From a virus, in IMG/VR virus record IMGVR_UViG_3300023257_001087, positions 1-40,741 of that record: a DNA stretch of 40,741 nucleotides; one strand, given 5' to 3'. Of this stretch, positions 1-40,741 are shown piece after piece. Position numbers and translations under genes: made by a program. The notes under the pieces are model-generated. The model saw only the letters and a program-made list of their open reading frames with translations, made no database searches and had not been told where the DNA came from. Numbering within the stretch: the stretch's first letter is position 1; every line of letters starts with the position of its first letter.

Positions 1-66
1 GAATCATTTTCATGCTCTGAAGGGCGTTTAGGTAAACTTGAAACCCCAAAAATTTAGTGGAAATCT

Positions 67-234
67 CTAGTGGATTCGGTAAAATCGGGGGCTAGAATCA
101 ACGCTAGGGGTTGACTTGATACATTGGTCGAGGCGTTCCGAGATCGCACGTAATCGCCCCTTATCTTCTGCGGTTGTCGCTGTTAGCATTTGACCAAGAT
201 ATTGTATTTCTTCTGTCTTGCTGAGTATGCTCAT
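67..234 (-). CDS. small hypothetical protein, 55 aa
   Basis: A 55-residue reading frame starts at an ATG preceded by a perfect GGAGGT six bases upstream and ends in TAG. It begins MSILSKTEEIQYLGQML and is helical and charged in its first 40 residues (KTEE, AEDKGRLRAISERLDQ), then proline/serine-rich. I do not recognise the family. It is the last gene seen in the leftward transcript, 45 nt after the preceding gene. The first 66 bases of the window hold no gene I can support. Confidence 0.6.
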   Translation of the reverse strand: MSILSKTEEIQYLGQMLTATTAEDKGRLRAISERLDQCIKSTPSVDSSPRFYRIH

Positions 235-279
235 AACGCTACCTCCGTAACCCTCCTAAACATGTTAATATTTGAAGCA

Positions 280-558
280 TCAAGTATTCAAATCCTCCAA
301 TCTCTTACAATGGTCAGCTATTAATTCTCCTAAGAAGGCAACACTAATGCCCCATTTATGAGCAATATCTTTGAATCCCAGGCCAGTTTGAAAGCCATCA
401 TTACGTGTTTTAGTTTGCATTCTTGGATTTATTGGCTGATACCATAACTCATAGGCAAGGATTTCACCAAAATCACCGCCAAGCTGTGAGTTGTCACTAT
501 TTATATATGAGTCCCCCAGTTTTTTCTTGAAATTATTTATTTCTTTTTGTTCTGTCAT
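280..558 (-). CDS. hypothetical protein, 92 aa
   Basis: The ATG follows a GAGGG ribosome binding site. The protein is soluble, with no membrane segment. The centre (FGEILAYELWYQP) is aromatic, and the C-terminal half (FKDIAHKWGISVAFLGELIADH) could fold as a helix-turn-helix-like pair of helices, but I cannot assign it to a family. It sits seven bases after the Cys-rich gene at 566-925 and probably shares its transcript. Confidence 0.6.
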   Translation of the reverse strand: MTEQKEINNFKKKLGDSYINSDNSQLGGDFGEILAYELWYQPINPRMQTKTRNDGFQTGLGFKDIAHKWGISVAFLGELIADHCKRLEDLNT

Positions 559-565
559 AGTACCC

Positions 566-925
566 TCATTGTTTTTTGGTTTTAGTCTTTTTCTTGCCCC
601 AATTCTTTGGTTTAAGAGAATTGAGTGTGTTCTTGAGTTGTTTTGCGCTAGGAGTTTTTTCTTTCGGCAAATTGAGATCCCCCGGATAAAACATCTGCTC
701 CCTTTTTAAATCTTTTCTTATCTCGGACCTCCCCTTTTCACAGACATGGCAAATACCTTTCCGTAAAGCAATGCGCTTTATTCCACATCCATCACCAAAG
801 TCAGGCTGCCAATATTTGCAATCATATGTTTTGCATTTTATCCCCTCCCCACTTCCAATATGATCAATAAGGGAGTTGATTAGCATTACAAGGGGCTCTT
901 CATAAATAATATCATCACCCTGCAT
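566..925 (-). CDS. Cys-rich protein, possible zinc binder, 119 aa
   Basis: The ATG lies just behind AAGGAGG and overlaps the end of the upstream glycosyltransferase by 11 nt, which implies translational coupling. Residues 30-65 carry five cysteines arranged as KCKTYDC, then DGCG, then GICHVC, which would suit one zinc site. The last 35 residues are strongly basic (KPKNWGKKKTKTKKQ), as in small nucleic-acid-associated phage proteins. No enzymatic domain is visible. Function unknown; metal and nucleic acid binding are inferences. Confidence 0.6.
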   Translation of the reverse strand: MQGDDIIYEEPLVMLINSLIDHIGSGEGIKCKTYDCKYWQPDFGDGCGIKRIALRKGICHVCEKGRSEIRKDLKREQMFYPGDLNLPKEKTPSAKQLKNTLNSLKPKNWGKKKTKTKKQ

Positions 926-1850
926 GACATACCTCCTTTATCCTCCTAAACATATTAATATATTGCTTGCTAAATGCTTTGGGTGTATATTTTGCAACGG
1001 TCATTTTACCGCTTTCTCCTATTATCCTGGCCGTTCCCGGGTTCTCTCTTACCCATTCCAGCCTTTTCACCAGTGCATCTACACCATAAAAAGGAATAAC
1101 AAACCCGTTTATGCCATGCTTGAGAATATCACCAGCAAAACCAGTATTAGTAGTAACAACAGGCACTCCGCATCCCATCGCCTCCAGTACGCCCACTGGC
1201 CCACCCTCACAATTTGAAGTCGATACATAACAGTCAATTTCTGAAAATAATTCGACCAGTTCTTCATCTGGCACCCTCCCGTATCTCCTAACTTTTTCAT
1301 GTTCAGGCCCTAAAGTTGTGATAAGTTCCACGTTTTTCATTCGATCAAGTGCTTCATATAAGACACCAAAACACTTCCTGGGAATATTTTGGCTAAAACA
1401 ACCGATTTTAAATATTTTAGACGGTTCGTGTGGTTCCACATTTTCAAATCTTTTTGAATCCACGAACTGATTGAGCTTGTATAGACTTCCCTTGTACCCC
1501 AATAAACTTAAAGATGCCTGAGCTGTTCTACAATAATAACCAATATGCTGTATGGTAGGGGAACAAAGTTTAAGCTGATTTTTATCTTTTTCGTCAACTA
1601 GGTGATGAACCTGAATAACGGTCTTGTTTCCGGGGAATTGGTCATCTAATACAAGGTTGTTTCTCATGAACGGCTGCCAAAACGCTGAATAAATGATGTC
1701 ATGGGTTTTTGCAAGTCTCAATAATGCTTTAATATCTATATCTACGTCAAAATCCGTAAAGCCGACGTCGGCGGGGGCATACTCCTTGATTGTGTCGGTC
1801 ATTTTGTCCACAATCCACGATTTAGAGTCTTTCATTACCGCTATTCTCAT
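915..1850 (-). CDS. GT4-type glycosyltransferase
   Basis: The protein is 311 aa with the C-terminal Rossmann half of GT-B glycosyltransferases. The hallmark EGGPVGVLEAMGCGVPVV (around residues 215-232) is the nucleotide-sugar binding motif with the conserved E-x7-E pattern, followed by NGFVIPFYGVDALVKRL. The N-terminal half contains IQVHHLV and a typical linker. At 311 residues it is slightly shorter than usual (350-400) because of a compact acceptor domain. It probably transfers a hexose from a nucleotide sugar onto a surface glycan or a virion component. It is the most downstream enzyme of the glycan island, 39 nt after the oxidoreductase gene. Substrate cannot be read from the sequence. 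Confidence 0.9.
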   Translation of the reverse strand: MRIAVMKDSKSWIVDKMTDTIKEYAPADVGFTDFDVDIDIKALLRLAKTHDIIYSAFWQPFMRNNLVLDDQFPGNKTVIQVHHLVDEKDKNQLKLCSPTIQHIGYYCRTAQASLSLLGYKGSLYKLNQFVDSKRFENVEPHEPSKIFKIGCFSQNIPRKCFGVLYEALDRMKNVELITTLGPEHEKVRRYGRVPDEELVELFSEIDCYVSTSNCEGGPVGVLEAMGCGVPVVTTNTGFAGDILKHGINGFVIPFYGVDALVKRLEWVRENPGTARIIGESGKMTVAKYTPKAFSKQYINMFRRIKEVCHAG

Positions 1851-1889
1851 TTTCTATAATGCCTTCTGAGGGAATTATCGTTAATTATA

Positions 1890-2780
1890 TTATATCTCTT
1901 GTAATATGCGTGTGGTTTTAATAGCCGTGTCGATATTTGGCTCGGCCTTACCGTCTATTAAGTCCTTAAAATATTGCATTGCATATTTTAGATTGTGTTT
2001 TTCGTCGGTATAGTGCTCATCGTAACATTGGGTTAGTTCCGGCGGTAATGCCATTGGGATCTTGTCATACTCGGTTATTTCCAGTTTTCCGGTAATTGAA
2101 TCAAACTTTATAGTACCCTTGTCACCGTAAATGACGACATTGCTTTCTTTCCCCGGGTAATTTAAACTTACATTTATTTCCCCGGTTAAATCGTTGTTTT
2201 TGAAAAACAGTGATCCCGTTGTAACGATGTCATTGTTTTTGACATAATCTCTGGTTATCCAACTCAATGATTCTAAGTCAATTATTTGATCTAGTACAGC
2301 CATGTAATGAGAGGCCAGCAACCAATAAACATTATGATTCATGAATCGGCCAAGATGTACTGACGTCATTTCAATGTGCTGTATTTTGCCAATCCTAGGG
2401 ATTGATTCCAGCATATGCCGAATCCCCCGGGAAAACTGAAATGTATATTCAACCCCCAATTTCACATTTCTTTCGTTGGCGGTATGCTTAAGCCTTAAAG
2501 CCTCACCCTGTTTTAATGTTATAGGCTTTTCACAAAATACGTGCTTGCCATGTATTAGCGCACCCATTGCAATACTGTAGTGTGTTTCAATCGGGGTGGC
2601 TATTATTACCGCCTCAATATCATCCCACATCCTAGACATATCTGTTTTTGAATCGCAGACATGCTTTAAATTAAAAAAAGCCGGAATATACTTTTCCAGC
2701 TTTTCACCCCAATAACCGTGTCCTATTAGTGCTATGTTTTTATTGCTCTCCAAAAACATTCTAACATTTTTCATTTCCAT
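1890..2780 (-). CDS. Gfo/Idh/MocA family NAD(P)-dependent oxidoreductase
   Basis: The N-terminal Rossmann fold begins IALIGHGYWGEKL (residues 16-28, GxGxxG class). It is followed by AVIIATPIETHYSIAMGAL and HVFCEKPIT, where the EKP lysine is the catalytic residue typical of this family. The C-terminal beta-sheet domain contains HLGRFMNHNVYWLLASHY. The family oxidises or reduces sugar hydroxyls on nucleotide sugars (for example 3-keto sugar formation before transamination). The gene overlaps the radical SAM gene by 10 nt; an internal ATG at 2774 gives an ATGA junction and could be the true start. Within the glycan island it probably makes a modified nucleotide sugar. Confidence 0.9.
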   Translation of the reverse strand: MEMKNVRMFLESNKNIALIGHGYWGEKLEKYIPAFFNLKHVCDSKTDMSRMWDDIEAVIIATPIETHYSIAMGALIHGKHVFCEKPITLKQGEALRLKHTANERNVKLGVEYTFQFSRGIRHMLESIPRIGKIQHIEMTSVHLGRFMNHNVYWLLASHYMAVLDQIIDLESLSWITRDYVKNNDIVTTGSLFFKNNDLTGEINVSLNYPGKESNVVIYGDKGTIKFDSITGKLEITEYDKIPMALPPELTQCYDEHYTDEKHNLKYAMQYFKDLIDGKAEPNIDTAIKTTRILQEI

Positions 2781-4021
2781 GTTTTTAATGCAGTCCTATT
2801 ATATTCATCAACCTCGCCGGAAAGCCGTGCCCGTATATCAAAATACCTTTCTCTTGGTATGTCGGGGCAAAAATAATTGTGGGGGCTTTGATGGGCATGC
2901 ATTGCAAAATCAAAATCTTTATCTATAAGCCCTAAATCTTCACACTCCCCGAATAAATCCGTTCCTACATACGGGGTAAAAAAACTCAGAGTAATTCTAA
3001 ATGGCTTCAAAGACTTGGCAAAGTCTATGGTGTTTATCAGGTCAACTTCTTTTTCCCCTGGGAACCCCAGCATACAATATGCTTTCCATTGTACATTGTA
3101 TTTATTTAATATCTCTGCCGCCTTCTTGAAGTCTTCAACTCGCTCATGTTTGCCAATACGTTTTAGCATGGTATTATCTGCACATTCAATTCCTATGCTC
3201 ATTTGACCACATCCGGAGCCGGTCATCATTTTAATCATTTCTTCGTCTATGGTGTCAGCCCTGGTGTCACATCTCCATTTAGAATTGAGACTATAGGCAG
3301 AACAAAACTCTTTTAATCTTCTCGGATTCAGGGTGAATGTTTCATCCCAAATAGTGAAATAGTCACAATGAAATGTATTTTCTATATACTCCATCTCCCG
3401 CAGGATTCTAGGGGCTGACTTAAATGTAACTTTTCTACCCCATACGTTTAGACTTGCGCAGAATCGACACCCATAAGGACAGCCCCTTGCAGTTATTACG
3501 TGCGCATATCCATTGGGTGAATACTCATCTAATAATATGTCATATCTCGGAAATGGCAATTCGTCTAAGATTTCAACCCTGCACCCCCCAGACTCAAATT
3601 CACCTTTAAAAACTTTTACGTTTTGGGGATATGATTCGGGAAGGATAGTCGGATGATGACCGCCCACAAACACGGGAATACCGCATTTATCGGCGATTGA
3701 TATTATTTTTAGTGCTGATTTATGTTTAACGTTTAGAACTGATATCCCGATTTTGTCTGGCTTAATATCTTCAATGTCTTTTTCTAGGGTTTTCCAAACA
3801 ATATTATCTTCAGTTAGGGATTCTATGTATTTGTCATAATTTTCAACCCTTCCGCAATATCCCTCATAGACCAGGCTTTCCCCCACTTCCATGTTTCTTA
3901 AATAGACCGTGTTTCCTTCTTCTAACAATTTAGAACCAACTGCCAGCAAAGACAGCGGAACATAATCTTGCTCAAGACCCATAAATCTATAAAAGGGTGG
4001 ATTTATCAATAATACCTTCAC
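2771..4021 (-). CDS. B12-binding radical SAM enzyme
   Basis: I choose the GTG at 4021 because GAGAGG sits six bases upstream and the protein then starts directly with the cobalamin-domain strand MKVLLINPPF. That gives 416 aa; a TTG at 4042 would overlap a terminator. Residues 1-130 form the B12-binding domain (VPLSLLAVGSKLLEEG, PVFVGGHHPTILPE). The radical SAM core starts at ARGCPYGCRFC, with the three cluster cysteines at about 181, 185 and 188. Further conserved segments are ITLSFFTPYVGTD and MSIGIECADNTMLKRI. Members methylate or rearrange unactivated carbons in antibiotics, lipids and sugars. Here the neighbours point to sugar or glycan modification, but the substrate is unknown. Confidence 0.9.
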   Translation of the reverse strand: MKVLLINPPFYRFMGLEQDYVPLSLLAVGSKLLEEGNTVYLRNMEVGESLVYEGYCGRVENYDKYIESLTEDNIVWKTLEKDIEDIKPDKIGISVLNVKHKSALKIISIADKCGIPVFVGGHHPTILPESYPQNVKVFKGEFESGGCRVEILDELPFPRYDILLDEYSPNGYAHVITARGCPYGCRFCASLNVWGRKVTFKSAPRILREMEYIENTFHCDYFTIWDETFTLNPRRLKEFCSAYSLNSKWRCDTRADTIDEEMIKMMTGSGCGQMSIGIECADNTMLKRIGKHERVEDFKKAAEILNKYNVQWKAYCMLGFPGEKEVDLINTIDFAKSLKPFRITLSFFTPYVGTDLFGECEDLGLIDKDFDFAMHAHQSPHNYFCPDIPRERYFDIRARLSGEVDEYNRTALKTWK

Positions 4022-4033
4022 TAAACCTCTCCC

Positions 4034-4063
4034 AAAAAGCAAAAGCCGCTCAAAAGAACGGCT
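4034..4063 (-). terminator. rho-independent terminator after glf
   Basis: Read on the minus strand, AGCCGTT and AGCGGCT pair around a CTTTTG loop and are followed by TTTGCTTTTT. It lies between the end of the UDP-galactopyranose mutase gene and the start of the radical SAM gene, so it probably attenuates the operon. A near-copy of the same element occurs at 9950-9974. Confidence 0.75.
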
Positions 4064-4093
4064 CTGTTACTCCCTTTACCATTGTTAAATAAA

Positions 4094-5053
4094 TTAGATT
4101 CCCCTAATTCTCTCTAGTGTATCGGCGACAACTTCATCCATATTCATGTATCTATACAGGCCAAGCCTACCCATAAACAGGATGCCCCCTTTATTTCCAG
4201 CTAAATACTTATGATATCTGCTTCTTTCTTCTGGGCTTCCCACTGGGTGATATGGGGTTTCATTCTGTGGGCATGGGTATTCATAAGTTATTATCGATTG
4301 TTCAACATTCTGATTTTGCCAGTGAGAATTATCGTAACTTCTGGTGTGTGGCACATCGTGTGTGCATTCATTAATCACGGCAGACATTCGCTTTTTTTCT
4401 TGCCTGTGTTCAAACCTCAAAGATCGGTATCCAAGCATTCCATGTGTGTAGTTATATGCTTGGTCTATTGAGCCAGTGTGAATGATAAGATCACATTTTC
4501 TTTTTCGCCACTCATCCCTTGATACCCTCAAGTGAACGGTTGAACCTTCGAGCATGTTCCCAATCATGTTGGTATATCCGCCCGTGGGGATGCCCTGCCA
4601 TTTATCAGTAAAGAAGGTATCCCCTTCATTTTCCCTTACTATTGGAACGCGGTTTTTTATGTGACCGGGGAGGTCTGCAAATTTTTTGCCCCACTGCTTT
4701 TCGCTATAGTCTTTAAATACAAGATCAATAATATCTTTTTCGGTGAGTTTGAACTGCTCCATTATGCTTTTGCTAACGGGTATATACAAGAGGTGCTTCT
4801 TAGTATTGGCAATTACTTTGTGCCTATAATTATTGAAATGTGCATAACGTTTAACAAACTCCCATACCTCGTCGTTTGAAGTATGAAAAATGTGTCCGCC
4901 ATATTGCTGAACCATAATGTTATTAATCAAACCATCATAACAGTTTCCCCCGATATGATTCCTTATCTCAAATACTTCAACATTATGATTCTCGGATAAA
5001 ACGGCAGCTGCCGTTGCACCCGCAAGACCGGCACCGACAATGATTATCTTCAT
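4094..5053 (-). CDS. glf: UDP-galactopyranose mutase
   Basis: The 319-residue flavoprotein starts with the FAD-binding motif VGAGLAGATAA (GxGxxG, residues 6-16) and the following acidic strand VEVFEIRNHIGGN. Family landmarks are present: YGGHIFHTSNDEVWEFV, KQWGKKFADLP, IPTGGYTNMIGNML and the C-terminal FMGRLGLYRYMNMDEVV. The enzyme converts UDP-galactopyranose to UDP-galactofuranose, the precursor of galactofuranose in O-antigens and other surface glycans. It is slightly shorter than the usual 360-380 residues, but no catalytic block appears missing. Its ATG overlaps the stop of the upstream glycosyltransferase (ATGA). A terminator follows. Confidence 0.92.
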   Translation of the reverse strand: MKIIIVGAGLAGATAAAVLSENHNVEVFEIRNHIGGNCYDGLINNIMVQQYGGHIFHTSNDEVWEFVKRYAHFNNYRHKVIANTKKHLLYIPVSKSIMEQFKLTEKDIIDLVFKDYSEKQWGKKFADLPGHIKNRVPIVRENEGDTFFTDKWQGIPTGGYTNMIGNMLEGSTVHLRVSRDEWRKRKCDLIIHTGSIDQAYNYTHGMLGYRSLRFEHRQEKKRMSAVINECTHDVPHTRSYDNSHWQNQNVEQSIITYEYPCPQNETPYHPVGSPEERSRYHKYLAGNKGGILFMGRLGLYRYMNMDEVVADTLERIRGI

Positions 5054-5979
5054 AGTAATTTTCTCAATGTTTCCATTCTGCGTTCTATTGTGTGATAAGT
5101 CCTGGTAAATTCCCTGCCGGCTTGTGCGATATCTTCATAAGCGTGAGCATTAAATATAATGTCTTTCACTATGGTTTCAAAGTTACTGGTGTCTGCCTTA
5201 ACATAATTTTCCATATCTACAAAGCCAAGTTCATCCATCTCGGGACACCAATTAGCTACCAAAACCGTTCCGCTTGCCATTATTTCAAAATATTTACATA
5301 CGAGCCAGTTAGTCGTTGCTTTTGTTTTCCCCTTAAGCGTTGAGGTAAGGCTGCAAACATATTCACTAAGCTTTCTGGCATATTTATCCCGCACATATAC
5401 TTTTGGATCATTTATCAATTCCGAGACAGGTATGTTATGGCCGGGATGGGGTATAACCTCAAAAATCTCTTGTGATCCCAAAGATGCTTTGTGTCGTAAT
5501 GGATACCACTGGCCATCCGTTACTCCAGTTACTAAACATTTTTTTATTCTTTTATTAAATTCATTTTCTATTGAGAAATACCGTTCGGAGGGGATTACGA
5601 AAGTAGGAAAGTATAGACTTTTGTGTCGATATTCTGAGAAACTGCCCCCAAATGCTTCTTTGTATGAGTACAGTATGAGATCCGCCCGTTCTAATGATTC
5701 CTTTAATACCGTATTGTTCAAATCCTGTAGATATGAAACGAATCGTATCTCTTGTTTTAATTTGCTAATATCCTTTAATGCTTTTGGATAGCTCACTTGT
5801 GGGGATTTAATAGTAAATAGTGTATCCCCTTCTACTTGCCCGATATCTAAAGAATCGGTGCAAAGAATTTTGTAATTAAATTCTTTCGCTATCATTTCGG
5901 CAAAAATGCTTAAATGATCGGCGGGATGCCTGTCCCGTGATACCATTGTGGGGATATAAACCGTACCTCTGTATTTCAT
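5050..5979 (-). CDS. GT-B fold glycosyltransferase
   Basis: From the ATG at 5979 the protein is 309 aa, starting MKYRGTVYIPTM. The same frame is open back to a GTG at 6024, but that stretch is occupied by the epimerase stump in another frame, so I prefer 5979. The C-terminal half has WLVCKYFEIMASGTVLVANW, the glycosyltransferase motif in which a conserved Glu precedes M-[AS]-[SC]-G, and then ENYVKADTSNFETIVKDI. This resembles CgeB/Glyco_trans_1_2-type enzymes. It is coupled to glf by a 4-nt overlap and may use the UDP-galactofuranose that glf makes, but that is inference. Confidence 0.8.
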   Translation of the reverse strand: MKYRGTVYIPTMVSRDRHPADHLSIFAEMIAKEFNYKILCTDSLDIGQVEGDTLFTIKSPQVSYPKALKDISKLKQEIRFVSYLQDLNNTVLKESLERADLILYSYKEAFGGSFSEYRHKSLYFPTFVIPSERYFSIENEFNKRIKKCLVTGVTDGQWYPLRHKASLGSQEIFEVIPHPGHNIPVSELINDPKVYVRDKYARKLSEYVCSLTSTLKGKTKATTNWLVCKYFEIMASGTVLVANWCPEMDELGFVDMENYVKADTSNFETIVKDIIFNAHAYEDIAQAGREFTRTYHTIERRMETLRKLL

Positions 5980-5986
5980 CGCTTTA

Positions 5987-6043
5987 CTAATTGAACAAAT
6001 GACTACCGATAAATCCCGCACCACCGGTAATGAATATTTTCAT
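5987..6043 (-). pseudogene. N-terminal stump of NAD-dependent sugar epimerase/dehydratase
   Basis: An ATG behind GAGGAAG opens an 18-codon frame, MKIFITGGAGFIGSHLFN, then TAG. This is the first beta-strand, glycine loop (TGGAGFIG) and helix start of extended short-chain dehydrogenases such as GalE or RmlB. The remaining 300 or so residues are gone, and the next gene begins eight bases after the stop. The good ribosome binding site means the stump is probably still translated and may now serve as a leader that couples ribosomes to the glycosyltransferase start. Confidence 0.85.
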
Positions 6044-6147
6044 TATACTTCCTCAACTTCTTCTACTATTTTCTTTATTTGTTGAATGCGATTATTAATA
6101 CTGTGGTTCTTTCTCACAAATTCCATTCCTTGCCGTCTTATTTTGTT
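6043..6147 (-). pseudogene. C-terminal stump of a glycosyltransferase
   Basis: A frame different from the 56-aa ORF over the same bases reads NKIRRQGMEFVRKNHSINN, then RIQQIKKIVEEVEEV and a TAA. The TAA overlaps the epimerase ATG as TAATG. GMEFVRKNHS-x-x-xRI is the pattern usually found at the extreme C-terminus of GT4 glycosyltransferases. The frame is closed upstream by TAA and has no start signal of its own, so I read it as the tail of a deleted gene that once preceded the epimerase. Confidence 0.55.
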
Positions 6148-6265
6148 TTATGCACTCAAATCCCATTTCTACTTTCATCAACCTAAACAACTCATCCTGG
6201 TGAGGGGTAAAAAGTATACTTCCGGTGGCCGAGTGGAGTTTCGGCATAACTGCTAATCTTCTCAT
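6095..6265 (-). CDS. small ORF, 56 aa, possibly a truncated gene start
   Basis: The ATG at 6265 has a strong GAGGAGG seven bases upstream, so I use it rather than the TTG at 6286. The protein begins MRRLAVMPKLHSATGS and continues ILFTPHQDELFRLMKVEMG, then loses resemblance to a folded protein (NKTARNGICEKEPQY). Its 3' part overlaps the glycosyltransferase C-terminal stump in another frame. The simplest reading is the 5' end of a gene joined by deletion to foreign sequence. I do not recognise the N-terminal family. Confidence 0.4.
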   Translation of the reverse strand: MRRLAVMPKLHSATGSILFTPHQDELFRLMKVEMGFECIKQNKTARNGICEKEPQY

Positions 6266-6282
6266 TAATTCCTCCTCATTTC

Positions 6283-7419
6283 TCAATTTACCTTTTTTGC
6301 CTTTCGGAAATATTCTCGGTTGATCTCAAGTGCCATACGATTCCCCCGCAATCCCCTGTCAAAACACATTTTCTTGCAATCCCATTCTGGATTGTGATTT
6401 CGCATAATAACTTTTTTAAACTTCTCCAAATCAGATGTCATTTTCCCGATTCTGCATTGCTTTCCCGTAGGAGTTGCGGTTGTACTACATTTATAAAAAT
6501 AACCATCTGCCCCCGCGGTAATTTGATAATATGAGTATAAACAAACGGTAAAATCATATTTGTCAATATCTGTGTATTCCGGCCCCGTGTAGAATATGTA
6601 AGGTTTTTCATCTTTGCTCTTTGAGACTATTGGTTCAAGTAATTTCCAATATGCGTCGTTATTTGGAATTTCAACTTCCGTTTTGTATTTTCGTATTGTG
6701 TCAAAGCTCTGATTGTAATTACCAAAGGGTATGCCGAATCTAAGGCTGTCTACCCCAAGACTCTTAGCTATTGATACTATGGCATCGAAATTCTCAATGT
6801 TTCCACTTTCAGGAGAAATCAAATAACATAATCTGATTGCATGACCACCACCCGCTTTTTCCCTAATTACACATGCCTGTCTTATTCCCTCCAATATATC
6901 CCCAAACATCTTCCGCTTTCTTGTACCCTTTGTCTTTCCCCAACTCCAGGGTAAGCCAGCATCAATGCTTACCGATAAATAGTCTACTTCATCGGTAGAT
7001 AATCGGTTTAACTCCGTCAATAGCCCGTAATTAGTTTCAAGATCACTAAGGTGTGTGCCGTTCGTATGAATACCAAAATGATTGCCCCATTTTTTTGTCA
7101 TTGCCATGAAGGTCATAAAGTAGGGGTTTAACAACGGCTCCGTATATGCACCACCATAAATATGATATGGGATTTTGCCTTGAAGTTTATCCAGTAGTTC
7201 AAGACAATCCATTTCCCATCGACCTAATGATTTATCAAAGTATGCACCAGCACAGGCAGGGCAAGCCAAATTACACGGTCTTTTATGATCTGCGGGTAAA
7301 TGAATCTCAAATTGACGGGGATAAACAAACTCACCGTTAAAGAATTTACTTTCATCCCAATTAAGATGCTTCATTAACTGTTTATAGTATAAGTACATAT
7401 CGGGGCGGGGATCATTCAT
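6283..7419 (-). CDS. radical SAM protein, SPASM-like
   Basis: The 378-residue protein has the radical SAM cluster motif CNLACPAC (cysteines at 49, 53 and 56) after the strand QFEIHLPAD. It continues with YHIYGGAYTEPLLNPYF, FGIHTNGTHLSD and DYLSVSIDAG, which are successive strands of the partial TIM barrel. The C-terminal region carries further cysteines (VCLYSYYQITAGADGYFYKC, DCKKMC) resembling a SPASM or twitch auxiliary cluster domain. Such proteins modify peptides or sugars. The gene overlaps its upstream GT2 gene by 4 nt, placing it in the glycan operon. The substrate is unknown. Confidence 0.85.
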   Translation of the reverse strand: MNDPRPDMYLYYKQLMKHLNWDESKFFNGEFVYPRQFEIHLPADHKRPCNLACPACAGAYFDKSLGRWEMDCLELLDKLQGKIPYHIYGGAYTEPLLNPYFMTFMAMTKKWGNHFGIHTNGTHLSDLETNYGLLTELNRLSTDEVDYLSVSIDAGLPWSWGKTKGTRKRKMFGDILEGIRQACVIREKAGGGHAIRLCYLISPESGNIENFDAIVSIAKSLGVDSLRFGIPFGNYNQSFDTIRKYKTEVEIPNNDAYWKLLEPIVSKSKDEKPYIFYTGPEYTDIDKYDFTVCLYSYYQITAGADGYFYKCSTTATPTGKQCRIGKMTSDLEKFKKVIMRNHNPEWDCKKMCFDRGLRGNRMALEINREYFRKAKKVN

Positions 7420-8114
7420 GCTTTCTTTTCCCTTGGTTTATATTTATGGTTTTGTAAATAACTACCATCTCCACGTAGATGTGCACCTTCCATGTGTGTT
7501 ACCTCTACGTCAAACACCTTGAAGGCTTTTCCGAAGTTGCTGAGGTGTAGGTGTTCTTTCATTTCTTTTTCATGATTTAACAGGGATTGCTTCCTACATA
7601 TAAAACAAGCGGCGGGGCCAGTAACAGCAAAAACAGTGACTATGCCTTTGCGATAATTTAGATGATAGGCAAAATTACCTTTTTTTATCTTTATAACCCC
7701 AATCCGCCTAGCCATAAGTGCAATAGAATCTTTAACGTTAGCCTCAAGCCATTCCCATAAATGCACCATTTTACAAAGCCATCCCCCGGGAACTTCCATA
7801 TCATTATCAAGCACTACAATGAGTTCGGCCTCTGTTTTGTCTAGTGCGTATAGCGTACCGCCTAAACTGCCTAGATTCTTTTGGGGATGTAAGACTTTTA
7901 CGTGCCCAAAATATGCAAGGTTAGGCATATCCTTTTTTATCCAGTTCAACCATTCGACCGTTCCGTCAGTTGAATCCTGAGAAACAATGATGTGTTCATA
8001 ATTGAGGTAGAGGGTATTTAATTTAACGGCATTAATACATTTGATTGTATATTCTAATCGGTTTTGTGCCCGTGTAATGATTGCTACAAGAGGTTTTTCT
8101 TTATCACCCATCAT
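7416..8114 (-). CDS. GT2-type glycosyltransferase
   Basis: GT-A fold signatures are clear in this 232-residue protein: VAIITRAQNRLEYTIKCI at the N-terminus, the nucleotide-binding HIIVSQDSTDGTVEWL, and the metal-binding DxD-like LDNDMEVPGGW around residues 97-107. There are no transmembrane helices, so this is a cytosolic transferase. The overlap with flanking genes (4 nt downstream, 11 nt upstream) shows it belongs to the glycan operon. Donor and acceptor cannot be told from sequence. Confidence 0.88.
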   Translation of the reverse strand: MMGDKEKPLVAIITRAQNRLEYTIKCINAVKLNTLYLNYEHIIVSQDSTDGTVEWLNWIKKDMPNLAYFGHVKVLHPQKNLGSLGGTLYALDKTEAELIVVLDNDMEVPGGWLCKMVHLWEWLEANVKDSIALMARRIGVIKIKKGNFAYHLNYRKGIVTVFAVTGPAACFICRKQSLLNHEKEMKEHLHLSNFGKAFKVFDVEVTHMEGAHLRGDGSYLQNHKYKPREKKA

Positions 8115-8476
8115 TTACCTCCACAAACCACACCCCTCTATATTGTTTTCCACATGGTTCGCCCTTCATTTCCTCTGATTTGACATGGGTTAGTAATTCG
8201 TTTACCGCTCTATATACTCCTGTCTCTGCCGGACAATAATCATGGCCACAAAGGATGCCGCTATCTTTTACTTTAGGCAGCCACGCCATAATATCTTCTT
8301 TTACGTGCTGATATTTGTGATTGGCATCAATAAAAACCATGTCCACACTTTTGTCGGGGATTTCTTTTGCGGCCTCAATTGATGGTTTTCCTATCCATTT
8401 GATTCTGTCGTCAACAAAACATTTTCTTTGTGGCTCTGTATCAACAGCAAATTAGAAATTCCCATCTGTATTTCAT
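8104..8476 (-). pseudogene. class I SAM methyltransferase with internal deletion
   Basis: The natural start is the ATG at 8476, which overlaps the upstream methyltransferase stop as ATGA. It reads MKYRWEFLICC and stops. A second frame then opens with FAVDTEPQRK and runs into IGKPSIEAAKEIPDKSVDMV and FIDANHKYQHVKEDI, which are motifs II to IV of Methyltransf_24-like enzymes, ending with GILCGHDYCPAETGVYRAV. The SAM-binding glycine motif that should lie between MKYRWEFL and the VDT strand is missing. An internal ATG at 8346 could express only an inactive 80-residue fragment. Confidence 0.8.
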
Positions 8477-9018
8477 TTAACCGCAATTACCCTCATGTCC
8501 CTGTTGACCATGTGAAACTTAGTTTTGTTTGTTACTTCTTCTATGGAAAATCTAATGTTTTGCAATACCTCGGTAAATTCAGATTTGGTCCACACATATC
8601 TATGCACTTCGTATTCAAGCCTTGACCATTGATTTCCATAGAGCTGAGTATATCCCTTGTTCAATCTGCCGAGCGGAGTATTGATCGCCCTACCACCATG
8701 CCTGTCATATCCCCCCTCAACATACCACTGAATACATCGATCAAGATCGGGCATTTCTACAACAAGTTTACCGCCTGCTTGTAATACCCTGCTAAACTCT
8801 CGCAAGATATCAATCGTATCCCATCTATAAAAATGCTCCAGGACATGAACGATTAATATTAATTCTATGCTTTTACTTCTAAAGGGGAGCTTAAAGATAT
8901 CGGCCTTAACATCGTATTTACTGCCACGCCTGGAGGTATCACCTTTCTCATAATCAAACTTATCAACATTGATATATCCATCCAGGTAATCACTGCCACA
9001 GCCAAGGTGTAGTTTCAC
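8473..9018 (-). CDS. class I SAM-dependent methyltransferase
   Basis: The 181-residue enzyme begins with the SAM-binding motif MKLHLGCGSDYLDGYINVD (LHLGCG, motif I) at its very N-terminus. It then has DVKADIFKLPF, the LILIVHVLEHFY helix and LREFSRVLQAGGKLVVEMPD, all typical of Methyltransf_11-type enzymes found in polysaccharide loci. The GTG start overlaps the HNH gene stop (GTGA). Likely acceptors are sugar hydroxyls or carboxyls on a glycan. Unlike its downstream neighbour it looks intact. Confidence 0.9.
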   Translation of the reverse strand: MKLHLGCGSDYLDGYINVDKFDYEKGDTSRRGSKYDVKADIFKLPFRSKSIELILIVHVLEHFYRWDTIDILREFSRVLQAGGKLVVEMPDLDRCIQWYVEGGYDRHGGRAINTPLGRLNKGYTQLYGNQWSRLEYEVHRYVWTKSEFTEVLQNIRFSIEEVTNKTKFHMVNRDMRVIAVK

Positions 9019-9242
9019 CTATTCCCCTTCTTCCGGTTTGTTTTTTTTAAGACAACTCTTAGATTGCCTTTTTTATTACTGCCACCTTTTGACAATGGTT
9101 TTTTATGATCGACTTCCCTCTTATCGCCCACCTTCAACCCTGCTTTTTTGCGAGCTGCATTACGTAGAGCCCGTCTTTTCTTTTGCTTGGGCTTTGAATG
9201 GTAATTATCATATTCTTTTTTGTAGTTTCTTTTTTTTGCCAT
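9015..9242 (-). CDS. small HNH endonuclease-like protein
   Basis: The 75-residue basic protein carries REVDHKKPLSKGGSNKKGNL followed by TNRKKG. The arrangement D45-H46, N60 and N69 matches a minimal HNH beta-beta-alpha metal finger. The zinc-ribbon cysteines of larger HNH proteins are absent. The N-terminus is very Lys/Arg-rich, consistent with DNA binding. Family members cut DNA and are often packaging accessories or homing-type enzymes. This one overlaps the metallopeptidase gene by 35 nt. No intron is visible next to it. Confidence 0.75.
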   Translation of the reverse strand: MAKKRNYKKEYDNYHSKPKQKKRRALRNAARKKAGLKVGDKREVDHKKPLSKGGSNKKGNLRVVLKKTNRKKGNR

Positions 9243-9609
9243 TTTGCCGTCGCTCTGTTAGTAGCTTATAGACTAGGAGTCCGATAAATGTTGACATTTT
9301 TTCCATGTCCTTTTCTCCCCCCTCAAAATCCCATAAGTACACATGACCCACTTCGTGGCAAAGACCCCATTCGATATATTTTCTGCTCATTCCATTGTAA
9401 ACACCTGAATAGATTTCGAGAATGACATCAAGTCCCCCCGGAATATATGATATCGAGAAACATCCACCACGAGAATTTGTATATTCCTTCTTCCAACGAA
9501 TTGTAGAAAACTGAATTAATGGAACAGAGTCAATAATCTCATCCCAACTCTTTACGATCATTTCTTGTATCTCTTTCTTTAATACTGCCCTGCTTTTCTT
9601 TTTTTTCAT
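9208..9609 (-). CDS. HExxH metallopeptidase-like protein
   Basis: I start it at the ATG at 9609, seven bases behind AGGAAG. The longer open frame to 9963 runs through three tRNAs and is not coding. The 133-residue protein has WGLCHEVGHVYLWD with the zinc-binding H85-E-V-G-H89 motif, preceded by a beta-strand (GGLDVILEIYSGVYNG) as in small phage and ImmA/IrrE-like peptidases. The N-terminus is basic. It may process a virion or host protein. Substrate unknown. It is the first protein gene downstream of the tRNA cluster. Confidence 0.75.
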   Translation of the reverse strand: MKKKKSRAVLKKEIQEMIVKSWDEIIDSVPLIQFSTIRWKKEYTNSRGGCFSISYIPGGLDVILEIYSGVYNGMSRKYIEWGLCHEVGHVYLWDFEGGEKDMEKMSTFIGLLVYKLLTERRQNGKKKKLQKRI

Positions 9610-9707
9610 CACTTCCTTTTGTCCTCTAAAATGTCCATGAATAATGTTTAGGTTGTAGGTAGTTACACCGATAGGTGTAAATTTATGTCCCTTAATATGT
9701 CCAATAG

Positions 9708-9778
9708 CGGGACGTGAAGGAGTTGAACCCTCGGCCTCAGGGTTGGAGTCTGAGATGTTCCCATTACACCAACGTCCC
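9708..9778 (-). tRNA. tRNA-Trp (anticodon CCA)
   Basis: The acceptor arms GGGACGT and ACGTCCC pair perfectly. The D arm is GTGT/ACAT, the anticodon stem TCAGA/CCTGA has one A-C mismatch next to the loop, and the loop CTCCAAC holds CCA. The T arm is GAGGG-TTCAACT-CCTTC. The discriminator is G, as in bacterial tRNA-Trp. CCA is not encoded, unlike in the neighbouring tRNAs. Confidence 0.88.
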
Positions 9779-9782
9779 AAAA

Positions 9783-9859
9783 TGGTTACGGGGGTGAGGT
9801 TTGAACTCACGTAAAATGGCTTATGAGACCATCGGCTTAACCAACTTGCCCACCCCGCA
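9783..9859 (-). tRNA. tRNA-Met-type (anticodon CAT)
   Basis: Acceptor TGCGGGG/CCCCGTA, D arm GGC...GCC with a GG-containing loop, anticodon stem ATGGT/GCCAT with loop CTCATAA, T arm GTGAG-TTCAAAC-CTCAC, then A and an encoded CCA. The T1-A72 pair and the lack of three G-C pairs in the anticodon stem argue against an initiator. It is either elongator Met or an Ile tRNA whose C34 would be converted to lysidine; I cannot decide. Confidence 0.9.
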
Positions 9860-9863
9860 ATAT

Positions 9864-9941
9864 TGGTGTTCCCGATGGGAATCGAACCCACGTAGTCAGG
9901 TTGAAAGCCTGGTGTCCTTATCCATTTAGGACTACAGGAAC
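9864..9941 (-). tRNA. tRNA-Glu (anticodon TTC)
   Basis: Acceptor GTTCCTG/CGGGAAC with one T-G pair, D arm GTCC/GGAC, anticodon loop CTTTCAA giving TTC, T arm GTGGG-TTCGATT-CCCAT, discriminator A and encoded CCA. The spacers in the Glu-Met-Trp array are only 4 nt, so all three are presumably cut from one precursor. Confidence 0.9.
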
Positions 9942-9949
9942 ATTGAAAG

Positions 9950-9974
9950 CAAAAGCCGCTCAATTGAACGGTTT
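9950..9974 (-). terminator. weak terminator-like hairpin, copy of the 4034-4063 element
   Basis: On the minus strand ACCGTT and AGCGGC can pair around CAATTG and are followed by TTTTGC. The sequence AAGCAAAAGCCGCTCAA is shared exactly with the terminator after glf, but here the outer stem is weaker. It lies between the small lipoprotein gene and the tRNA array. Confidence 0.5.
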
Positions 9975-10018
9975 AAAAATGCAGCCAGCTATTGCATAAA
10001 ATGCACTAACTGAATTCC

Positions 10019-10192
10019 TTATTTCTGTTTATCGCTATATCCGTCAATAAGCCTTGCTTCAAACACAATAAACACCGTGCAACCATCCATTACTCTGTGC
10101 CCACAGATAGCCTCATCCTGTCTATTTCTCAGGCTTATACTGCAACTGCAAAGCATGATAATCGTAATGATTAAGAAATATTTGAATGCCAT
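10019..10192 (-). CDS. small lipoprotein-like protein, 57 aa
   Basis: The ATG at 10192 overlaps the end of the papain-like gene by 22 nt and follows AAGGTGG. The protein begins MAFKYFLIITIIMLCSCSIS, a signal sequence with a cysteine (C15 or C17) suitable for lipid attachment. The short mature part carries two more cysteines (AICGHRVMDGC). Small lipoproteins beside cell-wall-active genes are often outer-membrane spanin subunits, so that is a possible role, but no inner-membrane partner is seen next to it. Confidence 0.6.
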   Translation of the reverse strand: MAFKYFLIITIIMLCSCSISLRNRQDEAICGHRVMDGCTVFIVFEARLIDGYSDKQK

Positions 10193-10752
10193 TCACCATC
10201 CACCTTAAGCATATGGAAAACTAATTTCCACTTGGGAGATATACCCACAAAATCTAATATGTTTTGCGGAGTAGCGACCTCAATGGGTTTGCTCGATACC
10301 TTTCTTGGCTTACATGCACGCCCGATCAACTCACTACAATAGGGAAAATATGAACCATTAAACTTTCTCGAAAACGAAGTTGTTCTGAATATCCAGTCCA
10401 GTCCCTGGCAGATAACACCAGGCCAATCATAGGGTCGATGCAACCACCTGCAGGCATTATAAAGAATCTTTGTTCTATCGGCCTGTTTTAATCCCTTGCG
10501 CCGATAAACACAAACCTCGGTCCTGCCATTAAAAAACCGTTTAAGATTGTTTATATTAACTCCGTTTCTGTTAGCTCCTATGGAATGGCCGGTAAAAGCA
10601 TACATCTCGGCATGGCTACACTTGCCATTGGTTTTGAGCCTGATTAACCGTGCAAACATACCCGATAGATTGTTAGTGAGGATTATGTCAGCCCTCACAA
10701 ACCGCTTAAATCCATCGGCCTCAAGTTTTTGGAATATTTCTTTCGGCTTCAC
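10171..10752 (-). CDS. permuted papain-like (YiiX/NlpC-P60 superfamily) protein
   Basis: The 193-residue protein has the circularly permuted papain arrangement: strand ADIILTNN, then KCSHAEMYAFTG with the candidate catalytic His47, then LHRPYDWPGVICQGLDWIF, and finally FPYCSELIGRAC with candidate Cys139. Such proteins act as amidases or peptidases on cell-wall or lipid-linked substrates. There is no signal peptide, so release would need a holin or delivery in the virion. The start is a GTG with a poor ribosome binding site overlapping the upstream gene. The frameshifted gene at 11165-11703 looks like a diverged relative. Confidence 0.7.
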   Translation of the reverse strand: MKPKEIFQKLEADGFKRFVRADIILTNNLSGMFARLIRLKTNGKCSHAEMYAFTGHSIGANRNGVNINNLKRFFNGRTEVCVYRRKGLKQADRTKILYNACRWLHRPYDWPGVICQGLDWIFRTTSFSRKFNGSYFPYCSELIGRACKPRKVSSKPIEVATPQNILDFVGISPKWKLVFHMLKVDGEWHSNIS

Positions 10753-10915
10753 GTTTTCGTATGTCCTCTTTTAGACGCTCATTGTATTGTCTGAACGCCT
10801 CGGTGAATTCACGAAGGCGGGTTGACAGTGCTTTACCCGTTAGTGGTTCTATGCCCCGCTTTCGCTGGATTCTCTTTAGTTTTTCCCTGTTGATGTCAAA
10901 TATCTTGGCGGTCAT
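10721..10915 (-). CDS. small basic hypothetical protein, 64 aa
   Basis: The protein starts MTAKIFDINREKLKRIQRKR and is rich in Lys, Arg and Glu with heptad-like spacing (LREFTEAFRQYNERLKEDIRKREAE), so it is probably a helical or coiled-coil protein. It overlaps the papain-like gene by 32 nt and follows the previous gene by five bases. No family is recognised. Confidence 0.55.
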   Translation of the reverse strand: MTAKIFDINREKLKRIQRKRGIEPLTGKALSTRLREFTEAFRQYNERLKEDIRKREAERNIPKT

Positions 10916-10920
10916 TTTAT

Positions 10921-11139
10921 TTAGTATCCGCCAGTAGTCTTATCAAGACCAAACGCCTCAACAATCCTATCCAAAAGGGGTAGGACAAATTTATCGTCCA
11001 CCTTTGTCTCGGTGCCAAGCACATGATTTCTTGCATAATCAACCAGACCCATTGCAAATATCTTGATTTTCTCCGGTGTCATCATCTGCATTATCACGGC
11101 GATTAATGTTTCAAGTAATAGCTTTTGAAATACGTTCAT
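10921..11139 (-). CDS. conserved small phage protein, 72 aa
   Basis: I start at the ATG at 11139 because GGAGG lies six bases upstream. It opens MNVFQKLLLETLIAVIMQMM, a hydrophobic amphipathic helix. The acidic second half (LGTETKVDDKFVLPLLDRIV) resembles the DD-x-x-LPL region seen in many small phage proteins encoded near lysis genes. A holin or holin-associated role is possible, but the hydrophobic stretch contains charges and is only marginal as a membrane span. Confidence 0.6.
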   Translation of the reverse strand: MNVFQKLLLETLIAVIMQMMTPEKIKIFAMGLVDYARNHVLGTETKVDDKFVLPLLDRIVEAFGLDKTTGGY

Positions 11140-11164
11140 TTTTACCTCCACATAAAATGTTAAA

Positions 11165-11703
11165 TTAATTTGCTGGCAAAATACAAGTTACCCGCCAGTC
11201 TGGATGATTGACCATTTCATTGGGTCTAATGTTTTGATGATTTTCAAAATTCCATGCAAACGCTACATTTGAAATGCACTCCATTCCACCTATGAGCCAC
11301 CACCAGTCGGGGGGCAATCTAGGCAAATCACAGCCAGGACAAACACAGTCTATTAAAAACTGTGTCCACCCCATATAGTAATTAGTCCAGTCATAATTAC
11401 AGGGGATTGAATATATCCTGGTAAGTGCAATTATCATTTCAAGCGGAGTAACGTTTCTCTTGCGAATCACAATATAGAGTAGGTGATCACCACCCCATCC
11501 ACTTATGTGCTGACATCCATCACCAGGATTGGCCGTAATCCATTTGTAATCAGGTGTGACCATAACCGTGTGGTAGACGGGGGGCCAACCCTACAAAGCA
11601 ATATGATCCCCAATAACTTTGGGTCAGATGGAACGGCCATAACTATGTCTGAGGGAAGGATTGGCATTAGCTTGATAAATAATTCCCAAGTGTCTTTCGG
11701 CAT
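11165..11703 (-). pseudogene. frameshifted permuted papain-like protein
   Basis: Two overlapping frames join naturally. The first reads MPKDTWELFIKLMPILPSD, then IVMAVPSDPKLLGIILLCRV. The second gives PPVYHTVMVTPDYKWITANP and ends DWRVTCILPAN at 11165. They meet at a run of six Cs (minus strand, about 11579-11584), and one extra C would make a single frame of about 179 residues. The joined protein has a candidate catalytic His in VYHTVMV, the NYDWTNYYMGW helix and a candidate Cys in MECISNV, paralleling the neighbour at 10171-10752. It may be a sequencing error, a real null or a slippage site. Confidence 0.65.
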
Positions 11704-11738
11704 TGATTCCCACTTAGAAAGTAATTCATCTAATTGAA

Positions 11739-11814
11739 TGGTCGGGACGGCTGGACTTGAACCAGCGACTTTCTGTTCCCAAGACAGACACTCTCCCGAC
11801 TGAGCTACGCCCCG
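11739..11814 (-). tRNA. tRNA-Pro (anticodon TGG)
   Basis: Acceptor CGGGGCG/CGTCCCG, D arm GCTC with loop AGTCGGGA, anticodon stem TCTGT/ACAGA around CTTGGGA (TGG), T arm GCTGG-TTCAAGT-CCAGC, discriminator A and an encoded CCA. The C1-G72 pair is typical of Pro tRNAs. It stands alone, 36 nt upstream of the frameshifted papain-like gene. Confidence 0.92.
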
Positions 11815-11878
11815 CACAAAACAAAGTAGGGTAATGATGCTGAATAAAATAAATGCTTTCCTCACGTTTAATCCTCCA

Positions 11879-11910
11879 TAAAAAAACCCGCCATCATACG
11901 TGATGGCGGG
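11879..11910 (-). terminator. strong rho-independent terminator
   Basis: CCCGCCATCA (11887-11896) and TGATGGCGGG (11901-11910) form a perfect 10-bp stem with a four-base loop. On the minus strand it is followed by TTTTTTTATG. It closes the transcript that contains the pseudoknotted element immediately upstream. Confidence 0.92.
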
Positions 11911-11923
11911 GATTTAATTATTT

Positions 11924-12067
11924 GGGTGTCGGAACTGTCGCGGCAGGTAGCTTCTTCCGACACCCGAAGGGCAATCTCTCACCGGCTACGGTGGGAAGCT
12001 ACTTACTCACCCTCCTCTGTTCAGCCCTATGGTCGCAATCCTAAGTCTGTTAAGGTTGGTTGCATAG
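11924..12067 (-). ncRNA. candidate structured RNA with H-type pseudoknot
   Basis: This 144-nt stretch holds no supported ORF but has four helices, two of them long and perfect. GGGTGTCGGAA (11924-11934) pairs with TTCCGACACCC (11955-11965). GTAGCTTC (11947-11954), inside that loop, pairs with GAAGCTAC (11995-12002) outside it, making an interlocked fold. CACCG/CGGTG (11980-11993) forms a hairpin. CTAT/ATAG plus GCAA/TTGC (12027-12067) form another. Complementarity alone does not fix the strand; minus is chosen because all genes and the adjacent terminator are on it. I match it to no known riboswitch or ribozyme. Confidence 0.6.
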
Positions 12068-12075
12068 AGCAGCTT

Positions 12076-12402
12076 TTAAAATCCTGGTCTCTTCTTGTCT
12101 GGTTCGATTAATATTGCCGACCTTTCCAAGTCTTTGAATTCTGTCCATGCTTTATCCCAAAACTTTGAACATTTTATTATGGGATCAATGCGATTTGGTG
12201 CGATTTTACATGCATCATAAAATAAAAAACATTCTGTTCGACAACGACCATACTGTGTTTCTACTATCCTAAGATGTTTGCATTTACTACATACGCCAAA
12301 ACCTTTCGTCAACTCATTGAGGTTTTCCTCTAGCTTCCCCTCAATTGCTTCAGCAAAAGTTTCCGCCCTTTTTAGCTCTTCCTTTCTTTCGTCAGACATC
12401 AC
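12076..12402 (-). CDS. Cys-rich hypothetical protein, 108 aa
   Basis: The N-terminal 35 residues form an acidic helix (DERKEELKRAETFAEAIEGK). The centre carries VCSKCKHL, YGRCRTECFLF, YDACK and IIKCSKFW, seven cysteines that could bind one or two metal ions. The C-terminus is basic. No enzyme family is recognised. It shares one base with the stop of the glycosyltransferase gene upstream and is followed by the structured RNA candidate. The cysteine-rich style recalls the protein at 566-925. Confidence 0.6.
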   Translation of the reverse strand: MMSDERKEELKRAETFAEAIEGKLEENLNELTKGFGVCSKCKHLRIVETQYGRCRTECFLFYDACKIAPNRIDPIIKCSKFWDKAWTEFKDLERSAILIEPDKKRPGF

Positions 12403-13370
12403 TACCCCATAATAAAATCAAGTAAATCATTCCACTCTTTTAAAAATCTGTCTATGTTCAAAACTTCTCTTGCCTTTTCCCTGGCATTCTTACTGAACCG
12501 CTTTCTTAGGTCTTTATCAGCTAATAACAGATTAATGTAATAAACGGCTTCGTCGGCATCGTCTGTGATAAATCCATTTATACTGTGTTCCACATAAAGG
12601 TTAACATTGTGATCCGGTGTAGTTACCATAGGCATTCCCGTTACAAATGCCTCACTTCTTGCCCTTGGGAAAGGACTCTCGTGAGTAGGGGAAAAATAAA
12701 CATCATAGTTAGCCATTGTTTTTTTTAGATCATCCCAGTTTTTTGAATGTCTTACTATCCCCTTTTCCCACTTCATCATCTTATCCCACTTGCTACCCAT
12801 CACCAGCTTTTCACACTCAAGGCTGGTAACTACATCTTTCCAAAAAGGATAGCCCGTTACATGAGGTCGATCTCCCATTCTACCTGCGACTGTCAGAACA
12901 CCATTAATCCCACCCTTCCACTTTCGCCATTCGTCTTGATCAAACCCATGTATGATAGTGCGCTGCGATTCATTAGGCATACCCCAAGATTTCTGCGAAT
13001 CATAGCTGTTGAATACCAGGTGATATCCTTCAAGCTTTGAAGCCATACCCTCTTTTTCATCATCACCACCACTCGGTTGAAAATGGAATATATAAATCAA
13101 AGGAATGTCTTTTGTAAGTATTCCCGATTCCTTCCAATTTTCAACCTGTCTTACCTGTCTACCATTATGGGTAATAATCAAATCAAAGTCATTGGGGTTT
13201 GCAATGTTGATAAAATAACAATTATATGGTTGTGGTCTGGTGTTTACTCGCCAGTCATAGGTTAGGTTTTCCCTGAGAAAGAAGAAAGAATGGCCTAATT
13301 TTGCTAGGCAATACTGATGTGCGGGATGAACACTAAAGTCCCCGAAAGAAAATGATTTTTTCCGTATCAT
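12402..13370 (-). CDS. GT4-like glycosyltransferase, 322 aa
   Basis: The C-terminal half shows the GT-B donor-binding pattern: VLTVAGRMGDR, MANYDVYFSPTHESPFPRAR and RSEAFVTGMPMVTTPDHN, with the conserved acidic residue before the small-residue helix, then HSINGFITDDADEAVYYI. The N-terminal half (LAKLGHSFFFLRENLTYDW, FDLIITHNGRQV) is compatible with an acceptor domain. It lies outside the main glycan island but in the same transcriptional direction, between the ParB-like and Cys-rich genes. Glycosyltransferases amid virion genes often decorate capsid or tail proteins. Confidence 0.82.
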   Translation of the reverse strand: MIRKKSFSFGDFSVHPAHQYCLAKLGHSFFFLRENLTYDWRVNTRPQPYNCYFINIANPNDFDLIITHNGRQVRQVENWKESGILTKDIPLIYIFHFQPSGGDDEKEGMASKLEGYHLVFNSYDSQKSWGMPNESQRTIIHGFDQDEWRKWKGGINGVLTVAGRMGDRPHVTGYPFWKDVVTSLECEKLVMGSKWDKMMKWEKGIVRHSKNWDDLKKTMANYDVYFSPTHESPFPRARSEAFVTGMPMVTTPDHNVNLYVEHSINGFITDDADEAVYYINLLLADKDLRKRFSKNAREKAREVLNIDRFLKEWNDLLDFIMG

Positions 13371-13407
13371 GTTTTATCCATTGTGGAATTTGATGCTTGT
13401 TTTTTAA

Positions 13408-13923
13408 TCAATTTTCTTTGCCTTTTTTAGGGGGAAATTCATAGCCACATTCAGGACATTGGAGGGGTTTTTTGCCAGAGCTTCCAGCCCCACCACCATT
13501 ACCACCTACATTCAACCCCTCATAATCAAAAATATCTTTAAGCTCTAATTCGTCAAAACCAAGAAGCTCCATGTCCAGTGCCCCATCATCAATTTCAACA
13601 ATTAAATCCTTAAGTTTCGGATAACACCATTCCCCCTGAGCCGAAGGATTATTGAGAGCGATGTTCAGGGCTTTTTCCTTTTGCTTATTTAGGTTGACAA
13701 CGCTGACCTGGACTTGCTTAACACCCTGTTCTTTTAAGATTTTCAACCGTTGGTGCCCTGAAATGAGCGTAAAGTCCTTATTTATAACCAAGGGATCAAC
13801 CAGCCCAAACTCATTGATAATCTTTTTCAGCTTGTCATATTCAGGATCACCGGGCTTTAAATCCTTTCTCGGATTATAGACAGCCGGTTTAATCTTTGAT
13901 ATCGGGATTGTTTTTATTTCCAT
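13408..13923 (-). CDS. ParB/Srx-like domain protein with C-terminal zinc ribbon
   Basis: The 171-residue protein starts with the ParB N-terminal domain: IPISKIKPAVYNPRK, FGLVDPLVINKDFTLISG and SGHQRLKILKEQGVKQV. The GHQR motif corresponds to the nucleotide-binding GxxR of ParB and sulfiredoxin folds. A glycine-rich linker (VGGNGGGAGSSGKK) leads to QCPECGYEFPP, half of a zinc ribbon. In phages such proteins lie near methyltransferases or terminases and may bind or nick DNA. A partition role is unlikely because no ParA is present. Confidence 0.82.
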   Translation of the reverse strand: MEIKTIPISKIKPAVYNPRKDLKPGDPEYDKLKKIINEFGLVDPLVINKDFTLISGHQRLKILKEQGVKQVQVSVVNLNKQKEKALNIALNNPSAQGEWCYPKLKDLIVEIDDGALDMELLGFDELELKDIFDYEGLNVGGNGGGAGSSGKKPLQCPECGYEFPPKKGKEN

Positions 13924-13945
13924 GTTTTATTTATCCAATTGAAAT

Positions 13946-14026
13946 TTATTTTACCCTACCCGCCCTTCCCCTCATGGGAACGGCCACCTTTTTCTTTTTT
14001 TTCTTCTTTCCTTTCTTCTTTGCCAA
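13946..14026 (-). CDS. very small Lys-rich peptide, 26 aa
   Basis: A TTG start sits nine bases after GGAGG and encodes MAKKKGKKKKKKK followed by VAVPMRGRAGRVK. The strong ribosome binding site and the position in an otherwise empty 109-nt gap support translation. Such poly-lysine peptides could bind DNA or RNA. The start codon is not ATG and the composition is low-complexity, so confidence is limited. Confidence 0.4.
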   Translation of the reverse strand: MAKKKGKKKKKKKVAVPMRGRAGRVK

Positions 14027-14032
14027 ACTACA

Positions 14033-14305
14033 TCACCTCCCTTTATTCCATTTCATTATTTGGGTATCGTAGAAGATTTTTTCACGAGGCATGTTTCGCA
14101 TTTCTAATATCACCCTTTTGGCAATCTTTTTCCACTCGGCATCGGTAGTTTCCGCTTTTGATGGTTCCAAATAAACTGATTTCTTAGGAGTATTGAGCTT
14201 TTTTAATTCATCCCCAATGTCTTCTAATAAAAAACCAATTTTCCGTAACTGACAAAGGAAGAAGATCGCATATGCACTTAATAGAAAAAATATGACTAGC
14301 TCCAT
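14033..14305 (-). CDS. single-span membrane protein, 90 aa
   Basis: The N-terminus MELVIFFLLSAYAIFFLCQL is a clear membrane anchor. A helical acidic/basic stretch (LLEDIGDELKKLNTPKK) and a soluble tail of about 45 residues (AEWKKIAKRVILEMRNMPRE) follow. The layout resembles small phage inner-membrane proteins such as inner spanins, but the tail is short and no lipoprotein partner overlaps it. One base separates it from the GT9 gene. Confidence 0.6.
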   Translation of the reverse strand: MELVIFFLLSAYAIFFLCQLRKIGFLLEDIGDELKKLNTPKKSVYLEPSKAETTDAEWKKIAKRVILEMRNMPREKIFYDTQIMKWNKGR

Positions 14306-14306
14306 C

Positions 14307-15461
14307 TTAGCACCTCATCTTATTGATTGTAGTTAGCACTTCATCAACCGAGATATTGCCTAAACACGGCAATTCACCCACATGATAATCCTGGCACACA
14401 TCATACCAACAGGATTTGACAGCATTGCCAGATAGGGTAGGTTTTTTTACACACTTCCCGTCAATCGGTACACAAAACGGGTAAGATTGAGTCATTACTC
14501 TTCCATTTGTATTGCCAAACAGCCCAATACACGGAACATCCATTGCACCGGCAAGATGTAAGATTAAGCTGTCATTCGTTATGATAAGATCGCATAAACT
14601 TATAATTGCCCCTACATGCCTTAGTGAATATCTAAATTCTTTCAATCCAGGATGTGCCCCGCCCACCTTTCTATCCAGAACAAGAACCCTGTTCTTTGGC
14701 CTCAATTTCTTTTTCAGATCATCAAAACCATGCCATGTCTTACCGGGAACACTTGCTGTAGTGCCTAACCCGATTGTGAATTTATCGTCTTTCACAATCC
14801 TCTTGGCTTTTTCCAACTCTTCAGCCGTGGGAAAATAAGAGGGTTTTCTAAATGGACTATCTTCTAATCCAATCACCTTTAACCATGTATTTGTTCTCAA
14901 TACATTTTTAGATTCAAGTGTGTGAACTTTTATTTTATCAAGATCAATAAATATAGTATCTTTCTTGGGTGGACTGACAAAAGGATTGTTAAATAAAAGT
15001 TCTTCCATGTGTTTTTTTACCTTAAAACTTACCTCATAACCTATGCTGCAAAGCGACTCGGCCAGACAAGTTGCCCTCAGTACATCGCCAAAATTCCCGT
15101 TATATTTGATGGTGAAATGTTTTTTTTCAAGTACATCATCTTGTTTCGATAGGATTGTAGGGGTTTGGATGGGCTTAATTTTGTATGCATCTTTGAAATG
15201 CTTGACTTCTTTTGCCAGCACTACCGGAACCGGACGGGGCCGATTCTTTATAAAGGTATATTCCTCACCCTTAAATTTTATAGTTTTGGTTTCGTGAATA
15301 CCTACGTATGAAACCAGTACCGATTCGGGAATTATACATAGTCCCCGATCCAGATATGGCTTTGCTTCATTCGCTGGGAGTTCTTTTATTCCCCCCTTTT
15401 TGACTCTGCCGTAAGACGTGATCTGGTTGTCTGTCCACTCTATTATTACTGTTTTTTTCAT
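14307..15461 (-). CDS. GT9 (heptosyltransferase-like) glycosyltransferase with extra N-terminal domain
   Basis: From about residue 115 the protein follows glycosyltransferase family 9: FTIKYNGNFGDVLRATCLAE (acceptor-side Rossmann start), FTIGLGTTASVPGKTW, and then LCDLIITNDSLILHLAGAMD and PCIGLFGNTNG, the ADP-heptose or nucleotide-binding signature with NDS and HLAGA. The first 110 residues are unrelated (MKKTVIIEWTDNQITSYGRV, GEEYTFIKNRPRPVPVVLAK) and look like a small virion-associated domain. It overlaps its upstream gene by 4 nt. It may glycosylate the virion or host lipopolysaccharide core. Confidence 0.82.
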   Translation of the reverse strand: MKKTVIIEWTDNQITSYGRVKKGGIKELPANEAKPYLDRGLCIIPESVLVSYVGIHETKTIKFKGEEYTFIKNRPRPVPVVLAKEVKHFKDAYKIKPIQTPTILSKQDDVLEKKHFTIKYNGNFGDVLRATCLAESLCSIGYEVSFKVKKHMEELLFNNPFVSPPKKDTIFIDLDKIKVHTLESKNVLRTNTWLKVIGLEDSPFRKPSYFPTAEELEKAKRIVKDDKFTIGLGTTASVPGKTWHGFDDLKKKLRPKNRVLVLDRKVGGAHPGLKEFRYSLRHVGAIISLCDLIITNDSLILHLAGAMDVPCIGLFGNTNGRVMTQSYPFCVPIDGKCVKKPTLSGNAVKSCWYDVCQDYHVGELPCLGNISVDEVLTTINKMRC

Positions 15462-15952
15462 GTTGATCTTTTTTTAGAAGTGTACTTTTTTCTCCGAGAT
15501 TTCTTTCTGTGGGTTGTTGGTTTGGATTCTACGATAGAGCTCGGTGCCTCTATGGGTTCTGTTTCGGGCGGTGGCCCCTTGGGAAATCCATCTGACTCTA
15601 TTTCAATTGCGGTGTCCTTTTTATCCTTATCATTTTCGGGTTTTGGTATATAAACCTCCCCATCATGCAGTGTGTATGCTCCTGGCTCAACTGTTCCACC
15701 CCCCACATAACCTTTTTTCGATTCCACTTCTTTAGTTGTGGAGTCGTTCTTATTCTTAGTGGGTATTGGCTTCTCTGCGTTTCTGGGAATACCCCAATTT
15801 TTATAACTTGGTGTTGGTTCTACCACATACTCCGCAATCCCTCTCTTAACCTCTAAGTCCGCTATTTCGGCATCAACTAGTGGTTCATCACCAGCTTTCA
15901 CCTTCCCGTGATTGGTATCTTGATCGACTAAATATCTAACCTTTTTCTTCAT
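15458..15952 (-). CDS. hypothetical protein with basic C-terminus, 164 aa
   Basis: The N-terminal 50 residues (VRYLVDQDTNHGKVKAGDEP, then VDAEIADLEVKRG) look like a small beta domain. The rest is low-complexity and charged, rich in Pro, Lys and Glu, ending in THRKKSRRKKYTSKKRST. Similar N-terminal domains occur in head-tail joining region proteins, but I cannot name the family. It lies between the tail-completion-like gene and the GT9 gene, whose own N-terminal domain is of similar style. Confidence 0.6.
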   Translation of the reverse strand: MKKKVRYLVDQDTNHGKVKAGDEPLVDAEIADLEVKRGIAEYVVEPTPSYKNWGIPRNAEKPIPTKNKNDSTTKEVESKKGYVGGGTVEPGAYTLHDGEVYIPKPENDKDKKDTAIEIESDGFPKGPPPETEPIEAPSSIVESKPTTHRKKSRRKKYTSKKRST

Positions 15953-15964
15953 TTTACACCTCCC

Positions 15965-16399
15965 CTAATCTCTATCTGTCGGGTTTTCATCAAGCTTGCA
16001 CTGAACCGAAACAATAGTATAAAATTTGTTCTGATTCTGTGCATCATAACCCCAGTGTGTTTTTCCGATTAACAAAAACCCTATGGTATTGCTTAAATCA
16101 AGGCTAGTCCCGAGAGCCTGTCTAATGTATTGATCCGACAATATCTGTGCATCATCGCCATCCTCAAGATTGTCCTCCAGCATTGTAGCAACAATCTCAA
16201 AATGATAAGTGGCAGCCACGTTATAATTCGATCCGAACTCTTCCTTTCTTTCTTCCGAGTCGGTTTTCCTGACCGTTATAGCATCCAGTTGGTCTGGCGT
16301 TGGCCGTTTCTCAATTAAGAATTTCTTAAACATATTCTGAAGATCATTATCATCTTCAAGCTGTTCTTTTAGTTTTTTTCTAACTGCCTTTAAGCTCAT
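15965..16399 (-). CDS. probable head-tail completion/tail terminator protein, 144 aa
   Basis: A 144-residue soluble protein beginning MSLKAVRKKLKEQLEDDNDL, with a long beta-rich middle (NYNVAATYHFEIVATMLEDN) and an ending typical of neck proteins (FYTIVSVQCKLDENPTDRD). Its position, a few genes after the major capsid and gpG-like genes, is where tail-terminator or minor-tail completion proteins lie. Assignment rests on context and general shape, not on a clear motif. It overlaps its upstream neighbour by 20 nt. Confidence 0.5.
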   Translation of the reverse strand: MSLKAVRKKLKEQLEDDNDLQNMFKKFLIEKRPTPDQLDAITVRKTDSEERKEEFGSNYNVAATYHFEIVATMLEDNLEDGDDAQILSDQYIRQALGTSLDLSNTIGFLLIGKTHWGYDAQNQNKFYTIVSVQCKLDENPTDRD

Positions 16400-16613
16400 T
16401 CTTTTTTTTCTCCAGTAATTTCCATAAGATCATGCAATCGGCAACATTTTTATGTGTGTGAAAAGCTCCCCTGGCTCTTTCTCTGGCATCATCCAGATTT
16501 CCCTTAAGTTCCTCGATGGTTGATATGTCCCCATATATTTCCAGGGAATGTATTAATGCTTTCTTATAGTTGGGGTGTTCTCCCCTTGCTTCCTTCTCAA
16601 TGAATACCAGCAT
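16380..16613 (-). CDS. small hypothetical protein, 77 aa
   Basis: I place the start at the ATG at 16613 (MLVFIEKEARGEHPNYKKAL), preceded by GGGGAAA; a TTG twelve bases further upstream is possible. The protein is helical and charged with no membrane segment (DDARERARGAFHTHKNVAD, WKLLEKKKNELKG). No family is recognised. The start lies directly downstream of a terminator U-tract, so it may begin a separate transcript or be expressed by read-through. Confidence 0.5.
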   Translation of the reverse strand: MLVFIEKEARGEHPNYKKALIHSLEIYGDISTIEELKGNLDDARERARGAFHTHKNVADCMILWKLLEKKKNELKGS

Positions 16614-16621
16614 TGGTTTCC

Positions 16622-16659
16622 CCAATAAAAAAACGACACCCGATTAACTCAAGTGCCGT
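16622..16659 (-). terminator. rho-independent terminator
   Basis: On the minus strand ACGGCAC pairs with GTGTCGT (one G-T pair) around a 13-base loop, followed by TTTTTTTATTGGG. It shares CCCAATAAAAAAA and GACACC with the terminator at 17179-17214. Confidence 0.75.
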
Positions 16660-16685
16660 CTTAAAATCAATTAATATTGTAGTTA

Positions 16686-16934
16686 TTATCTATGCTTCGC
16701 CCATTCTAATAGGGGTCTAAAAGATTCAGAATCATAGCCATTACCATGAAAGACAAAAAGCATTTCAGTTTCCTTGTGAATGTATATGGTATGACACTCT
16801 CCATCGGTTCTATTGTGCCGTGGTGCTTTCATGTATTCCCTAACATTACATGCTTCTAAAAATTCATTTAGATCATTGTAATTCATCCAATTTCCAGCTC
16901 GGCAAAGTTCATCAATATTTTTCAATAGTATCAT
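16686..16934 (-). CDS. hypothetical protein, 82 aa
   Basis: The protein begins MILLKNIDELCRAGNWMNYN and has a compact mixed composition with an aromatic strand near the end (EMLFVFHGNGYDSESFRPL). The ATG sits behind GGGAG. It is isolated by terminator hairpins on both sides (16622-16659 and 17179-17214), suggesting a small independent unit with the gene at 16990. No family is recognised. Confidence 0.55.
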   Translation of the reverse strand: MILLKNIDELCRAGNWMNYNDLNEFLEACNVREYMKAPRHNRTDGECHTIYIHKETEMLFVFHGNGYDSESFRPLLEWAKHR

Positions 16935-16989
16935 TCTCCCATTTTACATAATTCTCTATAATTAATTTATAATGCCACAATCTATATCT

Positions 16990-17166
16990 TTAATCAAATA
17001 TTAATTTTAGAATATCTTCTGCCGCTTGATTCCTTGTCTTGCAATCAGTAATGCCATAGCGGTCATGTAGCAACATGGCTACATTACTCACATAAGCCAG
17101 TTTCAGACCTTCATCTTTTTTAAGCGCATCTCCCATCACTTTCCTTGCTCTTTTTACGGTAATCAT
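16990..17166 (-). CDS. small basic hypothetical protein, 58 aa
   Basis: I choose the ATG at 17166 (MITVKRARKVMGDALKKDEG) over the TTG at 17181, which lies in the terminator tail. The protein is helical (LAYVSNVAMLLHDRYG, NQAAEDILKLIFD) and could be a small DNA- or protein-binding helical bundle, but no family is evident. A 55-nt AT-rich gap separates it from the next gene. Confidence 0.5.
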   Translation of the reverse strand: MITVKRARKVMGDALKKDEGLKLAYVSNVAMLLHDRYGITDCKTRNQAAEDILKLIFD

Positions 17167-17178
17167 TTTAATTTCACC

Positions 17179-17214
17179 CAATAAAAAAATGACACCTAAA
17201 TGTTATGGGTGTCA
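17179..17214 (-). terminator. rho-independent terminator
   Basis: TGACACC (17190-17196) and GGTGTCA (17208-17214) form a perfect stem. On the minus strand it is followed by TTTTTTTATTGGG. It begins six bases after the stop of the gene at 17221-17526. Confidence 0.85.
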
Positions 17215-17220
17215 CTTTTG

Positions 17221-17526
17221 TTAATCTGTTGTGGTTTGGTTTATTTGGTCATTCAATATTTCTTCTGTTTTTATCTCTCGGCATAAAAACTCTATTTCTT
17301 TTTCTATAAATTTGCATTCATATTCCCACATTTTAATTCCAGCAATGGGAAATAATTGGGGCACAGCTGCTTCCCCTTTTACTTTTAAAAACCCGTTGGG
17401 TTCTATTGTTATGTGATATCGCCTTCCGACAGAAGACTCTATTGTCAGTTCTTTTGTTTGTGCTGCTCTATCCACACATTTAAACGGTGCATTGATTAAA
17501 TCTGTTATTTGTTGTTTCGTATCCAC
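17221..17526 (-). CDS. hypothetical protein, 101 aa
   Basis: The open frame extends upstream into the gpG-like gene, but the real start is most likely the GTG at 17526, nine bases after AGGAG. The 101-residue protein starts MDTKQQITDLINAPFKCVDR. Its centre is beta-rich (LTIESSVGRRYHITIEPNGF, LKVKGEAAVPQLFPIAG) and its C-terminal helix acidic (ECKFIEKEIEFLCREIKTEE). It lies immediately after the virion morphogenesis gene and before a terminator, so a minor neck function is possible. No family is recognised. Confidence 0.55.
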   Translation of the reverse strand: MDTKQQITDLINAPFKCVDRAAQTKELTIESSVGRRYHITIEPNGFLKVKGEAAVPQLFPIAGIKMWEYECKFIEKEIEFLCREIKTEEILNDQINQTTTD

Positions 17527-17548
17527 TGTCTTGTCTCCTATTAATGTT

Positions 17549-18031
17549 TCATCTTTTAGATAATGCCTTATCAACAAACCTTCCAGCCTCTTTATCCAGT
17601 GCCTTTTCGTCTTCCGGCGTGATATCCAGTACAACACGTTTCTTAACATTCCCCTTGCCAAAATGATGTTGCATATACTTCTTGCCTTCAGGTGACATGA
17701 AGAATATCTTGGCCTCGGTAGCACTTACATCTTTGGTTAAAGCTGCGTGCATATGACCATAATCAATCAAGATATGTGCGTCTCCACGTCTATCTCCCCC
17801 TGCATATTTTGCATCTTTGTATTTTGACTTGTCGCTTCTCTTTTGCTTTTTAGTGGATTCGGCAAGTTCCGGCCATTGAACACCCCCATAAGATTCTCCG
17901 CCCCCCCTGATTTCCCATTTCTTTTGAGTAAGTTTTATAAAATACCCCGCCAAGTCCTCCATCAAAGGTTTTGTATCTCCTAGCCTCTCGGCCAGCTTTT
18001 CTATGTCTTTCGGCAATTGTGATATATCCAC
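17549..18031 (-). CDS. phage virion morphogenesis protein, Mu gpG-like
   Basis: The 160-residue protein has the pattern of the gpG/tail-completion family: an N-terminal helix (DIEKLAERLGDTKPLMEDLA, GYFIKLTQKKWEIRGG), the conserved GGVQWPELAESTKKQK (a W-x-x-L-x-x-x-T motif), then HILIDYGHMHAALTKDVSAT (L-x-x-S/Y-G-x-[LM] region) and YMQHHFGKGN near the end. Members act in head completion or tail joining. The order capsid, small neck proteins, gpG agrees with that role. Confidence 0.8.
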   Translation of the reverse strand: MDISQLPKDIEKLAERLGDTKPLMEDLAGYFIKLTQKKWEIRGGGESYGGVQWPELAESTKKQKRSDKSKYKDAKYAGGDRRGDAHILIDYGHMHAALTKDVSATEAKIFFMSPEGKKYMQHHFGKGNVKKRVVLDITPEDEKALDKEAGRFVDKALSKR

Positions 18032-18058
18032 TATTTATTCACTTCTTTCCTTTACTTG

Positions 18059-18244
18059 TTAATATCTAATAACTAAAATCAAATAGTTGTCATTAATTAT
18101 CGGTGATATGTTGGGGGACATAACCTCTCTGCCATCATTAACCTCTGGAAGGTTTTTCCACCAATCATTAAGTTCCTTCTCTAGTTCCTCTGGCTTCTTA
18201 CTCATTCCTGGCCCATATAACCCAAATACCTTAAATTCTGGCAT
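18059..18244 (-). CDS. small hypothetical protein, 61 aa
   Basis: The ATG follows GGGAGAAAGAGC. The protein starts MPEFKVFGLYGPGMSKKPEE, contains a charged helix (ELEKELNDWWKNLPE) and ends with a hydrophobic strand (NDNYLILVIRY). This looks like a small folded domain rather than a membrane protein. It lies between the lipoprotein and the gpG-like gene. No family is recognised. Confidence 0.5.
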   Translation of the reverse strand: MPEFKVFGLYGPGMSKKPEELEKELNDWWKNLPEVNDGREVMSPNISPIINDNYLILVIRY

Positions 18245-18277
18245 GCTCTTTCTCCCTGTAATTCAGGATTCAATAAT

Positions 18278-18604
18278 TTAAAATATACCGAGCAACTTTT
18301 TCTTCTCTACGTTGACTTCCGGCTTTACATCAACATCAATATCAGCACTTGGTTTAATACTTGCTACATCTCCCAGTTGTTTCATGATATTGCTGATAAT
18401 GGTTTCCATATTGTTACTGATAATAGTCTCCATTTCATTGCTGATCTTTGTCAGCATTTCATTTGAAACTTCGGCAGTGCCTATCTCTTTTTCCACATTA
18501 GACAATACATAAAACTGATTAGCGCTACAGCCCGACATAAATATCCACACCACAAGTGTCAGTAAAATATTTAACCCTAATCCTACTTTCCAAACGTCTT
18601 TCAT
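18278..18604 (-). CDS. putative lipoprotein, 108 aa
   Basis: The N-terminus MKDVWKVGLGLNILLTLVVW runs into IFMSGCSANQ, a type II signal with lipobox cysteine C26. The mature part has an imperfect internal repeat (NEMLTKISNEMETIISNNME followed by TIISNIMKQLGD) that should form a long amphipathic helix or coiled coil. It ends in a D/V/K-rich stretch. A coiled-coil lipoprotein in a phage could be an outer spanin or an exclusion-type surface protein. The role is inferred only from architecture. Confidence 0.6.
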   Translation of the reverse strand: MKDVWKVGLGLNILLTLVVWIFMSGCSANQFYVLSNVEKEIGTAEVSNEMLTKISNEMETIISNNMETIISNIMKQLGDVASIKPSADIDVDVKPEVNVEKKKLLGIF

Positions 18605-18774
18605 TTCTTTTTCCCCTTATGATTTTTCATTAAACCCCCACACAACCTATTAGCTCCCGAAATTCTTTCTCGCCAATCTGCCTTTTTATTTGTCATCCCG
18701 AACATCTTCCACCAAAACTTAGGCAGCATTAACAATCTCTTCCATCTCGGTCTAACCTTTAATTCGATTTCCAT
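18601..18774 (-). CDS. small basic protein, 57 aa
   Basis: The ATG at 18774 gives MEIELKVRPRWKRLLMLPKF followed by WWKMFGMTNKKADWRERI, a cationic, Trp-rich amphipathic peptide. An upstream in-frame start would overlap the previous gene much further. It overlaps the lipoprotein gene by 4 nt and the upstream gene by 23 nt. It may associate with membranes, but no family is recognised. Confidence 0.5.
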   Translation of the reverse strand: MEIELKVRPRWKRLLMLPKFWWKMFGMTNKKADWRERISGANRLCGGLMKNHKGKKK

Positions 18775-19099
18775 TCTTTCGCACCAATATCCATTCGCGG
18801 GGATTAGTAGCATTAATCGTTCTTACGGCGGTTACAGACTTTCCATAATTAGAGGTTACCATATAACCCTCACCTCCACTTACGTGTCTCACTATATCCC
18901 CAGCCTTCAATTCACTCATTTCTTTTTCTGTCATATGATTAATTAGGTCTTGTTCTTCTGGCCCTCCTACTGTAGCGACAAAATCTTGAGCATTATCAAT
19001 TGCCTCAATTAGCTGCTTTACAGCCTCAAGTCTTTCGCACCCCATTAATTCTACCTCTACCGTAGAATTTTCTCCCAATCTTTTTATGTTGTATTCCAT
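18752..19099 (-). CDS. hypothetical protein with KOW/SH3-like C-terminus, 115 aa
   Basis: I take the ATG at 19099, eight bases behind GGAGA; it encodes MEYNIKRLGENSTVEVELMG. A helical middle (LEAVKQLIEAIDNAQDFVA) leads to LKAGDIVRHVSGGEGYMVTS and AVRTINATNPREWILVRKNG, the strand-turn pattern of KOW/SH3-like barrels (G-D-x-V-x-H/V-x-G-x-x-G). Such small barrels occur in phage neck or nucleic-acid-associated proteins. Context favours a head-tail region role. Confidence 0.55.
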   Translation of the reverse strand: MEYNIKRLGENSTVEVELMGCERLEAVKQLIEAIDNAQDFVATVGGPEEQDLINHMTEKEMSELKAGDIVRHVSGGEGYMVTSNYGKSVTAVRTINATNPREWILVRKNGNRIKG

Positions 19100-19147
19100 G
19101 ATAAGTCTCCTTAAATTCATTATGGGGATTCCCATGATTTCCATCTC

Positions 19148-19843
19148 TTACCCCAACACTATTTCGGTACTCCCAAAAGTCTCTTGTTCCCATCGGGCAG
19201 CATAGGTTTTAAAAACAAATTCATCTTCCTCGGCAAAAACAGTATCACCCGCAGTAATGGTAAATGATATCTTCCTCTGATCCTCATACTTTTCTGAATC
19301 AGCTTGATTGGGATAAACACCCTCAGTAATATCATAATTGTAAAGCACTCCCGTCTTACTCCCAATTACTTCAAATGTTGGCTCAGTATCGGATATACAC
19401 CGCACAATCCATGATTCTGTAATGGTTTCATTGTCATCAACGGTGATTGCAGTTATCGTACCGTCACCCGTATTCTGAGAAGATGGTGTAGGTGTATCGG
19501 CACTGGCACAATAGCGCAGACCTCCTATAAGTTTTTCTGCTCTATCAAAATACTGTTTTTCCCGTTTTTCTCTGTCATCGTCCGTGATAATGGGATTGTC
19601 TCTCAGCATTAATGAGCGTGCATATTCAAGAGCAATCTGTTTGCAGGCCGACGTAACGTGGGTAGCGGGAATAGCGGTTCTGCCTTTTAGTTGATTGTCA
19701 ACCCAATTCTCAGACTCAGTTATAACTAGGTCAAGGGCAGTATCTTTTTCGGATTGCGTTAAATCGGGGTGAAGAGACTTTTCAAATTTCTCGCCGTTTG
19801 GGAAGACAAGCATAGTTGTGCTCGTTATGTAATTTCCTGCCAT
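19148..19843 (-). CDS. putative head-tail connector protein, 231 aa
   Basis: The first 110 residues (MAGNYITSTTMLVFPNGEKF, then KDTALDLVITESENWVDNQL, ACKQIALEYARSLMLRD and YFDRAEKLIGGLRY) form the helical pattern of gp6/DUF1320-type head completion proteins, in which two long helices pack around a short DN-containing loop. The C-terminal 110 residues are beta-rich and acidic (TITAGDTVFAEEDEFVFKTY), an added domain. Position two genes after the major capsid gene supports a connector role. Confidence 0.6.
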   Translation of the reverse strand: MAGNYITSTTMLVFPNGEKFEKSLHPDLTQSEKDTALDLVITESENWVDNQLKGRTAIPATHVTSACKQIALEYARSLMLRDNPIITDDDREKREKQYFDRAEKLIGGLRYCASADTPTPSSQNTGDGTITAITVDDNETITESWIVRCISDTEPTFEVIGSKTGVLYNYDITEGVYPNQADSEKYEDQRKISFTITAGDTVFAEEDEFVFKTYAARWEQETFGSTEIVLG

Positions 19844-19852
19844 TGTTACTCC

Positions 19853-20347
19853 TTAATCCTGTTCTTGCAGTTTGGGTCTATTCCTTGGAAAAACTCCCGG
19901 CTTTTCTTTCCCACCTGTTGCTTTCCCGTCCGCCCACTTAGAGGGTTTCTTTTTCGATTTCTTGCGAGGTTTTTTCTTCGACGGCTTTATGGGACTACTG
20001 GAATCATCACAACTCATAGGATTTGCCTTGGCAGAGTCAGTTGTTTTTTTGCCAGCCGGTTTCTCGATTTTTTCGAGTCGTTGATTGAGTTTATTTATTT
20101 CTTTATCCGGTGTTCCCACTTCAAATTTCCGATGTTTCCAATTGGCCGTATCTTTTCTTATCATGCGTAGAAGCTCGGAATAGTGATCTGCCGTAATAAA
20201 TACTGGTTCATTTCTGGGGCATCGTATATCTTTTTGAGGTTGCCCAGGGGCAATGCAAGGATTTGTAATTGTCTTAACTGGTTTCGGCCCAATATACGTG
20301 ATTTCATATTTCGTTATGGTGTCATAATTTTTCTTTTCTTCACTCAT
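19853..20347 (-). CDS. hypothetical protein with Lys-rich tail, 164 aa
   Basis: The N-terminal 75 residues (ITKYEITYIGPKPVKTITNP, then NEPVFITADHYSELLRMIRK) look folded. A helix follows (NKLNQRLEKIEKPAGKK), and the last 60 residues are low-complexity and strongly basic (PSKKKPRKKSKKKPSKWADG). The layout recalls small capsid-region proteins with DNA-contacting tails. It is the first gene after the capsid terminator. No family is recognised. Confidence 0.55.
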   Translation of the reverse strand: MSEEKKNYDTITKYEITYIGPKPVKTITNPCIAPGQPQKDIRCPRNEPVFITADHYSELLRMIRKDTANWKHRKFEVGTPDKEINKLNQRLEKIEKPAGKKTTDSAKANPMSCDDSSSPIKPSKKKPRKKSKKKPSKWADGKATGGKEKPGVFPRNRPKLQEQD

Positions 20348-20364
20348 TGTCTGGTCTCCTCTAA

Positions 20365-20396
20365 AAAATAATGGGGGGTGCCTTTTTACACCCCCC
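20365..20396 (-). terminator. rho-independent terminator after major capsid gene
   Basis: GGGGGGTG (20373-20380) and CACCCCCC (20389-20396) form an 8-bp G-C-rich stem with the loop between. On the minus strand it is followed by ATTATTTTTT. It lies 34 nt after the capsid stop and presumably shapes high capsid expression. Confidence 0.9.
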
Positions 20397-20429
20397 GGTT
20401 AATTATTGTATTTATCACACTAAAGCGTA

Positions 20430-21479
20430 TTAAGCGTTAGGGTTATTTGCGGCAGATTTGATCTGCTTAAGGTTTTCCGAGGTCATTACACTCGCCACGC
20501 GACACAGGGCAGAACCAACACCAATCTCGTTCTTGTAATCCCTGGTTTCGTCGGTGTAATAAATTCCCTCTACCATACTTCCATCGCCGGGATCATACCC
20601 TTCGACCGCATAAGACAAAGCCTCGCAACCCATTACCGTTGCCGTAGCAACAGCAATGCTTGGGGAGCTAGTCGAGGAAACGGTGGGAACCTGGTTGGTT
20701 TTGAACAGTGCCATACCATTCCAGTAACCAAACGGTGTAACTCCACCGTAGGGAGGTTTCTTGCCCTGGAATAACCAGTTCTCGATACCTCTTATATCGG
20801 CGTTTTGCTGATATTCCCTCCATGCACTTGTGATGGTAAGGTAATGAGCTTGCCTGGTATGGAGGAAAGCTATGTACTTTCCTTCCTCCCCACCAACGGG
20901 AATAGCATTATCTTCCTCAAGACTTTCTTTTGCCAGATCAAGATCATCCAAATCCAAGACATCGGTAGAGTCAATATCTGCCAGTCCAGTAGCATCACCA
21001 GCCCAGGTCACATCCGGCACGGTTCCACTAAAACCACCGCCAGTACCCGTGAGGGCCGTCAAAAGTGTGGTGTCTACATGCCTTGTCCAAAATCTGGACA
21101 GAAGCATTACCGCACGCTCTCTCATTGCAAAAGTGATTCTTCTGGCCGCAAGAAACTTCCAGGAAATACCCTTTTTTCTCAAGACCGGCGCCAGATTCAA
21201 CACCTCTGAATCAACATTATCTTCTTCCCCCTGCAACCTGCCGGTTACGGCAGTATCGTCAATATCGAGAGTTCTGATAATATTAATGGTATCTCCGGGC
21301 TCATCCAGCATGTCAACTTTCCTTATGATAGGCATGAGGTCACCCTCAGCCCCCATAAATTTAGAGGTTTTACATGCATTCATCGCCTTTTGATATATCC
21401 GTTTAGACGTAATAGTGGGGATCACCCCGCTAGTCCAATCGGTATCAGCCATCGCATTCATAATAGATTCATTCGCCAT
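20430..21479 (-). CDS. major capsid protein, N4-gp56 family
   Basis: A perfect GGAGG precedes the ATG. The 349-residue protein matches the N4-gp56-like capsid pattern: an N-terminal arm, then RKVDMLDEPGDTINIIRTLD (the glycine-containing E-loop region), KKGISWKFLAARRITFAMRE, the long helix MLLSRFWTRHVDTTLLTALT, FLHTRQAHYLTITSAWREYQ, and a C-terminal domain with GCEALSYAVEGYDPGDGSMV. A strong ribosome binding site and a terminator on each side fit the most abundant virion protein. It would form the capsid shell of HK97 fold. Confidence 0.85.
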   Translation of the reverse strand: MANESIMNAMADTDWTSGVIPTITSKRIYQKAMNACKTSKFMGAEGDLMPIIRKVDMLDEPGDTINIIRTLDIDDTAVTGRLQGEEDNVDSEVLNLAPVLRKKGISWKFLAARRITFAMRERAVMLLSRFWTRHVDTTLLTALTGTGGGFSGTVPDVTWAGDATGLADIDSTDVLDLDDLDLAKESLEEDNAIPVGGEEGKYIAFLHTRQAHYLTITSAWREYQQNADIRGIENWLFQGKKPPYGGVTPFGYWNGMALFKTNQVPTVSSTSSPSIAVATATVMGCEALSYAVEGYDPGDGSMVEGIYYTDETRDYKNEIGVGSALCRVASVMTSENLKQIKSAANNPNA

Positions 21480-21519
21480 ATTCTTTCACCTCCTTCTTTT
21501 CTGAATAAGAATATGGGCA

Positions 21520-21544
21520 CAAAAAAACCGAGATCATGTCTCGG
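21520..21544 (-). terminator. rho-independent terminator between scaffold and capsid genes
   Basis: CCGAGA (21528-21533) and TCTCGG (21539-21544) pair around a five-base loop. On the minus strand the stem is followed by TTTTTTTGTG. It sits about 40 nt upstream of the capsid start, so capsid mRNA may also come from a promoter in this 132-nt gap. Confidence 0.85.
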
Positions 21545-21611
21545 ATGTTTTCCATTCCCTAGTTGTCAGTGTGAAAATAAAATTATCTGTTTGACCTATC
21601 GATAATTTTAT

Positions 21612-22370
21612 TTAGCGGTTCCTTTCCTTTATCTCCATTCTTTTTTGGATTTCCAAAATTTCTGCTTCTTTTTCAGGTGTCATATCACCCTTGCTAAGTT
21701 CTGTAAGCCTTTTCATATCATCAGTCGGCTCTACTTTCTGCGGTTTTCGCAGCGGAGCATCGGGCTTGGGAGTAGTGATCGTGGGGTTGCTTTCTCTGTC
21801 CTTACCAAATTCGGCAACAATAGACTTTGCGATTTCCGAAGGATCTTCGGTATCTCCATTTTTACCGAGCCTTTCTTCAAGTTCTGCCTGCAATCCCCTT
21901 TGTTCAGTTGCATTGGGTATGATACCCGCCCGACTTAACTCCTCCATAAGCAGTACCCTTGCATTAAGATTAAGTATTTCTTTATCCTTAGATGTTTTGG
22001 TGCTTTCCAAAGTGCTGGCAAGGGTAGCTCTTTCCTTCTCAAGTTCAGAAAGTTTATCACCGACCAATAACAGTTCAGACTTGCCCCTGTCCTCTTCTTC
22101 CTTCTTTTTTTTCTCGAAGGTGGACAGCTTTTCGTTTGTGGATTCAAGTATTTCCTTAAGGCTTTTAACCTCATCGTCCTTTTCGGTAATGCGATTAATC
22201 AGCTTGTTGCTATGAACTTTTACCTTTTCATCCTTGAGGGGGTCGTAGTTCGGGTGCCCGGGATCGGCGGCAGTTAATTTAGGCAGGCCGGGTTCTTCTG
22301 TTGTGAGTGGTGCTAGGGGTGGGGTTACTACTTGATCGATTACATCTGTTTTAATGTTGTCTTCTGTCAT
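21612..22370 (-). CDS. probable scaffolding protein, 252 aa
   Basis: The protein is highly charged and helical, with a central coiled coil of about 100 residues (KLINRITEKDDEVKSLKEIL, KLSELEKERATLASTLEST and DKEILNLNARVLLMEELSRA). The ends are disordered and Pro/Thr-rich. This composition and the position immediately upstream of the capsid gene are typical of phage capsid scaffolds. No protease domain is visible. The ATG lies behind AAGGAGG. Confidence 0.75.
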   Translation of the reverse strand: MTEDNIKTDVIDQVVTPPLAPLTTEEPGLPKLTAADPGHPNYDPLKDEKVKVHSNKLINRITEKDDEVKSLKEILESTNEKLSTFEKKKKEEEDRGKSELLLVGDKLSELEKERATLASTLESTKTSKDKEILNLNARVLLMEELSRAGIIPNATEQRGLQAELEERLGKNGDTEDPSEIAKSIVAEFGKDRESNPTITTPKPDAPLRKPQKVEPTDDMKRLTELSKGDMTPEKEAEILEIQKRMEIKERNR

Positions 22371-22394
22371 GGTTGTTTCCTCCTTAAAATTTAC

Positions 22395-22422
22395 AAAATA
22401 AAAAACCCACCATTTTGGTGGG
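22395..22422 (-). terminator. rho-independent terminator
   Basis: CCCACC (22406-22411) and GGTGGG (22417-22422) pair around a short loop. On the minus strand they are followed by TTTTTTATTTTG. It separates the small-protein group at 22.4-23.3 kb from the scaffold-capsid pair. Confidence 0.85.
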
Positions 22423-22448
22423 TCTCCCTGGTTTTATGGTCGGCATCA

Positions 22449-22667
22449 TTACGCTTCCATCTCTTTTTTAAATTGTTCTAATAGCTCAAGACTCCACCTA
22501 ACCATATTTTTCTTGTGGTTGTCGGTGGTTTTAATTAAACCCAATCCTTCGATAAAAAGATTAACGTTCTCTGCGGTGACGTAAAACAATTTTGACTTAC
22601 CATCGGTAGTGCTCACATCAAATGCTCCGTCTAAAATACCATCAATAGTCACTCTCCTTTTTGTCAT
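22449..22667 (-). CDS. hypothetical protein, 72 aa
   Basis: The small acidic protein opens with a beta pattern (RRVTIDGILDGAFDVSTTDG, then KSKLFYVTAENVNLFIEGLG) and closes with an amphipathic helix (NMVRWSLELLEQFKKEMEA). It has no membrane segment and no recognised family. It is 14 nt downstream of the Ig-like protein gene and is followed by a terminator. Confidence 0.5.
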   Translation of the reverse strand: MTKRRVTIDGILDGAFDVSTTDGKSKLFYVTAENVNLFIEGLGLIKTTDNHKKNMVRWSLELLEQFKKEMEA

Positions 22668-22681
22668 TTCGCATAACCACC

Positions 22682-22963
22682 CTAAAATAATTCGATTGTT
22701 TCCACTTCTTTTTTGATTGAGGTATAGATACCAGAAGTTAGAGTAACTTTTACATCGTATTTGCCCGTCGCATCATCCACAGACGATTGCCAGTTATAAT
22801 AGTAGAATCCCGTGCTCACCTTAGTCATATCTTGAAGATCGACTTCTTTTACCGCTCCCTTATAAACTGTAACCTTAATAGTTTTTGGATCGGTTAGGGT
22901 ACTATCATGATCTATAATTTCAGCCGTAATCCTGATTGTAGTTCCCGCCGCATATTTACTCAT
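22682..22963 (-). CDS. beta-sandwich (Ig-like) virion protein, 93 aa
   Basis: The whole protein reads as one seven-strand beta domain: MSKYAAGTTIRITAEIIDHD, TDPKTIKVTVYKGAVKEVDL, VSTGFYYYNWQSSVDDATGK, and YDVKVTLTSGIYTSIKKEVE. The YYYNW plus G-x-Y-x-V-x-V-T layout is that of bacterial Ig-like or Big-type domains used as virion decorations. The same fold seems to occur at the N-terminus of the 431-aa protein nearby (GDYYYNFDTSGLSDDVYHVK). Confidence 0.6.
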   Translation of the reverse strand: MSKYAAGTTIRITAEIIDHDSTLTDPKTIKVTVYKGAVKEVDLQDMTKVSTGFYYYNWQSSVDDATGKYDVKVTLTSGIYTSIKKEVETIELF

Positions 22964-22970
22964 ATTTCAC

Positions 22971-23141
22971 CTACTCACTATCTCTGTGAGATATTGTTAT
23001 AGACAACATTTCCTTGGCACTTATTTCCTGCTCAATCAATTCACAATCTGTAATGTTTTGGTTAATATGTTCTTTATCTGTTATTGATTGATCAAGGCGT
23101 TCCTTATTTGCTAATGATATTTTAAGATAGGGTAATGGCAT
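22971..23141 (-). CDS. small hypothetical protein, 56 aa
   Basis: The ATG follows GAGGA. The protein starts MPLPYLKISLANKERLDQSI and is a likely helical hairpin with an acidic middle (TDKEHINQNITDCELIEQEI). It overlaps the upstream gene by 20 nt and ends seven bases before the Ig-like protein gene. No family is recognised. Confidence 0.5.
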   Translation of the reverse strand: MPLPYLKISLANKERLDQSITDKEHINQNITDCELIEQEISAKEMLSITISHRDSE

Positions 23142-23280
23142 GTAATTCCTCGTGGGTTATGGTGATTATGAAAAGGGGTTCGCCTAACACTTCAGTGATT
23201 CCACCAAAATATCCTCTTGTTGCAATAGCAATCGGTTGTCCCGGAAATAACCCCTTTGTCGCAATGCCTATGCTAATCAT
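23122..23280 (-). CDS. small hypothetical protein, 52 aa
   Basis: The ATG overlaps the stop of the structural protein gene as TAATG, so translation is coupled. The sequence MISIGIATKGLFPGQPIAIA, then TRGYFGGITEVLGEPLFIIT is all beta and turn with regular glycines, and could be a single-domain virion or fibre-tip element. No family is recognised. Confidence 0.55.
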   Translation of the reverse strand: MISIGIATKGLFPGQPIAIATRGYFGGITEVLGEPLFIITITHEELHAITLS

Positions 23281-24575
23281 TATTTAACCTGCTTCCAGCT
23301 TGAAAATTTCCCCGCCCCTGTCCCTACTGCTGTAATAGTGTATGTAGCAATAACATCATCGTCTGTTCCTACGGAAGCGGGGTCTGAATATGTTCTTACT
23401 CTTGCTGATGTGAGATTATCATCTCCGTCATAGCTAGTTTGGTCTATGTAATTATTTTCATTAGACAGACCAAGCAATCTATTGATATCAGTTTGAATTG
23501 CGTCAACCGATGATTGAGAAGCAAGACCCGAAACTCCTATCTCAGTCAATGCTCTTGTCGCATAAGCCCAAATATCAGCTACAAGCGTTCCAAATGTGGC
23601 TACGCTCCACACATTGGCAGCCGTATGTGACGATCTTGAGCTTATAGTGGCATCTATGTGACCAGAGGGATCGGGGTCATCATGGTTTGATCGACTAGAT
23701 ACGGCAGCATCTATTTTGGCTCCATCAAATGGAGTTGAATCCGACAGGATCGCATCTCTTGCATTATTTGCCGAATGAGAACTTCTTGAAGATATCGTTG
23801 TATCAAGATTAGACACATTGGCCTTGAAATCATTAACCCCCGATACCGCTCCCCCTTTAACCTTCCCCACATCTACTTCATCTGAAGTAGGGTCAAAAGT
23901 GCTTACTCCGGCGTGCTCTACAGAAAGTGCAGCGTGTTCTGCGGAAAGGGCAGCGTGTTCTGCGGTTAAGCCGTCTATAACTGCTTTAATGGCATCTATT
24001 TCATCGTCTTTATCTGTTTTATCGCTACTCCCCATAATCTCATTTGTCGGTAGCTTGGCTTCAATATTATTTACCCCTGTATCTATGTCGGTCAATGCTC
24101 CTGCATTTGGCAACACGTCAGTTACCGCTTCGATGTTATTTACTCCTGTGTCAATATCCGTAAGGGCTCCAGCGTTAGGTAAAACATCTGTGACCGCTTG
24201 AATTGCATCAACTACAGTATCTACGATAGACATGGGGGCATCTATATTATCAACATAATATCCTACTTTTAATTCCCCTGTTTGAACTGGATCGACACAA
24301 CCGACGTTTGAACATACAGCTTTCACATGATACACATCATCAGATAGACCGGAAGTATCAAAATTATAATAATAATCTCCTTGAGCTTGCTCTGTCATGT
24401 TAAAGGTGGTGTAACCCGCTTGCCATGCTGCGCCAGTAAACCACTCGCTATTAGATTCTCTCCAAATAGACATTGGAACAGTTTCACCCGTTAGCGCATT
24501 AGGGGGAATGCTCATATCATAAAATATAGCTACTATTTTTTCGGTATCACCATTTTGTATTCTAACTGTTTCCAT
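23280..24575 (-). CDS. repeat-containing virion structural protein, 431 aa
   Basis: Residues 1-110 form a beta-sandwich similar to the BppU-like N-terminal domains of fibres (VRIQNGDTEKIVAIFYDMSI; YYYNFDTSGLSDDVYHVKAV). Residues 127-172 hold an exact 23-residue tandem repeat. Residues 205-225 carry three seven-residue repeats of the AEHAALS type. Residues 260-330 contain three SSRSSH/SSRSNH-type repeats, a pattern known from trimeric phage fibres. The C-terminus (SQSSVDAIQTDINRLLGLSN, then beta strands) could be a tip. It is probably an elongated, trimeric appendage protein. Confidence 0.7.
   Translation of the reverse strand: METVRIQNGDTEKIVAIFYDMSIPPNALTGETVPMSIWRESNSEWFTGAAWQAGYTTFNMTEQAQGDYYYNFDTSGLSDDVYHVKAVCSNVGCVDPVQTGELKVGYYVDNIDAPMSIVDTVVDAIQAVTDVLPNAGALTDIDTGVNNIEAVTDVLPNAGALTDIDTGVNNIEAKLPTNEIMGSSDKTDKDDEIDAIKAVIDGLTAEHAALSAEHAALSVEHAGVSTFDPTSDEVDVGKVKGGAVSGVNDFKANVSNLDTTISSRSSHSANNARDAILSDSTPFDGAKIDAAVSSRSNHDDPDPSGHIDATISSRSSHTAANVWSVATFGTLVADIWAYATRALTEIGVSGLASQSSVDAIQTDINRLLGLSNENNYIDQTSYDGDDNLTSARVRTYSDPASVGTDDDVIATYTITAVGTGAGKFSSWKQVK
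24060..24197 (-). repeat. tandem 69-bp repeat, identical in protein, 18 synonymous differences
   Basis: The copies at 24129-24197 and 24060-24128 both encode a 23-residue unit beginning AVTDVLPNAGALT and ending DTGVNNIE. Codon by codon, 17 of the 23 codons differ (18 base changes) and every change is silent. Confidence 0.9.
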
Positions 24576-24603
24576 TATTTACTTTCCACCAATATCCACT
24601 TTA

Positions 24604-25968
24604 TTATCCAGTTACGATCACCCTTCTTCTATATGCACCACCCTCAATATCAACTTCCAATTTAGGGTCTTTGGTTGTACCGTCTTCATCAGAAAAGAAT
24701 ATTCCTACAACATGAACACCATCAAGCGGGTCTGCATCTGAATAATCAAAGACATATTCCCTGCAGCAAATCTTAGTCGTTCCCGTTTTGTTAATCTTAC
24801 TTTTGCCTAATGTATTAAAAGAGATTGAGCAATAATCATCCGCTGGCATTGTAGCATGACCAAATTCTGTTCCTGTAAATTCATCATAATCAGTATATCC
24901 AACAAAATCTAATGGGTCAGTCTGTGTTCCTTCTTGTGCTGAAACAACCTCAGTAGCACCAGATTCTTCAAATAACTTTAGGGTAGCACTTGTAATGGTT
25001 TCGCCGTCTAAATCAGAAGTGTCAAAACAGAGAAAGGTTCTAACGATTCTAGTTATAAATGCTTTTCCATCAAAGTGGTTTTCAGCCATCATTGCTTGGG
25101 CATGAAATGCATCATCATCAGCCCCATCATCTCCAATAGCCGCATCGTGGTCAGCTTGCCATGTGTTGTTTTCTTCTGGCGGGTCTGCGTACCCATTGGT
25201 TCTATTTATCCAGCCGTCTGAAGTTGAGCTGTAATAAACATTTGTATCTATTAAAATTGGATACTGGGCTAATAGTAAATCGTCTTTTCCTCTTTTTGTT
25301 GGTATCTTGGTGTAGAATAGTCTCCCACCAATCTCTGATAAGGTAGCTATAATATTATTACTTCTCTCTCCGGAAGCATCTACAAAGTAAGGAGATTTAA
25401 TCCAAAACTTTAACTCACCATTTTCGTCTACTATATTAAATCTTCCCCTATCGTCTGCAACATATTCATTTCCAACTTTTTGATTGCTACAGGTCAACCC
25501 CTTCAAATGAATTTCCTCAACTAGCTTAAAATTATCTATTTGAGATGGAACTTTCACAAAATTCTTAACTCCGCAAAAAGTTAATTTAGTAACTATCTCC
25601 GCACCAGAAGCCAAGGTATGCCCTATCTCTGACTTTGTTTCCTTACTCAATGAATTAAAGTCAGAGATAGAAGTTTTCTCTACACCATCAACCTTAATTT
25701 CCCTAAAAGTAGTTTCAAACTGGTGGTCATAATCATATCTTAGCCCTATGTACTTCTCCAACTTCCCATCTTTTCTAAATCCAACACTTACTTTATTTCT
25801 ATCTGTAATAAATTTATCAGGTTCCTCACGCAAGTTAATTTCAATATTTCTCCACCTGTTATCATGTTTATAATGAATGGGTTTACAATGGAAAACCCAT
25901 CTTTTCTTGCCTTTCCCCAAACTAAAAACCTTATTTCTTTCGCTTCTTTCAAAGGCTAATTCTCTCAT
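24604..25968 (-). CDS. virion protein with DNRLRE-like beta-sandwich, 454 aa
   Basis: The N-terminal 230 residues (KVFSLGKGKKRWVFHCKPIH, RNIEINLREEPDKFITDRN, SYFVDASGE-type strands) are beta-rich and unfamiliar. From residue 240, NVYYSSTSDGWINRTNGYAD, TFLCFDTSDLDGETITSATL and DPLDGVHVVGIFFSDEDGTT follow the DNRLRE-type jelly-roll pattern, found in surface-exposed and virion proteins. No signal peptide is present, in contrast to the genes upstream. It lies between the LolA-like gene and the repeat protein, so an appendage component is likely. Confidence 0.6.
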   Translation of the reverse strand: MRELAFERSERNKVFSLGKGKKRWVFHCKPIHYKHDNRWRNIEINLREEPDKFITDRNKVSVGFRKDGKLEKYIGLRYDYDHQFETTFREIKVDGVEKTSISDFNSLSKETKSEIGHTLASGAEIVTKLTFCGVKNFVKVPSQIDNFKLVEEIHLKGLTCSNQKVGNEYVADDRGRFNIVDENGELKFWIKSPYFVDASGERSNNIIATLSEIGGRLFYTKIPTKRGKDDLLLAQYPILIDTNVYYSSTSDGWINRTNGYADPPEENNTWQADHDAAIGDDGADDDAFHAQAMMAENHFDGKAFITRIVRTFLCFDTSDLDGETITSATLKLFEESGATEVVSAQEGTQTDPLDFVGYTDYDEFTGTEFGHATMPADDYCSISFNTLGKSKINKTGTTKICCREYVFDYSDADPLDGVHVVGIFFSDEDGTTKDPKLEVDIEGGAYRRRVIVTG

Positions 25969-25981
25969 ATTGTCCTAGTAA

Positions 25982-26902
25982 TTACCATTTTGATCTCATT
26001 AGAGTTCTTTCCGTAAAGAAACTTTCCTTCAGATCAGAATTGAACGTTATGTCTTTTTCTTCAAATCCAATGACGGTTACATGATCGGTGAGCTGGTCCT
26101 TTCCTTCCAGGAAAAGCTGGGGGAGGCAGCCGTTCTCCCAGATGCCATAATCTTTAAGAAAGGTCTTCCATCTTCTTCCGGCAGGGTCATAGACCTCATC
26201 GAATACAAGACCAGCAAACCGTTTATCCAGCCACACAACACGCTTGGAATAATACCACTCTTTCCTCTTGGGTTGTGCTTCCAGGACATAACAGTCAGTA
26301 TCTTTAGAGTAGGTCTTACCATTAAACCCAGAAGTATATCCGTTAAACTTCTTCTCTCCCACCATCTTATAGGTCTCATCTTCCCACTTCCTGGTGGACA
26401 TCTCTTCTGTGGTAAACTCTGTCCCCATGAAAGGGTCATCTACTTCAGAATCTGAAACCCGACGCACCTTTCTCAGGCTTGGAAGCCAAATCCAGGTCTC
26501 ACGGGCCTTCTTAGGATCAAGATAGGTCCAGTTCAACACGGATAAACCCTTTATGTTCTGTGGCCCCAGGATAACTACCAAATCCTTATAGTCAAACACA
26601 TCGCTCTTCTTATTAAGATTGATGCGATAGCGGCCCACGTCCCTTGTTCTGGTAAATCCTTTCTTGCTAACTAGTTTGAAAAAACCGATTCCCTTATAGT
26701 CCTTTGCAAACTTGGTAAACTTAACATAAAGATTGATCCTCATCAGGTCATCAGCTGAGATACCTGGATAGGGTTTTGTCACTGCACGTGGAGGGATAGG
26801 AGTCAGTTTAGTTTCTTCAGCCTTTCCTGTAGTGCATATTATAAATAGACCAACAAATAAAATAATAATAAATATTACCCCTGCTATCTTCTCCCAATTC
26901 AT
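25982..26902 (-). CDS. LolA-like outer-membrane lipoprotein-sorting protein homologue
   Basis: The 306-residue protein has an N-terminal signal/anchor (KIAGVIFIIILFVGLFIICT). The body matches the LolA-like (PF17131-type) family of periplasmic lipoprotein-sorting homologues: RETWIWLPSLRKVRRVSDSE, DPFMGTEFTTEEMSTRKWED and DCYVLEAQPKRKEWYYSKRV. The W-x-x-LP-x-x-R-x-V-RR-V and D-x-FMG-x-[DE]-F motifs are characteristic. These are normally chromosomal proteins that carry lipids or lipoproteins across the periplasm. Here the gene overlaps the LplA-like gene by 4 nt. Its middle looks richer in GC than its neighbours, suggesting recent acquisition. Confidence 0.82.
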   Translation of the reverse strand: MNWEKIAGVIFIIILFVGLFIICTTGKAEETKLTPIPPRAVTKPYPGISADDLMRINLYVKFTKFAKDYKGIGFFKLVSKKGFTRTRDVGRYRINLNKKSDVFDYKDLVVILGPQNIKGLSVLNWTYLDPKKARETWIWLPSLRKVRRVSDSEVDDPFMGTEFTTEEMSTRKWEDETYKMVGEKKFNGYTSGFNGKTYSKDTDCYVLEAQPKRKEWYYSKRVVWLDKRFAGLVFDEVYDPAGRRWKTFLKDYGIWENGCLPQLFLEGKDQLTDHVTVIGFEEKDITFNSDLKESFFTERTLMRSKW

Positions 26903-27561
26903 TTCTTAACTAACTCCTTAATCTTTGCCAATTCTTCAATAGTAAGATTTCCAGTAGTAATTTTTGAATCAAGGCTATTTGCTATGTCAGTAGCAATTTC
27001 CGCAGCTAATGAATAACTTAGGCTAGGGTCTACTTCTCTTATGCCCCCAACCTTATCCGTAGGGTCTTCATGGTAAATATCCTTCATCAAATCATAATTA
27101 ACCTCTAAACTGATAAAGAAGTTAGTGGCATTCCAATTGTCAACATGTGACATGGCAAAGCCTGTAAACTTCTTTGCCTTTCCATCCATATCAAAAACTA
27201 AATCGTTTGAATCAGGGTTTTTTCTGCACACCTCAACGCTATGCTTTTTTAACATTCTAATTACCGATGCCATTCCCACTCTTTCCATAGCCTTCATATT
27301 TTCCTGATGCCAAAACGAAAACGCTATTACATTAGAATCCCACAATAGTCCAAAGGGTCTATCGACATTAGTATATTGTATGGAGGGTATTCCTTCTGGA
27401 GCTTTTTTAATTCTATCGTCTGGTACTGTGCCTGTATAAAAAACCATTTCGTTTACGTAGAAATGTAGAATGGTTGGTTCAGTTCCCATGATACTAATTA
27501 TTGCCGGAGGTAAATCAATCCCAACTTCTCCTAAGTTAATATGACGAATGTTATTAATCAT
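26899..27561 (-). CDS. LplA/BirA-superfamily-like protein, 220 aa
   Basis: The central part resembles lipoate-protein ligases: SNDLVFDMDGKAKKFTGFAM recalls the ND-[IL]-x-x-x-G-K-K-[IF]-[ST]-G-x-A motif containing the substrate-contacting lysine. WNATNFFISLEVNYDLMKDI matches the following strand and helix, and DKVGGIREVDP matches the conserved K-x-x-G-I-x-x region. The R-x-x-GGG loop of true ligases is not evident, so it may bind without catalysing transfer. It overlaps both neighbours by 4 nt. If wrong, it is simply an unrecognised protein of the fibre operon. Confidence 0.4.
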   Translation of the reverse strand: MINNIRHINLGEVGIDLPPAIISIMGTEPTILHFYVNEMVFYTGTVPDDRIKKAPEGIPSIQYTNVDRPFGLLWDSNVIAFSFWHQENMKAMERVGMASVIRMLKKHSVEVCRKNPDSNDLVFDMDGKAKKFTGFAMSHVDNWNATNFFISLEVNYDLMKDIYHEDPTDKVGGIREVDPSLSYSLAAEIATDIANSLDSKITTGNLTIEELAKIKELVKK

Positions 27562-28427
27562 TTTGTGTAATATATAACTCCCTGTATTAAATTCACTGTC
27601 CCACTATCCGGTGAGTCCGTACCAGACGTCATTACCAAATGTGACATTTTTGTAATACCTGCATTTGCAAAAGACGTTACAATCACCCCACTTGTATCAA
27701 CAGTTTCATCAGATGATAGCAAATCAGTACCAGCACTTCCTAAAGCACCCCAAGCTCTTTCTTCAATATTATAATCTAATGAAGGATCGGCGCCAGACCC
27801 CATTATTGCCGCACTTACTTTTGTTATTGTTACCGTTACATCATCTGGTGAAATCCAAATTGGCACTTCTTCGCTTGCCCACTCACCATCATCATATACT
27901 ACAAAGTTAGCTTGGTGAGTGCCTGGTTGTGCATCTGCATACGCCTCGGTGCAAACAGCAAGTCCATTCTCTGTAATTTCATCTGCTTCAAGTGTCCCAT
28001 CAAAATATCCATCCTTAAACTCTGCACCAACCCCACCTATATCATAAGTATCATCTGCCCCTGTTGGGAGAATATCCGAATCTACTGCATCACCCCAAGA
28101 ATCACCACCTGCTCCGCCAGTTATAGGTAAGGCATAAGAGGATGTTCCAATATACAGTATTTCTGAATCTGAATCCCAGCACACCTCCCCTTCACCTATT
28201 ATGCTTGAACAATCTGTGCTTTGAGGTAAGGTAAGCGATCCATCATCAAGAACCATCCATATGTCTTCAAAACAAGCATCTTCTATAATCTCTGATGTGC
28301 AATCAACCATATCTCCATCTACCATGTATTGGAAAGCATCGTTCTTTGGAGCAACCGGGCCTGTTAATTCAACTGCACCATAGACTACTGAAGGCATCAG
28401 CAATAATATGCAAAGTAGTTTTTTCAT
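27558..28427 (-). CDS. fibre-like protein with signal peptide, 289 aa
   Basis: The N-terminus MKKLLCILLLMPSVVYGAVE is a classical Sec signal with a likely cleavage after YGA. The rest looks like a phage fibre: GADDTYDIGGVGAEFKDGYF followed by DGTLEADEITENG is the repeat unit of trimeric fibre shafts. The C-terminal half (VTVTITKVSAAIMGSGADPS, NLIQGVIYYTK) resembles a beta-rich tip. It overlaps the long fibre-like gene and the LplA-like gene by 4 nt each. A Sec signal on a virion fibre is unexpected; it might be exported as a cell-surface or periplasmic protein. Confidence 0.7.
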   Translation of the reverse strand: MKKLLCILLLMPSVVYGAVELTGPVAPKNDAFQYMVDGDMVDCTSEIIEDACFEDIWMVLDDGSLTLPQSTDCSSIIGEGEVCWDSDSEILYIGTSSYALPITGGAGGDSWGDAVDSDILPTGADDTYDIGGVGAEFKDGYFDGTLEADEITENGLAVCTEAYADAQPGTHQANFVVYDDGEWASEEVPIWISPDDVTVTITKVSAAIMGSGADPSLDYNIEERAWGALGSAGTDLLSSDETVDTSGVIVTSFANAGITKMSHLVMTSGTDSPDSGTVNLIQGVIYYTK

Positions 28428-30898
28428 GGAGCACCTACGGTTACTGTTATCTCACCTAGATTTGCAGCAAAAGAACGATATGCCTCATAGTTCTCTGTCC
28501 ATTTATTATAGTTTTCAATATCAACTATCTGTTCTGGTTCATTAAAGTCAAAAGGGAATGCACCGTCTAAAAACTCATAATCAGTATTTTCAGAACCAAT
28601 CCTTGACGGAACACATAATAAGATATATTCACCTGCTCCTGGGGTAATTGTATAATCATCAAATAATGTACCTAATGTAGAAACAATATCACTTCCTGCT
28701 AATCCTTCGCAATCTGCCTCATTAAAACTATCTGTGTCTGTGGTAACACCATAATAAAAGTGAGTATATGTTTGTGTGGAAGATAACCCGATTGCGGTTC
28801 CTGCTCCATTGCCATAGTCTTTGTCGTCAGAAACATATACCCGGTAAGAATCCTGGAATCCAACCTCATTAGTACAATTGTTTGCTCCTTCATAAGTCAT
28901 TGCAGCCGTTACACCATCAAACAAAAAGCTGGTGTCTCCATCGGTTTCATAATCTGATCCTGCGGTTAAATCCCCCCATCCATCAGGATACATATACACA
29001 AGGTAATCGTTTGCACCTGGCTCTAAGGACGCTGATGTTCTATGTTCATCTGAAGTGCTTGCATATTTATAAGCTAATGCCAAAAAGTCTGCATTACTCC
29101 AGCCAGTGGCTAAATCATCTAACCCAATCCTTAAATAATTGTATACGGTAGCACTTGTTAAGGTTGTAAATGAACTTGAGTGAGCGTCTATGTTTTGTTC
29201 TGCACTAGTATATACATAAAAATCCTCAGTTTTGGCATTGGTCGCAGCGTTAGAATGGCTGACAGTTTCTTTTAAGGGCGTTACTGCCGTTGAATCAGTC
29301 CTATCCATAGCAGTAGTTAGAGTATCAGAGCCAGTACCACATACAACGTGAGTCACCGTTGTTCCTGCTTTTCTGTGTGCGAACACCAAATGATCTGAAT
29401 CACCGAGAGCTTGGGTAATAGTTCTGGTATGATCAGATGTAATCACTTGTGTTCCGTCACCTGCTACAGCATCCAGCCCTCCATCGTCCCAACCACTCCC
29501 AGTAGTAGAATTGTCATAGATAAAATAGTTGTAGAATGTTACTACATAACTACCCGCATCTGGTGTAAGCCCATCTGCCAATGCACTAAATGTTACTGCA
29601 TCACCCGAATCATCTGGATAGTTATTGGCCTCATCAGTAGCTTCAGAAGTTTTGTCACCATCATCCATTTCCAGCTTATCATCCGTCCACCCTGTACCAC
29701 TATCATTAAAGTCACCCGATGCAGTTATCCAGCATGAAGTTGGTGGCCCATTAGAGTAGGTGGCTGTAAAGGTTATCCCGCCAATTGCTTCCCATTCACC
29801 ACTTCCCAATAGCTGAGTGTTTGTTGCATCATCATTTAAAGTATCAAAGTCAAATACAAAAGAATAATCGTAGGCAGCCGGAACCCATTTAGTTCCGTTA
29901 TATTTCATCACTTCATTTTTAACGGGTGGGTCGGTAGTAGTGTCTACATCTGCAACGGCATCAACACTATCCGTTAATTCAACATATTGATTGTCTAAAT
30001 CATTACAATTACCCTCTCCGCTATAATAGGTTGTATCGCCAGAACACTCAGAATCGGCATTGGTATTAGTGTCATTATCTATATAATTATCGGCATGGAT
30101 TGTATTTGGTATATCTTGTGACCAGTCTAAATGCTCATTGGCCGTAATATTTTGCAAATCATCATGGTCTAATACTGCCTCTAACTCCGCCTCTACTCCA
30201 CCAGCGTTTAATTCATTTGCACTAACACTATCAGCATTTAAAGCACCATTAGCATCAAGGTCAGTTGCAGCCCCAAAATCTCCGGCATCTGGAACATCAT
30301 CATCATCACCACCAGCATTATGAAAATCATTCGATAGTGCAGTTTGAACATCTTCCAGGCTCACATCATCATCATTTAAGGCACCATCGTTATCCGTATA
30401 AACATTTGTTACATCTCCTAATTGTGCCTCTAGCCCGCCTTCAGTGGAGGGATGATCTCCCCAATTATAAGCCGTATTCCAATTAGAACTATTGTCTGTT
30501 ATCTGTGATGTTGTACCCCCTGAGATTTTCAGTAATCCATTGTAAGAACTAACGTCAGCTTCAAGCCCCCCGTCCTCATGACTCAGTGGATTAGCAAGGC
30601 TCATACCTACCAGTAATTCCATTGTGCTTTTATCAAAAACCATTAATGCCGTATCGTCAATTAGTAGTAGAAGTTTTCCTGCGTAATTGGGATAGTTTGA
30701 ACTGGGGAGACATATTCTAGCAGTGCCAGGCTGGTCATTTGATAGCACTACACAGGCGGCAGCGCTGGAACCCGCGGAAGCATTGTCAATTTCCAGATAA
30801 GTGATTTCATCCTCAGAGCGTTTGATCTTTTGCCCAGTTGCAAACACAAATGATGGCAACATAATTATCAATAGGATTGTTGAGATGTGTCTAAACAT
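28424..30898 (-). CDS. long fibre-like protein with signal peptide, 824 aa
   Basis: The ATG encodes MFRHISTILLIIMLPSFVFA, a signal peptide. Residues 30-330 hold fibre-shaft sequence: GGLEADVSSYNGLLKISGGT, repeats with DDDVSLEDVQTALSNDFHN, and DHDDLQNITANEHLDWSQDI, a motif frequent in phage tail fibres. Residues 340-824 are strongly acidic and beta-rich, with repeated Thr/Asp/Gly loops and YLRIGLDDLATGWSNADF-type strands, resembling concatenated carbohydrate-binding sandwiches. Cysteines are few. It is coupled to three more genes by 4-nt overlaps. Confidence 0.7.
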   Translation of the reverse strand: MFRHISTILLIIMLPSFVFATGQKIKRSEDEITYLEIDNASAGSSAAACVVLSNDQPGTARICLPSSNYPNYAGKLLLLIDDTALMVFDKSTMELLVGMSLANPLSHEDGGLEADVSSYNGLLKISGGTTSQITDNSSNWNTAYNWGDHPSTEGGLEAQLGDVTNVYTDNDGALNDDDVSLEDVQTALSNDFHNAGGDDDDVPDAGDFGAATDLDANGALNADSVSANELNAGGVEAELEAVLDHDDLQNITANEHLDWSQDIPNTIHADNYIDNDTNTNADSECSGDTTYYSGEGNCNDLDNQYVELTDSVDAVADVDTTTDPPVKNEVMKYNGTKWVPAAYDYSFVFDFDTLNDDATNTQLLGSGEWEAIGGITFTATYSNGPPTSCWITASGDFNDSGTGWTDDKLEMDDGDKTSEATDEANNYPDDSGDAVTFSALADGLTPDAGSYVVTFYNYFIYDNSTTGSGWDDGGLDAVAGDGTQVITSDHTRTITQALGDSDHLVFAHRKAGTTVTHVVCGTGSDTLTTAMDRTDSTAVTPLKETVSHSNAATNAKTEDFYVYTSAEQNIDAHSSSFTTLTSATVYNYLRIGLDDLATGWSNADFLALAYKYASTSDEHRTSASLEPGANDYLVYMYPDGWGDLTAGSDYETDGDTSFLFDGVTAAMTYEGANNCTNEVGFQDSYRVYVSDDKDYGNGAGTAIGLSSTQTYTHFYYGVTTDTDSFNEADCEGLAGSDIVSTLGTLFDDYTITPGAGEYILLCVPSRIGSENTDYEFLDGAFPFDFNEPEQIVDIENYNKWTENYEAYRSFAANLGEITVTVGAP

Positions 30899-30901
30899 GG
30901 G

Positions 30902-31060
30902 CTAGTAGCTCCATTCTTCAACTATTACATACTCTCCATCAACACGCCTTTCACGGTAGAATGTGTTTCCATCCTGGCGGTGTCTGATGGTTCCGTTTTG
31001 GTTGGGATCTCCAAAATAGTGAATCCCTATGTGTTTTGTATATAATGTTTGTAATTGCAT
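30902..31060 (-). CDS. small hypothetical protein, 52 aa
   Basis: The ATG at 31060 is preceded by AAAGGG. The protein starts MQLQTLYTKHIGIHYFGDPN and continues with regular aromatic strands (GTIRHRQDGNTFYRERRVDG, EYVIVEEWSY), probably a single small beta domain. It ends three bases before the start of the long fibre-like gene and may be a fibre-associated or regulatory peptide. No family is recognised. Confidence 0.5.
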   Translation of the reverse strand: MQLQTLYTKHIGIHYFGDPNQNGTIRHRQDGNTFYRERRVDGEYVIVEEWSY

Positions 31061-31080
31061 AAACCCTTTTATTGTCCTAA

Positions 31081-31109
31081 AGAAAAAGCGGCACCCGTTA
31101 AGATGCCGC
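31081..31109 (-). terminator. rho-independent terminator
   Basis: GCGGCA (31088-31093) and TGCCGC (31104-31109) pair across a ten-base loop. On the minus strand they are followed by TTTTTCTTT. It separates the FN3 gene from the fibre operon. Confidence 0.82.
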
Positions 31110-31144
31110 CCTTAATTAATTTCTTTTCTTCTTCCATTTCATTC

Positions 31145-31504
31145 TTACTGTTCCACGATTGCCAGGCCACCAGGATTTACAGGAGCAACCGTGTCTGCTA
31201 AAAAATGGACTTCACCCGAAAAATCGCTTTCATTGCCGGAGGTATCATAAGCCGTTAGAACCAAATAAGAGCCCGTGGCGATAGAGTCTAAGTTATACTC
31301 GGTCACATTGCCACAATCAACGCTATTGGCATCAGCATAACTACCACTAGAAGCACTGTAATAAAGCATATAACCAGCCAAATCAGATTCAGTATTGGCA
31401 TCCCATGCAGCCTTCCATTGTTTCGTCCCCGGAAGTGCGATACACAAAGACACGACTAAAAAGATTCCTGCCATTGTTAAGATTAACGATTTGATTTTCT
31501 TCAT
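31145..31504 (-). CDS. secreted fibronectin type III-like protein, 119 aa
   Basis: A GGAGA site precedes the ATG. The N-terminus MKKIKSLILTMAGIFLVVSL followed by CIALPG is a signal peptide; a cysteine at residue 21 could allow lipidation, although the lipobox is imperfect. The mature part is a single FN3 domain: WKAAWDANTESDLAGYMLYY, GNVTEYNLDSIATGSYLVLT and AYDTSGNESDFSG, with the W, L-x-GY-x-x-YY and Y-x-L landmarks. Exported FN3 domains bind carbohydrates or proteins at surfaces. It is the first gene of the signal-peptide block. Confidence 0.78.
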   Translation of the reverse strand: MKKIKSLILTMAGIFLVVSLCIALPGTKQWKAAWDANTESDLAGYMLYYSASSGSYADANSVDCGNVTEYNLDSIATGSYLVLTAYDTSGNESDFSGEVHFLADTVAPVNPGGLAIVEQ

Positions 31505-31571
31505 AATGCTTCTCCTTTTAATAAGTTTGTAAAAAGGGTTTTAAATACTCTCAATTTTTCGGCAGGGGGTT

Positions 31572-31696
31572 CCTGACTGGTTACCAGGCTATGAACATTA
31601 CTGCCATAGGTGATGAATGTAGCCTCATCTGCTTGTCCCTACCTATGCAGCACACTCGAAGTTACAACGCCCAAGGCGAACACGCTTTGCACTGCA
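31572..31696 (-). promoter_or_regulatory. structured 5' leader candidate before the FN3 gene
   Basis: The gap contains an interlocked fold. GGCTA (31587-31591) and CATT (31596-31599) pair with AATG (31616-31619) and TAGCC (31620-31624). Inside that loop CATAGG (31605-31610) pairs with CCTATG (31642-31647) outside it. CGCC/GGCG (31668-31678) and CTGG/CCAG (31577-31587) form extra hairpins. It lies after a terminator and before a gene with a ribosome binding site, the place of an attenuator or riboswitch. I match it to no known class. Confidence 0.4.
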
Positions 31697-31736
31697 ATAA
31701 AAAACACCTGATTAACAGTTGTGTTAACTTGGTGTT
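31697..31736 (-). terminator. rho-independent terminator after MuF-like gene
   Basis: AACACC (31703-31708) and GGTGTT (31731-31736) close a hairpin whose interior also pairs (GTTAAC with GTTAAT on the minus strand). The minus-strand tail reads TTTTATT. It ends the head-gene transcript 24 nt after the stop. Confidence 0.88.
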
Positions 31737-31759
31737 CTAAGAAGCGGCACCCGAATGCC

Positions 31760-32725
31760 TCAGTTACCGTCTATATTTTTGGCTACAAATTTGTTTTGTG
31801 GCTTTAACTTTAAGAAATTATTAGGCACATCTGAATCCTGAATAAATTTTCTGTCTTTCTTGCTGTAGAGAATTCTCTTGTTTCCATTCATGGCTTCTTT
31901 CTCTTCATCGTCTAGCCATTCTTTTTTAATTGCGTAGAATTTATGACGACAACCGTAGTGCAACCCCTCGCTGAAGGTACGGAGATTTATTTTTAGCCAT
32001 TCCCTCCTAGACAAAATTCTACCATTATGTCTTAGACAAATTTTTTCACATCTCGAATCCATAGGCCCCGCCATTCTAAAATGCTTCTCATTCCTGTCTT
32101 TAATTGCATTGGTCTCACGGCTAATCCTGATTAACTCATTTCTGGCCTGCCCGCCCGCCCTTGTCTTCCGGGTCATTGTCGTCGTCGGCAAAAGACCATC
32201 ATCGTCCATTAATTTCTTGACAAGATCGGCCTTAGTACCAATCCCGGCTATGATGTGTTCGGTAATGGTCTTACTCACAAACTGTTTGTAACTATCACCG
32301 GCCTGGATTAATGAACCTTTCCAGCTTTGAAGCGCAACTCTGATTTGTGTCTTATCTAAATCGGCAAACGTATCAAGTGATATCCCATTCACTAATTTAA
32401 ACTCATTCATTCTCTTAATGGAATCACTGACTATATCGGGATAATATTTGGTTGCCCAATCAACGCCGGCATTTGTAATGTGTTCATTGTGTAGTCTTAA
32501 GACATTTGAGAGTGTGGCCTCGGTTCTGGCAATGTCTAGCTGAATATCGATTTCGGTGGGGTTCATTGCCAGACGCTTGGTGAGCCTTCTGAGCTCGGTT
32601 TCTATTCTACGTTCAGCATTACTACAAATTCGGAGGAAGTCTTTTTCTGCAGGTGCGACAATCTTTTCCAGTGCTTCTTCGTGAGCACCGGCCATTTGTT
32701 CCATTATTTTAAGTATTGAGGACAT
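31760..32725 (-). CDS. MuF-like head morphogenesis protein, 321 aa
   Basis: The first 200 residues are helical. The C-terminal MuF/SPP1-gp7 domain is clear: RNELIRISRETNAIKDRNEK, then FRMAGPMDSRCEKICLRHNG with the paired cysteines, and FSEGLHYGCRHKFYAIKKEW, the terminal C-R-H motif. The family is packaged in small copy number beside the portal and helps head assembly or DNA delivery. It lies four genes downstream of the portal gene, as in SPP1-like and Mu-like gene orders. Confidence 0.88.
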   Translation of the reverse strand: MSSILKIMEQMAGAHEEALEKIVAPAEKDFLRICSNAERRIETELRRLTKRLAMNPTEIDIQLDIARTEATLSNVLRLHNEHITNAGVDWATKYYPDIVSDSIKRMNEFKLVNGISLDTFADLDKTQIRVALQSWKGSLIQAGDSYKQFVSKTITEHIIAGIGTKADLVKKLMDDDGLLPTTTMTRKTRAGGQARNELIRISRETNAIKDRNEKHFRMAGPMDSRCEKICLRHNGRILSRREWLKINLRTFSEGLHYGCRHKFYAIKKEWLDDEEKEAMNGNKRILYSKKDRKFIQDSDVPNNFLKLKPQNKFVAKNIDGN

Positions 32726-32735
32726 TATCTAAGTT

Positions 32736-32993
32736 CTAACCAAGCTCCTTTTTCTCTAAACCCCAATCGATCATAGAAACCTTGTCTCCCTTTCTCTCGT
32801 AAATGGGTACGGCACAGGGAATGGTTTTTTCTTTGTCTAGCACGGGGAAGTCGGGGTGTTCTACTACAAAAGCAATACAAGTTGGATCGCCCTTATGAAA
32901 TCCACAGCTTATTATTTTTGTATTTGGGGGGAATTTCAATACCTCCAAAATAAGTTGATTGCTAAATATTAAACGTGCAACTTTATCGCTCAT
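32736..32993 (-). CDS. hypothetical protein, 85 aa
   Basis: A compact beta-rich protein: KVARLIFSNQLILEVLKFPP, NTKIISCGFHKGDPTCIAFV and VEHPDFPVLDKEKTIPCAVP, ending in a short acidic/basic tail. The three cysteines are too spread for an obvious metal site. It overlaps the upstream gene by 4 nt and precedes the MuF-like gene. Similar small proteins next to portal genes are common, but I cannot name the family. Confidence 0.55.
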   Translation of the reverse strand: MSDKVARLIFSNQLILEVLKFPPNTKIISCGFHKGDPTCIAFVVEHPDFPVLDKEKTIPCAVPIYERKGDKVSMIDWGLEKKELG

Positions 32994-33193
32994 TTTACAT
33001 CCTCCTGGGGAATGGAATTATTGATATTCCAATCAAATCCCGAAACAAAACATAGGCGGTATTTGTCTTCTTTTATTGAGCGTGTGTTTTTATCTGATTC
33101 CCCACAACAAATAAATGTGTCTTCCCCGCACGTAGCATTTGATATGGGATCACAGTCCTTTAGTTTGCGAAGGCAAGTAGTGCTGCAAATCAT
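32990..33193 (-). CDS. Cys-rich hypothetical protein, 67 aa
   Basis: The protein MICSTTCLRKLKDCDPISNA continues TCGEDTFICCGESDKNTRS, giving seven cysteines in the first 30 residues, then one in DKYRLCFVSGFDW. It may bind zinc or form disulfides. It overlaps neighbours on both sides by 4 nt. No family is recognised. Confidence 0.55.
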   Translation of the reverse strand: MICSTTCLRKLKDCDPISNATCGEDTFICCGESDKNTRSIKEDKYRLCFVSGFDWNINNSIPQEDVK

Positions 33194-33315
33194 TGGGCTT
33201 TACTTCCAGTGCTTTCACCGTAAACTATAACAAAATCATATTCGGGAATAGCTTTACCCTCTGGCACAACAGGAAATTTCTCAATGTCTATTATGTCTTC
33301 ACGCTTGTCTTTCAT
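33190..33315 (-). CDS. small hypothetical protein, 41 aa
   Basis: The ATG follows GGAG, and the stop overlaps the next ATG (ATGA). The sequence MKDKREDIIDIEKFPVVPEG, then KAIPEYDFVIVYGESTGSKA looks like one strand-turn-strand unit. The overlap and good ribosome binding site support translation, but the function is unknown. Confidence 0.55.
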   Translation of the reverse strand: MKDKREDIIDIEKFPVVPEGKAIPEYDFVIVYGESTGSKAQ

Positions 33316-33349
33316 CGCTCCATCCTTCCATATTCCTAGTTCAGTAGGT

Positions 33350-33412
33350 GAATGGGCGCACTCAACCGAGGCTGCCCAGCTTTAAAACAATGTACCCATT
33401 CCAGTGACAGCC
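33350..33412 (-). promoter_or_regulatory. possible pseudoknotted leader, weaker example
   Basis: GAATGGG (33350-33356) pairs perfectly with CCCATTC (33395-33401). GGCTG (33370-33374), inside the loop, can pair with CAGCC (33408-33412) outside it. The element fills the 109-nt gap between a membrane protein gene and the 41-aa gene. The short second helix makes this less certain than the other two candidates. Confidence 0.3.
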
Positions 33413-33424
33413 CCGCCTTACCCA

Positions 33425-33700
33425 CTAAGGTCTCAGAATAAGTGTGTCCAGCTTTTTATCCATCTTACCCAGCCGATCCAATAACTCTATTCTGTCTCGA
33501 TCATAAATCTTTTCATCGAGCTTCTTTTCTGAAATGAAATCAATCTTGTCTTGTGTACCCTCGGCCAAGCTATTTATTCTTGCCCCTCTTCCCATATCCC
33601 CCCAATAGTTAAAGCCGACTATGCTTATGAATATCGATATTAGAAGGAGTATTAATTTCCAAGATAGTTTCTTATATCCATTTCCGTTTTCTCCCGCCAT
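33425..33700 (-). CDS. single-span membrane protein with coiled-coil tail, 91 aa
   Basis: KLILLLISIFISIVGFNYWG (about residues 15-34) is a membrane span with a short N-terminal segment. The remaining 55 residues are a charged helix (TQDKIDFISEKKLDEKIYDR, IELLDRLGKMDKKLDTL). This is the architecture of XhlA-type or inner-spanin-like lysis proteins. It shares one base with the portal gene and is followed by a structured gap. Confidence 0.6.
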   Translation of the reverse strand: MAGENGNGYKKLSWKLILLLISIFISIVGFNYWGDMGRGARINSLAEGTQDKIDFISEKKLDEKIYDRDRIELLDRLGKMDKKLDTLILRP

Positions 33701-35181
33701 TAACCCACCCGCTTTTTCTTCTTCTTTTTAGTTGTTATGTCTTTCTGGTCTTCTAGGTCTTCAACCTTTTTATCGAGCGCGTCATTTTCGTTGTCTGAAA
33801 GACTTGTTCTCACACTCATTATTTCCCTGCTATCCAACTCATTTTTCTTTAGTTTTTCAAGTGCCTCATCCTCTGTCAGGTCGGGGTCTTTCCTCATCAT
33901 GATTTCAACCGGTGAGGTTACGGCCAGTTCAAGCTCAAATTTATCGATCTTGATTTGTTCTTCGGCACTCTTAGGCGCTGACCCTTCATCATAATTGACG
34001 GTGAATGAGTAGTCTTTTAACGCATCTTTCTTCCCATGATTCAAAAGGTAAACTAGAAGAGACATTTCGACCAGCTCTTCTTCACTAACCCTGAAGCTCG
34101 ATCTTTTTTTATTTAAAAATCCGACAAGTGGGTACCATTGAACAATCAATGAGATCCCGGAAGCGGTGGTCTCGGAGGGAGCCAGTGTAACTTTGGGTAC
34201 ATGGGAAGTTGTGTAGAGATTGTTGATCAAAAAATCTACTACCTTCATTAACCCTTCAATGGCTGCATCGGGATTGATAAACTTTACGTCTCCGCCAGGA
34301 GGCGCGCAAAGAACCCTGCCAACACCTGCCTTTAATTGCGATGTGTTTATCATCTCACCCTTGGGATTAAGCGGATTTCCCTGTTTATCAAACTCCTTAA
34401 CGGTGAGCACCATTTGACCAAAGCTTTGATATTGGCAAACATATCTAAGATCAGACAATACAGTGTTGATATTATAGTTTTGTTCAACCACATCATAGAT
34501 GGGTGGATTCATGAAGTATGCTTTTGAACGCTGATCACCAAAGAAAAACACAAAGGGTAGTACGCCGTAATCATGCTCTCCTTCTTGGCCAGCTACCGGT
34601 ACGCCATCTTCGTATTCCTTCCATCCCCTTTTATCCCATACCTGTTCAAACGCAACGACCTTTATCGATTTGTCCACCTTCATATATTCTTTATCCCACT
34701 TAAAACAGATGGCCTCAAGCTCACCCGTTTCTTCCGAGATATAAGGAAAAGTATGTTGTGCTGAATAAGGGATGTATGAGATTTCGTCTTTTTCTTTATC
34801 ATAAAAAACGCGAACACAGCAAAACGGTGATAACTCACACCGTAAGTCTATTTCCTGAAAGGCATGTTGTTTTCCAGTCCATACCTTTTTTTCCATGATT
34901 TTCTTGTATTCATCGGCCTCTGCAATGTTCCTGGTTGCAGCTCCCTCGTAAATACTTGCTCTCTTATCTGCAATGGGCTGTGTAAAATTAATCCATAGCT
35001 TTGCTCTTTTGTTATAGGCATCATCGGTTTCATCGCCTATTTTGGGCAGATATGACTCCTGTTCTCCCAAATAAAAATCATTACATTTTATGGTATTGGT
35101 AACATATGCCTTGGTTCCACAAGCCTCTGCAATTAACCTGGCGTACTCCATGCTGCCAAGATTTTTATCTTCAAACTCCAA
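33700..35181 (-). CDS. portal protein, SPP1 gp6-like
   Basis: The 493-residue protein shows portal landmarks: an N-terminal helical region with YLGEQESYLPKIGDETDDAY, strands ICFKWDKEYMKVDKSIKVVA, the long-helix region INTVLSDLRYVCQYQSFGQM, and GLMKVVDFLINNLYTTSHVP with the following SGISLIVQWYPLVGFLNKKR. The Lys-rich tail is disordered. The portal is the dodecameric ring through which DNA is packaged. The frame opens with a TTG at 35181; an ATG at 35151 is the alternative. It lies 15 nt after the large terminase gene. Confidence 0.85.
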   Translation of the reverse strand: MEFEDKNLGSMEYARLIAEACGTKAYVTNTIKCNDFYLGEQESYLPKIGDETDDAYNKRAKLWINFTQPIADKRASIYEGAATRNIAEADEYKKIMEKKVWTGKQHAFQEIDLRCELSPFCCVRVFYDKEKDEISYIPYSAQHTFPYISEETGELEAICFKWDKEYMKVDKSIKVVAFEQVWDKRGWKEYEDGVPVAGQEGEHDYGVLPFVFFFGDQRSKAYFMNPPIYDVVEQNYNINTVLSDLRYVCQYQSFGQMVLTVKEFDKQGNPLNPKGEMINTSQLKAGVGRVLCAPPGGDVKFINPDAAIEGLMKVVDFLINNLYTTSHVPKVTLAPSETTASGISLIVQWYPLVGFLNKKRSSFRVSEEELVEMSLLVYLLNHGKKDALKDYSFTVNYDEGSAPKSAEEQIKIDKFELELAVTSPVEIMMRKDPDLTEDEALEKLKKNELDSREIMSVRTSLSDNENDALDKKVEDLEDQKDITTKKKKKKRVG

Positions 35182-35196
35182 TTCTACTCACACTCC

Positions 35197-36537
35197 CTAC
35201 CAATAAGAATCAGAGGTCCACCCCTGTCTGCGGACCGGCCTCTCAATTGGCATAATTTTATGAATCGCATAACCCGCTGCCTCGCTGGCGTGGGTTAGTC
35301 CTTGTTTTTCTTCTCGCCTCTTATCTATGATTCCGTTTTTCGTAAGCCTCACAAATTTTAAATCCTTGATTAGCCACTTACATTTATCGGGATTAATTTT
35401 TACTCTTGTACCCTTTTCCCTGTTTTGCAGTGCTGAATTAACAGAATTTATCCTGTCTTTTATCGGTGGGGGCCCTTTGGGAACAAACCCCTCATAGGGA
35501 ACACCACGATTTGACAAAACATCATCAATTATTATGTAATCGGATTCACCTACCGTCGACCGGTAAGCACCTGATGCATCACCGAAAATGTTTACCTGTA
35601 TTTTAGTATTCAGCTTTTTTATTTTTTCATAATACCAGCCACAGAAAATGTTTGCCGCTGCCTCAGTCTTTGCGTTATCGGGAATCACTATTTCATCTAT
35701 GAATTCGACATAATCTTTTTTGTACTGGAATATTTCCCAGATCATGGGCTGGACATTAAAATCACAGGTAAGTCCTAAGTTAAGGTGGGGGTCAAACTCT
35801 GTATTGGCTAAGTTGTGTTCTCCAAAGGAATGATAAACACGCCCATGTCGCATATCAATGAATTGACCGAGTATGTAAGCCTTCTGTGTCTCTTCATCGT
35901 AAGTGTCGAAAAGGTCTCTTATGTATTCATCATCATTGTTGGGATTGTCCCTGCTATCAATGTGGAACCGGTTGTAAAGACCCTTTCTTTTGTCGTCCTC
36001 ACACTTAGTTACAAATTCCTCATAGATATAATCATCAATTCCTTCGGGTGTCGTTCCCAAAAATCCTTTAAAATATTGAGCCTTAACTACACCATGTCTG
36101 AGCCTGGACTTGCAATCTTTCCATGCCTCTCTGTCAACCATAGCCGCTTCGTCTATGCCGAAAAAACTTAGACTGGGGCCTCGTAAAGACTTGGGTCTAT
36201 CTGCCGATCTAAAAGTGATGTGATTGTGATAATGACTGCTATTGAAAAGGGTAATGACAATATCGGGGCTTTTGATTAACTTGTAATCGATTTCCTCTTT
36301 TACTAAGATTCCCTCGAAGACATTGAGAAGGGGGTCGCGGATCATCTTATAGGTGGGTGCAACCATCATCCCCGGAGCACCGGTGTTTTCAATCGCACAT
36401 TTTATTCCTAATTCACAAAGATCATGGGTTTTGCCAGATCCAAACCCTCCTATTAATGCCAGGTATTTTTCCGGGGCAAGTAAAAACTTCTCCGCCTCTT
36501 CGGATAGCTTTATCTTCATCTTTCTTTTTTCTGCCAT
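35197..36537 (-). CDS. terL: terminase large subunit
   Basis: The ATPase Walker A motif GGFGSGKT lies at residues 30-37 after YLALIG. Walker B is SLSFFGIDEA with D129 and E130. The C-terminal RNase H-like nuclease shows LTCDFNVQPMIWEIF (first acidic residue) and VNIFGDASGAYRS (second). At 446 residues it is the usual size for a Terminase_3/6 enzyme. It cuts concatemeric DNA and drives packaging through the portal encoded just downstream. The TerS-like gene is 1.5 kb upstream, unusually separated by lysis-type genes and a tRNA. Confidence 0.93.
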   Translation of the reverse strand: MAEKRKMKIKLSEEAEKFLLAPEKYLALIGGFGSGKTHDLCELGIKCAIENTGAPGMMVAPTYKMIRDPLLNVFEGILVKEEIDYKLIKSPDIVITLFNSSHYHNHITFRSADRPKSLRGPSLSFFGIDEAAMVDREAWKDCKSRLRHGVVKAQYFKGFLGTTPEGIDDYIYEEFVTKCEDDKRKGLYNRFHIDSRDNPNNDDEYIRDLFDTYDEETQKAYILGQFIDMRHGRVYHSFGEHNLANTEFDPHLNLGLTCDFNVQPMIWEIFQYKKDYVEFIDEIVIPDNAKTEAAANIFCGWYYEKIKKLNTKIQVNIFGDASGAYRSTVGESDYIIIDDVLSNRGVPYEGFVPKGPPPIKDRINSVNSALQNREKGTRVKINPDKCKWLIKDLKFVRLTKNGIIDKRREEKQGLTHASEAAGYAIHKIMPIERPVRRQGWTSDSYW

Positions 36538-36557
36538 TGCTAAACATCCGCCCTATC

Positions 36558-36881
36558 CTATGTCCAGGGGCTTTTTAGTTTCTGCCGAAACCAAATATAA
36601 AGTGCAACGAGTAGGTTTAGGGGGATCGGGTAGCAAGCACTGCTAACTATCCAATCATTCCTAAAGTCTGGGAATCTATCTCCTTCACCCTTACAACAAT
36701 CCCCACCCAAAACATATGAAAGGGGAGTATTCTTGGGGTGATCGGTGGTTTCTACGGGGTAAGCAATACCATAATAATCCGGTACATACTGGGTGGGATG
36801 ATGAATTATCATTTTAAAAGTGTTTGCCTTGGGAGCTTCTTTGACACGTGGGTTGGTGTAATAACAATGTAAAGTTCTCAT
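36558..36881 (-). CDS. hypothetical protein, 107 aa
   Basis: The ATG follows GAGAGG. The protein is His/Tyr/Pro-rich (MRTLHCYYTNPRVKEAPKAN, IIHHPTQYVPDYYGIAYPVE) with a short hydrophobic segment near the end (PIPLNLLVALYIWF) that could anchor it in a membrane with a basic C-terminus. It lies between the transglycosylase and large terminase genes. No family is recognised. Confidence 0.55.
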   Translation of the reverse strand: MRTLHCYYTNPRVKEAPKANTFKMIIHHPTQYVPDYYGIAYPVETTDHPKNTPLSYVLGGDCCKGEGDRFPDFRNDWIVSSACYPIPLNLLVALYIWFRQKLKSPWT

Positions 36882-36914
36882 TTTGTAACCTCTCGTTTTG
36901 GCATTTACAACTCA

Positions 36915-37376
36915 TTATATTGTTAGATACTTCCGATAAAACCTTTCAACTGCGGCTACATAAGCCAGCGTTTCTTTTGAATGATCTCCGGTTATTTCCT
37001 TTAAAAACTTTTTAGAATATTGCCATGTCTGCCATTTGCCAGCTTCAACACCAAGCGCTTCCCACAATTTATAAGAGGTCGGTAAGCCCTCGGCGTCTCT
37101 AGCACGTGCCAACATCTCATTAATATTGCCCCGCCCAGCATTGTATGCAGCCAGGGCAAACTTTAATCTTTCATGCTCGCTTGGTATTTCTGGATACTTA
37201 CCCCATAAAAACCATAGATATCTTACGCCGGCATCTATATTCCACTCTGCATCAGACCTTTCATCGTCGTCTACCAGGCCCATGTCTTTGGCTGTCCCTG
37301 GCATTAACTGCATCAATCCGAGTGCTCCGACCCTGCTTTCACCATATCGATCAAACCCGCTCTCCTGCTTGATCAC
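36915..37376 (-). CDS. lytic transglycosylase, SLT domain
   Basis: Signature motifs of family 1 lytic transglycosylases are present: IKQESGFDRYGESRVGALGL with the catalytic Glu5, LMQLMPGTA, and FALAAYNAGRGNI. The C-terminal YVAAVERFYRKYL is also typical. It would cleave peptidoglycan from within or as part of the virion. The GTG start overlaps the zinc-ribbon gene as GTGA, yet the usual helix before the catalytic Glu is encoded upstream of it in the same frame (KFDPLLIKSV). The expressed enzyme is therefore truncated at its N-terminus unless frameshifting or another start is used. No signal peptide. Confidence 0.85.
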   Translation of the reverse strand: MIKQESGFDRYGESRVGALGLMQLMPGTAKDMGLVDDDERSDAEWNIDAGVRYLWFLWGKYPEIPSEHERLKFALAAYNAGRGNINEMLARARDAEGLPTSYKLWEALGVEAGKWQTWQYSKKFLKEITGDHSKETLAYVAAVERFYRKYLTI

Positions 37377-37579
37377 GGACTTGATAAGAAGGGGATCAAA
37401 TTTCGTGTTCTTTTCTTAATTTTTCTAAACCAATGTAGTGGTTTTATTTTATCTACCTGAATATCCGTTCCCCTTATTTTCCCTTGGACACATCGGCTAC
37501 ATTCATATCCTCTATTGTTTGTATGCCCACAATATTCACAAGTCCAAGACCCCCCAATAACTTTTTTATGTTCCATCAC
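37373..37579 (-). CDS. small zinc-ribbon protein, 68 aa
   Basis: The protein begins MMEHKKVIGGSWTCEYCGHT, then NNRGYECSRCVQGK, giving a C-x2-C...C-x2-C zinc ribbon of RanBP2 or rubredoxin-like spacing. A basic tail (HWFRKIKKRTRNL) follows. It overlaps the membrane protein gene upstream by 4 nt and the transglycosylase gene downstream by 4 nt. It probably binds nucleic acid or a protein. Confidence 0.6.
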   Translation of the reverse strand: MMEHKKVIGGSWTCEYCGHTNNRGYECSRCVQGKIRGTDIQVDKIKPLHWFRKIKKRTRNLIPFLSSP

Positions 37580-37764
37580 AACCTCACAAATAACCCGTCA
37601 ATGAAACAGTTAATAACTACCATTGCCAATATCGCCCACACCACCGACAAACAACCTGAGTCTAGGACTATACCGAAATATCCCATCAATCCAAAAAATG
37701 CTAATATATACCCTATTAAAATTAGAATTACTCCCCATGGGGGTAGGTCGTTTATGTGCTTCAT
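37576..37764 (-). CDS. two-span small membrane protein, holin-like
   Basis: The 62-residue protein has two hydrophobic segments: WGVILILIGYILAFFGLMGY and GCLSVVWAILAMVVINCFID, separated by a short turn with an Asp, and a short charged end. Size, topology and closeness to the transglycosylase suit a class II holin, which would let the enzyme reach the cell wall. No sequence family is recognised, so this rests on architecture and context. Confidence 0.6.
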   Translation of the reverse strand: MKHINDLPPWGVILILIGYILAFFGLMGYFGIVLDSGCLSVVWAILAMVVINCFIDGLFVRL

Positions 37765-37780
37765 TTTTAAATACCCGCTT

Positions 37781-37864
37781 TGGTGGAGAGGGGAGGATTT
37801 GAACCTCCGAAGCTATTGCAACAGATTTACAGTCTGCCCCCTTTGGCCGCTCGGGAACCTCTCC
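37781..37864 (-). tRNA. tRNA-Tyr (anticodon GTA)
   Basis: Acceptor GGAGAGG/CCTCTCC, anticodon stem GCAGA/TCTGT around CTGTAAA (GTA), a long class II variable arm (TGCAATAGCTTC region), T arm GGAGG-TTCAAAT-CCTCC, discriminator A and encoded CCA. It lies three bases after the stop of the small membrane protein gene. Confidence 0.93.
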
Positions 37865-37867
37865 CTA

Positions 37868-38023
37868 TTACCCATCTTTACTTCCATCTATTGGGGGGGG
37901 GATTATTAAATCAACGGCAACCTTTACCCAAAATACAATAAAGGCACAAATACCGAAAATAGGTAAGCCGATCATGGCAATCCCCAAAAGTTGGATATAT
38001 ATTTCAAGAAGTGGTAACGCCAT
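37868..38023 (-). CDS. small single-span membrane protein, 51 aa
   Basis: The ATG directly follows the TerS-like gene stop (TAAATG). The protein MALPLLEIYIQLLGIAMIGL continues PIFGICAFIVFWVKVAVDLI, one long or two short hydrophobic spans, then a charged tail (PPPIDGSKDG). It could be a holin, pinholin or antiholin working with the holin-like gene at 37576. The function is unproven. Confidence 0.6.
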   Translation of the reverse strand: MALPLLEIYIQLLGIAMIGLPIFGICAFIVFWVKVAVDLIIPPPIDGSKDG

Positions 38024-38497
38024 TTATTTTTCCTTCTCCAATTTCCCCCGCACAAATCGCTCAATCTCCAGCTTGACGGGAAGTGGCTTGCCTTCCTTGC
38101 CAGTGATTTCTTGCCTTGGTACATACCCTCTCTTCTTGCCTTTTCTTTCCAAGTAATAAGTAATCGCCCATCTTTTACCTGCATTTATGGCCTTTACAAG
38201 TTTGGATTCCGCCACATCTAAAATTTTTTCTTCTACGTCTTCCAGTACCTCCTGTAGCCGCTCACTATTTTTAATCCTCTTCCAAACGGCCTGTCTTGTA
38301 ATACCTAGTATTTCTGCTACGGTAGTCATAAATCCATTCGAATACCTAATTGCTGCCTCCACTTGTGCTATGGAAGTATGAGCACCCTTATTTTGTAAAC
38401 TTTCGTCAACCTTTTTTTCTTCCCTTTTTCCCTTCTTTTTTTTCTTTACAACCTTTTTTACTACCTTTTTTGTTGCCTTCTTCCTTGGCCTAGCCAT
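38024..38497 (-). CDS. terminase small subunit-like protein
   Basis: The first 30 residues are extremely Lys/Arg-rich. Residues 58-75 (TTVAEILGITRQAVWKRI) form a helix-turn-helix of the terminase small subunit type. They are followed by the helical oligomerisation region (LQEVLEDVEEKILDVAESKL, NAGKRWAITYYLERKGKKRG), where W-x-[IV]-x-Y-x-L-[EK] is commonly seen in TerS-like proteins. The family recognises the packaging site on phage DNA and stimulates the large subunit. The gap to the large terminase gene is unusual. Confidence 0.82.
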   Translation of the reverse strand: MARPRKKATKKVVKKVVKKKKKGKREEKKVDESLQNKGAHTSIAQVEAAIRYSNGFMTTVAEILGITRQAVWKRIKNSERLQEVLEDVEEKILDVAESKLVKAINAGKRWAITYYLERKGKKRGYVPRQEITGKEGKPLPVKLEIERFVRGKLEKEK

Positions 38498-38543
38498 TTT
38501 AATCGTTGTCCTTTGTCTTGTGCTTATTATCTTGATGAATCGT

Positions 38544-38828
38544 TTACTTTGCCCCTATGGGCTTTGTGGGGTCTTTTCCCCCTACCGGTTCAAACATAGA
38601 AAAACCATAAAAGTATATCGGTGCAATGATTGTTCCAAATAAAAGCGCACCCCATACAATATTCCCCCAAATAGGCTTATACTCTATGTCTGGATTCTTT
38701 TGATCTAGGGCAATATTTATTATTCCACAAGTGTCATATTCAACTCCCTTGATCACCTTGGTATCTCCACAACCAACAATGAAAAACAAAAGAAATACAA
38801 TGGTTAAAAGTGCAGTTGTTTTTTTCAT
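38544..38828 (-). CDS. putative lipoprotein with membrane segment, 94 aa
   Basis: I use the ATG at 38828, behind AAGGAGA. The protein starts MKKTTALLTIVFLLFFIVGC, with lipobox cysteine C20. A short periplasmic stretch (GDTKVIKGVEYDTCGI) follows, then WGNIVWGALLFGTIIAPIYF, a second hydrophobic span. Small YqeY/YceK-like lipoproteins in phages sometimes have this layout. It could act in lysis or superinfection exclusion; the role is inferred. Confidence 0.65.
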   Translation of the reverse strand: MKKTTALLTIVFLLFFIVGCGDTKVIKGVEYDTCGIINIALDQKNPDIEYKPIWGNIVWGALLFGTIIAPIYFYGFSMFEPVGGKDPTKPIGAK

Positions 38829-38908
38829 GGCATTCTCCTTGTTAGTGTTTATTGTTTGCAAAAAGAATTACTTGGTGATACTTTTTGTATATTTCAAATA
38901 CCAATTTT

Positions 38909-38995
38909 CTACCAATTATTCTTGAATATTTCTTCCCACATTCTATCGTTATAAACTTTTTCTAATAGCTTGGGCATCTTAAATCCGTAGAACAT
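38909..38995 (-). CDS. possible 28-aa peptide
   Basis: The frame begins two bases after the upstream stop (TAACCATG) and encodes MFYGFKMPKLLEKVYNDRMW followed by EEIFKNNW. It is short and lacks a ribosome binding site of its own, so it would depend on reinitiation. The rest of the 38829-38908 gap shows nothing I can support. Confidence 0.3.
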   Translation of the reverse strand: MFYGFKMPKLLEKVYNDRMWEEIFKNNW

Positions 38996-38997
38996 GG

Positions 38998-39261
38998 TTA
39001 CGCAACCCCAATGTGCTTTTTCTCATTAACTCCCACAACCTTTAATCCCATGAACTTATTTTCGAGTTGCTTTTTCATGCCCGGCTTGATTCCATAATGA
39101 ATTTTTCCTTGAAATATAATTTGAGCAGCCTTAAACATGGAGTTTATCTCTTCTAAAAAAGCCTGCAATTCTTCTTGCCCCAGATATAAAAATTTTGGCC
39201 TTATGACTGTCTTACATTCATGTTCTGCTATCTTGTCAATTAAGATATTTATTATGTCCAC
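38998..39261 (-). CDS. hypothetical protein, 87 aa
   Basis: The likely start is a GTG at 39261 with a poor ribosome binding site; the same frame is open further upstream but offers no ATG. The protein is helical with one beta segment: MDIINILIDKIAEHECKTVI, QEELQAFLEEINSMFKAAQI and IFQGKIHYGIKPGMKKQLEN. It looks like a small phage protein of unknown function. No motif is recognised. Confidence 0.55.
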   Translation of the reverse strand: MDIINILIDKIAEHECKTVIRPKFLYLGQEELQAFLEEINSMFKAAQIIFQGKIHYGIKPGMKKQLENKFMGLKVVGVNEKKHIGVA

Positions 39262-39327
39262 TACAACTTCTACCGTTTTGGTTTCTTTTCTTTTATCATT
39301 TTTGCTAGGTTCATTGACTATCCCGTA

Positions 39328-39420
39328 TTAAACCTTCTTTTTCCCATACCTTCGCTTACGACATATAATCCACACAACAATTAAACAGATGGTTACAGTA
39401 AAAAATAAGTCTAGGATCAT
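39328..39420 (-). CDS. tiny membrane protein, 30 aa
   Basis: The ATG overlaps the stop of the glutaredoxin-like gene (ATGA). MILDLFFTVTICLIVVWIIC is a membrane span, and RKRRYGKKKV is a strongly positive tail, giving N-out/C-in topology by the positive-inside rule. Size and overlap are typical of small phage membrane effectors. The function is unknown. Confidence 0.55.
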   Translation of the reverse strand: MILDLFFTVTICLIVVWIICRKRRYGKKKV

Positions 39421-39725
39421 ATATTGTTTTCCCTCAGAACTTCGTTGATCTCATTGATATCAGGAATTCCCGCCCACCGGCCAAGCATTGTCTCGGTACA
39501 ACTACCGTTTTCATATTCCATTACCAGTACCAGAGTCGGAGGTGACAATACTGAATAATAAGATGCTTCCGCGAGACCATCAGCTTCACCAGAATCATGC
39601 TTTTCAATAACATAGTTTCGAGATTCCAGGGCTTTGAGAGTTTCCTGGGTTTTCTGAGCGGCACATTTAACACAGTTCCGCCCAAAGAAATATTTAAAAT
39701 ATATCCTTTTTGACACATTGGGCAT
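39417..39725 (-). CDS. glutaredoxin/thioredoxin-like protein, 102 aa
   Basis: I start at the ATG at 39725, so the protein opens with the first strand MPNVSKRIYFKYFFGRN and the redox motif C18-V-K-C21. A helix follows (AAQKTQETLKALESRN), then the strand YVIEKHDSG, and SPPT at residues 61-64, the cis-proline region, then LVLVMEYENG. The C-terminal helix is PDINEINEVL. This is a complete thioredoxin fold. It may reduce phage or host thiols. About 200 nt overlap the zinc-ribbon frame upstream. Confidence 0.7.
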   Translation of the reverse strand: MPNVSKRIYFKYFFGRNCVKCAAQKTQETLKALESRNYVIEKHDSGEADGLAEASYYSVLSPPTLVLVMEYENGSCTETMLGRWAGIPDINEINEVLRENNI

Positions 39726-39952
39726 AATGATATGAGTTCCTTTTTCCCTTCGATTTTTATGTGGTGGGATATTGGTAAAATCCACTTATTACAGTTCGGG
39801 CATCTTGATTCGATGGGATAGTCGCATTCACAATCAACTCTAGTGCAACACCTGATAGTGCTCTCTGAGATTTTTTTTCGTTTCCCTACCGGCATTACAC
39901 CTTGATAAACACCCATTGCATAATGCCACTTAGGATTACATGTTGGTTGCAT
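39521..39952 (-). CDS. zinc-ribbon protein, C-terminus running out of frame into the next gene
   Basis: The N-terminal 75 residues look genuine: RCCTRVDCECDYPIESRCPN, CNKWILPIS, then LCPMCQKGY, giving two CxxC pairs of a zinc ribbon. After about residue 77 the frame overlaps the glutaredoxin-like gene, and its sequence (RKPRKLSKPWNLETMLLKSM) has no protein-like pattern. Either the natural stop was lost by a small indel or the overlap is real. The ATG overlaps the Tat-signal gene by 17 nt. Confidence 0.5.
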   Translation of the reverse strand: MQPTCNPKWHYAMGVYQGVMPVGKRKKISESTIRCCTRVDCECDYPIESRCPNCNKWILPISHHIKIEGKKELISLCPMCQKGYILNISLGGTVLNVPLRKPRKLSKPWNLETMLLKSMILVKLMVSRKHLIIQYCHLRLWYW

Positions 39953-40181
39953 TTTGAAATAACAGTAAGGGTTTATTGCGGCCTTTGACTATACGATCAT
40001 TGTGAGAATCGACCACCCATAAATAAGTTCCGTCCGTGCGACTATCCCAATAATTGGGAGGGCAAATGGCTTCGGAAACCTTCTTGCATGGAAGGCGGGG
40101 AAATGGTAATAGTGCTGCCGACATCCCCAGTGCTATGGTTTTTAGGAACTTTCTTCTTGATTTAAACATGGATTTTTTCAT
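39936..40181 (-). CDS. small protein with Tat signal peptide, 81 aa
   Basis: The N-terminus MKKSMFKSRRKFLKTIALGM has the twin-arginine motif SRRKFLK (residues 8-14), followed by the mildly hydrophobic h-region SAALLPFPRLPC. The mature part of about 50 residues (VSEAICPPNYWDSRTDGTYL, WVVDSHNDRIVKGRNKPLLL) resembles a strand pair of a beta-propeller repeat. Export through Tat implies folding or cofactor binding before secretion, unexpected for a phage protein this small. It overlaps its upstream gene by 4 nt. Confidence 0.65.
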   Translation of the reverse strand: MKKSMFKSRRKFLKTIALGMSAALLPFPRLPCKKVSEAICPPNYWDSRTDGTYLWVVDSHNDRIVKGRNKPLLLFQNATNM

Positions 40182-40372
40182 CCAGCCTGTTCTCGAATTT
40201 CTAAGATTTGCTCAAATGATAATTCTCCAATGTTAGTTGGCCAGCCCCGCTCCCTACAATACTTTAGCCCAAATTTAGTTCTTGCTCGGGGAATTTCAAG
40301 CAAAGACTTTCTTATTGTAGACTCGATATCCCTCGCTATTTTCTCGTTCTTGGTTTTGGAATCACCTCTCAT
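40178..40372 (-). CDS. hypothetical protein, 64 aa
   Basis: A helical, charged protein: MRGDSKTKNEKIARDIESTI, RKSLLEIPRARTKFGLKYCR and IGELSFEQILEIREQAG. There is no membrane segment or known motif. It starts two bases after the upstream gene's stop and ends with a 4-nt overlap into the Tat-signal gene, so it belongs to this small operon. Function unknown. Confidence 0.5.
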   Translation of the reverse strand: MRGDSKTKNEKIARDIESTIRKSLLEIPRARTKFGLKYCRERGWPTNIGELSFEQILEIREQAG

Positions 40373-40374
40373 GA

Positions 40375-40701
40375 TTACTCACAGGCTTCAACCACACTCT
40401 TCAGAATATTACGGGGCACACCATTATTTATTGCGTCAACATACTTCTGATCATAATATCTATTTGAGTTCTTTGCACGAACAACATGGTTCTTATCTTT
40501 TCCATCCCAATCAAATAAATAGTTAAGCCTCCTAACAGCTCCACAAACAGAATTATCAGTTACATCTACATATAAAGAACCTTGTACCTTGCCGTATATT
40601 TTTTTCTGTAATTTCCCTAAATCTCTTGGATCAAGTTTCGCTTTTGGATGATGCAATAGATAGTTCACTAAAACTACTTCTGGTTCAACAACATAACACA
40701 T
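40375..40701 (-). CDS. hypothetical protein, possible winged-helix-like, 108 aa
   Basis: The protein begins MCYVVEPEVVLVNYLLHHPK and has a helix-helix-strand layout (LGKLQKKIYGKVQGSLYVDV, AVRRLNYLFDWDGKDKNHVV, YYDQKYVDAINNG) reminiscent of a winged helix, but without a decisive motif. An AAGGAGA site lies just upstream of the ATG. It is the first gene seen in the leftward transcript. Confidence 0.5.
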   Translation of the reverse strand: MCYVVEPEVVLVNYLLHHPKAKLDPRDLGKLQKKIYGKVQGSLYVDVTDNSVCGAVRRLNYLFDWDGKDKNHVVRAKNSNRYYDQKYVDAINNGVPRNILKSVVEACE

Positions 40702-40711
40702 TTTAATCTCC

Positions 40712-40741
40712 TTTAAGAAAACGGAAAACCCTTTTCTTAAA
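40712..40741. repeat. 10-bp perfect inverted repeat, possible operator
   Basis: TTTAAGAAAA (40712-40721) and TTTTCTTAAA (40732-40741) are perfect inverted copies separated by ten bases, ending exactly at the last base of the window. It lies just upstream of the first leftward gene and overlaps its AAGGAGA ribosome binding site region. It could be an operator, a translation-controlling hairpin or part of a longer element cut by the window edge. Confidence 0.55.

Follow-up and report, generated by a model that had tools for sequence, protein, structure and literature searches.

Few phage small RNAs have been characterised, and many of the structures found between phage genes belong to no family. 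Among the closest described systems, the HK022 putRNA is a phage antitermination RNA of around 70 nt with two stems, which lies near early promoters and acts through RNA polymerase (PMC9378689). GOLLD, ROOL and OLE, some of which occur in phages, are non-coding RNAs whose structures include loop-loop contacts (PMC12286853). We analysed the viral record IMGVR_UViG_3300023257_001087 from position 1 to 40,741 (hereafter the window, 40,741 nt), focusing on the region 11,879–12,067, which carries a predicted structured RNA of approximately 190 nt on the minus strand. As in putRNA, which acts on termination, this is a phage RNA made of hairpins with conserved unpaired bases, but it has three hairpins, ends in a terminator and may contain a kissing contact; no sequence similarity to putRNA was found, nor does the RNA match the two-stem, ~70-nt form near an early promoter. 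GOLLD, ROOL and OLE are several times larger, and no Rfam match connects them to this RNA. The terminator-ended small RNAs that derive from 3′ UTRs in phages and bacteria resemble it in following a stop codon and in ending with an A/U-rich linker and an intrinsic terminator, whereas the predicted RNA described here has a large conserved internal loop in its first hairpin (P1) and no family match.

Genomic position and predicted fold

Every plausible gene of the window record lies on the minus strand, as do the helices and terminator described below, and the RNA sits within a long run of these same-strand genes. It starts 5 nt beyond the TAA stop codon of a gene for a 108-aa protein, at around position 12070, and extends to the end of a terminator near 11880; its three hairpins (P1–P3) together span ~147 nt directly after this late gene (Table 1). 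The gene for the 108-aa protein is itself neighboured by a glycosyltransferase gene upstream of the RNA. The protein had no family match in Pfam, PHROGs, NCBIfam or PADLOC, and its conserved CxxC-type cysteines (CSKC, C58, C65 and C78) indicate that it is possibly a small metal-binding protein. A consensus scan found no clear promoter immediately before P1. Elsewhere in the window, a 423-aa protein (2771–4042) is similar to B12-binding radical SAM enzymes (NCBIfam, lowest E-value 7.7e-33, under curated cut-offs); its gene is near glycosyltransferase and methyltransferase genes, and this neighbourhood is possibly surface-modification cargo.

Table 1. Coordinates of the RNA features and the preceding gene in the window
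Feature	Position	Strand	Details
Upstream 108-aa gene	12076–12402	minus	Ends 5 nt before P1; protein 77% identical to its L002 counterpart, whose gene likewise adjoins the RNA
P1 hairpin	12024–12070	minus	Outer helix 12070–12063/12031–12024 (8 bp), variable tip; conserved in L002:6333–6379
P1 4 × 4 internal loop	CAAC 12062–12059 / CGAC 12035–12032	minus	Loop and flanks identical in L002
P1 inner helix	CAA 12058–12056 / UUG 12038–12036	minus	
P2 hairpin	11966–12015	minus	12015–12007 with 11974–11966, 9 bp; strands GGAGGGUGA/UUGCCCUUC
Proposed kissing contact	11947–12002	minus	GUAGCUUC 12002–11995 (P2 apical region) with GAAGCUAC 11954–11947 (P3 loop)
P3 hairpin	11924–11965	minus	GGGUGUCGGAA 11965–11955 with UUCCGACACCC 11934–11924, 11 bp, 20-nt loop
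A/U-rich single-stranded linker	11911–11923	minus	AAAUAAUUAAAUC; between P3 and terminator; one difference from L002
Intrinsic terminator	11880–11910	minus	CCCGCCAUCA CGUA UGAUGGCGGG, then 7 U; stem 11910–11901/11896–11887; from terminator scan

An earlier note made from the sequence had proposed a pseudoknotted RNA in which an 11-bp helix interlocks with an 8-bp helix ahead of a strong terminator. Both helices and the terminator were confirmed on the minus strand: the 11-bp helix is Watson-Crick paired at 11/11 positions and the interlocking 8-bp helix is paired at 8/8, while the terminator stem comprises 10 bp and begins 13 nt past the 11-bp helix. The suggestion that such an arrangement is unlikely by chance was borne out by dinucleotide shuffles of the region, in which a perfect 11-bp helix arose in 8 of 3000 sequences and the interlocked 11-bp and 8-bp pair in none (0/3000). 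The folding z-score over 200 nt was −4.86, and the region ranked as the second most extreme of 542 positions in a scan of the minus strand of the window. In a coarse scan (20 shuffles each), two minus-strand stretches that overlap coding regions (5792–5941 and 4892–5041) had z-scores near −5 and fold as extremely as the RNA region itself.

The outer helix of P1 leads into a 4 × 4 internal loop, giving the layout GCUCUAUG [CAAC] CAA ... UUG [CGAC] CAUAGGGC, and the apical region of P2 in the window holds a small additional hairpin, P2a (11993–11989/11984–11980). When the window sequence is folded by itself, the conserved nested structure is 0.6 kcal/mol less stable than an alternative nested one, but the latter was set aside because the homologous RNA described below does not form it. 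The intrinsic terminator (11910–11887) and its seven U residues provide a 3′ end after a coding sequence, as in a 3′-end small RNA.

Conservation in a second phage record

A single relative was identified through the 108-aa protein: the IMG/VR record IMGVR_UViG_3300017971_004103 (L002, G001; 76,763 bases), in which gene order is preserved on both sides of the corresponding gene. A homologous RNA lies directly 3′ of this gene (L002:6333–6503) and folds straight into the conserved structure of three clean hairpins and a terminator hairpin (z = −6.41), without a P2a hairpin. All 31 pairs of P1–P3 (the outer part of P1 with CAA/UUG, P2 and P3) stay standard through 13 substitutions between the two RNAs. 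In P2, three pairs differ at both positions and a fourth at a single position; in P3, two pairs differ at both positions and a third at only one; and the outer helix of P1 features one G-U to G-C change. The double compensatory changes, five in total, thus all fall in P2 and P3. When 13 substitutions were placed at random, all pairs were kept in 9 of 200,000 trials and at least five double changes arose in 7 of 200,000, figures that lean somewhat towards structure because the strands were set in register by hand, MAFFT misplacing the 3′ strand of P2 around a length difference. For better alignment of the P2 strands, model R1 was built without the P2a hairpin of the window. The matching changes on the two sides of the helices show that the fold is kept by selection, and we are nearly certain that this is a genuine, conserved and structured RNA.

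The comparison refines the predicted structure to P1, P2, P3 and a conserved terminator hairpin, with the 8-bp helix recast as a putative loop-loop contact. Compensatory change, which the earlier note had named as the check on both of its helices, was found in the 11-bp helix (two changes) but not in the 8-bp helix, so that the proposal of a structured intergenic RNA with a terminator gained covariation in a homologue, while the 8-bp half of the pseudoknot is plausible rather than proven. In the window, this contact comprises 8 bp (−10.3 kcal/mol) and is reached by 59 of 50,000 loop shuffles. In L002, an A-U pair is replaced by an A/G mismatch, which leaves a 5-bp core (−6.1 kcal/mol), and 5 bp was reached by 2701 of 50,000 shuffles. 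The L002 counterpart of GUAGCUUC approximately coincides with the 7-nt loop of P2 and that of GAAGCUAC falls within the P3 loop, so that the contact would join two loops in a kissing interaction. It is conserved in sequence and position, and we consider it probable, although no covariation was seen in it between the two records.

Constraint on P1 extends beyond pairing. At fourfold-degenerate sites of six neighbouring genes, the two records are 55% identical (187/337), and the RNAs share invariant blocks that include UAUGCAACCAACC (13 nt), UUGCGACCAUAGGGCU (16 nt) and AGUAGCUUCC (10 nt). The P1 internal loop and its flanks are nearly invariant, which exceeds what pairing requires and points to a candidate recognition site. 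The terminator hairpin is kept with one C-G to U-G change, and its U tract is shorter in L002 (UUUUAU). In agreement with the earlier observation that the region holds no supported ORF, no conserved ORF runs through the RNA: indels between the homologues add up to a net difference of 19 nt, which is not a multiple of 3. Given that this difference breaks the frame on either strand and that the RNA follows a stop codon, no reading frame explains the conservation.

Sequences downstream of the terminator differ between the records. In the window, the terminator is followed directly by a ribosome-binding site and the signal-peptide-like start of the next ORF (11883–11857), and 27 nt around this start match L002 at 85%, while ~191 nt of unrelated sequence, absent from the window, separate the terminator from the next ORF in L002 (6504–6692). 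Retention of the RNA while the following sequence differs speaks against a leader of the next ORF, though not decisively. The extra L002 sequence itself folds into several hairpins (z = −2.98, 6500–6700), including a multi-branched part closed by GGGGUU...AACGCCCC; it has no Rfam match and may be a second unclassified RNA. The window ORF runs into a tRNA-Pro that lies inside it (11739–11865), whereas the corresponding 257-aa ORF of L002 is uninterrupted, and no tRNA-Pro occurs in the part of that record covered here. Further along the window, at 9707–9971, a tRNA cluster (Glu, Met, Trp) follows a terminator-like hairpin, CCGTTCAATTGAGCGG, that is conserved in L002, where the counterpart cluster reads Ala, Met, Trp, its first tRNA having been exchanged.

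Searches for a class or further members

The earlier note could not match the RNA to a known class, and the same outcome was obtained with Rfam 15, where only tRNAs in the window scored at or above the gathering threshold and the L002 homologue likewise matched no family; this RNA class is not in the Rfam catalogue. In a relaxed search, the best non-tRNA match was the Bacillus sRNA ncr1175 (RF02450), a weak similarity over P3 and the terminator that leaves P1 and P2 uncovered and scores 25.1 bits, far under the gathering score of 60; most likely, any two consecutive hairpins would score in this way. In a phage collection, the only match was to a nearby tRNA, and there was no match among plasmid records. 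Searches of viral and genome collections with a pattern for the P1 loop gave matches other than L002 that were rejected, either because P1 pairing was absent or because they lay in unrelated, mostly coding-looking sequence, and when viral contigs were searched with a P3/kissing pattern, L002 was the only record that also had the remainder of the RNA.

Protein-guided searches returned the same single record for both the 108-aa protein and the neighbouring glycosyltransferase, and a profile of the 108-aa protein found nothing in bacterial and archaeal genomes. A related terminase is encoded in three records: L002 itself and two fragments (5.3 kb and 24 kb), neither of which has an RNA match; judging by terminase coordinates, the 24-kb fragment is expected to stop short of the corresponding RNA position. 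The RNA is thus present in both records known to reach its position and was found nowhere else in these searches. A two-sequence covariance model was run over genomes sampled from three phyla, ~400 per phylum, under stricter filters that mean an empty result says little. Its sole match (L180, E-value 7e-4) was rejected: it lacks the P1 motif and has seven non-standard positions, and ~0.3 such matches were expected.

Possible roles of the RNA

In the reading that we favour, with a probability of roughly 0.45, this is a discrete, terminator-ended RNA that acts in trans during infection, with P1 as a putative binding site. The RNA would arise either by release of the 3′ end of a late transcript or by transcription from an internal promoter. 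It would begin immediately downstream of the 108-aa gene's stop codon and run to the intrinsic terminator. P2 and P3 would lie side by side, probably tied by the kissing contact into a compact body, while P1 would present its internal loop, most likely to a protein or ligand. This proposal is supported by a second phage record, in which the homologue occupies the same position, by the five double compensatory changes among pairs that are all retained, by invariant blocks that stand out against the divergence of fourfold-degenerate sites, by the conserved terminator hairpin and linker, by the absence of a shared reading frame, and by the persistence of the RNA where the sequence past the terminator differs. 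It is weakened by the lack of a clear promoter before P1 and the short U tract in L002, and by the fact that the family so far consists of two sequences from one phage lineage. A fuller version, in which these are the founding pair of an undescribed family of trans-acting RNAs with two adjacent kissing-locked hairpins and with an invariant 4 × 4 internal loop in P1 that binds a specific host or phage partner late in infection, is put forward more tentatively.

With two sequences of one lineage, the conservation could equally reflect a role in cis. The RNA may be a 3′ UTR element that shields the late mRNA at its 3′ end or modulates how strongly the 108-aa gene and the glycosyltransferase are expressed, comparable to the lambda retroregulator sib; its position so soon after a stop codon, its terminal terminator and the fact that both records keep it beside the same upstream gene fit this, but the invariant P1 internal loop exceeds the needs of a plain nuclease barrier, and we regard this explanation as unlikely. 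Somewhat less credible still is a cis-acting antitermination RNA like putRNA, which would allow RNA polymerase to read through the adjacent and later terminators, so that late transcription continues into tRNA and cargo genes. Such a function would suit a site directly before a terminator in a long same-strand gene run with more terminator-like sites downstream (such as 9971–9956), and the internal loop and unpaired conserved bases of P1 are the kind of surface that putRNA uses on RNA polymerase (PMC9378689); the three hairpins late in an operon, however, differ from the short two-stem early elements, and no sequence or Rfam similarity links them.

The earlier note had argued against a riboswitch, and for one acting on the next gene our data lean the same way. 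A riboswitch or attenuator in which P1–P3 sense a ligand and the terminator gates transcription of the next ORF would account for an aptamer-like fold followed by a terminator, a ribosome-binding site and a start codon, with conserved sequence around that start. It is nevertheless improbable, as a competing antiterminator pairing is not evident, with no overlap between P3 and the terminator, the element directly follows a gene rather than a promoter, and the ORF that it would control is interrupted by the tRNA-Pro in the window and set apart by unrelated sequence in L002. Type III toxin-antitoxin pairs comprise an RNA antitoxin, usually of tandem repeats, beside a toxin gene. The present arrangement shares that outline, with a pseudoknot-like RNA ahead of a terminator and then an ORF, yet the region contains no tandem (direct) repeats and the downstream ORFs have no toxin-family match, the first of them overlapping a tRNA gene in the window, so this identity is very improbable.

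The RNA combines support from covariation with a conserved loop that is a candidate recognition site, which makes it directly testable. In these two related uncultivated phages, the intergenic slot after the 108-aa gene, at the end of a gene cluster, keeps a structured RNA even as its neighbours, tRNA genes and other inserts, are gained and lost.
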